NCBI RefSeq assembly: GCF_000234665.1
Contig: NC_018328.1
Location: 248,001 to 312,000 of the forward strand
Length of the DNA: 64,000 nucleotides
Source: Leishmania mexicana MHOM/GT/2001/U1103
Lineage: Eukaryota > Euglenozoa > Kinetoplastea > Trypanosomatida > Trypanosomatidae
Direction of reading: 5' to 3'
Part shown: piece by piece, positions 1 to 64,000 of the stretch
How positions within the stretch are numbered: the first letter of the stretch is position 1
Layout of the letters: the number at the start of each line of letters is the position of its first letter
Translations under genes and position numbers: made by a program
Notes under the pieces: generated by a model
Told to the model about the DNA's origin: nothing
Database searches by the model: none
Seen by the model: the letters and a program-made list of their open reading frames with translations, nothing else

Positions 1-32
1 TTTCGATTTGTGAGCCAAAGGTACGTCAGCCA

Positions 33-2918
33 ATGTCGCGAAAACGACGGCAGCGGGCGGCCGCCGTCAGCGGTACCCCCTTCCCCGCCTCCCTCGCCTC
101 TGCAGCTCCACCGACGTCGTCTGAGCAGCTGCCGAACGGCGCGACTCGCAGTCGCACAAAATGCAGAGAGAATGACGGCGGGTGTTGTGTGGCAGCGCGG
201 CGCAGTCCGCATCCAAAGCCTCCGTCCCTCTCCCGCTCAGAGGCTGCCCGTGCGGCGCATTCACTCGTGAGCAGCAGCAGCGGCGCCATTCATCGCGAAG
301 AGGCGTCAGTGGTAGGTGTGGAGGACTTTCCTTCCCCAGTGCCGTACCTCCGTCGCGTCGCCAGCTCTGATGGGCACCTTAATGGCAGTAGGCACGGCAA
401 GTCGTTCCCTGTTAGTGAACATCCGCCAACTGGCAGCGCAAGCGTCGGCATTACGGCCATGCAGAATGCCACGTACTGCCGCAACTGGTCTCGGGTGGTC
501 CTCGGGGCCACCTCTGCCATCATCTTCCTCCTTGTCCTCTGCGTCAGCTACGCCCTTTACATTCTCGTCGCACCCTATGGCCAGAGCATCATGAACGGCG
601 TGCTACTCTCCATCGTCATGCATCCGCAGAGCCGCCTGCGGTCGTCACTCTACATGGGCACCGCTGTCGATCGCATGACACGCATGCAGCAGCGTTGGGT
701 GGTGCGGGGGCGGTTGATGGGCCTTATCGGCTCGTGGCTATCCTTGTGCCACTTCGCGTCCTTTGTGGTGATGCAGGGGACCTTCTTCTTGGGCCTCAAC
801 AAGATCCACGTGCACGCACAGTCAGCGCTCCTGGAAGAGGCCTCCGCAGCTGGACGTGGTGCCAGAGCGGGCGTCAAGGACGCCAGCGGCGCGTCGCGCC
901 CCGCGGAGACGTCTACATCCTCGACGGTCGCCTCGAGAGCATCTCCTTCGACGGGCGTTTCGCCAGCCCAGCTTCACCGACGCCTCGTGTCCACCCCGCG
1001 CGGGCGCCGTGTCCTGCGCTGGCTCACGATCTCCATCATCATGCTTGTTGCCCACTTGCTGGTGGGTGTCACCTACTTTTCGCTTCTGCACGTTGTTTTG
1101 GGTGTTGTGTTTGCCGTCGCGGTGCCCTTCCTGCCCGCCGACACGTTTGTCAGATCCATGGGGCGTATGTGGCGGGTCGCTGTCCTCCTGTTCTTCGTGG
1201 TGGGCCTCACTCTCAACTTGACGGCTGATGTGCTGTCCATCAGCGAGGCTGTGCGGCGCACCACATCTGCTGTTGTAGGCAGCGGTGGCGGTGGCGGGGA
1301 TAATGCGGCCATGGCAGCTCTGTCCGCCTCTAATCTCTGCGATGGACTTGTAACAGCGCTGGGGGTGGAGAACTGCACCCCGACTGCGCCGTTGGCGGAG
1401 GTGGCCGTCACGAGCGGCCCCATGGCAAGCGGAGAGGATGCAACGAGCGAGGCAACCGCGGCGGCGACGTCGCACGCCGACGTGGACGCACTAGGTGTGT
1501 TAGGCGAGTATCGCAGCCGTATCGAGGCCTTTCTCATTGGCAAGATCCAGGACCTCGTCGTGCAGGAGTTGGCGGACATGTTCAGCGACGGCAACGTCTC
1601 GAAGATGATCGAGGCGCTCATGGAGGTGCTTCCGCCGCAGCTGCGCGCGGTGGTGACGCGCGATGACGCGGTGCTTGCTGGACTTGAGAAGTCGACTAGC
1701 GAGGGCGACACCTCGTCATTGAGCGGAGGAGAGGACGGCACTCGCGAAAAAGCTGCTGCGCAGCCGCTCTCGTGGCGCGCTGTGCTGGCGAGTGCGCGCG
1801 GCCTGCGCCCCGCAAGGGCCATCAAGTCGCTCGTCTACGACTCCCTCTCGGGCACGTCTGGCAGGACTCCGAACCGCGCGAGTGACACGAGTGTCTGCGG
1901 CGCGACGGCGGCGGGTCACAAGGTGGGGATCAACTGGGTCACCGTCTCCCGCTTGTTCGCATCTCACCTGCTGCCCTACGTCGAGCACGCGCTGCGTCTG
2001 TTCTTCCGAGTCGGCTCCAATCTGCTCGGCCTCTTCGACAGCATCTACGCCGTCCTTCTCTTTGTTTTCTGTTACCGCTACCTCACCCAGCTGGAGCACA
2101 CAGTGCTCTACTACGGCGTAGCGAAGTTGCTGCGCGTGGTGCAGCCGGAGCTGGGCGACCACCACGCCCGCAACATCGAGCAGGACATCACTGTCTCCCT
2201 CATCACGCTTCTGCAGTCGTTCTGGCACCTGACGTGGTTTCACTTTTGCATTACGTTCTGCGCCTTCAAACTCTGGGGATTTCCGACGCCGTTCTTGGTG
2301 GGCCTCGTCTCCGTCGTCCTGGCGCTATTTCCGCTCGTACCGAAGTGGCTGAGCCCGTGCTCCATCGCGCTTGTGTACATGCTGGTGCAGCTCGCATCGC
2401 GCATCACCTCTGAGGGGACGAGTTGCAGTGGCAACAACAGGCCAGGAGAGGCGCACGCGGCTGCTGCGACGGACTTTTCTCTCTTCTCGTTCCCGCCTGG
2501 TCGATCGTGGATCGAGGTTCTCGTGTGGTGCAAGCCGTACGCTCTTCACTACACCCGCGCCCTCAGCTTTGGCTTGGCCGTACTGCTGGAGTTCGGCGAC
2601 GAATGGCTTCTCTGCGTCTCGCGAGGACTGCGCGTCGGCCTCTTCACGGAGGCCGACGGGAAGGGCCGCGAGCAGCTGCAGCCGTTTGTCATTGGGACGG
2701 CGCTGGTCCTGGGTTTTGTTGCCTACGGCACCCGTGGCATCGTCTTTGGCCCTTTGACGGTCATCGTTGCGCGCGTACTCTTCGATAACTGGGACATTGT
2801 GCTGGCGAACCGCGAGCCCCGCCGTCTGACCGTACCGCCGTCGTCGTGTGTGGCTGAGAAAGGAGACGACGACGACGACGAGGAGGAGGAGGAGGCCTCG
2901 ATGGTGGTATCACCATAG
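33..2918 (+). CDS. Polytopic membrane protein, TMEM245/AI-2E transporter-like (5' end may lie outside window)
   Basis: A 961-residue ORF with about eight or more hydrophobic segments: near residues 153-180, 225-255, 325-370, 380-405, 660-692, 725-795 (a cluster) and 885-920. The C-terminal part (QPFVIGTALVLGFVAYG, then RGIVFGPL) reads like the AI-2E/TMEM245 permease-like fold. The general arrangement, with early TM helices, a long polar loop and then a C-terminal membrane core, also fits TMEM245. Residues 1-140 are low-complexity. The frame stays open to base 3, so the true start could lie upstream; the ATG at 459, just before the first TM helix, is an alternative start. The protein ends in an acidic run (GDDDDDEEEEEA) encoded by GAC and GAG repeats. 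The transported substrate is unknown. The family call is by pattern recognition. Confidence 0.72.
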   Translation: MSRKRRQRAAAVSGTPFPASLASAAPPTSSEQLPNGATRSRTKCRENDGGCCVAARRSPHPKPPSLSRSEAARAAHSLVSSSSGAIHREEASVVGVEDFPSPVPYLRRVASSDGHLNGSRHGKSFPVSEHPPTGSASVGITAMQNATYCRNWSRVVLGATSAIIFLLVLCVSYALYILVAPYGQSIMNGVLLSIVMHPQSRLRSSLYMGTAVDRMTRMQQRWVVRGRLMGLIGSWLSLCHFASFVVMQGTFFLGLNKIHVHAQSALLEEASAAGRGARAGVKDASGASRPAETSTSSTVASRASPSTGVSPAQLHRRLVSTPRGRRVLRWLTISIIMLVAHLLVGVTYFSLLHVVLGVVFAVAVPFLPADTFVRSMGRMWRVAVLLFFVVGLTLNLTADVLSISEAVRRTTSAVVGSGGGGGDNAAMAALSASNLCDGLVTALGVENCTPTAPLAEVAVTSGPMASGEDATSEATAAATSHADVDALGVLGEYRSRIEAFLIGKIQDLVVQELADMFSDGNVSKMIEALMEVLPPQLRAVVTRDDAVLAGLEKSTSEGDTSSLSGGEDGTREKAAAQPLSWRAVLASARGLRPARAIKSLVYDSLSGTSGRTPNRASDTSVCGATAAGHKVGINWVTVSRLFASHLLPYVEHALRLFFRVGSNLLGLFDSIYAVLLFVFCYRYLTQLEHTVLYYGVAKLLRVVQPELGDHHARNIEQDITVSLITLLQSFWHLTWFHFCITFCAFKLWGFPTPFLVGLVSVVLALFPLVPKWLSPCSIALVYMLVQLASRITSEGTSCSGNNRPGEAHAAAATDFSLFSFPPGRSWIEVLVWCKPYALHYTRALSFGLAVLLEFGDEWLLCVSRGLRVGLFTEADGKGREQLQPFVIGTALVLGFVAYGTRGIVFGPLTVIVARVLFDNWDIVLANREPRRLTVPPSSCVAEKGDDDDDEEEEEASMVVSP

Positions 2919-3990
2919 TGTGCGCCGCCACGCATGAGCTCCCCTCCAGAGCGGGTCGACGCCGCGCGTGCTCACGCGCGCAGGTGCACGGCAAACTTCC
3001 CCTCACCCCATGTCGTCACACACTGCTTCACTCGCAGCCCTTGCGGAGACTAAGAGACAGCCCCGCTGCACACGTAGAAATATATATATATATCGGCATT
3101 GGCGCGCGCATCCCTCCTGTGCGCCGCACGCATGGACGCACACTTTCGTCAGGTGTGTCGACGAATATATCAACGAGTAAGGACCTTCAAAAGAACACAA
3201 CAAACGCACAGTTCTGGTGGTCGCGTGGGGGAGAGGGGGGACGAGCACACACACACACACACACGCAGGTCATGCGTCTGTGTGAATGTGCTCGCCGCCA
3301 CCGCCACGTCCTGGACATGTGGGTGACGGCATGCCATCTTTCTTTGGACGGAGGTCACCGCGCTGCGTGACATGCACAAAATGGCAGGGTGTGCCGGCGG
3401 ATGGACTGGATCGCCTTGCAGCGGTCTTCCTCATCCCCCCACCCCCTCTCACGACGGATGAAATGGTGATGACTTTGAATTTCTCGGAGCCATGACGCTA
3501 CTTGGAAGTAGGCCGCTACAAGAATCTGCTTTCGGTGCCCCTATCGCCTTGCCTGTGTACATGGTTGCCCGTATGTGTTTGGGCGTACGTGGATGCAGGG
3601 TAGCTCGCTGCCGAACCAGTCTGCGCATCGTCAATGGGTGGTAGCGCATTGGTGTACACACCTCGGCATAGGCGTACGCAAAGGTGGGCGGCTCACGCGC
3701 GACGTTACGGTGGTCGCTCGTAACGCGATGACCAGGCGACAGTGATCTCATCCGCGTGTTTCTGTGCTGCTCTTTCACGAAAGAGGCCCGGTGCGTACTC
3801 CGATCGTGAGTGCGAGCGCTTGCCCGCCATTGGGCGGAGGGGCGAGTGCGGTGCCAGATCGGACGCCGCCGCGCCAACTCGAAGGGGTGTGGCTGCTCAC
3901 ACACACACACACGTATGTGAATATACAAGCATCATCGTCGTCTCCATCCCCCCTCTGCGTGTCTGTTATCGCTCCCACACGAGTCAGTGG
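2919..3990. other. Intergenic spacer
   Basis: No convincing gene. It holds a short TA run near 3080, CA repeats at 3250-3265 and 3898-3913, and scattered pyrimidine tracts. A 159-codon minus-strand ORF at 3449-3928 runs against the unit and is arginine-rich, so it was not called. Confidence 0.6.
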
Positions 3991-5232
3991 ATGACTCCCA
4001 TCAAGGCACCGAGGCTCTCGTCACTCCCGCTGGCAACGGCCTGGTGGCGTCAGCATGGACTGGCAGACCGTCTCGACAGCTTTCGTGCCTGTCGTCAGCC
4101 AACCCCGCGTCAGCAACCGCTTCAGCGGACCACTGATGGAGGCGTGTCACTGGGGTGGGCTGGCCTTTCGACAGGCACTAAGCAGTCTCTAACCTCATCG
4201 CCCACCACGGCCACGGATCGACCGCCAGATCTGCCACTGGTTCTGGTGAGTGCTTGCTTGCTCAGCTACCCCATCACATACCGAGGTACCCACACGAGCC
4301 TCCCTGCCTTGCTGCGGCCGACGCCGCTACTGTTCCTCACGGAGGTGCTGTTCAAGGAGCTGGCCCTTGTGCAATGCGTTCCTGTGTGTCCCGAAGTGCA
4401 GTGGTTGGGGCTGCCGGTCCCTCGTGTGCCGCTGCGGCTTGTTCGGGGCTCCCGAGGCACAGGCGACGCCCGCCAACGAGGCAACGGATGGGCTGCGGCT
4501 CAGCACAGCTCAAGCGCGATTTCGCCATCCTTGTCCATGGGCGCTTCGGATAGCGTCGCTATCAAAGATGAGCGCGAGGTGCGGTACCTCGTCGAGTCAT
4601 CTGCCGAGGATCATGTCCTGTTGCGGTACGATGCACCGAACGACACATTCGCCGACCAGTCGCCGTCCCCCCAGCTTCACTCAGCGTTCCTTGCACAGCT
4701 CCTGCAGGACCTGAAAGCTGTGGATGGTATCATTCTCAAGTCCTACTCGCCCAGCTGCGGGGTGCGGGATGCCCGTCTCTACGAGGAGGCTGTCACGCCG
4801 CCGCCCTCGTCACTTTGTGATCAGCACGTCTGCAACGCTTGTGAGCACACAGGCAAGCCAACGTCGGCGTCTTTCACTGGTCGGCGCCCCGCCGCATCGA
4901 CGAGTGCACAGCGCCGCTTCGACCTTGTCGACGGCTTCTTCACACAGCAGCTGCGCAACTTCCTGGCCTCGATGCACGGTGTGGACGGAGGGCGATGTGC
5001 AGATGCCCGGTGCCACCCTGAGGCAGCAGTGCCAGTCATCACCTGTGATCGCCTGCTTACTGACTTCTACACCGAGGAACGCCTACGTCGAGTGCCGTTG
5101 GCCTGGAAAGTCAAGAAGCGGCGTGTCGCTGGGAACGCTTCGGAGGCGGCACCCCATCTCACCTCACTGGACAGTTTCATGGAGTCGGTGCTGCAGCATC
5201 GAGACTGGCGTGTTTCGCAAGGCCGCTGCTAG
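3991..5232 (+). CDS. DUF523/TudS-like protein, predicted iron-sulfur desulfidase-type
   Basis: A 413-residue protein; the longer frame upstream of 3991 has no ATG, so this ATG was chosen. It carries the three signature blocks of the DUF523 (YbbK) family: LVSACLLSYP around Cys89, PVCPEVQWLGLPVPR around Cys133 and LKSYSPSCGV around Cys256. In bacterial TudS thiouracil desulfidases the three equivalent cysteines hold a [4Fe-4S] cluster, and RudS proteins of this family act on 4-thiouridine in tRNA. The gap between the second and third cysteine is about 60 residues longer than in bacteria because of a low-complexity insert. The C-terminal part (FYTEERLRRVPLAWK) is not a clear DUF1722 domain. Function is inferred from the family; a substrate in a trypanosomatid is unknown. 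Acquisition from bacteria is possible but untested. Confidence 0.75.
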   Translation: MTPIKAPRLSSLPLATAWWRQHGLADRLDSFRACRQPTPRQQPLQRTTDGGVSLGWAGLSTGTKQSLTSSPTTATDRPPDLPLVLVSACLLSYPITYRGTHTSLPALLRPTPLLFLTEVLFKELALVQCVPVCPEVQWLGLPVPRVPLRLVRGSRGTGDARQRGNGWAAAQHSSSAISPSLSMGASDSVAIKDEREVRYLVESSAEDHVLLRYDAPNDTFADQSPSPQLHSAFLAQLLQDLKAVDGIILKSYSPSCGVRDARLYEEAVTPPPSSLCDQHVCNACEHTGKPTSASFTGRRPAASTSAQRRFDLVDGFFTQQLRNFLASMHGVDGGRCADARCHPEAAVPVITCDRLLTDFYTEERLRRVPLAWKVKKRRVAGNASEAAPHLTSLDSFMESVLQHRDWRVSQGRC

Positions 5233-5818
5233 CCCCTCCCCCTGCCATATTTCTCTTCATGTGGTGGTGCTGCCTCTGCCGCAGTCTCCTCTCGTTCTTT
5301 CCCGTGCCCTCTTGCTTCATCCACCCACCCCACCCCCTTCAGGTGCCGCGTGAGTGGCGGGTGGAAGAGGAGGTTGGAAAAAAATTACCCGCCACTGAGA
5401 AACACGGACGTCCATTTCCTTGAGAGCACACCAGCACACCTCTGCACGCAGTCTTGGTTCAACTATTCCATGCACACATGTATATGTATATATATATATA
5501 TACACATGCGTGTGTGTCACGCTACATGGAGATGTAGGAGGCTGGCATATCTCTCCCCTTCCTCTGTCTCGGTGTCTGTCGACTCCCTCTGTCTTCCCTC
5601 TCCCTCTCGTTCTCCTGTGTTTCCTCTGTCGTGCGTGTGCTGCGCGCGCATCCTCTCTACAGCTTTCGGTGTGTGCGCGTAGCGGTTGTTGTGCAGCCGC
5701 ACCGTATTCGCCAGACAGAAACACACACACACACTATATATATATATATACCGTACGCGTGGAGGGACGTGACAGCCCCCCTCCCCTCCCCTTTTTCTTC
5801 GTCTTCTGAGCGGCAGGA
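5233..5818. other. Intergenic spacer with TA-rich palindrome
   Basis: No gene seen. Contains a TA-rich imperfect inverted repeat at about 5473-5517, a CA/TA run at 5722-5751, and the polypyrimidine tract serving the next gene. Confidence 0.6.
5775..5816 (+). promoter_or_regulatory. Candidate trans-splice acceptor for the small Tim gene
   Basis: A C/T tract at 5775-5808 is followed by AG dinucleotides at 5809-5810 and 5815-5816. These are the first AGs after the tract and lie 2-8 nt before the ATG at 5819. Either would give an extremely short 5' UTR after the spliced leader. Confidence 0.4.
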
Positions 5819-6076
5819 ATGGACTCCAATCCGCCGCCGAGGCGCAAGACCGCCTTTAATGAGGAGTTCGATGTGATGCAGGCCATACAGGAGGACCGCA
5901 TGGCCTACCACGCCAGCATCGCGTGCCACGAGCGGTGTGTGCACAACTACTTCTTCAATAACTTCTACTGGCGAGAGAAGACGTGTATGAAAAACTGCCT
6001 AGATAAGATCAACCAGGCGACCGTCATCACGAACATCAACTACGGCAAGTTCGAAGACGTCGAGTCGAAGAAGTGA
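5819..6076 (+). CDS. Small Tim chaperone (Tim8/9/10/13 family)
   Basis: An 85-residue protein with the twin CX3C signature: CHERC near residues 36-40 and CMKNC near residues 56-60, separated by 15 residues. In the family these cysteines form two intramolecular disulfides that join a helical hairpin. Small Tims act as hexameric chaperones in the mitochondrial intermembrane space, escorting hydrophobic precursors to the inner membrane. The length fits the family. There is no cleavable presequence, as expected for import by the Mia-type disulfide relay route. The sequence alone does not settle which small Tim this is. It is a single-exon gene between the TudS-like gene and SRP54, with no functional link to either. 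Confidence 0.9.
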   Translation: MDSNPPPRRKTAFNEEFDVMQAIQEDRMAYHASIACHERCVHNYFFNNFYWREKTCMKNCLDKINQATVITNINYGKFEDVESKK

Positions 6077-7100
6077 CGCTGGTGAACGATGAACGGAGAG
6101 GGAGAGAACGAGGCGAAGGGCGGTCGGCTCATCGTGCATCATTCCATGTGCGCGTGCGCGTGTGTCCCCGAAAGGTGCTGAAGGGCTTTGTCGCATTGCC
6201 CCGTGCTCCACTTCTTCCTCCACGCTGTTGTGTGTCTCTTGCTTCGCATTGGCATAGAAACGTGCCAAGAAGCACGCACGGCATCTGATCGCTGCCGTCC
6301 CATCTGCCTGGCGTGCGTCCGTCCGCAGGTGCTGATGAGCACATTCACCTCTCTGTTGGGTTGTGCGCGCGATGGGGTATGCCGACGAGGCGGCGAGGAG
6401 CGTGACCCCCAGCAACGCCGCAGCGCCCACGTCGTTCTCCCCATGTCTCCTAGGCCTCCCCGTCCCTCTCGCACACGCCTTTACGTCCACCCCACACCAC
6501 CCCACCCCGTATCACTCGCCAACATAATGTTGCTTATCTCTGCCGCGATGCCTAAACGGGGTGCGATTAAAAAGGCAACAAACGGAAAAGGAAAATGTCT
6601 TGTGTGCTCAGCCCAACCGAGGCGTGTTGAGAGGAGGTGGGAGAGGGGCAAGAGGAGAGTCCGGCTGCACCCCACCTGCTCCTCAAACTTATACGGGCCT
6701 TCAGGGGGAGGGAAGTAGCCATGCGCCCGTGCGCTCGGTTTTGCGTGCGCAGCCATGCCTTTCTCTCCGTCCTAAACCCCTCATCGTGCTGTGTTTCAGA
6801 GCTGCCGACGCGCATACACGCGTCTATTGGCCGATGTACGGGGTGTCAGCAGACAAGCACCGTGGCGCTGGGGCCGTGATGTCATCCCTTGGCACTTCCT
6901 CCCTTCTCCCTTCACGGTCATCTCTCTCTCTGCCGATGTGGCGCGCACCATCTCCTCGCACGGATCACACCTTCAACGGTGCCGAAGTTCATTCCTGTAC
7001 ACACACCCACACGCACACGCTCCGTCACTTCGCCCTCAGAGGCACACGCACAGATAGGCAGACACAGCCAACGGGCACCGAATCATTCTCTGCAGCGACG
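6077..7100. other. Intergenic spacer
   Basis: No gene supported. It holds C/T tracts (for example 6893-6939) that probably direct trans-splicing of SRP54, and a CA repeat near 6998-7019. The frame of SRP54 is open from 6561, but that part encodes low-complexity sequence and is taken as 5' UTR or spacer. Confidence 0.55.
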
Positions 7101-8660
7101 ATGGTCTTGGCAGAGCTGGGTCAGAAAATTGGACAGGCGATTCATCGCATGTCCGCCAAGTCGATGCTGGGTGAGGATGACGTGAAGGAGCTGATGAACG
7201 AGATTGCGCGTGCGCTGCTGCAGGCAGACGTGAACGTCACTATCGTGAAGAAGCTTCAGGTGAGCATCAAGACGGAGCTGGCACTAGCGGAGGAGGGCGC
7301 CGGACTGAACAAGCGCAAGATCCTTCAGAATGCCGTCTTCAACGGCCTCAAGCGCATCCTCGACCCCGGGGTGAAGCCGTTCATACCGGTGAAGGGGAAG
7401 CAAAACGTTGTGATGTTTGTGGGTCTGCAAGGATCCGGCAAGACGACATCGTGCACGAAGTACGCCGCCTACTTTCAGCGCAAGGGCTTCAAGGCGGCGC
7501 TGGTGTGCGCCGACACGTTCCGCGCTGGCGCGTACGATCAGCTGCGTCAGAACGCGACCAAGGCCAAGGTACGCTTTTACGGGTCACTGACGGAGGCAGA
7601 CCCGGTAGCGATCGCCAAGGAGGGTGTGGCGGAACTCAAGAAGGAGAAGTACGACCTCATCATCGTCGACACGAGCGGACGCCACAAACAGGAGTCGGCG
7701 CTCTTCGAGGAGATGAAGCAGGTGGAGGAAGCCGTGAAGCCGAACGACATCGTCTTCGTCATGTCCGCGACGGACGGGCAGGCGGTGGAGGAGCAAGCAC
7801 GCAACTTCAAGGAAATGGTTGCTGTCGGGTCAGTCATTGTCACAAAGCTAGACTGTCAGACCAAGGGCGGCGGCGCCCTCTCCGCCGTCGCGGCGACGCG
7901 CAGCCCCATCGTCTTCATCGGCACCGGTGAGCACTTCGAGGACTTTGACCTCTTCAATCCGGAGCGGTTTGTGCAAAAGATGTTGGGCATGGGCGACATT
8001 GGCGGGCTGATGGACACGATGCGCGACGCCAACATCGACGGCAACGAGGAGGTCTACAAGCGACTGCAGGACGGCCTGTTCACAATGCGTGACATGTACG
8101 AGCATCTGCAGAACGTACTCAAGATGGGCTCCGTTGGTAAAATCATGGAAATGCTGCCCGGGATGTCAGGCCACGCCGCTACGGCGGGTCAGCAGGGCGA
8201 CATTGCGCTGAAGGGGTTTATCCACATGCTGGACAGCATGACGGTCGCCGAGCTGGATGAGGCCAAGGTGAAGAAGATGATGACACCATCCCGCATGCAC
8301 CGCATCGCGCGCGGCAGCGGCCACTCCGTCGTCGAGGTGCAGAACCTGATTATTAGCTACACGAAGTTTGAGGAGATCGTGAAGAAGATGGGCAAGATAA
8401 ACTTCAAGGCCATGATGCAGGACTCCTCCGGCCCCGCCGCGGGGCACATGGGACAGCAGCAGATGGGTCAGCTGGCGAAGCTGCTCAACCCAAACATGCT
8501 ACGGCAGATCGGCGGCATGGGTGGACTGCAGGGAATGATGAAGCAGCTGCAGCAGAGCATGGGTGGGGGTGCGGGTGGCGCAGGCGGGATGCCAGATATG
8601 TCCGCCATGGCGAACATGATGCAGATGATGCAGCAGCATCAGAAGCCGCCGCGGCGGTGA
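7101..8660 (+). CDS. SRP54: Signal recognition particle 54 kDa subunit
   Basis: A 519-residue GTPase of the signal recognition particle. It binds signal peptides and SRP RNA and docks ribosomes to the ER through the SRP receptor. The N domain starts [17 protein letters not shown]. The G domain has the P-loop [15 protein letters not shown] (residue ~108), [24 protein letters not shown] and TKLD. The methionine-rich M domain occupies the last ~200 residues and ends in a Gly/Met/Gln-rich tail. Most SRP54 proteins have DTAGRH where this one has DTSGRH, a conservative change. The start at 7101 matches the universal N terminus; the upstream open frame has no family similarity. Length is normal for the family. 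Confidence 0.97.
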
Positions 8661-10113
8661 GGGATGGCGGGGGCGAACGCGAATGGCGCGGCACGATCTC
8701 GTGCGGTTGTGTGCTATGAACTGCGTGCTTGGCCACATCCGCGATGTGCGGCTTTTGTGAAGGCCGTGCTGCCGTCCCCGTTTCGGTCTTCTTTTGGTTG
8801 AATGGGAGTGCGAACTCTTTTATTATCTCCTCCACCCTGCTGCTGCTGCTTCTTCTCGCTGTGACGCACGTCTGCGGCGACGGGGCAACCGCTGTCGCCC
8901 GCGTCGTGTGTGTGTGTGTGTGTGTGTGTGTCTTGCTGCTGTGATAGGCAGCATCATGGTGGTGCCCCTTCGTAGGACTCATTCTCCGGTTGGAGGCTCT
9001 AACGACGGCAACAAAGAATAACGCCCACCGCAGCCGAGGGCCATCGGTGTGGTTGGGCGGTCGTGAACAGCCCTTCCGTACTTGCGCAGACGGTCATTTC
9101 CTGCACCTCCTTTTAGTGTGACGTGTCGCTGTCTGCCGCGGGTGTCTGCGACGGTGGTGGTGTTGTTCATGAGCCTTTCACTCTCGGCTTCTCGGCGTCT
9201 CTACCACTCTCTCCCTTGCATGCAACGGCGGATGGGGGAGGGAGGGGGGGGCAGAAACTCCAGCACCTCGCCCACATGAGCACGTGTGTGTCCCCTCACA
9301 CTCGCCAAAGGCGAGAGGGGATGTAACTGATGCGTGTATCTATTAAGAATCCGTGATGTAAGAGGCATGCTACCAATCGTGTGGAGAGCTTTGGTTGTTG
9401 CTGTGGTGATGAGTACTTTAGTGGTGCGGGGCTACACACGTTCTTGCTCCTGCTTCCCTCTTGCCATGAATGGGTGCCTCCCAGTCGGCATCGCCTCCAC
9501 AAGAACCGCACACACGCACACACACCCTCACTGGACACGCGCATACGCATTTACCACAACATGTACGCCTCAGCACACGGCACACAGATGGCGAGAAGGT
9601 CATCGATGCTCTGCACCGCCTGTCCACTCCGGCTCTCCTGCAGCAACTCCCGTCTTCAGTGCCTCACCTGTACTCTTCACCTTGGACGCTCTTACTTCCG
9701 CATCTCTCTCGCCTTCTGTTCGCCAGCCATCCCAGACCTGCGCCGACTTTGCACGCGCCATTGACAAGAATAGACACACGCACACACATACCCGCACACC
9801 TATATATGCATCGATCTCCCGTTACGTTTCGCTGCTCGTCCTTTTCCTTTTTCTCGGCTACCACGAGTAAAGCTGCTGCTACTGCTGCTGCTGCTCGAGG
9901 CTACACCGACACAACAACAGCGAGGGGTACATGCGCACACATAGACATTACGCTGCATGCAGAAACAGGGCCACTTCATCAGACCAAGTTACTGCTGGGC
10001 ACGTTTGACGAATTTCGCGCTCTCTCTCCCTCCCTCGCTGTCTCTCCAAGTCGTGAGTGAAGTCCATCACGGACGGTAAAAGTGGAAAGGCTGCAGTGCA
10101 CGAGTCACGCCCG
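8661..10113. other. Intergenic spacer
   Basis: No gene supported. Holds a long TG repeat at 8906-8931, a purine-rich G-tract near 9231-9250, CA-rich patches near 9508-9530 and 9772-9800, and short C/T tracts before the next ORF. Confidence 0.6.
8906..8931. repeat. (TG)n microsatellite
   Basis: A pure TG run about 250 nt downstream of the SRP54 stop codon. Confidence 0.9.
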
Positions 10114-13100
10114 ATGCCAAACACGCAGCAGGCGCGGACGCCTACAAGGAACGTGCGTGGGGAGGCACCGGTGCGCCATTGGTTGCTGCTTGGCCACCGC
10201 AACGTCTTTGCGGACGACTCCTCGCCACCATCGCGCACCCAGGCAGCACAGCCCAAGTCACCGAGCAGCAGTGTCAGCAAGAGCAAGAAGCAGCAGCACG
10301 GGCAGTCGTTCAAGAAGGCTACCATCGAGTTGGCAGCACCGTTCGCCTCGCGCCGCGCTTTCAGTGCCGGCCGATACAAGGACGCCAATGAGGAGGAGGG
10401 CAACGTCTCCGGCATAAGCACCGCCTACCTCACACCCGCCCCGGGGCGACCGTCGCAGAGCCCCGACGAGGACGCGGGATCTGCACAGTGTGCACCAGCG
10501 GTCGTGGAGGCGCTCCAGAAGACGGAGGTATGCACGCGCACTCGAAGGGAGCCTCGAGGACAACAGCACGCGGCGGAGTCGTCTGTAGTCCGGGCCACTT
10601 CACCGCTGGAGCACGCTGAGGATGGCGCGGACGCAGTGCAGATGCGCGACTCGTCGCACGTGCCAGCACAGGAGCGACCCGCGTCACTGTCGGGCTCTTT
10701 ACTTCTCTCTTTACAAACTCCATCCGGTGAGCACGCCGGTGATATGGCCCCGAGCGTCGGCGTGATACGTTCTGCCACGACGATTTCTGCAGCTTCTGCA
10801 GAGAACGCCTTTGTGCAACAGGCGGACGGCGGCACCCCTGCGACCATCAAAGATGCCGGCGCCGGCTTTGCTCTCGCATGCGTTCCCGAAACACCAGACC
10901 GGCCAATGCAAGTGCGCTTCTTGTGCTCCTCGAAGCCGCGGTGGCAGGGCGCGAGGACGCCCGACGAGACAGTCATTGCAGCCAACAACGATGGGAGCGG
11001 CGCGGACACACATGGGGGCCGCGCTAACTTCATTCAGTCGCATGCACGGGACGGGGTACCCCACGAAGAGACGGGGCCATGCGTCACCCCACCGCGCACA
11101 CCGCACGCCGTGAGTACGATCACCACGTTCAGAGAAAAGGGCGAGGAGGGCAACGGCTTTGGCGGCGAGGATGGCGCCGTCGCCGACGCATGCGGCTGTT
11201 TCAATGCCCCAACGACGGCGGTGGTGGTCTGCGACCACAGTCAGGTGAACGCATCGCTCGAGCACTTGCCACCGCCTGCGGTGCTGCCCGTTCTCCCTCG
11301 AGCCAGCGCTGCCCTTAACGCGACGGAGAAGCTCTCCACTGCGGCAGCGACAGCATCGTTGAGGAGCAGCGGCGGCAGCCCCATCCAACCACTGACCCCG
11401 TCGCATCCGAATAACCGTGAGGAGAGCGCTGGGAACGCAACGCCACTGCGTCACTCGGATGCGGCCAAACCAGCTCTCGGGCAGAGAGGGGGCCCAGGTG
11501 ATGGTGATGAAGATTGTATGCGTGTTGTGGGGCCGCACACGCCGGATGCGGTGCGAGAAGCACTACCGTGTCGGCTGCAGAGCGCCTCTCTGTCGTTGCA
11601 GGAGAGCGTCAACGCCATCAGTAGCTTCTTCACCCCAGCAAGTCGACCTGACTCTCGCAAGCGCGTATTGCCGTCGAGTGGGCGGGGCCCCAGTAGCAGC
11701 TACGGCTGCTCGGATGGCGGCAGCACACTGGAGAGCCATCAAACCCGCCGCTTGACGCCCTACTGCGACACCGATGAAGAGGATGACAGCCGTGGTATCT
11801 CCGCCTCACGGAACATGACAAGGCCGCTCGAAGAGAGTGCGCAGGAGGTAGGGCAGCTGCACCATTGTCTGCCCGTCGAGGACGTCGTGGCTGCCGCAGG
11901 GCTTCCAGGCGCGTGCTTGAGCAGCACCGACTCTGTTGTCACGCGAACTGCGACTCTGGTGCGGCACAGCGATGACCTCGCAGCGCTCTCGTCGCATGTG
12001 CAGGCGGAAGAGCCGGCTTGTCCGCGGGAGGTCGAATGGCGCTCGGCTCTGCAGTTCAGCTATGCCCTGCTGTCAGAGTACCAGCGCAACGTTTTGATGG
12101 CCTTCATGACGGCCTGCAAGGCGGCGTGGCTGCCGTCGATGGCGATGTGTAGACTGGGGTATGTGTGCACACTCGCTTACACATTGCCACGGGTGGCGGA
12201 ACAAGCGCCGGCGACGAGCATCACCGTGTCGGAGGTGCACCTCCTCTTTCAACTCTACTGCGCCAGCCCATCAGAGAGTGCTGCTGATCGACTTGTTGCG
12301 TGCTTCTTTACCACGCAGCTGATGCGCTACGTGAACTGGGTGCACCATCTCCAGTTCGAGTGTCTGTACGTGTACATGGTGGCACTGCCGACTGTGTCCA
12401 TGATGGAGCTGCACGAGCGCCGGCTTATCTGCATGCGGCGCGACTTGGGCATCCGAGACGCCATTGAGCTGTTCATGCTGCTCGCCCCTCGCCCACGTGC
12501 CCCGATGGTGTCTACAGGACGCCGTGTCTTCTCGACATTCCGCATGGCCTTGCACGCGCTCAGCGGTGGTGGTGGTGGCAACGCAGGTGCCACCACGGCC
12601 TCGGCGAAGCGCAGAGAGAGTTGTAGTGCGCGCACTCAGCACAAGCCATCATCTCCGGCGACTCCGCGCTGTGCCACTGGATGCCAACTCATAGCAGACG
12701 AGGAGCGGCGACAGCATGTTCCGCCGCGTGTTGAGCCGCTCTTCGCCTCGGAAACATGGAGCGCGCCTCGCGCCACGGGCGAGGTCAGCGCAGTAACGTC
12801 TCCCACAAACCACGGGACTGGTGGCAACCACGGAGATGCGCGGAATATGCTGCGCAAGGTCGCAGGCGCCACGAACCCGCCGCCACCTGAGATGCCCGAG
12901 CGCCATCGTGGGACGCCGCGTCTGCTGAGCAAGACGAACGACAGCAGACCGGTGGCGGAGAGAAGTCGCGGCGGTGGCGTCTCCTCGGTATTGTCTGCCT
13001 TGTGGCTGCCAAAGCTGATACGAAGCACGTCGCATACCGCGTCAGTGGCGCACAAGACACGTGAAGAGACGGACACAGTGGCTGCTAAGACGGACTGCAG

Positions 13101-13350
13101 CGAAGTGGAGCGACAGGATAAGGATGGCTTCTCCCGTCGCAGCGCCAGCAGCTTACCATCCTCACGGTCGCAGAATCACCGCGAGCTTCACAGGGGGAGC
13201 AGCAAGGACGCCGCGCTGCCGAATGGCGGGCTGCGCGCAAGGGAGGCGGTGCAGCCGAAGAAACGCAGCCGCACACCACCGCCGCCGCCGACGGACGCCG
13301 AATTTGTGAATCTACACGACGCAGAAGTTCTGAAGCGCTTCGTGAAGTAG
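10114..13350 (+). CDS. Large protein of unknown function
   Basis: A 1078-residue protein; the frame opens slightly earlier but the first ATG is at 10114 (MPNTQQARTPTRN). I do not recognise the family. Residues 1-635 and 800-1078 are low-complexity, rich in Ser, Ala, Pro and Arg, with clustered acidic or basic stretches, and look disordered. One compact region, about residues 640-790 (nucleotides 12030-12480), is rich in aromatic and hydrophobic residues (YALLSEYQRNVLMAFMTACK, then VNWVHHLQFECLYVYMVALP). It looks helical and folded, and its wording suggests an interaction domain. There is no signal peptide or clear membrane segment. Coding status rests on the length of the open frame, its position in the unit and its codon pattern. 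Confidence 0.75.
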   Translation: MPNTQQARTPTRNVRGEAPVRHWLLLGHRNVFADDSSPPSRTQAAQPKSPSSSVSKSKKQQHGQSFKKATIELAAPFASRRAFSAGRYKDANEEEGNVSGISTAYLTPAPGRPSQSPDEDAGSAQCAPAVVEALQKTEVCTRTRREPRGQQHAAESSVVRATSPLEHAEDGADAVQMRDSSHVPAQERPASLSGSLLLSLQTPSGEHAGDMAPSVGVIRSATTISAASAENAFVQQADGGTPATIKDAGAGFALACVPETPDRPMQVRFLCSSKPRWQGARTPDETVIAANNDGSGADTHGGRANFIQSHARDGVPHEETGPCVTPPRTPHAVSTITTFREKGEEGNGFGGEDGAVADACGCFNAPTTAVVVCDHSQVNASLEHLPPPAVLPVLPRASAALNATEKLSTAAATASLRSSGGSPIQPLTPSHPNNREESAGNATPLRHSDAAKPALGQRGGPGDGDEDCMRVVGPHTPDAVREALPCRLQSASLSLQESVNAISSFFTPASRPDSRKRVLPSSGRGPSSSYGCSDGGSTLESHQTRRLTPYCDTDEEDDSRGISASRNMTRPLEESAQEVGQLHHCLPVEDVVAAAGLPGACLSSTDSVVTRTATLVRHSDDLAALSSHVQAEEPACPREVEWRSALQFSYALLSEYQRNVLMAFMTACKAAWLPSMAMCRLGYVCTLAYTLPRVAEQAPATSITVSEVHLLFQLYCASPSESAADRLVACFFTTQLMRYVNWVHHLQFECLYVYMVALPTVSMMELHERRLICMRRDLGIRDAIELFMLLAPRPRAPMVSTGRRVFSTFRMALHALSGGGGGNAGATTASAKRRESCSARTQHKPSSPATPRCATGCQLIADEERRQHVPPRVEPLFASETWSAPRATGEVSAVTSPTNHGTGGNHGDARNMLRKVAGATNPPPPEMPERHRGTPRLLSKTNDSRPVAERSRGGGVSSVLSALWLPKLIRSTSHTASVAHKTREETDTVAAKTDCSEVERQDKDGFSRRSASSLPSSRSQNHRELHRGSSKDAALPNGGLRAREAVQPKKRSRTPPPPPTDAEFVNLHDAEVLKRFVK

Positions 13351-14540
13351 CAGCGCGTGCTTGGATGTCAGAGAGGTCCCCCCCCCCGCACAGCGCGCGT
13401 GCGTCAGCGCATGCATGTGTGGATGGATGGATGGATGGTCTCGCACCGATCCTCTGACGGGCACGGGAGGAACGCGGTGCGAAGCCACAGTACATCAGAG
13501 CCCCCACCCACCCCACCCTATTCCTTTGTTTTCATCGGCGTCATGTGTGGCGCTCTTCAGTGGGTGTTTGCGTCCCGGTAAGGCTGAGGGGGAAGCTGCG
13601 CGAGCATGGGACGGTGGAGCGGCTCTCCCTCTGCCACCATTGCAGCAGTCCTACAAGACCGCCCATACCTCCCCCACCCCTCTCCATCCCTACACCCACA
13701 ACGGGTGCTTCAATCACTGCCAACGTCATCGTATGTGTTACGGTCTTTGATGTAGAGCGCACCCACTCCTCACCCCGGTCCTCTGCACCTCCCCCCACCC
13801 CACCCCCACACACACACTCCGGTTTGGAATCCTCTGTCGCCCGGCTCGCTATCATATGCGAGGAGGGCAGCCGAGGAAGATCGCCCCAGGGATGGGGGGA
13901 GGGAGGGAGGGAGGGCCGCAGTGTCCCCGAACAGGTTTGTAAAGGCAAAGACCCATCGCCATGGCACATAGGCGTATACATATATGTATATAAATACACG
14001 AAGGCAGGACACTTTATACGCGTATGTCGGCGCTGTAGTGGTGGGGATGGAGGAGGAGGAGGAGGGGTGATGCCGTTACGCTCCTCTCTTTCTCTCTGTG
14101 TGCCAATAGACTATCACACAGAAGCTCAGAAAGGCGCTTGAAGGAGGTTGGATGTAAGCGTGCGTGCGTGTGTGCCATGCCCTCCGATGCCCAACGCCCT
14201 CCCCCACCTAGCGAAGGCGGTCAGGGGGTTGCGTGTGTCGGTCAGTGGTATTCTCTGCGACGGCGAGAGTGTGCGCACTCCCTCCCACACACACACACAC
14301 CTGCCCATTCTTCACTGCTCTCTTTCTCCCCTACATGTCACAGGTCTCTACGGGCTTAGCAAACCTGCAGTGGCGGGTAGCGAGCGCATCAGCACACACA
14401 CACACACGCACACACTGGGGGCGGAGGGCGTGCTTCGACACAGCTCCTATCGCACTGCCTTTCCTAGTGGCAGCGCAAGAGAACCCCCACGCGTCCACCT
14501 TCTTTGTCCATTCTGTGCCCCCCTCCCCTCTACCCCGGTC
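13351..14540. other. Intergenic spacer with AT palindrome
   Basis: No gene seen. Includes a perfect 16-bp AT palindrome at 13975-13990, a G/A-rich run near 13895-13915, CA repeats near 13808 and 14287 and again at 14394-14412, and C/T tracts (14520-14536) just before the HAD gene. Confidence 0.6.
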
Positions 14541-15521
14541 ATGTCCATCGACGCCGGCCTCTGCGACCGCTATGTGGTCTTCCTCGACATCGACGGCGTT
14601 CTCCTGCCGGTCCCGAAGTTCACCTTCGGCGGTGGCGACCTTAGCGGCACGTGTGCGCAGACCCTCAAGCGGCTGATCGCCGCCCTCGGAGGACGCGACA
14701 GGGTGACGCTCGTGCTGTCCTCCACCTGGCGCAACCACCCTGTCATGGTGGACCGGCTGAACACGTTCATGCAGAAAGAGGCCGGCGACGGCATCCCTGT
14801 CGTGTCGGAGAGAACGCCAAACGGGACGGTGCTAGTGAGCTCGGTGACGTACTACCCCGATGACCCATCGGAGCAGCGCCTCGTGCGTGATCGGGTGGAC
14901 GAGGTGTACCGCTGGCTGCACACGCACATCACGGATCACCCAGAGGCAATTGGCGGGCGATGGTTCGCGATCGATGACATGCAGCTAGACGTGGACGAGC
15001 GCATGCGTGGGCACTTTCTGCACACGCAGACAGACGTCGGCATAACAGAGGCGGACGTGGACACCGCGTGTGCGATGATCGCGTCCCATCCAAGCCCGGC
15101 GGAAGCCTACGCCGCGGCGGTTGCCGCCCTCACTGATCCGGCGCTGAAGGCGGAAGAGATTGACATTCATAGGGTGGTGCAGTCTCGCCTGGAGGCGCAG
15201 CTCGCCGCTACCACTGCGGAGCTCACAGAGATGCAAGAAAAGGTGGCGGCCCTCTCTGCCGAGAAGAAGGACCTCGTCAAGGAGCTGGCCGAGAAGCAGC
15301 GGTCTATGGAAGACATGCGCTACCGACTGGCTGTGTACGACTTTTCCAAGCGCTATCCCTGCCTCGCCGCCGCTGTAGAGCTGGCTAGCACCAAGACGGG
15401 TGCCGAGAGACGCAACATGGATGCCACCATCCGCACCTTCGTAACGCTTCTCATGGACCGCAAAGAGCTGCAGAAGAAGATGCGCAGCGAGGCAAAAACA
15501 AAGGTGCAGCAGGCCTCATGA
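14541..15521 (+). CDS. HAD-fold protein of the 'Swiss Army Knife RNA repair' type, with C-terminal coiled coil
   Basis: A 326-residue protein starting at the ATG directly before the HAD motif. Motif I is VVFLDIDGVLLP (residues ~11-22), with the DxDG aspartates. Motif II is LVLSSTWRNHP, and a late acidic motif is RWFAIDDMQLD. The FLDIDGVL plus LSSTWR pair is characteristic of the HAD branch found in Swiss Army Knife RNA-repair proteins, which are thought to be phosphatases acting on nucleic acid ends. Residues ~210-260 form a charged heptad-like coiled coil (LEAQLAATTAELTEMQEKVA), which could mediate dimerisation. The substrate is not shown by the sequence, and other phosphatase roles remain possible. 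It lies in the same unit as the ERI1-Tpt1 fusion, about 23 kb downstream. Confidence 0.72.
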   Translation: MSIDAGLCDRYVVFLDIDGVLLPVPKFTFGGGDLSGTCAQTLKRLIAALGGRDRVTLVLSSTWRNHPVMVDRLNTFMQKEAGDGIPVVSERTPNGTVLVSSVTYYPDDPSEQRLVRDRVDEVYRWLHTHITDHPEAIGGRWFAIDDMQLDVDERMRGHFLHTQTDVGITEADVDTACAMIASHPSPAEAYAAAVAALTDPALKAEEIDIHRVVQSRLEAQLAATTAELTEMQEKVAALSAEKKDLVKELAEKQRSMEDMRYRLAVYDFSKRYPCLAAAVELASTKTGAERRNMDATIRTFVTLLMDRKELQKKMRSEAKTKVQQAS

Positions 15522-17796
15522 CAGGCAAGCGGCTGCGACGCTGATGGGGATGGTGGTCGTTGTCACCATACTCGAGCGGGCGAGCAGGATGATGTCCCAT
15601 TGCGCGCCTCTCCGAGCAGCCGCCACGCGGTACGCAACGGCATATAGATTGTGGTTGTGGCAGGGCCAGCAACACAGATAAACGGTGCGTGTGTGCGTGT
15701 GGGTGGGTGAGCTGTACAGACGACAAGCAGGATGAAGGATACATGAGAACGAGGGAGAGAGCTGTCGAGGCATCGGAAGACGCACACACGCGCCCGCGGT
15801 GCGTCCAGAGAAGCCATTATTCCTGCTCACCATCTTGTATCCTTGCTTGTCCCCATTCCCTCGGCGAGGGGAGGAGAGGGGAAGGGAAGGCAGAGGGGCG
15901 TGCGCTCGCTGGCCGATGCTGAGCTCCCTCACCAATACCCTCTCAAGGCTGTGCACACACTCACGCACACACATACGCACACGAGTGCACGCACGCGCCA
16001 TCGAAGATCACACCACAGGGTGAACGCGTTCGCGTGAACTCGAGCAACGGCAACACCAAGAAACAAAAAGGAAAGAGTTGACGACTTGGTGTCTCGGGCT
16101 ACGTGTAGTAGGCAAATGTGAGGGCTCTGCATCTCGTAGCTCTCTTCCACGTCCACCTCATCGACCGACCCACCCCGATAAAACCGCTTATCGGCAGCCA
16201 CCAGACCACTCGACACACAACCCGACCTTCCAAAGCAAGTCGACACGACCTGAGATCCAGGGCCTTCGTGTCACCACCAAACCCCGTTCCGCTCACTGGC
16301 CCACTCCTCCAAGGCTTCTCCCCAGCCGACGTTCGACAGTCTGTGACGTTTCGCGGCACCGTCGAAGCTGTTGACCTCCATCCCGCCACCACCACCTCCG
16401 CTCCCTCTGCAACAACGGCAGCGCTTGTATTCTTTCCGCCATCGAGCAGCGTTCTATCCGCAGAGCTGCTCAGTGGCCGCGTATTCAAAGACAAGGTAGT
16501 GTTTCTGCGCCGGGCGCCGACCGCTGAGGCGGAGGCGCACACCGTTTGCCACGACTCGGAGCCTGTAGCGCTGGAAGCAGCCGCTGCACCTGCTTGTGTG
16601 CGTGCGTGCACAGACGACTGCGTGTTGCTCTCATCACTTTCTGCGCTTCTGCACCCCCTCTCCCTCACCTATCACCTATTGGTACTTTGAGGGCATCAGG
16701 ATGGTGCGCGGCAGCACTTGACCACGCGCGCACGCCTCGCTGACTCCCCTCCGCTCCGTCTTCCTCTCTCTCTTACAGCGGCGTTGTGTGCGCCGAGAAA
16801 GCAGGAAGGCGGCACTCGTCACACCTCTCCGCGATCATCGGGTAAGTGAGTCGCTGAGCCTCAAAAATTCTTCAGCTCGTCTTTTGCGTCCCATCAGCAC
16901 GCCCAAAACCCCGAGAGCGAGCACCCCACAAGCGTACGCACGTCGTCTATGCGGGCTGCACCTATACAGTCGCTCACTCACGTGGCACTGCGCCCTACCG
17001 CGTGCCTCTGTCTTATCTCAGGCCTATACACCGATGCGTGCATCACGCATCAATACTCCGCACATCAACGTCACCAGCAGCGGGACGGTGGTGCACGGCT
17101 CGCATAGAGGCACACACACCCTTTAGAGTTCACACATAGACACAGTTGCACACAGCGTAACAATACCAGCCACGGCACACAGCTGGCAGACGGCCATCAG
17201 ACATCTATCACACCCGTCACCTACTGTGACCGAGTGCGGGAGGGCTCGGTCACACACACACACACACACAGACGCGCATACACGCAGGGGCAGCTGCACA
17301 TTTTCCCAATAAGGGGTGGGTGGGGGCACCAACACACTCTCACTACCCGCAGATCCGCATACACCTCCACACAGCACGGCATACATGCCTAGTATCGCTG
17401 CCTCTCTGCTGCCCACTCTCTCCTCCCTGCCATCCCCACCGACCGACCAGCCGGCCCTCCCTGCTTCTTCCTCCACACCTTGTGTCTCTGTGCGTGCACA
17501 CTCACACACGCACACGCACACACGCAAAACCCTCTCGGCACAAGATCCTTTCGCTTGAGCAATCCCCCTCCTCCCACCCACCCCCTCACATACACACACA
17601 CACACAAACATACACACACACACGTGCATACACGTTCCCTCTGCTTGCCTGGTCCGTATCACAGCGTCACCCACCCCTGGTTGTTCCGCCGAATCTGTCG
17701 TTGTCGTCGTGCACACTTTCGCCTTCTCCTTCCTTTACTTCTCGCCTTCGTTTTGGGGCGCGGTGTTCGTGTCGGCGGGCGATAGCCAACGTGACG
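15522..17796. other. Long intergenic spacer
   Basis: Contains the possible decayed ORF at 16112-16690 described separately, plus CA repeats near 15955-15985, 17250-17270, 17505-17526 and 17590-17625. C/T-rich tracts upstream of RAD54 (for example 17722-17750) probably serve trans-splicing. The RAD54 frame is open from 17320 but encodes only low-complexity sequence there. Confidence 0.55.
16112..16690 (+). pseudogene. Possible decayed or start-less ORF
   Basis: An open frame with no internal ATG that still looks coding from about 16290 to the TGA at 16688-16690. Its codons and amino-acid mix resemble neighbouring genes, for example VRQSVTFRGTVEAVD followed by LSGRVFKDKVVFLRRAPT. The phrasing is faintly like an OB-fold strand pair, but I cannot assign a family. 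With no ATG and an abrupt end, it could be a gene remnant, a real gene broken by an assembly error, or chance. It sits in an otherwise unusually long 2.3 kb spacer where a gene would be expected. Confidence 0.3.
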
Positions 17797-20700
17797 ATGC
17801 GCAAGTCAGCGGCAGGTAGCGGCTTTGCCAACGGCACGTTCCGCCCTCCCACAACGAGTGGTGAGGATAAGCCGGCGGAGCGCAAGCTCAGCACGCACCC
17901 ACTACTGCCTGCCACCTTGGCTGCCGCCGTTCCGCGCTTCATGACCGGTTGGCGGGCCCTCAGCAACGCCAGCTTCAAGGCACCCGGCTCAGGGGATGCC
18001 AGCCACATCAGTGACGACCCCGTGGATCTGCCTGGCCCAACTGTGACCTGTGTCACCTCCACTGGCGCTCGGCGCGAGGTGATGTACCCCACCGTTACCC
18101 CACACAGCGTGGGCAGTACAGCACACAATGACCTTCTGGCTTACCGGCTGGCACGGCGCAGCCAGATAGACTACCACCAGCCGGAGTCCGCCGCCAAAGC
18201 GATGGCCGCGCGGGCCCTCCAAGCTGCCGCGGCAGCGCGAGGGAAGACGGACGAGGACTCTGAGGGCAGCGGGAGCCAGGGAGGCGACACTGCAAAGATG
18301 CTAAAGGTGGAGGCCGGCACTGGAGGCGTGAAGGCGGCTCCTGGTGCATCAGGGCCTGCCGCAGGTGACACTGCCGCGGCAGCCAGCGAGGGCCATGAGA
18401 CCGCCGCCGCCGCGAACGAGGACGCTATCCCAGCGGACAAGGTGGTGAGCCGCTACCCCGTCAGCCCCTATGGCAAGCTGTACTTCCAGGTCGAGACGGA
18501 CGGTGCTACGCGGCATGAATCTGTCGGCATCGTCATCATCGATACAGAGTTGCTGGGGGTTATGATGTACGACCGCGTGGGGCGGCAGTACGGCAACCGG
18601 CCCGACCCCGGCTACCCGATCAAGCAGGAGGAAGTGGACAATGCCAAGGCGGGCAGCGTCTTGAAGGTGGGCACAAAGAATGTGCTGCTCATCACGGCGC
18701 TCACCGAGGAGGCGTTCCGCAGCGGCGAGTTCTTCTTGCGCTCCGAGCATGACCTCCGCGTGAAGGAGGACAAGGCCAAGGCCAAGGCCGAGGCCGTGGC
18801 CGCCGAGGAGGCAAAGGCGCGGAAGCCCGGGATGAGCTTCGGCAACTCGCTCAGCAACAGCAGCGCCTTCGCCTCCATCCTATTCCGCCGCCGCCCCAAG
18901 GATGGGGAGACGGGCTTCGTCGTCCCCGTAGCCGGGCGTCCAAAGATGGGCAAGAACGGCATCATCATGGACGAGCTGCAACCGCTGCACGACCCGGACC
19001 GCGAGAAGGCGGTGGTGCTGTTCCGCGCCGACTACAAGCGCGACGTGCACGGCCGTCGGCAAGTCTCCGTCGTTGTGGACCCGATAATTGGCGACAAGCT
19101 GCGGCCGCACCAAATCATTGGTGTAAAGTTTCTCTTCGACTGCATCACGGGCGAGCGCATGCTCGGCTACCACGGCGCCATCTTGGCCGATGAGATGGGC
19201 TTGGGTAAGACGATCCAGACGGTGGCCACCATCTACACCTGTTTGAAGCAAGGCAAGCACGGCCACCCGACGGCCCGCAAGTGCCTCGTCGTGACGCCGT
19301 CTTCGCTGGTGAAGAACTGGTGCAACGAGTTCGACAAATGGCTGGGCGAAGGGGCAGTGAGGCATTTCGCCATCTCCGAGTCGACTCCGAAGGGGGACCG
19401 CATTATTTCCCGCTTCGACGGCGATGGCGACGTCCTCGTCATCTCGTACGACCAGCTGCGCAAGTATATCGACCGCCTCTCGGGGCTGCGCTCTGTCGAA
19501 CTGGTCGTCTGCGACGAGGGCCACCGCCTCAAGAACGCGGAGGTGAAGACGACAAAGGCGGTGGACATGCTGCCGACGCGCAACCGCGTCATTCTCTCCG
19601 GTACCCCCATCCAGAACGACCTCTCCGAGTTCCACGCCATGGTCAACTTCGTCAACCCCGGCATCCTCGGCAACCGTGACCTCTTCGCACGCGTCTTCGA
19701 GGAGCCCGTCTCCCTTGGCCGTGACCCGGAATGCCCAGACCACCTCAAATCTCTTGGCCGCGATCGCGCGCATTACCTCTCGATGCTGACGCAGCGCTTT
19801 ATCCTTCGCCGCACGCAGTCCATCAATGAGTCCTACCTGCCGCCCAAGGTGGACGTCACCGTCTTCGTGCGGCTGGGAGAGAAGCAGGAGCTCGCCTATC
19901 AGAAGCTGGCCGACGTGGTCGAGTCTGCGGAGTGCACGCCGCTGGTGCTTATCTCCGCCCTGCGGAAGCTGTGCAACCACATGGACCTCTTCCACGACGC
20001 GGTGCATCTGTCTCATCAAATTGGCAACTCGGCAGGTGCGTCGGCGCAGCAGCAGCAGCAGCAGCAACAGCAACAGCAGGCTGGGCGCCGTCGCGGCCGC
20101 AGCAGCGCTGCAGGTGAATCGAAAGGCATCCCCCTCTCTGTACTACCGAAGGGGTTTAAGCCGGGTAGCTTGAACATGGACTGCGGCAGCAAGATGCACT
20201 TTGTCTCCCTCGTGCTCGACGAGCTGAAGCGAAACGGCGAGCACGACAAGCTCGTCATTGTGTCGAACTTCACGCAAACACTCGACATCATTGCGGCGCT
20301 GTGTAACTCGAAGCAGATCGCGTACTTCCAGCTTGATGGCAGCACGCCTATCAAGAAGCGCCAGCAGCTGGTGGACTACTTCAACGTGCCCGGCTCGCAG
20401 GAGGTCGTGTTTCTGCTCTCCTCGAAGGCCGGCGGTGTCGGGCTGAACCTGATCGGTGCGAACCGGCTGATCCTCTTCGACCCTGACTGGAACCCCGCAA
20501 ACGATGCACAGGCGATGGGCCGCGTGTGGCGTGATGGCCAGAAGAAGCGCGTCTTCATCTACCGCCTGCTCAGCACCGGCACCATCGAAGAGAAAATCTA
20601 CCAGCGGCAAGTGAGCAAGCAAGGCTTGTCGGCGAACGTGGTGGATATGCAGGAGGATTCGAAGCAGCACTTCACACTGGAGGAGCTCAAGTCCCTCTTC

Positions 20701-21189
20701 AAATACAAGGCCGACACGCTGTGCGACACCCACGACCTGCTGGGCTGCACATCCTGCGAGGCCGTCGAGTCCTTGACCGCGAGCAGCCGCGGCAAGCAAG
20801 CAGAGGAGCTCAAGATGCAGTTCCGCAAGGTGGGCCAGCCAAAGAAGAAGAGTGGGCCACGCATGGATGAGTTGAAGGCGTGGCGCCACATCAGCGCCGT
20901 TGACTCTTTCAACCTTGACAGCGTTACCCGCGCCGTGGCGCAGCACGCGCCATTCCTCCTATCCTTTCTCTTCGCTGACGAGCGCGATAACACCAAGATG
21001 GCCGGGCCCGTGGTGTCGACCCGCGTGAAGGTCGACAAGCCCGCCTTTGAGGAGGACGAGGAAACGATCACGTGTGCCAGCCAAGCCGCCATGCAGCAGC
21101 AGGAGAGCGAGATGGAGATCGAGGTGATCGACAGCGACGATGACGAGGAAGAGGCGGAGCTCGAATCGTCCGAAGAGGTCAGTGATTAG
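17797..21189 (+). CDS. RAD54: DNA repair/recombination ATPase RAD54
   Basis: A 1130-residue SNF2-family double-stranded DNA translocase of homologous recombination, expected to work with RAD51 on chromatin. Motifs seen: VVDPIIGDKLRPHQIIGVKF, then DEMGLGKTIQT (Walker A, residue ~465), VVTPSSLVKNW, VCDEGHRLKN (Walker B with DEGH, as in RAD54, residue ~572), LSGTPIQNDL, LSSKAGGVGLNLIGANRL, and QAMGRVWRDGQKKRVFIYR. The C-terminal cysteine pair in DTHDLLGCTSCEAVE matches the RAD54 end. About 440 residues precede the conserved core, longer than in most eukaryotes; they are Ala/Glu-rich with coiled-coil tendency. A glutamine tract (residue ~750) interrupts the helicase half. The start at 17797 is the first ATG after the spacer-like sequence. 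Confidence 0.95.
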   Translation: MRKSAAGSGFANGTFRPPTTSGEDKPAERKLSTHPLLPATLAAAVPRFMTGWRALSNASFKAPGSGDASHISDDPVDLPGPTVTCVTSTGARREVMYPTVTPHSVGSTAHNDLLAYRLARRSQIDYHQPESAAKAMAARALQAAAAARGKTDEDSEGSGSQGGDTAKMLKVEAGTGGVKAAPGASGPAAGDTAAAASEGHETAAAANEDAIPADKVVSRYPVSPYGKLYFQVETDGATRHESVGIVIIDTELLGVMMYDRVGRQYGNRPDPGYPIKQEEVDNAKAGSVLKVGTKNVLLITALTEEAFRSGEFFLRSEHDLRVKEDKAKAKAEAVAAEEAKARKPGMSFGNSLSNSSAFASILFRRRPKDGETGFVVPVAGRPKMGKNGIIMDELQPLHDPDREKAVVLFRADYKRDVHGRRQVSVVVDPIIGDKLRPHQIIGVKFLFDCITGERMLGYHGAILADEMGLGKTIQTVATIYTCLKQGKHGHPTARKCLVVTPSSLVKNWCNEFDKWLGEGAVRHFAISESTPKGDRIISRFDGDGDVLVISYDQLRKYIDRLSGLRSVELVVCDEGHRLKNAEVKTTKAVDMLPTRNRVILSGTPIQNDLSEFHAMVNFVNPGILGNRDLFARVFEEPVSLGRDPECPDHLKSLGRDRAHYLSMLTQRFILRRTQSINESYLPPKVDVTVFVRLGEKQELAYQKLADVVESAECTPLVLISALRKLCNHMDLFHDAVHLSHQIGNSAGASAQQQQQQQQQQQAGRRRGRSSAAGESKGIPLSVLPKGFKPGSLNMDCGSKMHFVSLVLDELKRNGEHDKLVIVSNFTQTLDIIAALCNSKQIAYFQLDGSTPIKKRQQLVDYFNVPGSQEVVFLLSSKAGGVGLNLIGANRLILFDPDWNPANDAQAMGRVWRDGQKKRVFIYRLLSTGTIEEKIYQRQVSKQGLSANVVDMQEDSKQHFTLEELKSLFKYKADTLCDTHDLLGCTSCEAVESLTASSRGKQAEELKMQFRKVGQPKKKSGPRMDELKAWRHISAVDSFNLDSVTRAVAQHAPFLLSFLFADERDNTKMAGPVVSTRVKVDKPAFEEDEETITCASQAAMQQQESEMEIEVIDSDDDEEEAELESSEEVSD
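20047..20080 (+). repeat. CAG/CAA glutamine tract inside RAD54
   Basis: A run of CAG codons ending in mixed CAA/CAG encodes eleven glutamines between the two helicase lobes. Pure CAG at the 5' part makes it prone to length change. Confidence 0.9.
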
Positions 21190-21540
21190 CGTCGTGAAGT
21201 CCCTCTTCACTATTCAGTGGTTGTCGACGCAGATACAGTCGACAAGGATGTCTGCTGTGAGTGGACAGGCGTGCGTGTGTCTGTCCTTCAGCAGTGGTGC
21301 GCAGCGCGTGTTGTTTCGCTTCTTTGGGCCTCTGGGTTACTTGCTTGTGCTTCTCTCGATCCACTCCTCTCGCGCGTCATCGCCTGTGCACGCCTCCGAA
21401 GCATCTTTCGTTCTTTCTCTCCTCCTCCTCCTGTCTTGCAGACCCTCCATGCCTAGCGCGGTGCAGCTTGCAGCGCACGTCTCCCACCCCCCCTCTCCCT
21501 CCAGCGTCTACGTATGTGCGCGATCTCGCCCCACTCCCCG

Positions 21541-21721
21541 CTCGCCCCCCGCGATGCGTCGCTTTACTTTCTCTCCCCCCACCACCACCACCATTGACGT
21601 AACGCGTGTGTGCCGCGCTGCCTCGCGCCACGGGGACGGGGGCTCTTGTGACGGGGCTGGCCGGGGGCGCGGGTGGACTGGGGATGAACACATGTTGTGT
21701 GTGGCAGAGAAATGCGCACGC
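21541..21721 (+). repeat. Short dispersed repeat, copy 1 (SIDER-like 3' part)
   Basis: Bases 21601-21720 are identical to 25375-25494 and 30240-30359. The preceding ~60 bp, with a CGATGCGTCGCTTTACTTTC block and CCA repeats, is shared only with the 25315 copy. It lies in the presumed 3' UTR of RAD54. The same sequence forms the 3' end of the long copy at 29763. Confidence 0.85.
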
Positions 21722-22014
21722 GTTGTGGAAGACAGGCAGGCAGAGGCAGATAGAGGCGAGCCTGTTCATTCGACGTGCCGCGTCTCTCCTCTCCTTTATG
21801 GGCTCTCCCCGCCGTCCCCAGGGCGAAAGAAGCGGGCCGCCGCCCCTCCCCCCTCTCCCCTGTATCCCACACTGCCTCTCAACCTCACCCCTACCTCCCC
21901 CTCCCCTCCGCTTTCCTTTGACATTCTTCTCCGTCATTCACCGCAAACACAACCCCACCCACCCACCCACCCATTTCGACCCGCGCGCGGATTCATCAAG
22001 CAATACTCGTGCCC

Positions 22015-22105
22015 ACTCACACCTCCTCCTCCTCCCACCCACCCCCCTATTCCTCCACCCCCTCCCTCTGCCCCGCACACACGGTTAACGCGTAGCGCCA
22101 ACTAG
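22015..22105 (+). promoter_or_regulatory. Candidate trans-splice acceptor for malic enzyme 1
   Basis: An almost pure pyrimidine run at 22018-22075 is followed by AGs at 22094-22095 and 22104-22105, only 1-11 nt before the ATG at 22107. The tract is unusually long. Confidence 0.4.
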
Positions 22106-22106
22106 A

Positions 22107-23822
22107 ATGTCCCTCGGAAACGATCTGCAGACCAAGATGGCGTCGCACGTGCACTCGCACGGTACACATGTCCTGACGAACCGCTACCTGAACCGTGGCA
22201 CCGCCTTCACGACAGAGCAGCGTAAGAAGCTTGGCATCCTTGGTGCCCTGCCGCCCACCGTTGAGACCCTCGAGATGCAGATTGAGCGTGCCTGGACGCA
22301 GCTGTGCCGCTATGACAAGCCCATCAATCGTTACCACCATCTGGTCAGCATCCATGCCACGAACACAACGCTCTATTATGCCCTCGTGCTCGCCCACATC
22401 GAGGACCTGCTCCCCATCATCTACACGCCGACCGTCGGTGAGGCCTGCCAGAACTTCAGCAACTACTGGGTGCGTGAGCGCGGCATGTATTTGAGCAAGT
22501 ACCTCAAGAGTCACTTCTCTGAGGTGATGAAAGAGTCCCTGTACGACAACGTCGACGTCATCGTGATCACTGATGGCTCCCGCATTCTCGGACTGGGCGA
22601 CCTCGGCGCCAACGGCATCGGCATCAGCATCGGCAAGTGCTCCCTGTACGTCGCCGGCGCCGGCCTGCATCCGAGCCGCGTGCTACCGGTCGTCATGGAC
22701 GTTGGCACAAACACGGAGCGGTATCTGAACGATCCCGAGTACCTCGGCACCCGCGAGAAGCGCCTCGATGACGATCTGTTCTACAGCCTGCTGGATGAGT
22801 TTATGGAAGCTGTGAAGGAGACCTGGCCCTCCGCTGTCGTGCAGTTCGAGGACTTCAGCAACAACCACTGCTTCGACATGCTGGAGCGCTACCAAAAGAA
22901 GTACCGCTGCTTCAACGACGACATCCAGGGCACCGGCGCCGTCATCGCTGCTGGCTTCCTGAACGCTGTCAAGAAGTCCGGGCTTGGCCCGCTGGAACAG
23001 CGCATCGTCGTCTTCGGCGCCGGCTCCGCTGCCGTCGGTGTGGCGAAAAACATCGCTCAGCTGGCCTCTCGCATGTACAACGTGGACATTGCTGAGGTTC
23101 TGAAGACGTTCTACCTGGTCGACACGAAGGGCTTGGTGAGTGACACCCGCGGTGACAAGCTGGCGGCTCACAAGGCACTGCTGTCGCGCAAGGACATCTC
23201 GGCCGAGGACAGCCAGAACCTGAAGTCGCTCGAGGACGTGGTGCAGTTCGTGAAGCCGACAGCCCTCCTTGGCCTGGGCGGGGTCGGTCCTGTGTTCACG
23301 GAGGCGATAGTGAAGAGCGTCGCCGCCAACGCTGCCCGCCCGATCATCTTTCCACTGTCGAACCCCACGAGCAAGGCGGAGGTTATGCCAGATGATGCGT
23401 ACCGCTGGACCAACGGTGCAGCTATCATCGCCTCCGGCAGCCCCTTTCCGCCCTCGACTATCAACGGCAAGACCATCAAGCCGTCGCAGGGCAACAACCT
23501 GTACGTCTTCCCAGGCGTCGGCCTTGGCTGCGCGCTGGTCCAGCCGTCCTACATCTCGGACGACCTCCTTGTGGCTGCCTCGGCGTGCCTGAACCTGCTC
23601 ACGACGCCCGAGCAGATGGAGGCGGAGCAGCTGTACCCGCCGCTGGGTGACATCCATAACATCTCTGCCCACATCGCCACCGAGGTTATCATGGAGGCTC
23701 AGCGCCTCGGGATCGACGGAAACAAGGACCTGCCGCGGGAGAAGGATGCTATTCTGGCGGTCATAAAAACATCTCAGTGGGTGCCGCACTACCCGGCAGA
23801 GCTGGACGCCAGCCTCCTGTGA
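22107..23822 (+). CDS. Malic enzyme 1 (NADP-dependent, probably cytosolic)
   Basis: A 571-residue malic enzyme converting L-malate and NADP to pyruvate, CO2 and NADPH. It has YTPTVGEACQ with the catalytic tyrosine (~residue 106), TDGSRILGLGDLGANGIGI, the metal-binding block QFEDFSNNHCFDMLERYQ, FNDDIQGTGAVIAAG, the nucleotide-binding GAGSAAVGVA, and IIFPLSNPTSKAE near the end. The N terminus (MSLGNDLQTKMASHVH) does not look like a mitochondrial presequence, so a cytosolic location is inferred. Length matches eukaryotic malic enzymes. It is one of a tandem pair about 3.2 kb apart and shares long identical nucleotide blocks with the second copy. NADPH supply for redox defence is the usual role in trypanosomatids. 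Confidence 0.95.
   Translation: MSLGNDLQTKMASHVHSHGTHVLTNRYLNRGTAFTTEQRKKLGILGALPPTVETLEMQIERAWTQLCRYDKPINRYHHLVSIHATNTTLYYALVLAHIEDLLPIIYTPTVGEACQNFSNYWVRERGMYLSKYLKSHFSEVMKESLYDNVDVIVITDGSRILGLGDLGANGIGISIGKCSLYVAGAGLHPSRVLPVVMDVGTNTERYLNDPEYLGTREKRLDDDLFYSLLDEFMEAVKETWPSAVVQFEDFSNNHCFDMLERYQKKYRCFNDDIQGTGAVIAAGFLNAVKKSGLGPLEQRIVVFGAGSAAVGVAKNIAQLASRMYNVDIAEVLKTFYLVDTKGLVSDTRGDKLAAHKALLSRKDISAEDSQNLKSLEDVVQFVKPTALLGLGGVGPVFTEAIVKSVAANAARPIIFPLSNPTSKAEVMPDDAYRWTNGAAIIASGSPFPPSTINGKTIKPSQGNNLYVFPGVGLGCALVQPSYISDDLLVAASACLNLLTTPEQMEAEQLYPPLGDIHNISAHIATEVIMEAQRLGIDGNKDLPREKDAILAVIKTSQWVPHYPAELDASLL
22788..22959 (+). repeat. 172-bp block identical to malic enzyme 2
   Basis: Identical base for base with 27729-27900 inside the second malic enzyme gene. 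The flanking sequence on both sides is clearly diverged. Confidence 0.95.
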
Positions 23823-24210
23823 AGGGCGGCGGCTAGACGTCTGCACCCTGCGACGGTAGCGCTGAGGGAAGGCGGTGCCGCAGTTTGCATACGTGTAGTT
23901 GTGTCTGCCATGCGCACGCGCATCTGTCACTCAAAGCTACCTATAGGGCCCTTCTCACCTCTTCCTGTCCCGCGCCCCCGACCTCACCTCCCCTTATCGG
24001 CACCCTCCATGAAGGCATGGTTGCGTGCAGTACCTTCGTCTGCGCGCCTCTGGGCCGCTGCTGCTGCCCTTCCTGCAGTTGTTCGCGTGTGCGTAGGCGC
24101 ATCTGTCACTCTTCGGAGTTCTCCTTTACCGTTATCCCCCCCCCCTCCCCTTTCTACTTTCTGCCTCGCTTCCGTTCCTTTTTACTCGAGATGGCGATGC
24201 GTGCGTACAC

Positions 24211-24240
24211 GTGTGTGTGTGTGTGTGTGGGTGTGTGTGT
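24211..24240. repeat. (TG)n microsatellite
   Basis: A nearly pure TG run about 390 nt after the malic enzyme 1 stop codon, with one interrupting G. Confidence 0.9.
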
Positions 24241-25314
24241 GCCCGCCGCCTCTTGCTTGAACCCCGACACCACGCATCCCCCCTTTCGCCTTTTGTTCTG
24301 GCTTTTCTGTGGATCTCCCCCTCTCTCTCTCTCTCCCTCTTTCACCCTCCTCCCCCCTCCCACCCTCCTGTGACACCTCCTCCCCTGAGCCCCCTTCATT
24401 GGGCACCGCCTTCGTCCGGTTGTGGAGGTGTGCCTCCTGGCATGCGTGCGTTTCTTCCTCTGGGATGCATCCGCTTGCGGATGTGCCGATGCTCACGCTG
24501 ACGCGTTCCCTTCCTTCGCACGTGCGTGAAATTCCTTTGTTTTGTCGGAGGAGGAAGGGGGGACGGATGCTCACGCCACATGGTGGCTGCCTGCGCGCAC
24601 CACCCGGCGTCTCTCCGTCCCTCTCGCTCTGTGTGTTGTGTGTGTGTTGGCCCCCTGTTGGATATCTCGTTTGGGTGTGCGTGTGCATCTCGCTTCTTCT
24701 GTGCGAAGACGTCGCACTCGCCCGCCATGTCGTGTCCTGAGCGTCTACCAACGAGCTCATCTCTCCCCTTTCCGCGCCTCCTACGTGTTGGCGCCGCCTG
24801 CTCGCTCCGGCACACTGGAGACGACGACCCCCCTCCCCCCTCCCCTCTCCCGCCCTCTTCCCGTATCCCGGAAGTCGACAAAAGCAGGGGGACGTGAGTG
24901 GTGGGGTGGAGAGAGAGACCGACAGAAGGGGCGGGGCGGCGAGGGAGAAGGGAACGGCGCACCAGCGGAGGGAGACGGACAGAGCGGAAGAGAGGGCAAC
25001 CAGAAAAGGGAGCAACAAGGAAAACTGGCACAAGAGTAATCGGGTATCTTTTTCGGGCGTGTAGGGAGTGAAGGTGTGGATGAGAAAGTGTGGTCGTGCG
25101 TGTGGCCCACAGGAACACGCTCCATCCTCCCCCCTCCCTCCTCTCTCCCTCTTCCTGCTATGGTTACTGTCTCACGTAGGCACATCAGCACGCGCAGGCC
25201 CGAGGTGTCGCTCTCCTTCTTCGTCTTGTCACGTCGGAGCCCGACACTTGCTTCGTTGCAAAAGCATTTTATTTCTTTTTTCTGTTACGCCGTTGTGCGT
25301 GCGCGTGGGCCCCG

Positions 25315-25495
25315 CTCGCCTCCCGCGATGCGTCGCTTTACTTTCCCTTCCCCCACCACCACCACCATTGACGTAACGCGTGTGTGCCGCGCTGCCTCGC
25401 GCCACGGGGACGGGGGCTCTTGTGACGGGGCTGGCCGGGGGCGCGGGTGGACTGGGGATGAACACATGTTGTGTGTGGCAGAGAAATGCGCACGC
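25315..25495 (+). repeat. Short dispersed repeat, copy 2 (SIDER-like 3' part)
   Basis: Direct repeat of 21541-21721 at a constant offset of 3774 bp. The last 121 bp are identical and the first ~60 bp nearly so. The two copies therefore flank malic enzyme 1 in the same orientation. Confidence 0.85.
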
Positions 25496-25669
25496 TGCAG
25501 CACAGGCTCCTCTGGTGCTCTTTCCGGGCTCATGAGCGGAAACTAAAGGAGCGAAACCACAGAGGAAGCAATGAACGCGAATGCTTCCGCAGGAGAGGTG
25601 CTGCCGTCATCATCATCACCTGTTCCCCCCCCCCCCCGCTCCCATCTGCGGTCAGCGATGTCGTCGACG

Positions 25670-25769
25670 NNNNNNNNNNNNNNNNNNNNNNNNNNNNNNN
25701 NNNNNNNNNNNNNNNNNNNNNNNNNNNNNNNNNNNNNNNNNNNNNNNNNNNNNNNNNNNNNNNNNNNNN
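25670..25769. other. Assembly gap (100 N)
   Basis: Exactly 100 N, the usual placeholder for a gap of unknown size. It lies between a 13-base C-tract and a long TG repeat. Confidence 0.99.
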
Positions 25770-25794
25770 AAAGCGGTAGCCAACACGTGCGCGC

Positions 25795-25829
25795 GTGTAT
25801 GTGTGTGTGTGTGTGTGTGCGCGCGCATG
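25795..25829. repeat. TG/CG-rich dinucleotide repeat
   Basis: An alternating purine-pyrimidine run of TG units followed by CG units, 25 nt after the assembly gap. It probably contributed to the assembly break. Confidence 0.85.
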
Positions 25830-26963
25830 TGTGGGGGTGGAGAGAAAAAAGGGTGTACGCTGCTCGGCATTGACGAACGGTGTCATACGAGACCCGCCCG
25901 CTGCCAAGTTGGAGCAGAAAAAAAAGCACGCACACAGCCGCAGCACCAATACGATGTCTCAAGAGACGTTTTCACCGCGCATTCGTCATTCACATGTGTC
26001 GCTGTGCACCTCGCCTGCCGCTACCAGCTACCGCAGCCACGTGGCCCATGCGCCACCCGCGTCCCTTCGCACAACCCTACGTGCGAGAGAGAGAGCAAGA
26101 GACATCGAATTCCGCATGAAAATGCACGCAAGGAGATTTGTTTGGCGCTGCACAGTGGGGGGCAACAACAAAGGCGTCAAGGAAGAGAGGGAAAAGGAAG
26201 GCAGGAGCTGCTCTGCTGACGGGTGTGCATCCCTCCCCAAGCACCACCCTTTCGCGTTCTCCTTCTCTCTTCTGCGCGCTCCACCGACTTCTCTTGTATC
26301 TCTCCCTCGTGATGGAGATGCAGTGCGTGGGTGTGAGCTTAGAGGATTCGGCGGACGTGCCGCCCAGCTCCCCAAACGCCTCCGTGGCAACGACGCATGA
26401 CAGGTCTACATATCCTCCTCTTCGTCCCTCTACCTCTCGCTTGGCCTCCCTCCCTGTCTGTCTGCCTTCACACGCGGACTCGTGAACGTCAACACGCACG
26501 CACACCCAGTCCACCCCACGCCACCCCCTCCCCTCTCAAGGCCTTCAGATATCAGTCAAATCCCCTTTTCTCTTCTGTTCTTGTCTTCTCTCTGTCGTTG
26601 ACCCGGTCGCCATCATTCTTCCCATTTCTCCTCTGGCTTTGTTTCGTCGGCAGGCTGCGACCGACGGCCCTCTTCGGCCCCGCCCCGCCCCACCCCACCC
26701 CACCGCGGTCGCCGCCTCCGTGCCTTCTTCCCCTCCTCCTCCTCTCACAAGTCGTTGTGCGTCTCGAGACGTACACAAGTACCACAACACGTACGCACGT
26801 ACGCGAACGGGCACGCAACGCGCGGACATATTCATCGACCCTTTTTTTCCTTTTCACCCGGCCCACCCCTCACTCTGTCTGGCGTGTGCTGGAGCTTGGT
26901 TCACCGCATCTGCGAGAGCGACTACAAACGGCTACCGCAGCCATCACGTCATCTCCGCCCGAC

Positions 26964-26994
26964 GTCGCCCGTCTCCCTCCCCTTCCCTTTGCAG
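26964..26994 (+). promoter_or_regulatory. Candidate trans-splice acceptor for malic enzyme 2
   Basis: A pyrimidine tract at about 26968-26990 ends in TTTGCAG, with AG at 26993-26994. This is a textbook acceptor and would leave a 5' UTR of about 53 nt before the ATG at 27048. Confidence 0.5.
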
Positions 26995-27047
26995 CAACCC
27001 CCCACCCCCTCCCCCCTCTTCTCTCCTCCCTGGTCACCTTGCTCAGT

Positions 27048-28769
27048 ATGTTTGCCAAGTCGCTGGTTCATCTGATCGACGTGTCGAAGCGCCCAGTGCG
27101 CGGGGTCGATTACCTGCGCAACCGCTTCACCAATAAAGGCACAGCCTTCACCGCTGCAGAGCGGTCGCACATGAACGTGGAGGGGCTGCTGCCGCCTTCT
27201 GTCGAGACCCTCGATGATCAGGTGGAGCGGTACTGGGATCAGCTGAACCGCTTCAACGAGCCGATCAACCGCTACCAGCTGCTGCGCAACGTGCAGAACA
27301 CGAATGTCACCCTCTACTACGCCATCTTGACGCGGTACCTGAAGCAGACACTGCCGATCGTGTACACGCCAACCGTCGGCGAGGCCTGCCAGCGCTACGG
27401 TGACCTCTATCAAAAAGACCACGGACTGTACCTCGACATCGCTAGCAAGGGCAAGGTGAGGCAGATGATTCAGAACCTTCGCAAGACAAACGTCGACATC
27501 ATCGTGATCACCGATGGCTCCCGCATTCTCGGACTGGGCGACCTCGGCGCCAACGGCATCGGCATCAGCATCGGCAAGTGCTCCCTGTACGTCGCTGCGG
27601 GTGGCGTGAAGCCGAGCCGCGTGCTACCGGTCGTCATGGACGTTGGCACAAACAACCTCGAGCTCCGCAACAACCCGCTTTACCTCGGCTTGCGCAAGCC
27701 GCGCTGCGGCGATGCCGCCTTTTACGCTCTGCTGGATGAGTTTATGGAAGCTGTGAAGGAGACCTGGCCCTCCGCTGTCGTGCAGTTCGAGGACTTCAGC
27801 AACAACCACTGCTTCGACATGCTGGAGCGCTACCAAAAGAAGTACCGCTGCTTCAACGACGACATCCAGGGCACCGGCGCCGTCATCGCTGCTGGCTTCC
27901 ACACGGCGGTGAAGCTGAGCAAGATCCCGATGGCGCAGCAGCGCATCGTCTTCTTCGGCGCCGGCTCCGCTGCGACCGGTGTGGCGGAGAGCATCGCCGA
28001 CCTCGCCGCTGAGGCCGGGGTGAAGAAAGAGGACATCAAGAAGAACACCTTCTTCGTCGACTCGATGGGCATGGTGGCCACCAACCGCGGTGACAAGCTG
28101 GCCAAGCACAAGCTGGGATGGGCCCGCACCGACATCCCTGACGCAGATATTGCAAGCCTCAAGACCCTCGAGGACGTTGTGCGCTACGTGCGGCCGACCG
28201 CGCTCATCGGTCTCGGCGCCACAGCCAACGTCTTTTCGCGGGAAATTGTGGAGTTTCTGCACTCGTGCTGCGCACACCCGATCATCTTCCCGCTGTCGAA
28301 TCCGTCCAGCAAAGCCGAAATTGTGCCGGCGAACGCATACAAGTGGACGAACGGCGATGCCATCGTGGCCTCCGGCAGCCCCTTCCCCGAGACGGTCGTC
28401 AGCGGCCGCACGCTGCAACCGTCGCAGGGCAACAACCTGTACATCTTCCCCGGGGTGGGTCTCGGCTGCTGCATTGCTCAGCCGCCTTACATCCCGCAGG
28501 AGGTGCTGGTGGCGGCCGCTGCCTGCCTGAGCACGCTGGCCACGCCGGACGACCTCGCCAGGGGGCAGCTGTACCCGCCTATTGAAGAGGTGCCCCGCGT
28601 GTCGCGTGAGGTGGCCGTGGCGTGTATTCAGAAGCTACAGGAGATGGGGCTGGCCAAGGCGGATCTCCCAGACAACCGCCCAGACCTGATGAGGATGGTG
28701 AAGACAGCTTTCTGGGAGCCACGCTACTTGCCCGAGAACTACTACCTGGAGAAGGACTTTATTTCCTGA
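27048..28769 (+). CDS. Malic enzyme 2 (NADP-dependent, possibly mitochondrial)
   Basis: A 573-residue paralogue of malic enzyme 1 with the same signatures: YTPTVGEACQ, TDGSRILGLGDLGANGIGI, QFEDFSNNHCFDMLERYQ, FNDDIQGTGAVIAAG, FFGAGSAATGVAESIADL and IIFPLSNPSSKAE. The N terminus (MFAKSLVHLIDVSKRPVRG) is basic and amphipathic with few acids and could be a mitochondrial targeting signal; ME1 lacks this. The ATG at 27048 was chosen because the upstream frame is spacer-like and a strong splice acceptor lies at 26994. Blocks of 83 and 172 bp are identical to malic enzyme 1, while the intervening and terminal parts are diverged. This points to gene conversion between paralogues with distinct locations. 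Confidence 0.95.
   Translation: MFAKSLVHLIDVSKRPVRGVDYLRNRFTNKGTAFTAAERSHMNVEGLLPPSVETLDDQVERYWDQLNRFNEPINRYQLLRNVQNTNVTLYYAILTRYLKQTLPIVYTPTVGEACQRYGDLYQKDHGLYLDIASKGKVRQMIQNLRKTNVDIIVITDGSRILGLGDLGANGIGISIGKCSLYVAAGGVKPSRVLPVVMDVGTNNLELRNNPLYLGLRKPRCGDAAFYALLDEFMEAVKETWPSAVVQFEDFSNNHCFDMLERYQKKYRCFNDDIQGTGAVIAAGFHTAVKLSKIPMAQQRIVFFGAGSAATGVAESIADLAAEAGVKKEDIKKNTFFVDSMGMVATNRGDKLAKHKLGWARTDIPDADIASLKTLEDVVRYVRPTALIGLGATANVFSREIVEFLHSCCAHPIIFPLSNPSSKAEIVPANAYKWTNGDAIVASGSPFPETVVSGRTLQPSQGNNLYIFPGVGLGCCIAQPPYIPQEVLVAAAACLSTLATPDDLARGQLYPPIEEVPRVSREVAVACIQKLQEMGLAKADLPDNRPDLMRMVKTAFWEPRYLPENYYLEKDFIS
27729..27900 (+). repeat. 172-bp block identical to malic enzyme 1
   Basis: Partner of 22788-22959; it encodes the metal-binding region and the start of the nucleotide-binding domain. 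A second block, 27513-27595 (83 bp), is identical to 22572-22654. Confidence 0.95.
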
Positions 28770-29017
28770 GACAGACAGACAGAAGATGGGAGGAGAAGCG
28801 TAACGCCGAGGGCGCCAAAAACTTGTGCGTGTGTGTGTCTGTGTGTATGCGTGTAAGTCTCTCCCTCTCCCTCTGTCTCTGTCACCCATGGACGTGTTCT
28901 GTGCCTATTCCTTTCTTGTTTCGTTCTCCCGTCACCCCTTTCCCCCCTCCTCTTTGGTGTCTTCCGGAAGCGCACAACGTGGGCCCTCATCCCCCTCCTC
29001 CTCCTCTTCCCTATATG

Positions 29018-29038
29018 GTGTGTGTGTGTGTGTGTGTG
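29018..29038. repeat. (TG)n microsatellite
   Basis: A pure TG run about 250 nt after the malic enzyme 2 stop codon. Confidence 0.9.
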
Positions 29039-29762
29039 CCCACAGCAGCAGCTGCACGCCACCAGCAGAGAGAAGGGCATTATATAGAGAGAGGTCAGCT
29101 GCGGGTTTGGACGAGGCAAAGAATTAAACGCTGAGCGATGGGTCGGAGTTGACGATGGATTAGGAGCCTTCGGCCGTGGCAGCGGTGGTCCTGGTGGCAA
29201 ACGAAGGATATGTTGGTGCTCGCCGTGTGGTGTCTGATCATACGCGGTGCTGGTGCCTATGCAGGCCATACTTGGGAAGAGGTCTTCACTGGGGCGTTCT
29301 GGAATCGAATGGAGGTGTTGGCTAGGGAAGTTCGGGGGAGGGGGGGAACATTGAAGCGCAGGGCATCTCCTCACCTCCTGAGGAGGAGACCACACACACA
29401 AACGCACACGGTAAAGGCACGCCTTGGACAAGGCACGCCGACGGCTAACGCTCGCTCGCACTCCCTCTTCCTATTAAGGTGTACATATTTATTTAAGTAT
29501 CCTTCCCGAGACCGCCCGTGCGGGCACCCGGCATCTAACCTAGCGAACACATATATACATCTACATGCGCAGATGTCTGTCTGCCTGTCTGTGTGGAGGT
29601 GGAAGTGGAGGGAGGGCTCTCTGCTTGGTCCTCTATGTGTTTATTTTTCCTTTTAACTGTTGCACGCTTCTCTCGAGACATGACAGTGCGACATAATCGA
29701 AGGGAGAAGGGCACGCAACCTCGCTTTCTTAGTCCAGTGGGATCGAGTCCCCGACAAAGAGG

Positions 29763-30365
29763 GGGTGGACCCACCGCCCACGCAGTGCGCGGTGTCACAA
29801 GGTCCAGCACCAACCACACACTCACTCTCTCTGTGTGGACGGAAGTCAAGTAGCCCCTCCTTATCCCCTGCCAATGCCGAGCCACCTCTGGTGGTGGCAA
29901 GGTCAGGCACCTACGGTGCAGGGAGGTCAGAGCGATGTATTGCCGCTGATGTCTGCGGTCGGGTTAATGAATAGCGTTGCGTCGGAGCGAACTTCCACGC
30001 GACGCTGGTATCGATCGAATGACCGGACAACGTGCCGGCGTGACTAAAACGCGTATCCCAGTCGGCCCTCACGCTGCCCTGCGGGTGGGGAGCCTGGGCC
30101 ACCCTTTCGGGGGATGCAACCAGGGTGTGCCAACCTGCCTGATGGGCGCTGCGGTGAGGCGACCTGCCGAGCGGGTGGGTGGTGAGTATGGTTCGATCGC
30201 AGAGGCGCTGCTCACATAACGGAATCGTCGCATTGACGTAACGCGTGTGTGCCGCGCTGCCTCGCGCCACGGGGACGGGGGCTCTTGTGACGGGGCTGGC
30301 CGGGGGCGCGGGTGGACTGGGGATGAACACATGTTGTGTGTGGCAGAGAAATGCGCACGCTGCAA
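29763..30365 (+). mobile_element. SIDER-like retroposon, long copy A
   Basis: A ~600-bp non-coding repeat in the presumed 3' UTR of malic enzyme 2. Bases 29770-30305 match 48583-49118 without a gap and with a single mismatch. The 3' 120 bp also match the short copies at 21601 and 25375. The segment starting near 29866 (CCCTGCCAATGCCGAGCCAC) resembles, from memory, the 79-nt signature at the 5' end of trypanosomatid ingi/L1Tc retroposons. SIDER elements of Leishmania carry that signature and sit in 3' UTRs, where SIDER2 elements destabilise mRNA. An A-rich patch (six A near 30374) follows the 3' end. No clear target-site duplication was seen. Confidence 0.7.
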
Positions 30366-30990
30366 TACGTTACTAAAAAAGGATTCTGCTGGAACATGCG
30401 CAAAAGGAGCGGAGGCATCTCACTTGGACTCCACCGAGAGACACACTCACACAATACACTCTTAGAGGAATAACCGCACCGAGTCACGCGCCCGACAAGC
30501 GCTCCTGCTCGAACAGTTTGGCGTATTCGCTTCCTGTGCATGCGAGAGGCCGTATGTGTGTGTGTGCGTGTGTGTGGGCTGCCGCGCTTCTCAGACCTCT
30601 CGGTGCCTCCTAATGTCTTCATAATACAACTGCCCTCGACATGTCCTCCTCTCTTGCTCTTCCATGCGCGTAAGCACCGCTCATGCACGCACGCAGTCAA
30701 GGCACGTAGCACCACGCACAGACGCGAAGAGAGAAGAGAAACGCAAGGGCACGACCGGTACTCGCAAGTGCACACACACACACATATATTTACATATACC
30801 CTCCTCCTCTGCCAGTCACTGTCCAACACCAGCCCCTACCTTCCTCCCCCCATCTGCTCTTGGGTAGAGTCATCCCTGTACGCCTCCCCATTGCTGACAC
30901 CATCGTGGGGCCTCGCCCTTCCCCCTCCCTCTCCAACGCAGTTGTCATCAGAGAACCCCAAAAGGTTTTCAAAGATATCGACGGAGGTGT

Positions 30991-31009
30991 CCCTTCCCCC
31001 CTCCCCCAG
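30991..31009 (+). promoter_or_regulatory. Candidate trans-splice acceptor for the RGG protein gene
   Basis: A C/T run at 30991-31007 ends in CAG (AG at 31008-31009), about 90 nt before the ATG at 31100. Confidence 0.4.
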
Positions 31010-31099
31010 CAGCGTGCCGGCCTGGGAGAGCCGACCGCGCAGCTCTCCACAGAGAAGCCTCAAGTGCAGCAGTGGCAGAGACATAACGCGGTGTCAACA

Positions 31100-31990
31100 A
31101 TGAACACACACTGCAGGTCTGCGTACGACGTGCTTGCTCGCATGTCGGACGAGGAGGACGACGACGTGCCAGAGGACTTGGAGCTGACGTTCGTGCCTGC
31201 GTCAAAGCGATGTGAGCCGGCGTCGTCACGCGCCGTCGGCCACCGCGCTAGTAATGCGGCGCCCTCCACGCTGGCCTCCTCGACAGACAGCGTCCCCACA
31301 GTCAGCAACCTCAAGCCGCGCGCAGAAACGGTCTATGAGCAGGAGCGCAACGCCAAGGTGCGCCAGCTTCTCGCCGAGCAGCAGAGAGCAGCTCCAGGCG
31401 TCGTCTTCTCGCTGGATGCGTTCGAGTCACCGCTACCGGACCGATACACTCTGGCCGGCCTTCAGGAAGCGACAGGCACCCCCGCCTCTTCGTCTTCGCC
31501 TGCGCCGTACAACCGAGAAGATCAGCGGCGAGGCTTCTCGCAGTACCGTGGCCGTGGCGGCGCAGAAGGCGGCGGGAGGGGAGGACCTGGTGGAGGGAGC
31601 GGCCCGCGCCGGTACCGGATGCCGAATCCGAACATGTCGGAGGAGGAGCAGGCGCGCTACATTCGGCACCGCCGCAACATGGCCGTCATCCGCAACGCAC
31701 TGCGCGAAGTCGACCCTGACACGCTTGAGTATATGCAGGTGACACAGGCACCGGACCAACTGCCCCTCAACAGAAACCGTGAAGGCTTTTCGAAACCCTA
31801 CTTTAGTACCGACCGCGGCCGCGGTGGCGACGACGCCGGCGGTGGTCGTAGCACGTCGTCGTACCGCGGCAGAGGCGGCGGCGGAGGAATGCGCGGCCGC
31901 GGCGGGAGCGGCTTCTCACCTTACACTGCTGGCCGCGGTGCTGGGGGCGGCGGCGGCGGTCGCTCAGCACCCTTCAGTCCCTACTCGTGA
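31100..31990 (+). CDS. RGG-rich putative RNA-binding protein
   Basis: A 296-residue protein. The N-terminal third has an acidic patch (ARMSDEEDDDVPEDLELTF, residues ~14-32). The middle has two compact blocks (VYEQERNAKVRQLLAEQQR; VVFSLDAFESPLPDRYTLAG) and MSEEEQARYIRHRRNMAVIR. RGG and GRG repeats lie at residues ~150-172 and over the last ~70 residues. RGG boxes bind RNA and are targets of arginine methylation. I do not recognise a named family, and a trypanosomatid-specific RNA-binding or translation factor is a guess. The ATG at 31100 was chosen because upstream sequence in the frame is pyrimidine-rich spacer with a good splice acceptor at 31009. Confidence 0.8.
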   Translation: MNTHCRSAYDVLARMSDEEDDDVPEDLELTFVPASKRCEPASSRAVGHRASNAAPSTLASSTDSVPTVSNLKPRAETVYEQERNAKVRQLLAEQQRAAPGVVFSLDAFESPLPDRYTLAGLQEATGTPASSSSPAPYNREDQRRGFSQYRGRGGAEGGGRGGPGGGSGPRRYRMPNPNMSEEEQARYIRHRRNMAVIRNALREVDPDTLEYMQVTQAPDQLPLNRNREGFSKPYFSTDRGRGGDDAGGGRSTSSYRGRGGGGGMRGRGGSGFSPYTAGRGAGGGGGGRSAPFSPYS

Positions 31991-32552
31991 GAATATGGCA
32001 GTGAACGTAACACGCGCCTTTGACATGTATGCGTGTGCGTGCGCGTGCCGCCTCTCTTCCCCTACACGATCCTTCCCGCTCCTCCTCGTGCGTGAGTGAC
32101 AGTCCCGTTCCAATCGCGACGGCGGAGGGGAATTCTTCATTGGGTGCGCCTCTGGATGAGTCCCTGTAGATGTGCTCGCGTGCTTGCCGTCGTGCGGGTA
32201 CAGTCACCAACACGTGCGCCGGCCATGCCTAAGCTAAACAGAGAACACGACGCTGAGAACGAATACAGCGGCAGCCTTCGCCGATGCTGCGTCCCTGAAG
32301 TTCTCTTTGGCCACTAGCGGTGCTGCAACGCCCCCCCCCACCCCGGAGGCTTGCTCCTCCCCAGCCTCCTCCTCCTCCGTATCTGCGCTTGCAGCACACA
32401 CACACACACACACACACACGCACGTGGTGCACTCGAACCGCCATCCCTCCCCCTCTTCCTCCTCTCCTCGCACTGACTCCCCTCTACCCCGCCCCAGAAG
32501 CCCCCTTCCACAGTCCAAGGAAACACGAGAGAGATAAAGTGTGTGCGTGTGC
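31991..32552. other. Intergenic spacer
   Basis: No gene. Contains a C-tract near 32332-32340, a CA repeat at 32395-32419 and C/T tracts at 32446-32490 before the next ORF. Confidence 0.65.
32395..32419. repeat. (CA)n microsatellite
   Basis: A pure CA run about 135 nt upstream of the KOW-protein start codon. Confidence 0.9.
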
Positions 32553-34271
32553 ATGCCTGACATGAGCTCAAGCGACGATGCTCCGCCGCACAAACGCCTC
32601 GCCTCAGAGCAGTCCAAGCGTGACAGCGGCACCCATGTCGGTGCCCGAGAACACATCCACGATGCCCCAGCGCTAAGCGCACGCACACGCTTTCTACGAG
32701 AGCTGGAGCGGTACGCCAGTGATGACGATGATTATGGTGGCAACGCGGGCGCCGTTGCCGTCGGCGCCGGGTCCATGCGGCAGACGAACCACGCAAACGG
32801 AGCACCGCAGAGGCGATCCGAATTCCCGATGGCATCGGCAACGCGCGCTGCTGCGCCGTCTGTCGGCCCATCAAGCAGCTCAGACTTCTTCTTCGGTGGC
32901 GAAGACGACCCGCACGGCAAAGAGGGCGATGACGCCGTCGGTGATGATGCGATGTGGAGCACGGCATTCGCTTCCCCGCTAGCGAGATCCTTCAACGGCG
33001 CCCCCGTCACTGACTCCACCAGCGACAGCGGCATAAAAGGCAGTGGTGCAGCACCATCCCGTGTTGGCCTGCAGCTGCTGCATCACATGCACGCGCTCAA
33101 CACATCCGGCGACCGCAGAAGCAGCGGACACAACCCCGTCGTTCATTCAGCCGCAGCCAAGGCAAAAACGAAACCCCATACGTCACTCACACCGACGTCA
33201 TCTGGCGACTTCGAGGTCGTTCACGCGTATGTGCCACTGAGCACAGGCGGCTTCCTGAGCACGGCCAACGCGGCGCATGACACGATGGAAGGGCATCAAG
33301 TGCGCATCGGCGACGTTCTCTCTCTGCGGAAGCCCCTCAGCTGCGCAGGCCCACCATCGAGCAGCGCAGTGGCGAGTACGCCTGTCTCCTCTCCTACAAC
33401 TTCAACTGCCACTCCGTCTACCGCAGCCTCCGCCCTCACCACCGGCTCGGTAGTGGAGGACGTCGCGCAGAAGGCAATGTGTCACTTCAAGAGCGCCGCC
33501 ACCTTCACCTCCGAGGAGCAGAAATATGGCCGGAAGCTCAGTCCTGATATGGTGCGCCTGCTCTTCGAGGTCACGCGGGTGGATTATCAAGGACGCACCA
33601 TTGAGGCGCTCTTCCTGGACGGCACACGCGCGAAGGTCTTCTTCTTCGAGGCGCGGCCGGCAGGGTACGTGGAACGGAAGCTGTACGCAACGTGGAAGGC
33701 CGATCCAGCAAGTCGCCCTGTGGCCGTCATCCATAGCAACGCGTCGTCGCCGACCACGTCGTTGGCCCCAAATGGGGCCGGCTTGCCATCCTCCGCGCCG
33801 TCACCTGCGCTCCCGCCGCCGCCGCCGTCAGTGACCGCTGTCGCGTGGTGGGTAATCCCGCGTCTTCTCGTGCGTGTCACGACGGAGGCAGCCGGCGACT
33901 GGTACGGCAAGAAGTGCGTCGTCAAGACCGTGCAGCGAAGCGAGAACCGCGTCCGGCTGATGGAGTGGGTGGAGGAGGGCCGCAGCGGCGGCGGTGAGAG
34001 TGGCAGCAGGAGCGTCCACAACTGCGGTGGGCTGACGGCGGCCACTACTGAAACTCGAGAGCTGGTAGGGGTGGACGGGCTTGAGACAGTGGTCCCCAAG
34101 AAGGGTGGCCGTGCCATGGTGGTACTGGGGAGCCGGCGAGGCGAGATGTGCACGGTTCGCAGCCGCGTTCGTGGTGCGGATGGTGAGTTGACGGCCGTCG
34201 AGGTGGAGCTGAACCGAACAAAGGAGGTGGTGACGCTACAGGCGGGCGAGCTATGCGCCCTGGCGCGATGA
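32553..34271 (+). CDS. Protein with KIN17/GPKOW-like C-terminal KOW (SH3-like) domains
   Basis: A 572-residue protein. The C-terminal ~145 residues resemble the tandem SH3-like/KOW end of KIN17: WWVIPRLLVRVTTEAAG, GKKCVVKTVQ, then GLETVVPKKGGRAMVVLGSR. This module binds RNA or DNA in spliceosome- and replication-linked proteins. A middle block (residues ~325-385, RLLFEVTRVDYQGRTIEALF) looks folded but is unassigned. The N-terminal ~300 residues are Ser/Ala/Thr-rich, and I see no C2H2 zinc finger or winged helix as in true KIN17, nor a G-patch as in GPKOW. The ORF opens with GTG at 32541, so the first ATG (32553) is used; the ATG at 32562 is an alternative. A nuclear RNA-related role is inferred only from the KOW module. 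Confidence 0.78.
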   Translation: MPDMSSSDDAPPHKRLASEQSKRDSGTHVGAREHIHDAPALSARTRFLRELERYASDDDDYGGNAGAVAVGAGSMRQTNHANGAPQRRSEFPMASATRAAAPSVGPSSSSDFFFGGEDDPHGKEGDDAVGDDAMWSTAFASPLARSFNGAPVTDSTSDSGIKGSGAAPSRVGLQLLHHMHALNTSGDRRSSGHNPVVHSAAAKAKTKPHTSLTPTSSGDFEVVHAYVPLSTGGFLSTANAAHDTMEGHQVRIGDVLSLRKPLSCAGPPSSSAVASTPVSSPTTSTATPSTAASALTTGSVVEDVAQKAMCHFKSAATFTSEEQKYGRKLSPDMVRLLFEVTRVDYQGRTIEALFLDGTRAKVFFFEARPAGYVERKLYATWKADPASRPVAVIHSNASSPTTSLAPNGAGLPSSAPSPALPPPPPSVTAVAWWVIPRLLVRVTTEAAGDWYGKKCVVKTVQRSENRVRLMEWVEEGRSGGGESGSRSVHNCGGLTAATTETRELVGVDGLETVVPKKGGRAMVVLGSRRGEMCTVRSRVRGADGELTAVEVELNRTKEVVTLQAGELCALAR

Positions 34272-34852
34272 ACCCAGCGCTCTCTGTCTGTCTACCGCGG
34301 ATGCCAATGGCTGCTGCTGCGCTCTGCCTTGTCCACACTCGCCGCACCCCACCCCCGCCCCCCCCCGGTGCAAGACGCGCGTGCGCACATGCATACGCGC
34401 TCCCTCCATCAGAGCGCATGCATCTATAGCATACAATAGTGTGGCACGCGTACCAGCACTGACGGGCAGACGCACAGATACACTCTACCGCGACATTCCT
34501 TCTCCATCAACGACAACAACAACTACAACCCCCCCCTCCATCCATCCACACCCCTGCTTGGCGCTCCTGTCGCCGCGGTGGCCCCGTCCCCATCCCCGTC
34601 CCCTTGTTGGCTGCCGTGTGTTCGATTCTGTGCTGCGGTTTCTAATCGGCTGTGGCCTCTACACGAGCCGCTAATCCCTGGCACTCATCTCCCTTCCGTT
34701 CTTCGCTCTTCCAATTTCCGCTGAGGGGTCTGTTGTGCATCTCGGCGCCCTCCCCGCCCCCTCCCCGGCACATGCGCACACACGCAGCGGCACGCAATGC
34801 CGCTGCCGCGACACACAAACCCCACCGTCGCTCCGTTCCTCTCCCATCGTCC
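34272..34852. other. Intergenic spacer
   Basis: No gene. Contains a C-tract near 34350-34366, a second C-tract near 34531-34538 and a C/T tract at 34684-34713, the likely trans-splicing signal for the next gene. The next gene's frame is open from 34652. Confidence 0.55.
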
Positions 34853-36688
34853 ATGCATGTGGGCAAAGCCTTCACGCTCCCACTCGCACACAGCAAGGAC
34901 AGCCGTTATCCCTCGTTCATGGCGGCCACATACTTTGAAGGTCGTCGCGGGCGTCGAACCTTCCCCGAGCGAAACGCCTCGCAGATTTCGTTTGGGGACG
35001 CGAGCGCCAACAGTCCGATAGAAAAGGAAGAGGGGCCGGTGCGGCGACAGGCGCAAGCGTCTGCACCGGTGGCATGGCAGCAGCAGCAGCAGCAGCGTCA
35101 CGAGCAGGTGTGGCCGACGCGACGACCGCGCGGACCTGGGACAGCGTTTGCCGCGCATATTGAAGCGAACGGCTTTCCAGCCGCTGCCTCGCGCCGCAGC
35201 GCCTGCGTCGATGTCGTGCCTGAGTGTCTTTACCAGTATGACACGAGCAAGCTGCACACGCACAAGAAGCTGGCTCAGATGCCGAATCGCGTAAAGCAGT
35301 GCGACCGCAACCTTCAGCTGTTTCTGCGACCGGAGGAGCAGGTGGCACGGTCTGCCGCGGCAGCCGTGATGCTGGGTGAGTGGCGGGATAGGCAGCTGTT
35401 CTACTCTCGTTATCCGTCTGTGCAGGCGCACGAGCACAGCAGAGACCCGCGCATGATTGCCGACGTGGTCGAGGCCGCGTCCAGCCCACTTTTACACGCT
35501 GCGCCGTACGATCGCGTCATGATGGCTGACCGCCGCCCTTGCCTTCCCTATGCGCCTGCCGCGGAACTCGACGACTCGCCGCTTTTGAGGAGGTCTCTGT
35601 CAACATATCGACTGCGCCGGCTGAAGCACCTCTATCAACGCGAGCGCAACAGGCCACGTGAGGCAAGCCGCTCAGCGGAGAGAGATGTGGATGCAGTCTT
35701 AGAAGAGGACGCACGGGCTCGGCATGGTCAAGCTGCAGTCTCCACACTGCCATCCGGCACGACGGCACACCCTCCCAGCCACGGCGACGTCAGCGCTGAC
35801 GTCGCCGCAAACGTACCTCCGCTGAGACGTCGAGCGGAGCGCAGCAGTGTCAGACGTGATGACGGCGACGGCGCCGTGTATGCGCATCCACTGCACGGTC
35901 GTGACTGGCAGCCGTGGGAGCGCGAGTATGCATGTGAGGCGCCCTCAGCGGCCCCTCGCACCCGATCATCCTTCCACGCATCCGCGCCGATCTCGGACTC
36001 GAATGAGAGCAGAGATGGCCATAACGATAGATATGGCGGTGCTGATCACGCACCCGCGAACTCTCTCGGCAGCGCCATCCCCTCAGCCAACTGGCGGTGT
36101 GCCTCTGCCCCACATCCGCGACAGGCCACAGGCTCGTACGCCGAGATCTCTGACAGCACTGAAGTCCGCAGTGAGCCGCCTAGGCATACCACTCGCATCG
36201 GCGCGCGAATTGCCGTGGCTGATGCCGCTCCTCAAGTACCCCACACCTCCGCCTGGTTTGCGCCCCTGCGTAATGACCGTGTAGCGCGGCAGGTGCATCG
36301 CACCAGAAGCGCCGACCACGCTCGCGCATCGCACGCGTTGCGAGAAGAAAAGGAGCGACAGGCTGGCCAACTTCAGCGGCACATCTCAACGACATCGCCA
36401 GCGGCGCAGGGGAGCTCGTCCTCCACCACAGCGGGGGCGAGGCCGGCGGAAACCTCCCCTGCCGCCTCCGCTCGCACACAAGCGACGGTGACCCTCGCCG
36501 ACGTCTGCACACATAAACAGTTGCGGACACCATCTCTGCAGCAGCGGCAGCACTGGCAGCTGGCGGGCAGCGCCGCTTCATCTACCTTCTTCCCCACATC
36601 CTCTGCACGTGTGCAGGGGCGAGGCGAAGCAGCGCTGACCCTGCGAGACGTGTGTCGAGCGTTGAACGCCTCCGCAGTGATGATGTGA
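34853..36688 (+). CDS. Basic low-complexity protein of unknown function
   Basis: A 611-residue protein. Several in-frame ATGs compete: 34772, 34853 and 34919; the last (MAATYFEGRRGRRTF) precedes the first sequence that looks conserved. It contains SQISFGD near the N terminus, a short FG-type motif loosely reminiscent of small microtubule-associated proteins. A compact block lies at about nucleotides 35208-35470 (VVPECLYQYDTSKLHTHKKL, later LFLRPEEQVARSAAAAVML, then FYSRYPSVQAHEHSRDPR). The rest is Arg/Ser/Ala-rich and probably disordered. Two similar 6-7 residue motifs occur near the C terminus (VTLADVC and LTLRDVC). There is no membrane segment. No family was recognised, and a cytoskeletal role is only a guess. 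Confidence 0.72.
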   Translation: MHVGKAFTLPLAHSKDSRYPSFMAATYFEGRRGRRTFPERNASQISFGDASANSPIEKEEGPVRRQAQASAPVAWQQQQQQRHEQVWPTRRPRGPGTAFAAHIEANGFPAAASRRSACVDVVPECLYQYDTSKLHTHKKLAQMPNRVKQCDRNLQLFLRPEEQVARSAAAAVMLGEWRDRQLFYSRYPSVQAHEHSRDPRMIADVVEAASSPLLHAAPYDRVMMADRRPCLPYAPAAELDDSPLLRRSLSTYRLRRLKHLYQRERNRPREASRSAERDVDAVLEEDARARHGQAAVSTLPSGTTAHPPSHGDVSADVAANVPPLRRRAERSSVRRDDGDGAVYAHPLHGRDWQPWEREYACEAPSAAPRTRSSFHASAPISDSNESRDGHNDRYGGADHAPANSLGSAIPSANWRCASAPHPRQATGSYAEISDSTEVRSEPPRHTTRIGARIAVADAAPQVPHTSAWFAPLRNDRVARQVHRTRSADHARASHALREEKERQAGQLQRHISTTSPAAQGSSSSTTAGARPAETSPAASARTQATVTLADVCTHKQLRTPSLQQRQHWQLAGSAASSTFFPTSSARVQGRGEAALTLRDVCRALNASAVMM

Positions 36689-37336
36689 GAGAAAGACGAC
36701 GCAGTGCTGGCGGTGACGATAGCGCGTCGCCCCCTCGCAGCTGAGGCGGACGCAGCCCAGAGGCTTCTGTTTGGCGATGGCGCAACGCTGGCTAAACACG
36801 CGCACATGCGTGGTGGTCGATGAAGCGTTGCCGTGTTGCAGTTTTACTTGCGTACGTGTCTGTGCGTGTGCTCGCAACGCTTCGACACTCTTGCGTAAGG
36901 CGCCTCCTCAACGATGCACCTTCGGTAGTGACAGACCAAGAGGAGAGGCATCCGAAGGCGCGCAGTTGCTCGCGACGCGAGGACGCACACGTGCCCGATG
37001 CCTCACACTGCTGCGCGTGAGGTACTCGTCTCGCTCGCCCCACTCGCACATCTGCTCCATCTCTTCCTCTCTGCCTTTCAGTCTTCGTTTGTTTTCATGC
37101 TTGTCGCCTTGGATCCGCGTGCGAACATGCGTGCGACGCCTTGAGGCTGCAACTTGAGTGTCACCGACCCTCCATCACCGGTCGCCTAGTCTGCTGTAAG
37201 CCCTCTCTCTCTCTCTGGGCCATCCGCTACCACATCTCAAGCGGTCGTATCACCGGCCGCACACACACACACACACACCTCCCCACCCCCTCGAGGCAAC
37301 ACTATCACCGACGGAAACGGCAAGCGGCAAGTCTGT
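36689..37336. other. Intergenic spacer
   Basis: No gene supported; a 128-codon ORF at 36771-37157 is Cys/Arg-rich and unlike its neighbours. CT-rich tracts at 37045-37095 and 37200-37218 and a CA run at 37261-37278 precede the next ATG. Confidence 0.55.
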
Positions 37337-39154
37337 ATGTCTGACCCGCAGCATCGAAGGCAAGAGGAAAGCGCTCCTCGTCAAGGAAGATGGGGAGGCA
37401 TGCCGGCCGCGCCGAATTCAGAGCTGGATGCGGACCTTGTGAAGAGCACATTGGCGACCTCCTCGCGGCTTCCGCCGTCAGGTCCGCGCCCACAGCGCAG
37501 AGGGGTAGCGGTGGCACAATCCGCCGCCAGCAGCAATTTCCCCTGTATTGCCCGACAGCCGTTCGACGCGTACGTGGTGCTGGACTTCGAGGCTACTTGC
37601 GAGGCGGACAGGCGCATCGCCGACGCGGAGGTGATTGAGTTTCCAATGGTCCTGGTCGACGCTCGCACCGCCACACCGGTTGCGGAGTTTCAGCGATATG
37701 TGCGGCCAGTGAAGAATCCCGTGCTCTCGCGCTTCTGCACCGAGCTGACAGGCATCACGCAGGACATGGTGCGTGGTCGTGACCCGTTCCCTATGGTGTA
37801 CTGCGAGGCACTGCAGTTTCTTGCCGAGGCCGGACTCGGCGATGCACCCCCCATGCGCAGTTACTGCGTCGTTACGTGTGGCGACTGGGACCTGAAGACG
37901 ATGCTGCCGGCGCAGTTGCGTGTTAGTGGACAACAAGGAACTCCACTGTCGTTTCAGCGGTGGTGCAACCTGAAGAAGTGCATGTCACAGCTGGGCTTCG
38001 GCAACGGGAGTGGGGGCGGCGGTCCCGCGCCGCCGCTTGGACTCTCTTGGATTCCCGACATGCTGCAGATGGTCGGTCTCCCGATGCAGGGACGTCATCA
38101 CAGCGGCATCGACGACTGCCGCAACCTTGCCGCTGTTCTGTGCGCACTGCTGAGGCGCGGCCTCGTCATTGACGTGACTTTTTCTAGTACACCCTTTCTG
38201 CGCTGGCACGCCCCGACGGAGGCGCAGCTTCCTGCCTTGGACGCGCTGCCGAGCACGTTGGCCGACGGCGCGGTGCAGCACTCAAGTGATGTGCCTCCAC
38301 CGCCGCGGTCGCATGCCCGGACAGAGGGTGACGCTCCACAACCAGAGCAGCAGCAGCAGCAGCAGCAGCGACCGCCGGCTCCAGCGAAGAAGGGGCGTTT
38401 GAGGCATCGGTGCGCATCCTCAGTCGACTTCATTTTGCCAGCTCTTGCCCTTGACACGAATCGCGACGCCGTGCAGGAGCTTCTCCCCGACACAACCCCT
38501 GCCGACGCTCCTCCGCGAGTGTTCGACGAGGAGGAACTCAAGAAGGCGTCTAAATTCATGTCTATCCTACTCCGCCACAAGGCGATCCAGTGGCGGGTGC
38601 CTATCACCTCCAACGGCTACGTGTTGCTCGATGACGTCCTACGTCAGCCACAGATGAGGAAGCAGCAAGTCTCAGTGCAGGATGTCGCCAGGATCGTGCG
38701 CGACTCCGACAAGCAGCGCTACCGGTTAGCGTATGGTGCGGCAGACGGCCGTCTCTACATTGCTGCCGTGCAAGGGCACAGCATCGATGGTGTTGAGCCG
38801 CAGCTGCGAGCGCTGACAAGCGTGGGGGAGGTACCGGTGGCTATTCACGGCACCTACTGGGAGGCCTGGAAAGCGATCCAGCAGTGCGGTTACCTGAGCA
38901 CCATGAGTAGGCAGCACATCCACTTCGCCAAGGGGCTCATAAACGACGAGCAGGTGGTAAGCGGCATGCGCAAGAACGTGCAGCTCTTCATCTACCTGGA
39001 TGTCGCGGCAGTGCTCGCGGATGGCGTGGCACTCTACGAGAGCACCAACGGCGTCCTTCTTACCCCCGGTGTAGGCCACACGCGGCAGCTGCCTCTCAAG
39101 TACGTGGCCAAGGTGGTGGACCGAAGCAATGGCCGCACAATCTACCCTGCGTGA
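37337..39154 (+). CDS. Fusion of ERI1-type 3'-5' exonuclease and Tpt1/KptA RNA 2'-phosphotransferase
   Basis: A 605-residue protein with two catalytic domains. Residues ~75-275 form a DEDDh exonuclease of the ERI1/3'hExo type: VVLDFEATCEADRRIADAEV (Asp83, Glu85), FCTELTGITQDMV, CGDWDLKTML and HHSGIDDCRNLA. Residues ~395-600 form Tpt1/KptA: KASKFMSILLRHKAIQW (Arg412-His413), SNGYVLLDDVL, KQRYRLAYG, HGTYWEAWKAIQ and MSRQHIHFAKG. The four catalytic Arg/His/Arg/Arg positions appear present. Tpt1 transfers the splice-junction 2'-phosphate of ligated tRNA to NAD; ERI1 enzymes trim RNA 3' ends. A Gln tract (CAG run, residue ~338) lies in the linker. Both halves are in one uninterrupted frame, so this is a genuine fusion unless the assembly is wrong. 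Confidence 0.92.
   Translation: MSDPQHRRQEESAPRQGRWGGMPAAPNSELDADLVKSTLATSSRLPPSGPRPQRRGVAVAQSAASSNFPCIARQPFDAYVVLDFEATCEADRRIADAEVIEFPMVLVDARTATPVAEFQRYVRPVKNPVLSRFCTELTGITQDMVRGRDPFPMVYCEALQFLAEAGLGDAPPMRSYCVVTCGDWDLKTMLPAQLRVSGQQGTPLSFQRWCNLKKCMSQLGFGNGSGGGGPAPPLGLSWIPDMLQMVGLPMQGRHHSGIDDCRNLAAVLCALLRRGLVIDVTFSSTPFLRWHAPTEAQLPALDALPSTLADGAVQHSSDVPPPPRSHARTEGDAPQPEQQQQQQQRPPAPAKKGRLRHRCASSVDFILPALALDTNRDAVQELLPDTTPADAPPRVFDEEELKKASKFMSILLRHKAIQWRVPITSNGYVLLDDVLRQPQMRKQQVSVQDVARIVRDSDKQRYRLAYGAADGRLYIAAVQGHSIDGVEPQLRALTSVGEVPVAIHGTYWEAWKAIQQCGYLSTMSRQHIHFAKGLINDEQVVSGMRKNVQLFIYLDVAAVLADGVALYESTNGVLLTPGVGHTRQLPLKYVAKVVDRSNGRTIYPA
38346..38369 (+). repeat. CAG glutamine tract in the exonuclease-Tpt1 linker
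   Basis: Seven consecutive CAG codons, after a further GAG CAG-like start, in the low-complexity linker between the two enzyme domains. Confidence 0.85.
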
Positions 39155-40068
39155 TGCTGTGCGTGGCGCGAACGGGCTCCGTCGCGGCTGATGGAAAAGT
39201 GCGATGTGTATTAAGCACACACACACACACACACGCTCCTGGACAGCCTCTCCTTCCCTGTACCCCCCCCCCGCCCCCACCCGCCTGCGTCGGTGCGTTC
39301 ACCTCCTCCTTTTCCATCGTGGCGTCGGTGCTGCCGTTGATCCCGCTTACTCCCGCGCGGAGTGACCCCACAAGCTTGGTGAGCTCTTTGTTTCTGCCTG
39401 TCGCTCACGCGCGTGCACAGGTGCCGTAATCAACTCCACGCTACACCTTGCATTCATGATCCTCTTCTTCACATACTCGCCCTCCCCTCCGACGTCACGG
39501 ACAACGCCATCTTATGTCCTCCTGTGCGTGTCCCCCTTTCTCTCTGTGTGTGTAACTGCTCATGCCACGCCCGCGAGAAGCGAGATCCATCTCCCTATCT
39601 CGCACGCGCACCTCACCCTCACATGTGTCGACACCAACGCACCATGAGGTGGCACAGCCTTATGGTGTTACCACTGTGCCACGTCCGCCCGTCGCTGCAG
39701 CGGCGTTTTGACGTCGGGAACAGAAGCTCTCACACTCACCCCCCCCAACCCCCTCCCCCTCCTCTGTCCTCCGCTGATGCGTCATCTGACGGGCCGCACG
39801 GCACCGCGCCACTGAAGCATACTTGTCTGCACCCCGGGCTTGTCGTCAAACCCCCGCGTGTGTCATCCTTCACCCAGACCCATACGCACCTGAACCTCTC
39901 CGCCCCGCGCACAGTGGAGACGCCACGTGGCTTGTCGTGTCTATGGCCATCCTTGACGCGAGCACACAGGCACAAGGAAGAACGTGAAGAGGTGACGGTG
40001 ACTCCGCGGCTGACACAGGCCCTCACGATTTTTTTGGGTTTGTTTGCCTTCGCTATCCGCCATCTCGC
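39155..40068. other. Intergenic spacer
   Basis: No gene. Holds a CA run at 39219-39233, a C-tract near 39265-39273, and a T-run near 40030-40036 before the giant SAC gene. No strong C/T tract plus AG lies immediately upstream of its ATG; the last AGs are tens of bases away. Confidence 0.6.
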
Positions 40069-43000
40069 ATGGCGGCCGCCGCGTCGCCGTTCTCGCTGCC
40101 TCGTGCGCGGTTGCCGGCGCTGCAGCAGCTCCCGCTTGACTCCATCACGGTGTACGATACGGCCACCCACTGCTACCTGCTCGGCACAGACAGCCTGCAG
40201 AAGAACTTTCACCTTCTCTCCTGCCGCAAGCACAGCGCTGAGCCAACACCGTGCCACAACGCTGTCAGCAACAGTAGCGTCGTCGCGGGCGCTGGCAGTA
40301 ATGGACGCCAGAACGCCACCGTGTCCGAGTCGGAGGCGGAGGTGGGGCGGGCAGGGGCGAGCACCGCCGCTCCCCCGAGCGCTTCCCACGCCGAACTGTT
40401 TGGCCTTGACGACTTGCACGACTTCACGAGCTACGCCGTCTACTCCCCGACAGAAGCCGGGGCCCTCGTCGACGCTCTGCGACGGGAGCACGGCGCGTCA
40501 ATGCGCATTCTCTCCGCTGTCGCCTTCCTCGGTGCGGTACGCTTCACCGCCGGCTACTACGTGGTACTGGCGACGGAGCGACGCATGGCGGGCTACCTTG
40601 GCGTGCACCGGCTCTTCGAGGCTGTGAGCGTGGAACTGGTCTCGCTGCAGCTGGATCCTGAATGGGTGGCCGCCGCTGAGATGCAGGCGCGAAAACGGTT
40701 GCAACAGCTTCGGCGCGGCGGCGGCGTTGGTGCTCGAGGCTTCAAGACCGGCTACTCTCCGCTTATCTCTGCACCAGGGACGGCGGCAGGCTCGCCGTTC
40801 GTGCCTTCTACATCCCGCTCCCGCCTTGCCAGGGCTGGCTACGGCCGCAAGTTCGTCGCCTCCGGAACGGGCGCCTCGGCGTCTGCCACCTCGTACATCT
40901 TTCAGCGCCGCAGTCTGGAGGAGCTGTACCGGCAGCAGCTCATCACCTCCCTCTCGCGCGCCTCATCTTTCTTTTACTCGCACAGCTACGACCTCACGAA
41001 CACCCTTCAGAGGAACATGCTGGCGGCAGGGACAGCGGTGTCCGACGGGGGGGTCCAGCCGATCACCTGTGCGGGCAACGGGGGGCGCCACTGCTTTGAG
41101 CGGCGCCCAGATCGCGTCGCCGCGGCAGATGCCCGAGTGGAGCCCTCCCCGCGAGGTGGTCAGCCGCTGCAGCCACGGATGCAGTACGTGTGGAATGAAT
41201 ACCTTCTGGAGCCGTGGCAGCTCAACGACCGCGATGCAGAAAGCGTCAAGGTCGAGATGAGTGACGTAGCCGAGGCCGATGTCGGTGGCGGCGGTGACGC
41301 GCCGGCAGCCCCGCCCGCCGGCCGTGCAAAACGGGATTCGGCGCCGCAGTACCCATCTGCACTGTCGCGGTGGTGTGTCTTCCTCGTGCATGGCTACATT
41401 ACGCAGCGCGCTGTGGTGGTACGCCGGCCAGCCTTTCGCACGCTTCTCGTCACGCTCATCGCGCGTGTCAGCAAGGCGTCGGCCGGCGTACGCTACCTCC
41501 GGCGCGGTCTCAACAGTGACGGACACGTTGCAAATCACGTTGAGGTGGAGCAGATCATCAGCGACGAGTCTTCGTGGAACTCGACCTTTACTGCCGGCGC
41601 CATCACCTCCTACGTCCAGCTGCGTGGGTCGGTGCCAGTGCGGTGGTATCACCCACCGACAGCGTCGCGCCTGCTTTCGAAGCCGCCAATCGTTATAGGA
41701 CCGCACGACTCGCAGTGGAGTGAGACATGCCTCCACTTCCAGCACCTCCTGGAGCAGTACGGCTCTCCCATCTTGGTGCACGACCTTCTCAAACGCAGGG
41801 AGAACAACACGCGGGAGAGCGTGCTCGGCGACGCGTACCGCGCGGCAGTGCGTGCCATGGTCGCCGCTGTGGACCGTTGGACCCCCGCTGCGACCGCCGG
41901 CCGGGACAGCGTGGAGAGGGGTAACACAAGTGAGCCACGCGTCTGCGGCGCTGACGTTCTCCAGTACGAGTCTACTGACCTCCGCAGTCTCAGCCAGCTC
42001 GCGTGGAACACAATGACAGCTCTGGCAGAGCAGCACTTCCGTGTGGTCCACTGTTTTGTCACCAGGCGATGCTGCCCGGTCGCCACTCTTGAGCGGCACG
42101 CACAGTATGCTTCTCGTCTCGATCACAGTGACATGCTCATGACAGGTGACACCAGCAAGGTCGCCGATGCACACAAAAGACGCGTCAGCAGCGACGGCGA
42201 AGATGCCGAGGTTGTTCAGCTGCAGCGCGGGGTGGTCCGCAGCAACTGTCTCGACTGCATCGACCGCACTAACCTTGGTCAGCTTTTCCACGGCCTCCAC
42301 GCTCTGGGGGAGCAGCTGTCTGCGCTCGGTCTGCTGCAGCACGCAGCGGATGTATGTGACTCGCCAGCGGTAACGGAGCTGCTGCTTGAGATGTACCTGG
42401 CCATGGGGGATGCCATAGCCACTCAGTACGGCGGCTCCGCCCAGGTCGGAGCTGGCGTGCTGCACCGCGGCGCGGGCTGGGATCAGCTGATGGGGGTGAA
42501 GCGCCTCTACCACAACGTCATGAGTGACCGTGACAAGCAGGAGGCAATGAACCTTCTGCTCGGCCGCAAGCAGCCGCAGCCCCGCCGTGGCTCACGCGCC
42601 TGCAACCCAGAGATGCACAGCCCTGGCCAGATGGTCCCGCTCCCCCTTGCCCAAGCCTCCCCATCATCCACTGCGCCGTCGCTGAGCGCCTCCATCACGT
42701 CTGCGTCGCCAGCGGCAGCGGCTGCGTGGGTTGGCGTGGGCCGTGGCCCGCTTGCGAGCGAGGATGCCGGCGGCGCCACGGCATCCTTCCTCTCTGGAAT
42801 CCGCCAGACGGCCTCGCGGTGGTGGAGCGAGGCAACTTCGTCAGCGTCGTCTTCTGGGGCGGCGGTGGCGGCCGCGGAGGCAGAGGCAGAGGCTGACTAC
42901 TACGAGCAAGTCTCCAGCGCCCCACGGCTGCCTCTGCCCGGTCTGCTGACGTCGTGGTGGGTGCAGCCGCTACGCCGCTTCGACGCGTGGTGTGCTGCAT

Positions 43001-46000
43001 GTGGTGCCAGTGCACTCCGGGGCGCCACGAGGAATAGCAAGACCGCAGACGCCGCAAGCGTGCGGCCTTTGGGAGAAGTCGCTGCCCCGCAGGCGCCGCG
43101 CAGCTCCTTGGCTCACTCAGATGTCTCCATCTCCTCTTCTGCACCGACGCTTGCCTCCTCGGCAAGCTCTCGCACGAGTGTGCCGACGGACGCGGCCGTG
43201 GCGTCGGCCGACGCCTACGGCGGAGACGAGCTGGCGCTTCACCTTCTCGCCGCTGAGGCGCAGGCGCAGGAGCGTTGGAAGCTCTTCATTGCCAACGTGG
43301 AGCGGCAAGCGTGCCTCGCCCCAGCGCGGCGCGACGCGGCCGCGCAGCTCTACCACGGCAGACGTAGGGGAGTGTCGCATGGCGACGGGATCGACGATAC
43401 CGCCGCAGCACCGTCCCTGTCTTCGCCCCTCTCTCCAGTCTCGGCGGGCACTCCCGCTAGCGACGCGTCGGCGCCGTCACGCTCGATGCAGTGGTCTCTC
43501 GTAAGCAGTACCACGTCGCCGACCGTGCGTACAGCGGCCGCCACTGGAGGCGCGGAGGCGGGTGCCCTGTCCCGTGCAGGATATGCAACGGTGGCGTCAG
43601 CGGAACGCGCGCCTCTACCCTTCTCCGCACCGTTGTTGACGGCTCCGCTGTACCTCTTTACGGAGCCGTTGGTTCTTCTCCGCACGACGATGCACGCGTT
43701 GCCCGTTGAACGTTTTGCCGTTGCAGAGCGCCGGCCGACCGGGCCATCGACCGCCTCTGCTGCTGCGTTGGGCTCTGGTGGCTTGAGATCGGGCAAGAAG
43801 CGTGCTGCGATTTACAGCGTCGGCGATGCTTTGCCGCAAGAGCCACCGTACAGCGTCGGACAAGCTGTTGCGCGCCAGCTCTTTGGCTGTTTCCCGCCTG
43901 CCGCTGCGGTTGTCACTGCTCACTCTCGGGATCAGATGCTGATGGCGCAACACCAGCCCTGGCGGTCGCCGCAGGAGGCTCACTCACACGACGCCTTCCC
44001 ATGCATCGTGCGGAACAGCGCGTTCGCGCAGCAGAATGCGGACCTTGAACGGTTGGCGCACCGGGAGGTGCTGTGGATAGTACATGGTGTCGGCACGGCG
44101 GCAGCTGGGACGCACGGGGTGTCCGCGGAATCGCTGCGGAGGTCCACGTCGTGTGCTTCGATGGTGCAGCCCTCAGCACCGCCAAGCTGGCCGTGGACTC
44201 TCTCCGCGCAGGAAGTCGCGGACCGTCAGTTCATAGCGGCGCTGCTCGTGGGTTGGTTCGGTGCGCCGGCAACTTGGGGGCTAGAGGACATGATACGAGT
44301 GGCGCAGCGCCTCGTCTACCCCGAGCTCTTGCCGGCGGAGGTGCTGCAGGTGCTGCGCAGCAGCCGTGTGCAGCCGCCACTCGAAGGAGCAGAACTTCTG
44401 TTCGCTGGTACGCCTTCAAAGGCAGAAGAGGGCACGGAGGAGCGAGAGAAACGCGTGGACGCAGAGACAAGGCAGTACTGGCATGAGCGACTCGCCGCAT
44501 CAGTCGGTCAACGAGGTTCGCTCTTCGCCCGCGGCACTCCCGTCGCCGCCTTCAAGCATGCCTCCAGGCCGACGGCGCCGCGGCGAGACCCCGGGGGCAG
44601 AGACGCCCCCCTTCGGCGGACGTCACCCGTGCGCTTTGCCCCGCCGCCCACGCCGCTGCCATATCAGCGGGATGTGAACGTCAACTCAGACAGCCCGGTG
44701 CAGGCGGCAGTGGCTCTCCTCTGCCGTCTTGCAAGCGTTCTACGCTTTGCGGGGCACGACAACACGGCGAGAGGGGCGTCGATGAACGACACGGGCATCG
44801 GGCCGGTCGTGGGGGCGCGCGGCAGCGGCGTAGTCGCGGCGACCTCTATGGCAGCTCGCTGGAGCCACGAAGTCTCGACGGGTGAGAGTCGTGGTGGCGC
44901 AGGTGTGAACGTCCTCGCTGTATCGACACACGACGCCGACGCTGCGCAGGACGAGAAGGCTGCGCCTGTCCGCCGTGTGGAAGAGGCGCTTCTCCCCTTA
45001 CTGGAGGAGTGCCCCAACGCTAGCGCGCCTGCATCTGCATACCTCCCGGGTCTCTTTCCCAAGCACGAGGCCCTCCCCGACTCGCTGCGTCGGCAGTGGC
45101 TCCTGTGTCGTCTCCTGCAGCCCATCTTCACCCGCTGCGTGCTGACGCCGCCAACGCTGCACAACCTGCTTCGTGACCTCTTCACCGAGCTGCTCACTGT
45201 CGACGACACTGCCGCAGGTCCTGCCGACGAGGTGAATCGGGAGAATGAGGCACGGCAACAGCCCCGACGCCGCGAATACCGCGTCCGCTACAGCTTTGTG
45301 CTGCCCCAGCAACACTGGCAACTGCAGCAACAGCCACTACAGGGGCAAACCCCCCGCCTGCAACCCTCGGGCGATGACGGTGCGGATGACGCTGGGGGTC
45401 GCGGGGATGGCTGGTACCTGTACAATCTCTTTGCGGGCAGGTCTACGTCGCTGTCGTCCTCCTCACCGCAGGAGCCGTCGAACATGCACAACGCCTCCTC
45501 ATCCCCCACCTCCGCCGCGGCCTCGCGAACGCTGAACATTCCGGCCACGCTGAAGGTGCGGCACTGCTGCTCTGCCTTGGATCTCTACCGCTGGTCTGTG
45601 GCACACTGTCCGCTCTTCGCGATCCCTCCTGACCGCGAGCCGAGCTACGCGTCCGTGGTTTGCAGCAACGGCAGCAGCGCGAACAGGAGCACCGCAGCGG
45701 CTGTGTGGCACCTGCTTTGGTGGGCAGTCGACAACAGCTTTCTCGTTCCCGTCGTGCGCCGCCGCGGCCAGGCGACGCTTGAAATGTTAGCGGATGAGAC
45801 AGCGCTTTTCTGCGTGAAGCGCGATGTGGCGCGCGTCGCGCTGAACGTAGAGCGCCGCTGCCGCGATGACGTCTGGCGACCGCAGCAACCGGAAGCACGG
45901 GCCAACTCCGGGAAAGAGGTGCCTAGCTCCAGCGCTATCTACGGAGTCGACCTCGCCCCATCGATGCTGCGGCTGCACCGGCCCCTTCGTCGCAGCACTC

Positions 46001-48300
46001 TCGCCGGCATCTTGGCGCTGAGCGAAAATCTGGCGAGTCTCGGGTTGCGTGCCGCGACGCAGGTGCAGGAGTTCTTCCGCGCTCGCAACGTGCACGGCTG
46101 GGCGCGGCAATCCCTCGGCGCCGGCGCTGGCACTACGGTCGCTCTCTTCGGCGGCCGTCCCGTTGGTGCAACGGAAGTGGTAGACTCCTCCTCCGTGGCC
46201 AGCGCCGCCACAGCAGCCACCGTCGTTCGGCGTTTTCACCGACTCGCCGAGGACTGCCTGCAGAACGTGCAGAGTGCCATGGCGGCGCTTCAGCACATGT
46301 CTCTCGAGGTCCTTGCGAGGGACGCCGCCATGCACGACTACATCAGCTTCTTCGTGAACGTGTACAATGCCGCCTACGTAGCGGCGTGGCTGACCAACGT
46401 GAAGGAGCTGGTGAGTAACGGCGCCGCAGCGGCAACGGCTGGCACGAGCTCACCCGCTAAGAGCAGCCACCACCAGCACCAGGGTGCTCGTCGCGCGCCG
46501 ATACCACGCACCATCGACCTCTTCCCGCTGCCCACCTTGTGCAACACGAGCCACGCCTGCTTCATGCACGCGTACGGCGTCGTCATTGGGGGCGTGTTTG
46601 TGAGCCTCGACGAGATGAAATACGGCATCTTGGGCGGAAACCGAGCTCCGCCCCACTGCGACCTGCCGCTGTGGCCCCCCGTTGGCGGCAACGGTGCCAG
46701 TCCGTGCCGCCCCTCGAGCAGTCAGCGGTCGAGCGAGCTGGACTGGCGACAGCAGATGCAACGACTTGTGCCGCTGCATCTGCGCGCTGACGTGTCCGAG
46801 GTGGCGCGGCTCAATGCCCTTCAGCGTCACCCACACCTGCAAGAGGCGCTCGACTTCATCGACATGTGCGAGGCGCTCGCCCCCTCCACATCGCACATAC
46901 ATAATCCTGGCGCTGAGGGAGACGGGGCACACGCAGTGTCGGCGAAGGCACGGCTCACCTCGCACGAACAGGGCGCAATGCGGAACCCGAGTAGCAGCTA
47001 TCGCGCACCTTCCCTGTCGCAGCCCTCGCCGGCCTCTTCCCTCGACATCGCGGCGGCCGCCGCAGCGGCAACTGACTCGGCTAGGCGAAGCGTATGTGTG
47101 TCACCACCGTTGCCGCCGAACACTTCATCAGCGCGAGGACTGGGCTGCCAAGGTGATGGTGGTCCTCAGCAGCGCCGACGCCACGAGCTGGTTGACGTGT
47201 GGTGCGTCGATGTCGTGCGTTACGTACCGTTCCGCATCGTGCTTCAGCTCATTGATACCTATCTACCGCCGCCGGTGCTTCATCTGTGCGCCGGTAGCGT
47301 CGATGCAGAGTGGAAGGAGTACTCTGTGGATATCACCGGCGACGATGATGGCAGCGGTGCAGCAGGCAGCATCAGCCCCGTCCTGCTCGACGGAAGAGAC
47401 CGTGTACCGTGGTATCTACAGCCAATCTTCAATGCCACGTCGCTGTTGCACACCACCTTGCAGAGCTCCAAGCTCGGCGCCGCCTACGCTGTTGCCCGCG
47501 ATGGCGACGGACCGGCGGCCGGCATGTTGACGCCGCGGGTTAGCCAAGACGCAAACGGTGTGCTGCTGCAGCCGTGTCGCATGTGGAGCAGTCCTTCCTA
47601 CTACGTCGTCGGCGGCGACGGCATGAGCGGTGATGAGGCCGTGAGCCACTCCTTCCAACTCCTGCAAGCGCTGGCAGGCTCCTACCTCGGCGCCGGCCTC
47701 TACCACCCCATCAGCCTTGGCACCACGGGTGGCAGCGCTGAGAATGCTCCGCCGCGTGCTCCAGCGCAGCACCTGTGTATTCCCCTTCACTCTGACGATG
47801 CCTTCACGCAGCTGCGCGCAACGGAGGCGGCCTTCCGCAGTGCCCTCCTCACCACCGACCCGCACCTCTTTTGTGGCGCCGCCACACCACCACCCACGAA
47901 GTCGCCCGTGGGGGCAGTGCAGTCTCGGTGCTCATCCCAGCCGCCGCCGCTGTCTTTGCCGACTGCCTCTTCGCAACCGCCTCATCTACGCGGTCATGGC
48001 GGTGCTGCCGGCATGCACACAAGCACAGCTGGCCCCGGCGCCAGACTGATCTTTGGCGGCTTTGGCAGCTCTGCCACATCTTGCTCTGCCACCCTGCAGA
48101 ACGCCATGAAGCCTCTCTTGTACGAGTGGTGTCGGTCGGTAGAGGAGATGGGCAACTCCACCCTTTTCTCCCGACCTGCGTGGCAGATGCGGGTGACGCT
48201 CCAGATGGTGCGGCTGCTCGAGGAGTCCTACGCGTCTGGGAGGGCAGTGCGAGCCGCACAAGCGGCGATGCGGTCTGGCGAGGCGGTGCCGACCAAGTAA
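40069..48300 (+). CDS. Giant FIG4-like SAC phosphoinositide phosphatase with possible DEP and DUF547 domains
   Basis: A 2743-residue protein. The N-terminal ~840 residues form a SAC domain: YLGVHRLFEAVSVELVSL, then RSNCLDCIDRTNLGQLF with the CX5R catalytic cysteine at ~residue 727, and YHNVMSDRDKQEAMNLLLGR, typical of the FIG4/Sac3 branch that acts on PI(3,5)P2 at endosomes and vacuoles. A long low-complexity middle follows, with folded patches. Around residues 1827-1920 a block (CSALDLYRWSVAHCPLFA; AVWHLLWWAVDNSFLVPVV) reads like a DEP domain. Residues ~2087-2200 match DUF547: FFVNVYNAAYVAAWLTN, then YGVVIGGVFVSLDEMKYGIL. DEP followed by DUF547 is a known pairing elsewhere, but its attachment to a SAC phosphatase is unusual. 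One frame, no breaks; the start is the first ATG. DEP is the least certain call. Confidence 0.88.
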   Translation: MAAAASPFSLPRARLPALQQLPLDSITVYDTATHCYLLGTDSLQKNFHLLSCRKHSAEPTPCHNAVSNSSVVAGAGSNGRQNATVSESEAEVGRAGASTAAPPSASHAELFGLDDLHDFTSYAVYSPTEAGALVDALRREHGASMRILSAVAFLGAVRFTAGYYVVLATERRMAGYLGVHRLFEAVSVELVSLQLDPEWVAAAEMQARKRLQQLRRGGGVGARGFKTGYSPLISAPGTAAGSPFVPSTSRSRLARAGYGRKFVASGTGASASATSYIFQRRSLEELYRQQLITSLSRASSFFYSHSYDLTNTLQRNMLAAGTAVSDGGVQPITCAGNGGRHCFERRPDRVAAADARVEPSPRGGQPLQPRMQYVWNEYLLEPWQLNDRDAESVKVEMSDVAEADVGGGGDAPAAPPAGRAKRDSAPQYPSALSRWCVFLVHGYITQRAVVVRRPAFRTLLVTLIARVSKASAGVRYLRRGLNSDGHVANHVEVEQIISDESSWNSTFTAGAITSYVQLRGSVPVRWYHPPTASRLLSKPPIVIGPHDSQWSETCLHFQHLLEQYGSPILVHDLLKRRENNTRESVLGDAYRAAVRAMVAAVDRWTPAATAGRDSVERGNTSEPRVCGADVLQYESTDLRSLSQLAWNTMTALAEQHFRVVHCFVTRRCCPVATLERHAQYASRLDHSDMLMTGDTSKVADAHKRRVSSDGEDAEVVQLQRGVVRSNCLDCIDRTNLGQLFHGLHALGEQLSALGLLQHAADVCDSPAVTELLLEMYLAMGDAIATQYGGSAQVGAGVLHRGAGWDQLMGVKRLYHNVMSDRDKQEAMNLLLGRKQPQPRRGSRACNPEMHSPGQMVPLPLAQASPSSTAPSLSASITSASPAAAAAWVGVGRGPLASEDAGGATASFLSGIRQTASRWWSEATSSASSSGAAVAAAEAEAEADYYEQVSSAPRLPLPGLLTSWWVQPLRRFDAWCAACGASALRGATRNSKTADAASVRPLGEVAAPQAPRSSLAHSDVSISSSAPTLASSASSRTSVPTDAAVASADAYGGDELALHLLAAEAQAQERWKLFIANVERQACLAPARRDAAAQLYHGRRRGVSHGDGIDDTAAAPSLSSPLSPVSAGTPASDASAPSRSMQWSLVSSTTSPTVRTAAATGGAEAGALSRAGYATVASAERAPLPFSAPLLTAPLYLFTEPLVLLRTTMHALPVERFAVAERRPTGPSTASAAALGSGGLRSGKKRAAIYSVGDALPQEPPYSVGQAVARQLFGCFPPAAAVVTAHSRDQMLMAQHQPWRSPQEAHSHDAFPCIVRNSAFAQQNADLERLAHREVLWIVHGVGTAAAGTHGVSAESLRRSTSCASMVQPSAPPSWPWTLSAQEVADRQFIAALLVGWFGAPATWGLEDMIRVAQRLVYPELLPAEVLQVLRSSRVQPPLEGAELLFAGTPSKAEEGTEEREKRVDAETRQYWHERLAASVGQRGSLFARGTPVAAFKHASRPTAPRRDPGGRDAPLRRTSPVRFAPPPTPLPYQRDVNVNSDSPVQAAVALLCRLASVLRFAGHDNTARGASMNDTGIGPVVGARGSGVVAATSMAARWSHEVSTGESRGGAGVNVLAVSTHDADAAQDEKAAPVRRVEEALLPLLEECPNASAPASAYLPGLFPKHEALPDSLRRQWLLCRLLQPIFTRCVLTPPTLHNLLRDLFTELLTVDDTAAGPADEVNRENEARQQPRRREYRVRYSFVLPQQHWQLQQQPLQGQTPRLQPSGDDGADDAGGRGDGWYLYNLFAGRSTSLSSSSPQEPSNMHNASSSPTSAAASRTLNIPATLKVRHCCSALDLYRWSVAHCPLFAIPPDREPSYASVVCSNGSSANRSTAAAVWHLLWWAVDNSFLVPVVRRRGQATLEMLADETALFCVKRDVARVALNVERRCRDDVWRPQQPEARANSGKEVPSSSAIYGVDLAPSMLRLHRPLRRSTLAGILALSENLASLGLRAATQVQEFFRARNVHGWARQSLGAGAGTTVALFGGRPVGATEVVDSSSVASAATAATVVRRFHRLAEDCLQNVQSAMAALQHMSLEVLARDAAMHDYISFFVNVYNAAYVAAWLTNVKELVSNGAAAATAGTSSPAKSSHHQHQGARRAPIPRTIDLFPLPTLCNTSHACFMHAYGVVIGGVFVSLDEMKYGILGGNRAPPHCDLPLWPPVGGNGASPCRPSSSQRSSELDWRQQMQRLVPLHLRADVSEVARLNALQRHPHLQEALDFIDMCEALAPSTSHIHNPGAEGDGAHAVSAKARLTSHEQGAMRNPSSSYRAPSLSQPSPASSLDIAAAAAAATDSARRSVCVSPPLPPNTSSARGLGCQGDGGPQQRRRHELVDVWCVDVVRYVPFRIVLQLIDTYLPPPVLHLCAGSVDAEWKEYSVDITGDDDGSGAAGSISPVLLDGRDRVPWYLQPIFNATSLLHTTLQSSKLGAAYAVARDGDGPAAGMLTPRVSQDANGVLLQPCRMWSSPSYYVVGGDGMSGDEAVSHSFQLLQALAGSYLGAGLYHPISLGTTGGSAENAPPRAPAQHLCIPLHSDDAFTQLRATEAAFRSALLTTDPHLFCGAATPPPTKSPVGAVQSRCSSQPPPLSLPTASSQPPHLRGHGGAAGMHTSTAGPGARLIFGGFGSSATSCSATLQNAMKPLLYEWCRSVEEMGNSTLFSRPAWQMRVTLQMVRLLEESYASGRAVRAAQAAMRSGEAVPTK

Positions 48301-49575
48301 ACGAAAGTGCGACACATCTGTGCGTGAAATTCTGTATTGAATGCAGGAGCCATCACCGCACCTCCAACTGCCCCGGCGCCCTCTCCACGCCGCCGCCGCC
48401 GCTGCCCCCCCCCCCTTGCTTCCGTCCTTCGATCAGTCCTTCTTCTATTGCTTTCTCGTGTCATTCGGGCTCCGCGGTGCGCTTCACCGTCCGGTCCGCC
48501 CCCTGCGTGCGTGATTGCCCTCTGGCTGCTGCTCTCGTCCGCTCTTTTCTGTGCCACCGATGGCAGGACGGGGTAGGGTGGGCCCACCGCCCACGCAGTG
48601 CGCGGTGTCACAAGGTCCAGCACCAACCACACACTCACTCTCTCTGTGTGGACGGAAGTCAAGTAGCCCCTCCTTATCCCCTGCCAATGCCGAGCCACCT
48701 CTGGTGGTGGCAAGGTCAGGCACCTACGGTGCAGGGAGGTCAGAGCGATGTATTGCCGCTGATGTCTGCGGTCGGGTTAATGAATAGCGTTGCGTCGGAG
48801 CGAACTTCCACGCGACGCTGGTATCGATCGAATGACCGGACAACGTGCCGACGTGACTAAAACGCGTATCCCAGTCGGCCCTCACGCTGCCCTGCGGGTG
48901 GGGAGCCTGGGCCACCCTTTCGGGGGATGCAACCAGGGTGTGCCAACCTGCCTGATGGGCGCTGCGGTGAGGCGACCTGCCGAGCGGGTGGGTGGTGAGT
49001 ATGGTTCGATCGCAGAGGCGCTGCTCACATAACGGAATCGTCGCATTGACGTAACGCGTGTGTGCCGCGCTGCCTCGCGCCACGGGGACGGGGGCTCTTG
49101 TGACGGGGCTGGCCGGGGAGGGGGAGGGGTCAGCGTGCGGTTTGGCCCTTACATTCGATGGCAACAGAAGCGGGCACACGTTGGAGAGCGAGTGCAGAAT
49201 ATGTGTCCTTGTGAAGTCGCACCCTTCAGCTCTGAGCTCTCCCTCCTCTGTTGCGGAGCGCCTTCCCCCCGCCTCACGCACTCACGCCCGCCCTTCCGCA
49301 ACCCCTGAGCTTCTCCTTTGGTGGAATCACCGATTGTGCAAGAGGCACCAGACGAGCCGCACGTTGGCAAGCGGCGGCTCATAAGTTCTGCCGTGACGCT
49401 ACACAGAGCGTGTGGCACACGTACCCTTGTATCTCTGAGCCCCACCCCACCCCCTCCTCCTCCTCTCGATCTCCCTCTGTCGCACACGCACACACACACA
49501 CACGCATCGCCATCAGAGCGCCGGAAAGGGAAAACGAAAGGTGTGTAGCGTACTCTTTGGAAAGGCAGAAGCGTA
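48301..49575. other. Spacer carrying the second long SIDER-like copy
   Basis: No gene. Contents: C-tract at 48407-48415, long repeat copy B at 48576-49118, C/T tract at 49440-49479 and CA run at 49487-49503. ORFs crossing the repeat are the repeat's own open frames and recur in copy A. Confidence 0.65.
48576..49118 (+). mobile_element. SIDER-like retroposon, long copy B (3' truncated)
   Basis: Matches copy A (29770-30305) at a constant offset of 18813 bp. I found one mismatch in 536 bp (A at 48851 against G in copy A). It carries the same signature-like segment near 48679. It stops matching at 49118, inside the 3' block shared by the other copies, so its 3' end is truncated or recombined. 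It lies in the presumed 3' UTR of the SAC-phosphatase gene, in the same orientation as transcription. Confidence 0.7.
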
Positions 49576-52011
49576 ATGATGCGCCACACGGTGGTGCAGC
49601 ACCACCGCACGGGCAAGGCGCGCGCCTTCATCATGCGCGACCCGTCGCTGAAGATTCTGAGGGCCGGCAGCGGCTTTCAGCAGCTGAAGCGCATGGGCAT
49701 GCCGTCCCAGAAGACCCTAGGCTACCGCCAGATAGACAACTTTTTTGCCAACAACCAGTATCAGCACGCGTGGCCGCTGCTCACCCACGACGATCTCGGC
49801 AACAGCGACCAGTCGAACCAGACCAAGAATATTCTATACTCCATGTACATGCCGAAGCGTAACAAGGGTACGGCGCCATGGTTTCGCGGTGCTGACACGT
49901 ATTCGGTCAAGTACTGCGAGCAGGGCCGCTACGAGTACCAGCGCTACCTCATGATCAACCGCTTCCCTAGCGAGTACAAGAAGCACTTCCTGCGCTTCCT
50001 AGGCAACATCCGAGGCTCCAAGTCGAGAGACGCCGTCCCGCAAGAGGCGCTGCACTGGCTACTGCGCATGATCGTCGACAACTTCAACCCGCAGCACGTG
50101 CATTACATCGCCGCCATGCGGACGCTTCAGGACTCGGGCGAGCTGGACATGGCCCGTGACGTGTGGAAGATCATGGAGCGCCAGCAGACATGGCCCGACA
50201 CGGCCACAATCTGCGCCTACCTGGACGTCTGCGTCGAGGCGGGCGAGAAGACGTGGGCCGTGGAGGCGTGGAACCGCTACTGCACGGAGCTGTGCTTCCT
50301 GCAGGCGGGTGAGGTTGACCCGAAGCCCATCACCCGCACCCCGTTCTCCCTTACTCGCGAGGAACTGCTGTACCTGCCCAAGTGGAAGAAACATTTTGAC
50401 CACGACCCGAACCTGGATGTGCCGGACCTTAACCGCTTCAACCGCACGCGCGAGGTGTACCTGCGCATGGCCAAGGTAATGCTGGCCAGCGACGACGCGA
50501 GCATGTTCGAGCACTTCTTTGGCAAGCTCGAGGCAGCCATGCTGACCACACCGACGCCTGTGCCGGAGCCGCCCAACCCGCATCTGGTGCGCCGCCCGCG
50601 CTGGTCCCCTTATGAGCACCAGAAGTCTCTCCACCACTCGCCCTGGCGCATGGACAACAACGGCCGCGCCATGGCTCTCGGCCCGTCGCGGACGGTGGAG
50701 GATGAGATGCAGAGCCGCTTCTTCAGCAACCCGCAGTTCTTGGTTCACGCAGTAAAGGAGGCTGTGGCGGTGATGCTGCAGCGGCACATGGCCATGTTCC
50801 CGGAGGCTACGGACGCCCAGACGGCTGCGCCAGCCTTCTTCGAGCAGACGGAGACGGCGCAGGAGACGCTGGCGTTCTGCGACGGCCTGGTGCAGCGGAT
50901 GATGGAGCGCCTCGAAGGCAAGCTCGGCAGCCTTGGCACGTCCCCTCTGCTGTCCATGCTGCTGTGCGTCCGTCGTGTCGTCGGCAAACAGTCTGGCCGC
51001 GCGCTGCTGGAGTACGCTAATCAGTTCCTGACCAAGAAGGCGACGCTCAACGCAGACGGCCTGCGCGAGTCGCTGACGGCGCCGAACTACTTCCAGATCC
51101 TCGCAGCCTACGCGGACGAGAGCGCCTACCACTACAACCCCAAGACGCGGCAGTACACGTACGCGCCGGGCTTCCGACCGACCGAGACGCTGAAGGGACT
51201 GAGTGCCACGCTGAAGGAAATTTCGGCGAACCAGCACGTGGCCTGGTCGGCGGAGATGCACCTCCAGGTGGTGCGCACACTGGTTGGATGCGGCACGATG
51301 AGGGCGAGCACGTACTTTGTCGAGAACGTGCTGCGGCAGTTCAAGTGGGACAGCCGCTTCCTCGAGGCTCTCTACGCGGAGTACCGCCGCCAAGACAGCG
51401 TTGACCTCTGGGCAGAGTTGACAAAGAGGGCCCTCGTATGGACGGCACGGTACAACGTCATCGCATCGGAGCGGCTGAAGCGGTTGATCGAGGATGACTA
51501 CGACATCATTCACGTGCAGACGCGCACCTTCCGCGAGCTCGCCGTCTTCCAGTTCCGCGACGTGGAGGAGAAGCGACACGCCCGCGATGTCGTGAACGAG
51601 TTGCCAAACCCGTGGATCGACTACGTCACTCACGCGTTGCCCTTCCCCGACCGCGATGCTGGATACCCGGATGAATACGGCGACATTGGCCAGTGGCGGG
51701 CGCCAGGCGGTCCGGGGTCACCGGTGAGGGGCCCGGGCTACTATGCACCGCCGATGGAGGGCGAGCACATGCGCGGCTACACGGCCGAGTGGCGTGACTT
51801 GAAGAACCCGATGAAGCCGCCCGCCTTCCCGGAGCCGTGGGAGCGCAAGTACAAACAGTACGCCCGCGGCCAGCATCCCTCGTACGACATGGTGTACGCA
51901 GGTCCGATGCCGGAGATCTTCCCTGGTCGGCGCGACTTCCGCAAGCCGACTCGCTGGGACTACCATGACGTGGAGAAGCAGGGCAAGCACAAGATCAGCG
52001 GGCCCTACTGA
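49576..52011 (+). CDS. Probable mitochondrial PPR-type protein
   Basis: An 811-residue protein. Two helix-pair units around residues 175-245 look like pentatricopeptide repeats: YIAAMRTLQDSGELDMARDV, then TWPDTATICAYLDVCVEAGE. The basic N terminus (MMRHTVVQHHRTGKARAFIM) could be a mitochondrial targeting signal. The C-terminal part is rich in Pro, Tyr, Trp and Arg (GYYAPPMEG; WERKYKQYARGQHPSYDMVY), a style common in large trypanosomatid mitochondrial ribosome and assembly proteins. PPR proteins bind organellar RNA or serve as ribosome-bound scaffolds. The ribosomal assignment is inference from style. Start: the first ATG of an ATGATG pair after a C/T tract at 49440-49479. Confidence 0.75.
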   Translation: MMRHTVVQHHRTGKARAFIMRDPSLKILRAGSGFQQLKRMGMPSQKTLGYRQIDNFFANNQYQHAWPLLTHDDLGNSDQSNQTKNILYSMYMPKRNKGTAPWFRGADTYSVKYCEQGRYEYQRYLMINRFPSEYKKHFLRFLGNIRGSKSRDAVPQEALHWLLRMIVDNFNPQHVHYIAAMRTLQDSGELDMARDVWKIMERQQTWPDTATICAYLDVCVEAGEKTWAVEAWNRYCTELCFLQAGEVDPKPITRTPFSLTREELLYLPKWKKHFDHDPNLDVPDLNRFNRTREVYLRMAKVMLASDDASMFEHFFGKLEAAMLTTPTPVPEPPNPHLVRRPRWSPYEHQKSLHHSPWRMDNNGRAMALGPSRTVEDEMQSRFFSNPQFLVHAVKEAVAVMLQRHMAMFPEATDAQTAAPAFFEQTETAQETLAFCDGLVQRMMERLEGKLGSLGTSPLLSMLLCVRRVVGKQSGRALLEYANQFLTKKATLNADGLRESLTAPNYFQILAAYADESAYHYNPKTRQYTYAPGFRPTETLKGLSATLKEISANQHVAWSAEMHLQVVRTLVGCGTMRASTYFVENVLRQFKWDSRFLEALYAEYRRQDSVDLWAELTKRALVWTARYNVIASERLKRLIEDDYDIIHVQTRTFRELAVFQFRDVEEKRHARDVVNELPNPWIDYVTHALPFPDRDAGYPDEYGDIGQWRAPGGPGSPVRGPGYYAPPMEGEHMRGYTAEWRDLKNPMKPPAFPEPWERKYKQYARGQHPSYDMVYAGPMPEIFPGRRDFRKPTRWDYHDVEKQGKHKISGPY

Positions 52012-53394
52012 GAAACCGCAGAGGGAGCGCGAGAGAGAGCGTGCACACCCTGCGCAACGTTGGAGGGAGGTCTCACAGCAAGTGGTGGTGGGGCAGCGCG
52101 TGTCTCTACCCCTTCCCCTTCCCCTTCCATGTCTCTGCTGTGGCACGGTCGGTCGGCTGATTTGTTCTTTTGCGCGGTCTTCTCCCTTTCTGTTGCATCC
52201 TCCGGCGATGCCGGCACTCCTTGATGATGGCTGGGCGATCACGCGAGTTGCTTCGGTCTCCCTCCCTCCCCCTCCCACCCACACACACACGCATCGCAAA
52301 GGGCAAGTTGTGATCTTGTGAGGAAAGACTTTGTGCGCCTCTCTGTCTACGTTTGAATGGCTGGTGATGCTGACGGAGCGAGGGAGTAGTCACCCAATCC
52401 ATGACACGGGTGATGCGTGTGCTCACGCGAACGGGTTTCGGGGGCATGCATGGGCCGGTGTTTTCTCTCCCTCGTCGATGTCGTAGCTCTGTGCGTCTTT
52501 GAGAAAGGTGAACTGCAAAGGAAAAGACGAGAAGAAGGCGTGTCTGTCTCTGTGTGTGTGTGTGTGTGGTGCCCCCTCCTCCTCCCCCCTCTCTCGCACA
52601 CTATTGCCTGCGCAGCTGCTGCAGAGTCCTCTGCTTTTCGTTGTGCGCCCTCTCACCTCCTCCGAGCCATCCTCGCGTCGGCAGGAGAAGCGGGCGTGGT
52701 CGTGCGGCGACGGGGCGGGGAGAGACCGGAACAAGAGTCGGATGAGGTGTGGTGTGGCGGTGGTGGTCGTCGTCGTCGTGGTTAAGTGCGCGACGCACAT
52801 CTTTTGGCGCACGGCCACACTCTTAAGTAAAGCAGCGAAGAAACACTAAAAAGGAAAACATCGCGGCCGCAGGAACGCCAAGCACACGCGCAGGTGTAGA
52901 AGGGGGACCACAGCTGTAGAGGGTCCACGACGGTCGAGAGCCGCGTCCTGTATGTATGTATGCGTGTGTGTGTGTGTGTGTGTCTCTGCGTGTACCTTCT
53001 CTCTGCGGTTCTCTATTACGCCCTTTTGCAGCCGCGTGATGCGACGAGGTCTTCACCGCAGTCTGCACTTTGCGAGCCTCGTTAGCACAGCTCTGTGCTT
53101 GATCACCCCCGCCTCCACCCCACCCTCCCTCCCTCCCTCCCTCCTGCCGCAGTGCTTCTCATCTTTGCCCAACAAGTGCTTCTCCCGCTCTCTCCCCCTT
53201 CCCCTGTGTCTGTGTGATCGGTGGCGCATCGCCAACTGGGAACCGACGAGGAACGCAGCGTGGAGATCGACCAGGCAGCACCGCGCACCTTTCGTTCTCT
53301 TTGGTTGTTCTGCCCTCCCCCCACCCACCCACCCCCTCGCACACGCACGCGCACACTGCGTACATACACAAACTTCACGCACACTCGTGGAGGC
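52012..53394. other. Intergenic spacer
   Basis: No gene. TG runs at 52551-52568 and 52964-52983, a GTC/GTG run near 52758-52782, C/T tracts at 53125-53150 and 53288-53338, and CA-rich DNA just before the dynein gene. The only AG between the last tract and the ATG is at 53391-53392. Confidence 0.6.
52964..52983. repeat. (TG)n microsatellite
   Basis: A pure TG run about 950 nt after the PPR-type gene's stop codon. Confidence 0.85.
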
Positions 53395-54108
53395 ATGACT
53401 GCAGCCGCCCCGTCGTCGCTCGTCAAGTACGAGACTCCAGTGCTGCTCTCCGAGGCGCTGCACAAGAAGTCCCTCGCCACGAAGCGGCCGGTGGCGAACA
53501 ATGGCAAGCCGCAGCCACAGCCGGAGGACGTCCTCTTCAGTATTCTGCCTCCCCGCGAGTTCGAGAAGGGCGGGCAGCGGTGGGTGCAGTACCCCTCCAG
53601 CACCCCCGCCACCCGGCTCGATGTAATCCGGCTGCAGGAGCAGCTGGACACTTTACTGGCAGACCGCCAGGCGCGCGAGACGGGTGTGTGCCCGATCCGC
53701 GAAGAGCTCTACGGTCAGGTGTTTGATGAGCTCATTCGGCAGGTCACGATCAGCTGCGCCGAGCGGGGTCTTCTGCTCCTGCGCGTGCGGGATGAGATTC
53801 GCATGACGCTGGATGCCTACCGCGCTCTCTACGAGAGCAGCATCGCCTTCGGTATGCGTAAGGCACTGCACGCCGAGCAGGAGCACGTCGAGCTGGAGGC
53901 GCGCGTACGGGCGCTGGAGCGGGAAAAGGCGGACCTGCAGCGGCAGGTGGAGGAGTTGGTAGAGGAGTGCGCGCGAATCGAGCAGGATGAGGCGCAGCGG
54001 CATCAGGACGAGCAGAAAAAGCATGATGAGGAGGTTGCCTTCTTCCGTCGCACGTATGAGACCCTGACGGCCAACCTGCAGACCGTCGTGAACCCAACCA
54101 AGGCGTGA
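53395..54108 (+). CDS. Axonemal inner-arm dynein light chain p28
   Basis: A 237-residue protein of the p28/DNALI1 family, a light chain of single-headed inner-arm dyneins in the flagellar axoneme. It has the family start SLVKYETPVLLSE, the central PREFEKGGQRWVQYPSSTPA, LDTLLADRQARETGVCPIRE and LYGQVFDELIRQVTISCAER, followed by a long C-terminal coiled coil (residues ~165-225). The length matches family members. The ATG at 53395 was chosen because the family N terminus begins there; the open frame upstream encodes spacer. Its role is flagellar beating of the promastigote. Confidence 0.95.
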   Translation: MTAAAPSSLVKYETPVLLSEALHKKSLATKRPVANNGKPQPQPEDVLFSILPPREFEKGGQRWVQYPSSTPATRLDVIRLQEQLDTLLADRQARETGVCPIREELYGQVFDELIRQVTISCAERGLLLLRVRDEIRMTLDAYRALYESSIAFGMRKALHAEQEHVELEARVRALEREKADLQRQVEELVEECARIEQDEAQRHQDEQKKHDEEVAFFRRTYETLTANLQTVVNPTKA

Positions 54109-54239
54109 GGTGCTCAGCGTTGCCGGCGTAAGTGTGCCGCGTGGTGAAGAGAGCTGAGCGGGTGGGAGAGGACGTGAACGTGACAGGCACGGGGATGGTT
54201 TTTTTTTTTTGCTCCTCGTCTCTCGGCCCGCACCCTTCG

Positions 54240-54241
<2 letters not shown>

Positions 54242-54272
<31 letters not shown>
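54242..54272. repeat. (CA)n microsatellite
   Basis: A pure CA run about 134 nt after the p28 stop codon, flanked by C-tracts. Confidence 0.9.
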
Positions 54273-54274
<2 letters not shown>

Positions 54275-55095
54275 TCCCCCACCCCCCCCCAAATCACCGC
54301 ACCCTCAGCCCATCCGGTGCACTCGTCAGCTCGGCCCGCTCGTTACCCTCACACGTCGCGCTCCTTTCGACGCGGCCCGGCGCCTCCTCTGTGCGTTATA
54401 TTTCGTTTCCCAATGTATAGCACGGCATCTCAGGCCACTCCACCCCCCACCACGCACACACACATACAGGCATACCTGAAGACGCCGACCTGCCCGCCTA
54501 CTGGTGATGGCGCATCCAAGCGTCCCTCCCTCCTCCCTTCCCCCTCCGTGCCCGTCATGCCTGTGCGCGTGGGTGTGTGTACCTACTTGTGTGTTTCATA
54601 CACGCATCTGCGACGCAGTCTCCCTCTCTGTCTCGGTCTATCCATCCTTCTTTGGGGCTTCTCGATGCGCTGGACCTGACGCACACGCACACACGTGCAA
54701 CGTGCACGGCGATGCACCCGTGGCGAGATTTGAAAAGGTGTTGCCGGCGATGAGCACGTAGGGCGAAGCGACGCGAAACACAAGAGGCGGTTCTCCTCGG
54801 CGGCGCGCGGGTGCATGCAAAGGACGGCTGAGGCAGGAAGAGTGGGCGCCACGCTGTCCGTCGCAGCCATCGCTGGTGGAGACTCAATTACGTGTTGCTG
54901 CTTTCCCCCAGATGGCCGTGAGCCGCTTGTTTCGTTTTCTGTTGTGCGCCTCTTCCTCTACCGCCACCACCTCCGCAGCGAGTACGCAGCCGCCTGACTC
55001 TCCCACGCTCTTGCACACATGGCGCATACTACATGTACGCACACTTCGAGCGTGCAACAACTCGAGGCGCCTTCTTCACGAATGCCGCTCTCTCA

Positions 55096-56048
<953 letters not shown>

Positions 56049-57469
56049 GCGCGTGCGGCTGCTGCGAGAAGTGATTCATGAGCGATGCACTGGGGACTTG
56101 TTGGGAAGAGGAGGAGGGGGGAAGGGGTGCCCGAAGGGGGGATAATGGGACAGCCTATTCATGGTGCATCTCGCAAGGCACAGTGACCGTGCATGCGAGG
56201 TCAGCTCACTCACTCTATCTATATCTATCTCCATATATATGTATACATATACATACATATATACATATCTATGTACGGGCATGGGCGTCATCCCTCCTTT
56301 CTGCCAGACCACCACCACCACCCCTCCTTCTCTGCTTCTCATCTCTCCCCTCCCTCATGTACCTCTGGAGGGCTTGTCCTTCTTCCTTGTTGATAAACGG
56401 CCAGGGGCGGGAGGCGGGCGCTGTGAAAGAAGCGGCTCGGCGACGGCGTTCGGCCTGCGAGACGAAGCACCCCCCTCCCACTGCACAGACGTTGTACACG
56501 CCACAGCGCACCGAAGTGAAAAGTGTTGAGCCTCCATGTTCTCATGTCCGTGTGCTGCTGTGAGCGTCTGCCTGCGTGAGCGTGTGTGTGTGTGTATTCC
56601 TCCAGCTGGCGCACCTGCCATCATCCATCATCTCTACCCCTCTTCTCACTCCGAGCAGCACACCCTCCCTCCGCCTCTTCCCCTTTATTATTTATATGCA
56701 GTATCTGCGCGCACTTTGTGGCACGCCCCCCTCTCCTCCTCCCCGACTCTCTCTCTCTCAAGCACTGCATACGTCTATGCGTCCTCCCTAGCGCATACAC
56801 ACGCATGGCGTGTGTGAGGATGGATGGACGGATGGCATGCAAACCGAGTGCGAGTGTGTGATGGAACCCGGGCAGAAAAACGTGTACCGATACCTGAACC
56901 ATGTCTCCTCAGCATCCACAATCAAGTCGTGAGCAGCAGCAGATGTCCAGCACCGCCTCTGCCCTTCTCGCTTTACTCGGCCTCTCCTCATTTCTTCGCC
57001 GCTGTGCCGCGGAGGCACGCCAGTACGCAGACACATGCATGAGGGGCGAGTAGCAGGGGAGGTACAACGACCTCGAGCACTTCTGGCCGGGTCGTGCTCC
57101 GCCAGCGGACCACCCCACCCCCACCCACCCGCCCGTCGGCGGTTGGGTCTCCACTCGGTGTGCGCCTGTGCCTGTGCCTGTGCGCACGCGTTTGGCAATA
57201 CGCCGGATGCACACAAGCGAAAGAACGCGACGAGCATCGAAGGAGAACAGAAGATGACCGCCCATCTGTATGGCGGTGCTCTCATCATCAGCAGCAGCGC
57301 TCCGCATGTGTTCGCACCCCCACCACTTTTCTTTTGCCTTCCTCTCCCTCCTCTCACACACACAACCTCCAGCGGGCGGGCTTGTAACGCTCCTACAGCA
57401 CACGGCGAGGCACGCGTACACACAAGCATCACCCCAACTCGCCTTTTCCCAATAGGGGTCGGCTTAAGC
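56049..57469. other. Intergenic spacer
   Basis: No gene. An AT-rich island with palindromes at 56210-56275 stands out from the GC-rich surroundings. TG and CT repeats occur near 56580-56594 and 56745-56760, followed by C/T tracts up to the next gene. Confidence 0.6.
56210..56275. repeat. AT-rich palindromic island
   Basis: TATC/TATA units including the perfect palindrome ATGTATACAT, about 165 nt after the isomerase stop codon. A 3' UTR structural or polyadenylation-related role is possible. Confidence 0.6.
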
Positions 57470-58519
57470 ATGCGAGCTGCACCGACTCGCCTGGCTCCCA
57501 GCACGGCGGCGTCACTCAGCGGGTCTCACTTTGGATCACGAGCTTACCATTTTGATGCAGCCGGCGCGGCTGGATGGTGTCGGCGCCGCCGCTTGGCTGG
57601 TGTGTCTGTGACAACAGAGCACACCGTCGCCCCCGCTGTCTATGCCTTTCCATTCTCGCTCTCCACAGCCCGGCGCACATACTACTGGCCGTACCCGGAG
57701 AACCTGGTCCCGGAAGGAGCGACCACGTCGCCATTCCAGTCCAGTCCTGTGCCGAGTGTGCGAGAGCGCATCATCCGGGAGTACGCGCTCGGTCCGCTTT
57801 TCGGCAGTCGCACACCCTGCTGTGTGCTAGGGTTCGCCGACACCGCCAGGGACGTCGTGGCGTGCAAAGGTGAGGTGCGTCGGTGGGTTGCACGGGCACT
57901 GGGCAAGTCGGAGGCGGATGTGGAGCTTGGCGCTCTCGTGCAAGCTAAAGAAATGCTGCTCCACCGTAGCGGCACTGATGAGTCGCCGCGGCTTGGCGAC
58001 GGGCCTGGAAGCCGGCCCGATGCAGAACGGCGTCGTGTAACGCGATACGCACGCCTTCCTGTGCAGGCACGCACGTTGTTGGAGGTGTACCTGCCAGGGG
58101 AAGAACACGGCGAGGTCGACGCCGCGGCAGACGCGGACGCAACCATTCTCGCGCATGGCTACTTTCTACAGGAACGACTTCACCGGTACATGACCACAAC
58201 AGCGTCCTCTGGGCCAAACTCCATCGGCCTGAGGGACAGCGAGGGCCGTCAGCGTGAAGAGCCGGTCCGCAAGATGCAGTCGCGCCGTCAGGGGTACAAT
58301 GAGGGAGATGACGAGGCGGATGTGGAATCGAGCGTGGCCGCCCTGCACGATGTGTGCGGCGTCATCTACTGCGAGGTGCCGGTGCTAGATGAAAGCGACT
58401 TCGCCTTCGACCAGCTGTGTGGCAAGGAGGTGGATGGCGAGACGACGGAGCGGGTGACGGGCCGCTGGACGCGGCGCGTGATGCAACAACAGGAGCAGCA
58501 GCAGCAGCAGCAGTTGTAG
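57470..58519 (+). CDS. Putative mitochondrial protein of unknown function
   Basis: A 349-residue protein starting MRAAPTRLAPSTAASLSGSH, rich in Arg, Ser and Ala without acids, which fits a mitochondrial presequence. After this it has TYYWPYPENLVPEGATTSPF, then RERIIREYALGPLFGSRTPC and VRRWVARALGKSEADVELGA, which look folded. The C terminus ends in a Gln tract (residues ~338-348) from CAG repeats. I do not recognise the family. The open frame extends upstream to 57035, but that part is CA- and Pro-rich spacer-like sequence; the start is set by the presequence-like N terminus. A later region (CGVIYCEVPVLDESDFAFDQ) is acidic and may be a contact surface. Confidence 0.75.
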   Translation: MRAAPTRLAPSTAASLSGSHFGSRAYHFDAAGAAGWCRRRRLAGVSVTTEHTVAPAVYAFPFSLSTARRTYYWPYPENLVPEGATTSPFQSSPVPSVRERIIREYALGPLFGSRTPCCVLGFADTARDVVACKGEVRRWVARALGKSEADVELGALVQAKEMLLHRSGTDESPRLGDGPGSRPDAERRRVTRYARLPVQARTLLEVYLPGEEHGEVDAAADADATILAHGYFLQERLHRYMTTTASSGPNSIGLRDSEGRQREEPVRKMQSRRQGYNEGDDEADVESSVAALHDVCGVIYCEVPVLDESDFAFDQLCGKEVDGETTERVTGRWTRRVMQQQEQQQQQQL

Positions 58520-58571
58520 GCTCCGCTCGCTGTAGCTCGCATGCCGGCTCGCTTCTTCCGCACTTGTGTAG

Positions 58572-58590
58572 GTATATATATATATATATA
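58572..58590. repeat. (TA)n microsatellite followed by GGGT repeats
   Basis: A pure TA run about 50 nt after the stop codon, directly followed by five GTGG-type repeats. Confidence 0.9.
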
Positions 58591-58976
58591 GTGGGTGGGT
58601 GGGTGGGTGTGGGAGAGTGAGAGCGTGTACGCGAAGTGAAGGCATACACGCACACCAACAGAGAGAGGGAGGGTTGTCTAAGCGGGCGGCTCAGCACAGA
58701 ACGGTGAGGGTGACGCACATGAATAGGGTCGGACTGTGCGTTGCTGCACGTCAGGCGGCGGAGGAGTGAAAAGCCGAGCCGCATCTCGTCGTACGGCAGA
58801 GCGCTCCGACGTGGAAGAAAAGCGAAAGGACGGAAGTCTTTGTGTGGGAGGGGAGGGGGTGGAGAGGGACAACGAATGCGGTGAAGCTCGTCTTGTCACA
58901 GCACCTACTCACCCGCACAGCAGCTGGAGCGGAGGGGCCCTATGCGCTTCTCTACGTACTCTCAAATATCTCGCAT

Positions 58977-59020
58977 CTCTCTCAAGTCCCCCATCTCTCT
59001 TGCTCGCCCGCTTGCTTTAG
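58977..59020 (+). promoter_or_regulatory. Candidate trans-splice acceptor for the p24 gene
   Basis: A C/T-rich tract ends in TGCTTTAG (AG at 59019-59020), giving a predicted 5' UTR of about 100 nt before the ATG at 59121. Confidence 0.45.
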
Positions 59021-59120
59021 AAGGTGCAACTTTCTTCGCCCGCCCGCCCACCCATCTCCCACCATCGCACCTGTCTTTCTAACCTCCTTACACACGCACC
59101 GCCTGCCCTCATCATCGAAA

Positions 59121-59804
59121 ATGGCTCGGTCGACGTGCCTGTGCGTCTTGATGGCGCTTGTGCTTGTGAACATCCTCGCCGGTGGCTGCAGCACCGGCGC
59201 GTATGCGTTTCGGTTCAGCGTAGTGCCGGGTAAGGTAAAATGCTTCACGAGTGAGCAGCCGGAGGGTGGTCGCTACGAGCTGCGCTACCGCATGGTGCGA
59301 AGCCTCACACCCTTTGTCTCCGTCGCAGTCACGTCGCGCGGCGGCCGCGTGCTGATGGAGCATGAGCTGGCGAAACCGGACGCGAAGGAGATCGTCTCCT
59401 TGGGCAAAGACAGTCTCATCTCCATTTGCTTTCACACGTCCGAGAAGGCGGCGAAGGCAGCGGTCTCCACCAACGTGACACTCGACATAGTCGATGCCGA
59501 GGATGCCGAGCTGACGCGCATGAAGAAGCAGAGCTACAGCACGAGCAGCCCAATCACGCTCGGTGCCGGCAAGGGTAGCGGCTCTATGCAGCAGATGCAG
59601 TACATCTACGAAACGTTTGCCTCCATGCGCATGTGCTTCGTCTCCCTCACCCGCGCCGACGAGGATATCCGCTACTCGCTCATGGAGGTAGAGCGCCTCT
59701 CATGGATACCTGTCTACATCTTCTTAGGCCTTGGCGTTCTTATGATACTCGGGACCTTCGTCCGCCTGCACATGTTCATGCAGAAAGTGAAGATACTGAG
59801 GTGA
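59121..59804 (+). CDS. p24/emp24 family GOLD-domain cargo receptor
   Basis: A 227-residue type I membrane protein of ER-Golgi COPI/COPII vesicles. It has a hydrophobic signal peptide (LCVLMALVLVNILAGGCSTG), then a GOLD beta-sandwich (~residues 32-125, with KCF early and ICFH late as the probable disulfide cysteines), and a helical coiled-coil region ending RMCFVSLTRADEDIRYSLME. One TM helix (IPVYIFLGLGVLMILGTFV) and a short tail RLHMFMQKVKILR follow. p24 proteins sort GPI-anchored and other cargo, relevant to a parasite with abundant GPI-anchored surface molecules. The tail lacks a classical KKXX end. The ATG was chosen because the signal peptide follows directly. Confidence 0.92.
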   Translation: MARSTCLCVLMALVLVNILAGGCSTGAYAFRFSVVPGKVKCFTSEQPEGGRYELRYRMVRSLTPFVSVAVTSRGGRVLMEHELAKPDAKEIVSLGKDSLISICFHTSEKAAKAAVSTNVTLDIVDAEDAELTRMKKQSYSTSSPITLGAGKGSGSMQQMQYIYETFASMRMCFVSLTRADEDIRYSLMEVERLSWIPVYIFLGLGVLMILGTFVRLHMFMQKVKILR

Positions 59805-61045
59805 GGGGTGTCCCATGGCGCCAAGTGGAGACGGCACGCTGCGCGCCCACGGCCGAGGATGCGCCATCTCCTGTACTCGTGCCGTTGTTGCGCCCTTGTC
59901 GTTTGTTTATCTTCCAGTTCTGTGCAGCCACCGAGCCAAGAGCGCGTGCGCGCGCGTCACGCTAGCAGCTCGCACGTGCCTCTCCTCGCGCACATCCCTC
60001 CACAGGCGAGAATGGTTAGGGCGCTTGTGTGTGCGTGTCGATGACGTGCTCTTGGTAGCTATTCCTTCTTGGTTCAGCCCCACATCCCATGTGCCTTGTC
60101 TCTCTCCCCTCCCTCCCTCCGTTTCTGTGTCTGCTCGGGTGTGCATCGACACTGAAGCGCCGCCGTTGCCATGCGCGCAACGTGAGAATGTTGCGTGTGT
60201 GGGGGGAGGGGGGTATGTTGCGGCAGAAATCTGCTGGCCCTTATCTCCCCAACGGATGCTCCCCGGATGTGTACTACCCTCTCCTTTCCGCTTTCGTTTT
60301 ATCATGTCGACATACACGCGCATATATCGAATATATATATGTGTGTGTGGGTGTGGGTGGGGGGGAGTATGTTGCCCTGCACATGCACGGGCCATGGTCG
60401 CCATCCCCATTGCCCTTGCCCCTGCCGCTTAGTCAAGTGCCCCCGCCCCAGGGCACCTCTCGCCTATAAGCCTCACACACACACAGACGCGTGCATCTCT
60501 GTCGGCGCGTCGGTGCGCGCAGCCGTCATAGCGCTGTGTTGATGGAAGAGCCATGGAAAGCACGCGTTCCACGGGTCTCCCTCCCGAGGACACCCCCTCC
60601 CCCTCCTCCTTTGCTGCGGAGAGCCTTCAGCTCCAGGAAGCGGAGGGCTCTTCCCTTTCACCTGTCCCAACTCCCACCCTCTTTTAGAATGCCTCGATGG
60701 ACGCTGTCCTATGCCTTCGGCCAGCAACCCTCCACCCACCCACCCACCGACCCACACCCACTCATGTCTCTCTCTCCCTCTCTCTCCTTCCTCGCTCGCT
60801 CGGGCACTTGCCACGTCTGAACCGGCGGCACACACGCGCACAGAACCCATCGTCTCTGCACCAACGCTACCGTGCGACAAGTAGTAATCTGCCCCCTGCC
60901 CTCCCCCTCCCCCGTAGACCTGTACATCATCTTCCATAGCGAACGCCCGTTTCCATCTCCCACCTACCCACCCCTCCACACACACACACACCGCCTTCGT
61001 AGCTGCAGCGCCACCTCCTCCACCCCCCCCCCGCATATCAGAAGG
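59805..61045. other. Intergenic spacer
   Basis: No gene. AT-rich patch at 60318-60340, TG run at 60340-60352, CA run at 60474-60484, C/T tracts at 60891-60913 and 60950-60976, a CA run near 60977-60991, and a C-tract at 61024-61032. Confidence 0.6.
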
Positions 61046-61399
61046 ATGAACGGGTGGTTGATTGTGTTGATCGTGATGGGGTGCCTTAGCACGCTCTACT
61101 TAGCCATTGGCATCGCCGTCCGCTACCACAGCGGTCTGCATCACTGCCCAGAGGTGCTGCCCAACTATCGCTTCTGGTGCAGCATCGTCAACGTTTTCTT
61201 GCGCGTGGTAACATGCGGTCGCTGTCGCGTTCCGCTTGACCGCAGCAACCGTGCAAGCGGCATCTTTGTGCTGCCAAGTCGCCCTGGCGCCGCGGCGTCC
61301 CCACGGAGGGTGCAGTTCGAGTTATTAGCCAGCGACGCCGATGACGACTACGACATCAATCGCGCCATGCAGCCGGCGGAGGTGGTGGTGAAGTACTGA
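61046..61399 (+). CDS. Small membrane protein resembling the TM and tail of Mrl1/mannose-6-phosphate receptor
   Basis: A 117-residue protein with one N-terminal hydrophobic segment (WLIVLIVMGCLSTLYLAIGI) followed by CPEVLPNYRFWCSIVN. A TM helix ending in a YLxxGI pattern, then LPNY.FW just inside the membrane, matches the juxtamembrane region of CI-MPR/Mrl1/Atg27-type receptors. There is no lumenal lectin domain, so only the membrane anchor and tail remain. The tail has a Cys-rich stretch (VTCGRCRVPLDRS) and an acidic segment (LLASDADDDYD) resembling a sorting signal. The short start is supported by a clean hydrophobic N terminus and a splice-acceptor-like tract upstream. Whether it is functional without the receptor domain is unknown. 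Confidence 0.72.
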   Translation: MNGWLIVLIVMGCLSTLYLAIGIAVRYHSGLHHCPEVLPNYRFWCSIVNVFLRVVTCGRCRVPLDRSNRASGIFVLPSRPGAAASPRRVQFELLASDADDDYDINRAMQPAEVVVKY

Positions 61400-61982
61400 A
61401 GGGATGCACGCACAAGGGCACACGGGCTTTATTCAATGTAGCGTGAAGGGAGGAAAGAAAGTGAACCAGAGGCCAAGACATGTAGCCAAAGAGAGAGAGT
61501 GAGTGTGTGTGAGGGGGTGTCGGTGGCGCGACCTGCGGGGTACCCATTTCTTTGCTCCCCCCCCCCCCACCGCTATGGCCGCTTTTCACTGAAGTCTCTC
61601 GCTGTGGTTTCGTTGCTGGTCGCATGGTGCTGCTTCGTTTTTTTTTCTCTTTGGTTTGCCGGCATAGGCGCATGCAGGTGTGCATATGCGGGCGGGAGGT
61701 TCAAAGAGAAATTGGGGCGAAAGGGGAGGCATCTGTCCCCGCCCCCCCCCGTCGGCATGGCCCGTCGGCCATCCCTTTCCTTTGTTGGTTGCTTGCTTCC
61801 ATCGCCTCTGCCTTGACTATGTTCTTCCCTCTCCAAACACCTCTGTGTATGTGTGTGAAGGGGAGGGAAGGGAACGAGGGGGGGGGGTTAGGGATAAGGG
61901 TTGCCCATAATCCCCCACCCCACCGCACACCCTTAGAGCCACTCACCGCGGCCCAAGCACTCCATCCACATATCACCTTTCT

Positions 61983-61984
<2 letters not shown>

Positions 61985-62014
<30 letters not shown>
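61985..62014. repeat. (CCG)n trinucleotide repeat
   Basis: Ten units in non-coding DNA about 590 nt after the stop of the small membrane protein gene. Trinucleotide periodicity outside any supported ORF is unusual here. Confidence 0.9.
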
Positions 62015-62015
<1 letters not shown>

Positions 62016-63027
62016 CCCCTCTCCTGTTGTGCCAGTGTCTTGGTCTTATTTCTGCGTGGCCACGTGGGTGCGATGCCTCCCTCCCTCTCTGGGGGGTGAG
62101 GGGGGCTCGTCCGATCCACAGCTGCTTTTCTTGCTTCGGTGCTTCTCCCCTCCCGCCACTGCTTCTGTGGCCTCTTCTCAACATCTGTTGTGTGCGGCAG
62201 AGGGGACGAAAAGGGGGGTGGTGGTGAGTGTCTGTGAGTGCATGGAGAGAGCGCGCCGCCGTGCACCACCTCGCCCCACCTCCCAGTCTCGTCGTCTCCC
62301 TGTCTATATATCTCTGCTAAGCTATCGATATACGTAGATCTATCTATATATGTACACACACGCAGGCATCGCTGTCTTATGGCTTGTCTGTGCCCCCTTC
62401 CACTCACACCATCCTGCCCGTCATGTGCGCACGTGCACACACACATGGACACATATTCGTGTGCACGAGGAGACGCACGGTGATGCCTGCAGAGACGGCA
62501 GCCAAGCCCGTCAGAACACGCCATGTGAGGTAAGGATGCGCGCATGCACGTGTGCACACGTGCGTGGAACAGAGTCCCTGTTTCACTCAGCGATAGACTC
62601 AAGCAAGGGTCACACAGGGAGCTGACGTGCGCTACGCCCGCGCTCTCTCACGATCTGCTACATGCTCTCTTGCGGGTGTCCTCCTCCTCCTCTCTCCGGT
62701 CCTACTTCACAAACACACACGGATACGGGTGTTGCATGATATTTTTTTCTTTGGGGGTTTCGACCACCGCGACAGCAGCGAAGGACTGAACTAGCATTGA
62801 GCTCGAGGGGCGTGCGAACTTGTGTACCCCCTCTTCCTCTTCCTCTTTCTCTTCCTCCCCTCCTCCCCCCCCCCGAACGACGCGACTGAATGCGTGAGCA
62901 TCATCTGCATGTAGGCTGCACCTGGTGAGTGTTGTCTTTGGAGCAGACGCGTGTGCTGCCGTCACTGCTACTGTCGTTGACGTCCATCACCGCCGCATAC
63001 CTACAGGCGCGCACATACCCCGCATCC

Positions 63028-63080
63028 ATCACGTACCTTTCTACTTCCCCTTTTGCGTTGACTCCCTTTCTTCTTCTCAG
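63028..63080 (+). promoter_or_regulatory. Candidate trans-splice acceptor for the right-edge gene
   Basis: Two C/T tracts end in TTCTTCTCAG (AG at 63079-63080), 6 nt before the ATG at 63087. It is among the cleanest acceptor-like sites in the window. Confidence 0.5.
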
Positions 63081-63086
63081 TCTTCG

Positions 63087-64000
63087 ATGCCACCCAAATC
63101 CGCGCGGAGAGGATCAGTGGCACACGCGCTGATGCAACCGGCGTTGGCGACGGAAGCCGCGCCATCCCCACCGCGCGCAGAGCCGCAGTCGCACAGCCGC
63201 CGCACGCGACAGGAATCGGCGCTGCTGTTCTGGTTGGAAGCCGCGTGCGCTGCACCAGTGTCACGCACCTCAACGAATGCCGACCGTGCCTCCGCATCCT
63301 CCAGCTCCACGACCGCCGCTGCGGCAACCCCCGTGGCCGCAACCAAGAGAGAACCCTCGGTGGACCTTGCCTCACGGCCACCTCCGGAGGAGCAGCGGGA
63401 GCAGCAGCAGCCGCACGGAGACGCATCAACACAGGAAACAGCCGCTCCGGAAGTGTCGGCCGCCGCCGGCGCGTCCGCGGCAGAGGCCTCCTCAACTTTT
63501 CTTGTGCAGACCGTGACGACGATACCGCCACCGCCACCAGGCGAGACACGAGAGGGTGACGGTGCGACTGGATCCAGAAAGACAGCGGATGCGCCTCCTA
63601 CACCTGGCATCGAGCATCCGATACCGCCTCCTCACCTTTCCTGGGGCACGGGTCCGCGCCGTCTCGTGGTTGCCGACGCAGTGCCCCTCTTCGACTCCCT
63701 TCTCGCCGGCCATCTCGGTCCGGTCGCGGTGGATGTGCAGCTGCAGGGGCACACGCGCCTTTTGCAGCAGCCACAGCAGTTCGAGGCAGCGCTGCAGGCG
63801 TACGAGAGGCAAAGCGCCGGTGAGCTGCGGGAAGCTCTGAGCAGCGTGCAGCCATTCTTTCTCCTCTGCAACGCCGGAGGCGGGCCAGGCATGCGCGCGA
63901 ATCATTCAGGTGTCTCGGGAGGTGGCATGGATGACGACGGCCACCCGAAAACGGCATTCGGTGCCGCGGTGCTGTCGACCTCCTCAGTGCTCTATACGAT
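63087..64000 (+). CDS. Partial protein of unknown function, runs off the right edge
   Basis: The frame from the ATG at 63087 has no stop to base 64000 (304 complete codons). It starts MPPKSARRGSVAHALMQPAL. Residues 1-180 are low-complexity (Ala, Ser, Pro, Gln) and a folded-looking part begins near residue 190 (RRLVVADAVPLFDSLLAGHL, then GPVAVDVQLQG) and continues to SVQPFFLLCNAGGGPGMR. I do not recognise the family. A candidate splice acceptor lies 6 nt upstream. The 3' part is outside the window, so length and function remain open. Confidence 0.8.
   Translation, partial: MPPKSARRGSVAHALMQPALATEAAPSPPRAEPQSHSRRTRQESALLFWLEAACAAPVSRTSTNADRASASSSSTTAAAATPVAATKREPSVDLASRPPPEEQREQQQPHGDASTQETAAPEVSAAAGASAAEASSTFLVQTVTTIPPPPPGETREGDGATGSRKTADAPPTPGIEHPIPPPHLSWGTGPRRLVVADAVPLFDSLLAGHLGPVAVDVQLQGHTRLLQQPQQFEAALQAYERQSAGELREALSSVQPFFLLCNAGGGPGMRANHSGVSGGGMDDDGHPKTAFGAAVLSTSSVLYT

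Follow-up and report, generated by a model that had tools for sequence, protein, structure and literature searches.

The ubiquity of the RNA 2'-phosphotransferase Tpt1, which extends for example to bacteria without an obvious substrate, poses what PMC6333775 terms a longstanding conundrum; passages of the same paper on the active site define an Arg-His-Arg-Arg tetrad and a conserved lysine. Human ERI3, a DEDDh exonuclease, has been solved as chains of 216 and 224 residues that carry no Tpt1 domain (7k05, 2xri). Three solved Tpt1 chains span 230–253 residues, namely human TRPT1 (7yw3), mouse TRPT1 (7yw2), and 7yw4, which we take, by its Lys69, to be yeast Tpt1. A fusion of KptA to Nudix in a giant virus is described together with KptA in other viruses, the matching passages of this study describing no exonuclease fusion (PMC9503650). 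In searches of the open-licence literature, including that on KptA/Tpt1, the titles and beginnings of abstracts among the matches listed showed no study of an exonuclease–Tpt1 fusion. The words exonuclease, fused, and fusion are absent from the main text of PMC11833690, and the matches in a diplonemid proteome paper (PMC12699882) are confined to its reference list. The architecture itself is already on record, since public annotation names both domains in L. shawi and T. vivax (in L. shawi as “Exonuclease/RNA 2'-phosphotransferase, Tpt1 / KptA family, putative”).

Here, we describe one such protein, encoded in a window of 64,000 nucleotides of the Leishmania mexicana genome (contig NC_018328.1, positions 248,001 to 312,000; Table 1). 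Judged from its sequence, it is a real and conserved protein composed of two known families and predicted to be bifunctional. What is new is that the pairing of exonuclease and Tpt1 also occurs in the reverse domain order and that related exonucleases are joined to MJ1316, NADAR, and PARG. This recurrence in both orders is the main point of interest.

Table 1. Features of the exonuclease–Tpt1 locus, in nucleotide positions of the window.
Feature	Residues	Position	Strand	Basis
Pyrimidine tract (37201–37216) and AG at 37240, candidate spliced-leader acceptor		37201..37241	+	Inference from sequence
CDS, exonuclease–Tpt1 fusion	605 aa	37337..39154	+	ATG frame, Pfam
ERI3-type DEDDh 3'-5' exonuclease domain	80–268	37574..38140	+	Pfam, PDB alignment, Foldseek
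Interdomain stretch, partly Q/P-rich	282–396	38180..38524	+	Alignment, AlphaFold2
Conserved linker motif LDTNRDAVQELL	372–383	38450..38485	+	Relatives' alignment; pLDDT average 95 over block 371–380
Tpt1/KptA RNA 2'-phosphotransferase domain	402–578	38540..39070	+	Pfam, PDB alignments, Foldseek

Two complete domains in one reading frame

Pfam assigns the protein to RNase_T (E 3.3e-19, 70.5 bits vs. a curated cut-off of 24) and PTS_2-RNA (E 2.5e-52, 177.9 bits vs. 26) and to nothing else up to E 1. Fold matches and catalytic residues agree with this assignment, as had been anticipated by an earlier note, made from the sequence, which read the locus as two complete domains fused in one frame. 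Every motif named there was located: DFEATCE at residue 83, GDWDL at 182, and HHSGIDD at 254 in the exonuclease domain, and RH at 413–414, RYRLAY from 461, HGT at 504–506, and RQHIHFA from 525 in the Tpt1 domain. All five DEDDh residues are present (D83, E85, D185, H255, and D260), while the Tpt1 tetrad and lysine correspond to R413, H414, K459, R461, and R525 in alignments to 7yw2, 7yw3, and 7yw4. The equivalog cut-off of the NCBIfam Tpt1 models is missed (best 81 bits vs. 239), which is not counted against the Pfam family because NCBI names bacterial and archaeal proteins with these models.

The closest solved relative of the first half by sequence is human ERI1 exoribonuclease 3 (E 8.9e-37), and that of the second half is human TRPT1 (E 1.5e-33). 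In Foldseek searches against the PDB, human ERI3 (7k05; E 1.1e-17, TMt 0.92) and mouse TRPT1 (7yw2; E 3.1e-18, TMt 0.91) ranked first alongside each other. With human ERI3, the exonuclease domain has the DEDDh residues, the fold, and the GDWDL/HSGIDD motifs in common, a likeness that does not imply orthology. With the solved Tpt1 structures, the fusion shares the R-H-K-R-R active-site residues and the fold, its Tpt1 domain forming the second half of a 605-residue protein. The N-terminal half is a predicted 3'-5' exoribonuclease and the C-terminal half a predicted NAD+-dependent 2'-phosphotransferase.

The first half had been designated ERI1-type; by sequence and structure comparisons, the domain appears to resemble ERI3 more closely than ERI1. 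In a quick tree of 141 exonuclease rows, a branch with a support of 96 parts the fusion's domain from human ERI1 and three paralogues of the same genome; human ERI3 lies on the fusion's side of this branch, where its position is not fixed. ERI1 as the identity of this half was rejected, given that three ERI1-group genes sit elsewhere in the genome and are separate in the tree. These genes are clustered inside 10 kb of a different contig (G000:C8, 945–955 kb), away from the genome's only Tpt1 match. They belong to the DEDDh family, are 35–53% identical to the fusion's exonuclease domain over the matched parts, and cluster with human ERI1, but carry GPWD or GPMD where the fusion has GDWD. The RNAi exonuclease RIF4 was also considered as an identity; the word phosphotransferase is absent from the main text of PMC3359990. 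A literature search on the substrate-end requirements of ERI1 was unproductive.

The coding frame runs uninterrupted from ATG to stop, and the remaining five frames over the same interval contain 9–19 stops each. Met22 (nucleotide 37,400) represents an alternative start, at which the nearest relative (P0001) begins. By direct comparison of the values, G+C content has its minimum at codon position 2 in the exonuclease domain (0.47), the linker (0.55), and the Tpt1 domain (0.38); this dip is weakest in the linker and absent from the first 72 residues. A candidate spliced-leader acceptor with its pyrimidine tract precedes the frame, and the longest pyrimidine run between 38,190 and 38,520 amounts to 9 nt. 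Thus, nothing points to a second trans-spliced gene within 37,337–39,154.

An AlphaFold2 model built on a 44-sequence alignment contains two confident domains (mean pLDDT 79.8, pTM 0.48), the low pTM meaning that their relative arrangement is not fixed in the model. The two domains had been thought to be joined by nothing but a low-complexity linker. This is not fully accurate: the stretch is Q/P-rich in part and residues 314–363 are predicted to be disordered (pLDDT < 50), but residues 282–310 and 371–380 are modeled confidently (pLDDT > 90), and the motif LDTNRDAVQELL is found again in distant relatives. Relative to Phytomonas, two Trypanosoma, and Bodo, identity amounts to 14–25% in the linker vs. 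43–63% in the domains. For Bodo saltans, the individual values are 50% (exonuclease), 43% (Tpt1), and 24% (linker).

The pairing in kinetoplastids and, in reverse order, in distant eukaryotes

Among the best 120 of 209 matches, 22 proteins bear the name of a kinetoplastid species, and 21 of them display the exonuclease–Tpt1 order. These fusions come from Leishmania, Novymonas, Porcisia, Leptomonas, Phytomonas, Trypanosoma, and Bodo saltans, the last being free-living. All ten catalytic residues (five DEDDh and five Tpt1) are intact in 50 of 50 exonuclease–Tpt1 proteins, the L. mexicana protein included. Neither orthologues encoded as two genes nor lost catalytic residues, both of which the earlier note had held to speak against its reading, were seen in these sets.

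The wider comparison covers 188 proteins drawn from similarity-ranked matches (best 120 of 209 and best 120 of 1183 for fusion queries, 15 of 15 for the Tpt1 domain). They comprise 49 exonuclease–Tpt1, 85 Tpt1–exonuclease, 38 exonuclease-only, and 16 Tpt1-only architectures, counts that are not frequencies since the retrieval is biased toward fusion queries. The Tpt1–exonuclease order is carried by chlorarachniophytes, a raphidophyte, a ciliate, Chromera, and a green alga. Six such proteins bear names: Amorphochlora (P0053, chlorarachniophyte), Cymbomonas (P0126, green alga), Stylonychia (P0159) and Chromera (P0141), both alveolates, Heterosigma (raphidophyte), and one whose name ends in “Parte”, presumably the chlorarachniophyte Partenskyella. 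Both Pfam families exceed their cut-offs in 10 of 10 fusions scanned, including these six. The reverse-order protist proteins have both families in common with the L. mexicana fusion but in the opposite domain order, and in the quick tree the starred clade containing the kinetoplastid exonuclease domains does not include theirs (see below). Fourteen columns were checked in the reverse-order proteins; all are filled in 69 of the 85, the other 16 being gapped. The ten catalytic residues are intact in 66 of the 69, the exceptions being P0077 (Heterosigma, marked partial), P0163, and P0171.

Further partners surround this pair. Chromera P0141 is an MJ1316–Tpt1–exonuclease protein, and MJ1316 is described in Pfam as “RNA cyclic group end recognition domain”. 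Among related exonucleases that lack Tpt1, the fusion partners are NADAR (P0098, 2.6e-40), PARG_cat_microb (P0089, 3e-38), DUF4326 (P0097, 4.5e-22), and MJ1316 (P0111, 4.5e-18). Moreover, NADAR is found between the domains of two Tpt1–exonuclease proteins, although under the Pfam cut-off (P0051, 35.0 vs. 35.1 bits; P0075, 25.2 bits).

The two enzymes had been regarded as normally separate, which is not supported as a general rule given the reverse-order pair in other eukaryotic lineages. Likewise, an economy tied to the single intron-bearing tRNA of trypanosomatids is not supported, given the pair in other lineages and in Bodo saltans. Since distant lineages carry the pair in reversed order as well, the predicted exonuclease and Tpt1 domains are a recurrent eukaryotic combination rather than a trypanosomatid tRNA-Tyr economy, and this wider spread makes the fusion less of a tRNA-Tyr curiosity. 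The pairing across relatives, together with its reversal in distant eukaryotes, suggests that the two activities cooperate.

tRNA-splicing context and predicted coupling

According to passages of PMC10598085, T. brucei possesses one intron-bearing tyrosine tRNA, its Trl1 homologue ligates tRNA exons (citing Lopes 2016), and RtcB, Trl1, and Clp1 are all encoded in its genome. In the L. mexicana genome (32.0 Mb, 545 contigs), PF01885 has one match, which is the fusion described here; a second Tpt1 sought across the 32.0 Mb gave no match. One Trl1-type ligase match contains the ligase and P-loop kinase parts; no CPD family match was obtained in 801 of the 929 residues of its frame, which stop short of the C-terminal part where a CPD domain would lie. 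In addition, there is one splicing-endonuclease match, and each of the three tRNA-Tyr(GTA) genes contains an 11-nt intron at position 38. Parts of the 5'-phosphate (Trl1/Tpt1) pathway, namely endonuclease, Trl1-type ligase, and intron-bearing tRNA, are thus present together, a statement of presence only, which bears out the tRNA-Tyr splicing context proposed earlier. Because the sole Tpt1 match co-occurs with these components, the fusion very probably performs the 2'-phosphate step of tRNA-Tyr. RtcB also has one match in the same genome, which speaks against a role on Trl1 scars; the RtcB route leaves no 2'-phosphate scar.

We consider it reasonably probable that the protein is a housekeeping bifunctional RNA-end enzyme in which scar removal by Tpt1 is coupled to 3' trimming or decay. 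This reading builds on the architecture, the intact active sites, the single genome match, the conservation, and the splicing-pathway parts. The Trl1-type ligase would leave a 2'-phosphate at the ligation junction, foremost in tRNA-Tyr, and the C-terminal Tpt1 domain would strip this junction 2'-phosphate using NAD+. The N-terminal ERI3-type domain would degrade RNAs of the same pathway in the 3'-5' direction, such as excised introns, unligated exon halves, and ligated RNAs intended for trimming or discard. The fusion would thereby link removal of the 2'-phosphate scar to trimming or decay from the 3' end, and a single enzyme could read through scarred RNAs or choose between repair and destruction.

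Coupling is supported by the occurrence of the domain pair in the opposite order elsewhere and by the fusion of related exonucleases to MJ1316, NADAR, and PARG. In yeast, a 5'-phosphate together with a 2'-phosphate on the first nucleotide of a fragment inhibits Xrn1, as reported in passages of PMC6456296; 2'-phosphates can thus stall an exonuclease, and by analogy a 3'-5' enzyme may be blocked in a like manner. Against coupling, the yeast block concerns a 5'-3' enzyme and not a 3'-5' one. Passages on Tpt1 structures in PMC6333775 describe contacts to the 3'-phosphate adjoining an internal 2'-phosphate. The likely target is therefore internal, which favors scar removal within the chain over end cleaning, and Tpt1 may act poorly on a free 2'-phosphate/3'-OH end. 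Two further observations against coupling are the unfixed domain arrangement in the AlphaFold model and the fact that sequences alone do not reveal a shared substrate.

More tentatively, it is possible that eukaryotes repeatedly built, in both orders, a 2'-phosphate-aware 3' exonuclease, with MJ1316, NADAR, and PARG as further or alternative partners. Such a surveillance enzyme would erase the scars of ligation or end chemistry and then decide between repair and decay. If this were true, the surveillance enzyme would be most accessible to experiments in its kinetoplastid form. Since kinetoplastids encode the pair in one gene, point mutants can dissect both activities. That Tpt1 is recurrently joined to an ERI3-type exonuclease, in either order, provides a specific lead: besides tRNA splicing, Tpt1 may contribute to the trimming or decay of RNA. 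The same link supplies the ERI3-type exonuclease with a partner activity.

Origins of the pairing and alternative readings

All trees are of the quick kind. A row had to cover at least 85% (exonuclease) or 80% (Tpt1) of the profile, and near-identical rows were thinned at 70% identity, which reduced the exonuclease rows from 170 to 136 and the Tpt1 rows from 140 to 107; with PDB and paralogue rows, the trees comprise 141 and 111 rows, respectively. In the full exonuclease tree, the starred clade (support 99) unites 31 of 33 exonuclease–Tpt1 rows with two Tpt1-less rows, apart from the Tpt1–exonuclease rows; P0036 and P0168, both exonuclease–Tpt1, lie outside. The full Tpt1 tree places 31 of 32 exonuclease–Tpt1 rows in one clade (support 98), again with P0168 outside. 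Topology tests were performed on samples of 58 of the 111 Tpt1 rows and of 57 and 55 of the 141 exonuclease rows. Nine rows that were long or odd (P0067, P0168, P0141, P0116, P0163, P0161, P0145, P0171, and P0166) were left out of all three tests, after the full trees had been viewed, and P0036 was additionally left out of the 57-row exonuclease test.

For the exonuclease rows, grouping every Tpt1-fused exonuclease in one clade is rejected (p-AU 0.0066 in the 57-row and 0.041 in the 55-row sample), while for the reverse-order rows as one clade the values are 0.019 and only 0.090, respectively. In the 57-row test, 12 exonuclease–Tpt1 rows lie on one side of a branch with a support of only 44. 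For the 58 Tpt1 rows, neither a single clade of all fused proteins (p-AU 0.435) nor one of the reverse order (0.416) is rejected, in a test that is weak because the free search missed a tree 38.6 log units better, with 12 exonuclease–Tpt1 rows together. Several independent origins of the pairing are likely from these trees, though this is not proof, and the opposite domain order calls for another fusion event or a rearrangement. Loss of the Tpt1 part would equally break the clade of fused exonucleases.

The same trees bear on an alternative that we regard as rather unlikely: two independent housekeeping activities would sit on one chain without a common substrate, with Tpt1 serving tRNA-Tyr and the ERI3-type exonuclease serving other RNAs (3' ends of rRNA, snRNA, or mRNA). 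Their fusion would be an ancient chance event that kinetoplastids have inherited. A single origin of this kind is compatible with the weak Tpt1 test, but is opposed by both exonuclease samples and by the reversed pairing in distant lineages. The linker can be read either way, as its low identity compared with the domains suits an uncoupled fusion, whereas its conserved motif LDTNRDAVQELL does not. Moreover, the AlphaFold2 model has no fixed domain arrangement, and ERI-type exonucleases with several substrates are reported elsewhere (passages of PMC11736430 and PMC5089844), both of which accord with separate tasks.

Less probable still is a role in NAD/ADP-ribose chemistry, in which the Tpt1 domain would ADP-ribosylate RNA 5'-phosphates or process ADP-ribosylated RNA and the exonuclease would turn over the marked RNA. 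Human TRPT1 is reported to ADP-ribosylate 5'-monophosphate RNA, the product being shielded from XRN1 (passages of PMC9458441). The fusions of related exonucleases to NADAR and PARG point in the same direction, but what is reported of these partners diverges: bacterial PARGs take ADP-ribose off 5'-phosphate RNA ends, whereas NADARs are unable to take it off RNA phosphate ends (passages of PMC11833690). Furthermore, NADAR remains under the Pfam cut-off in the triple fusions P0051 and P0075 and is encoded by a separate open frame in the L. mexicana genome, where Trl1 and the intron-bearing tRNA-Tyr supply a classical Tpt1 substrate. The separate NADAR frame comprises 225 residues, and a macrodomain search of the same genome gave 0 matches at E 0.001.

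Finally, an artefact that joined two genes by an assembly or frame error is very unlikely given the orthologues of the same order from many genome projects, the open frame through the linker, and the lack of an internal trans-splice signal, even though a Tpt1-only protein exists (P0174; 237 aa, 72% identical, on a contig of only 1040 bases and hence probably a cut gene) and the one exception among the kinetoplastid-named proteins, T. conorhini P0061 (395 aa), is devoid of the Tpt1 part. P0061 resembles T. cruzi across the exonuclease domain and the linker and continues as unrelated sequence from just inside the Tpt1 domain, instead of ending cleanly before it, which suggests a gene model that was truncated or changed frame.

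Domain partners of the exonuclease group and the linker

Exonucleases of the group to which the fusion protein belongs are also joined to PARG, DUF4326, NADAR, and MJ1316 domains (database relatives P0089, P0097, P0098, and P0111), a wider range of RNA-end or ADP-ribose partners. The T. conorhini relative P0061 is named a phosphotransferase, yet contains no Tpt1 domain. Within the fusion protein, sequence comparison places the linker motif (residues 372–383) in the distant relatives P0041, P0043, and P0047 as well, and this element may possibly form a docking helix.

ERI1-group genes and RNA ligases in the genome

One of the three clustered ERI1-group genes carries DVE instead of DFE within its first motif. 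Two kinds of RNA ligase, Trl1-type and RtcB-type, are encoded in the same genome (loci L016 and L017), a pair likewise present in T. brucei according to PMC10598085.

Other frames in the window

The very long frame contains a SacI homology domain (Syja_N, 2.5e-55) and a DUF547 match that lies below cut-off. The 572-aa frame perhaps encodes a splicing-related KOW protein.

Coordinates of features in the window and on contig C8 of the same genome (G000)
Feature	Position	Strand	Remarks
Linker motif LDTNRDAVQELL	38450-38485		short, conserved; rest of linker variable
Frame, 2743 aa	40069-48300	+	profile matches Syja_N, DUF547
Frame, 572 aa	32553-34271		GPKOW_C match, below cut-off
Three ERI1-group exonuclease genes	G000:C8:945678-955482		within 10 kb; loci L002, L003, L005, L011-L014
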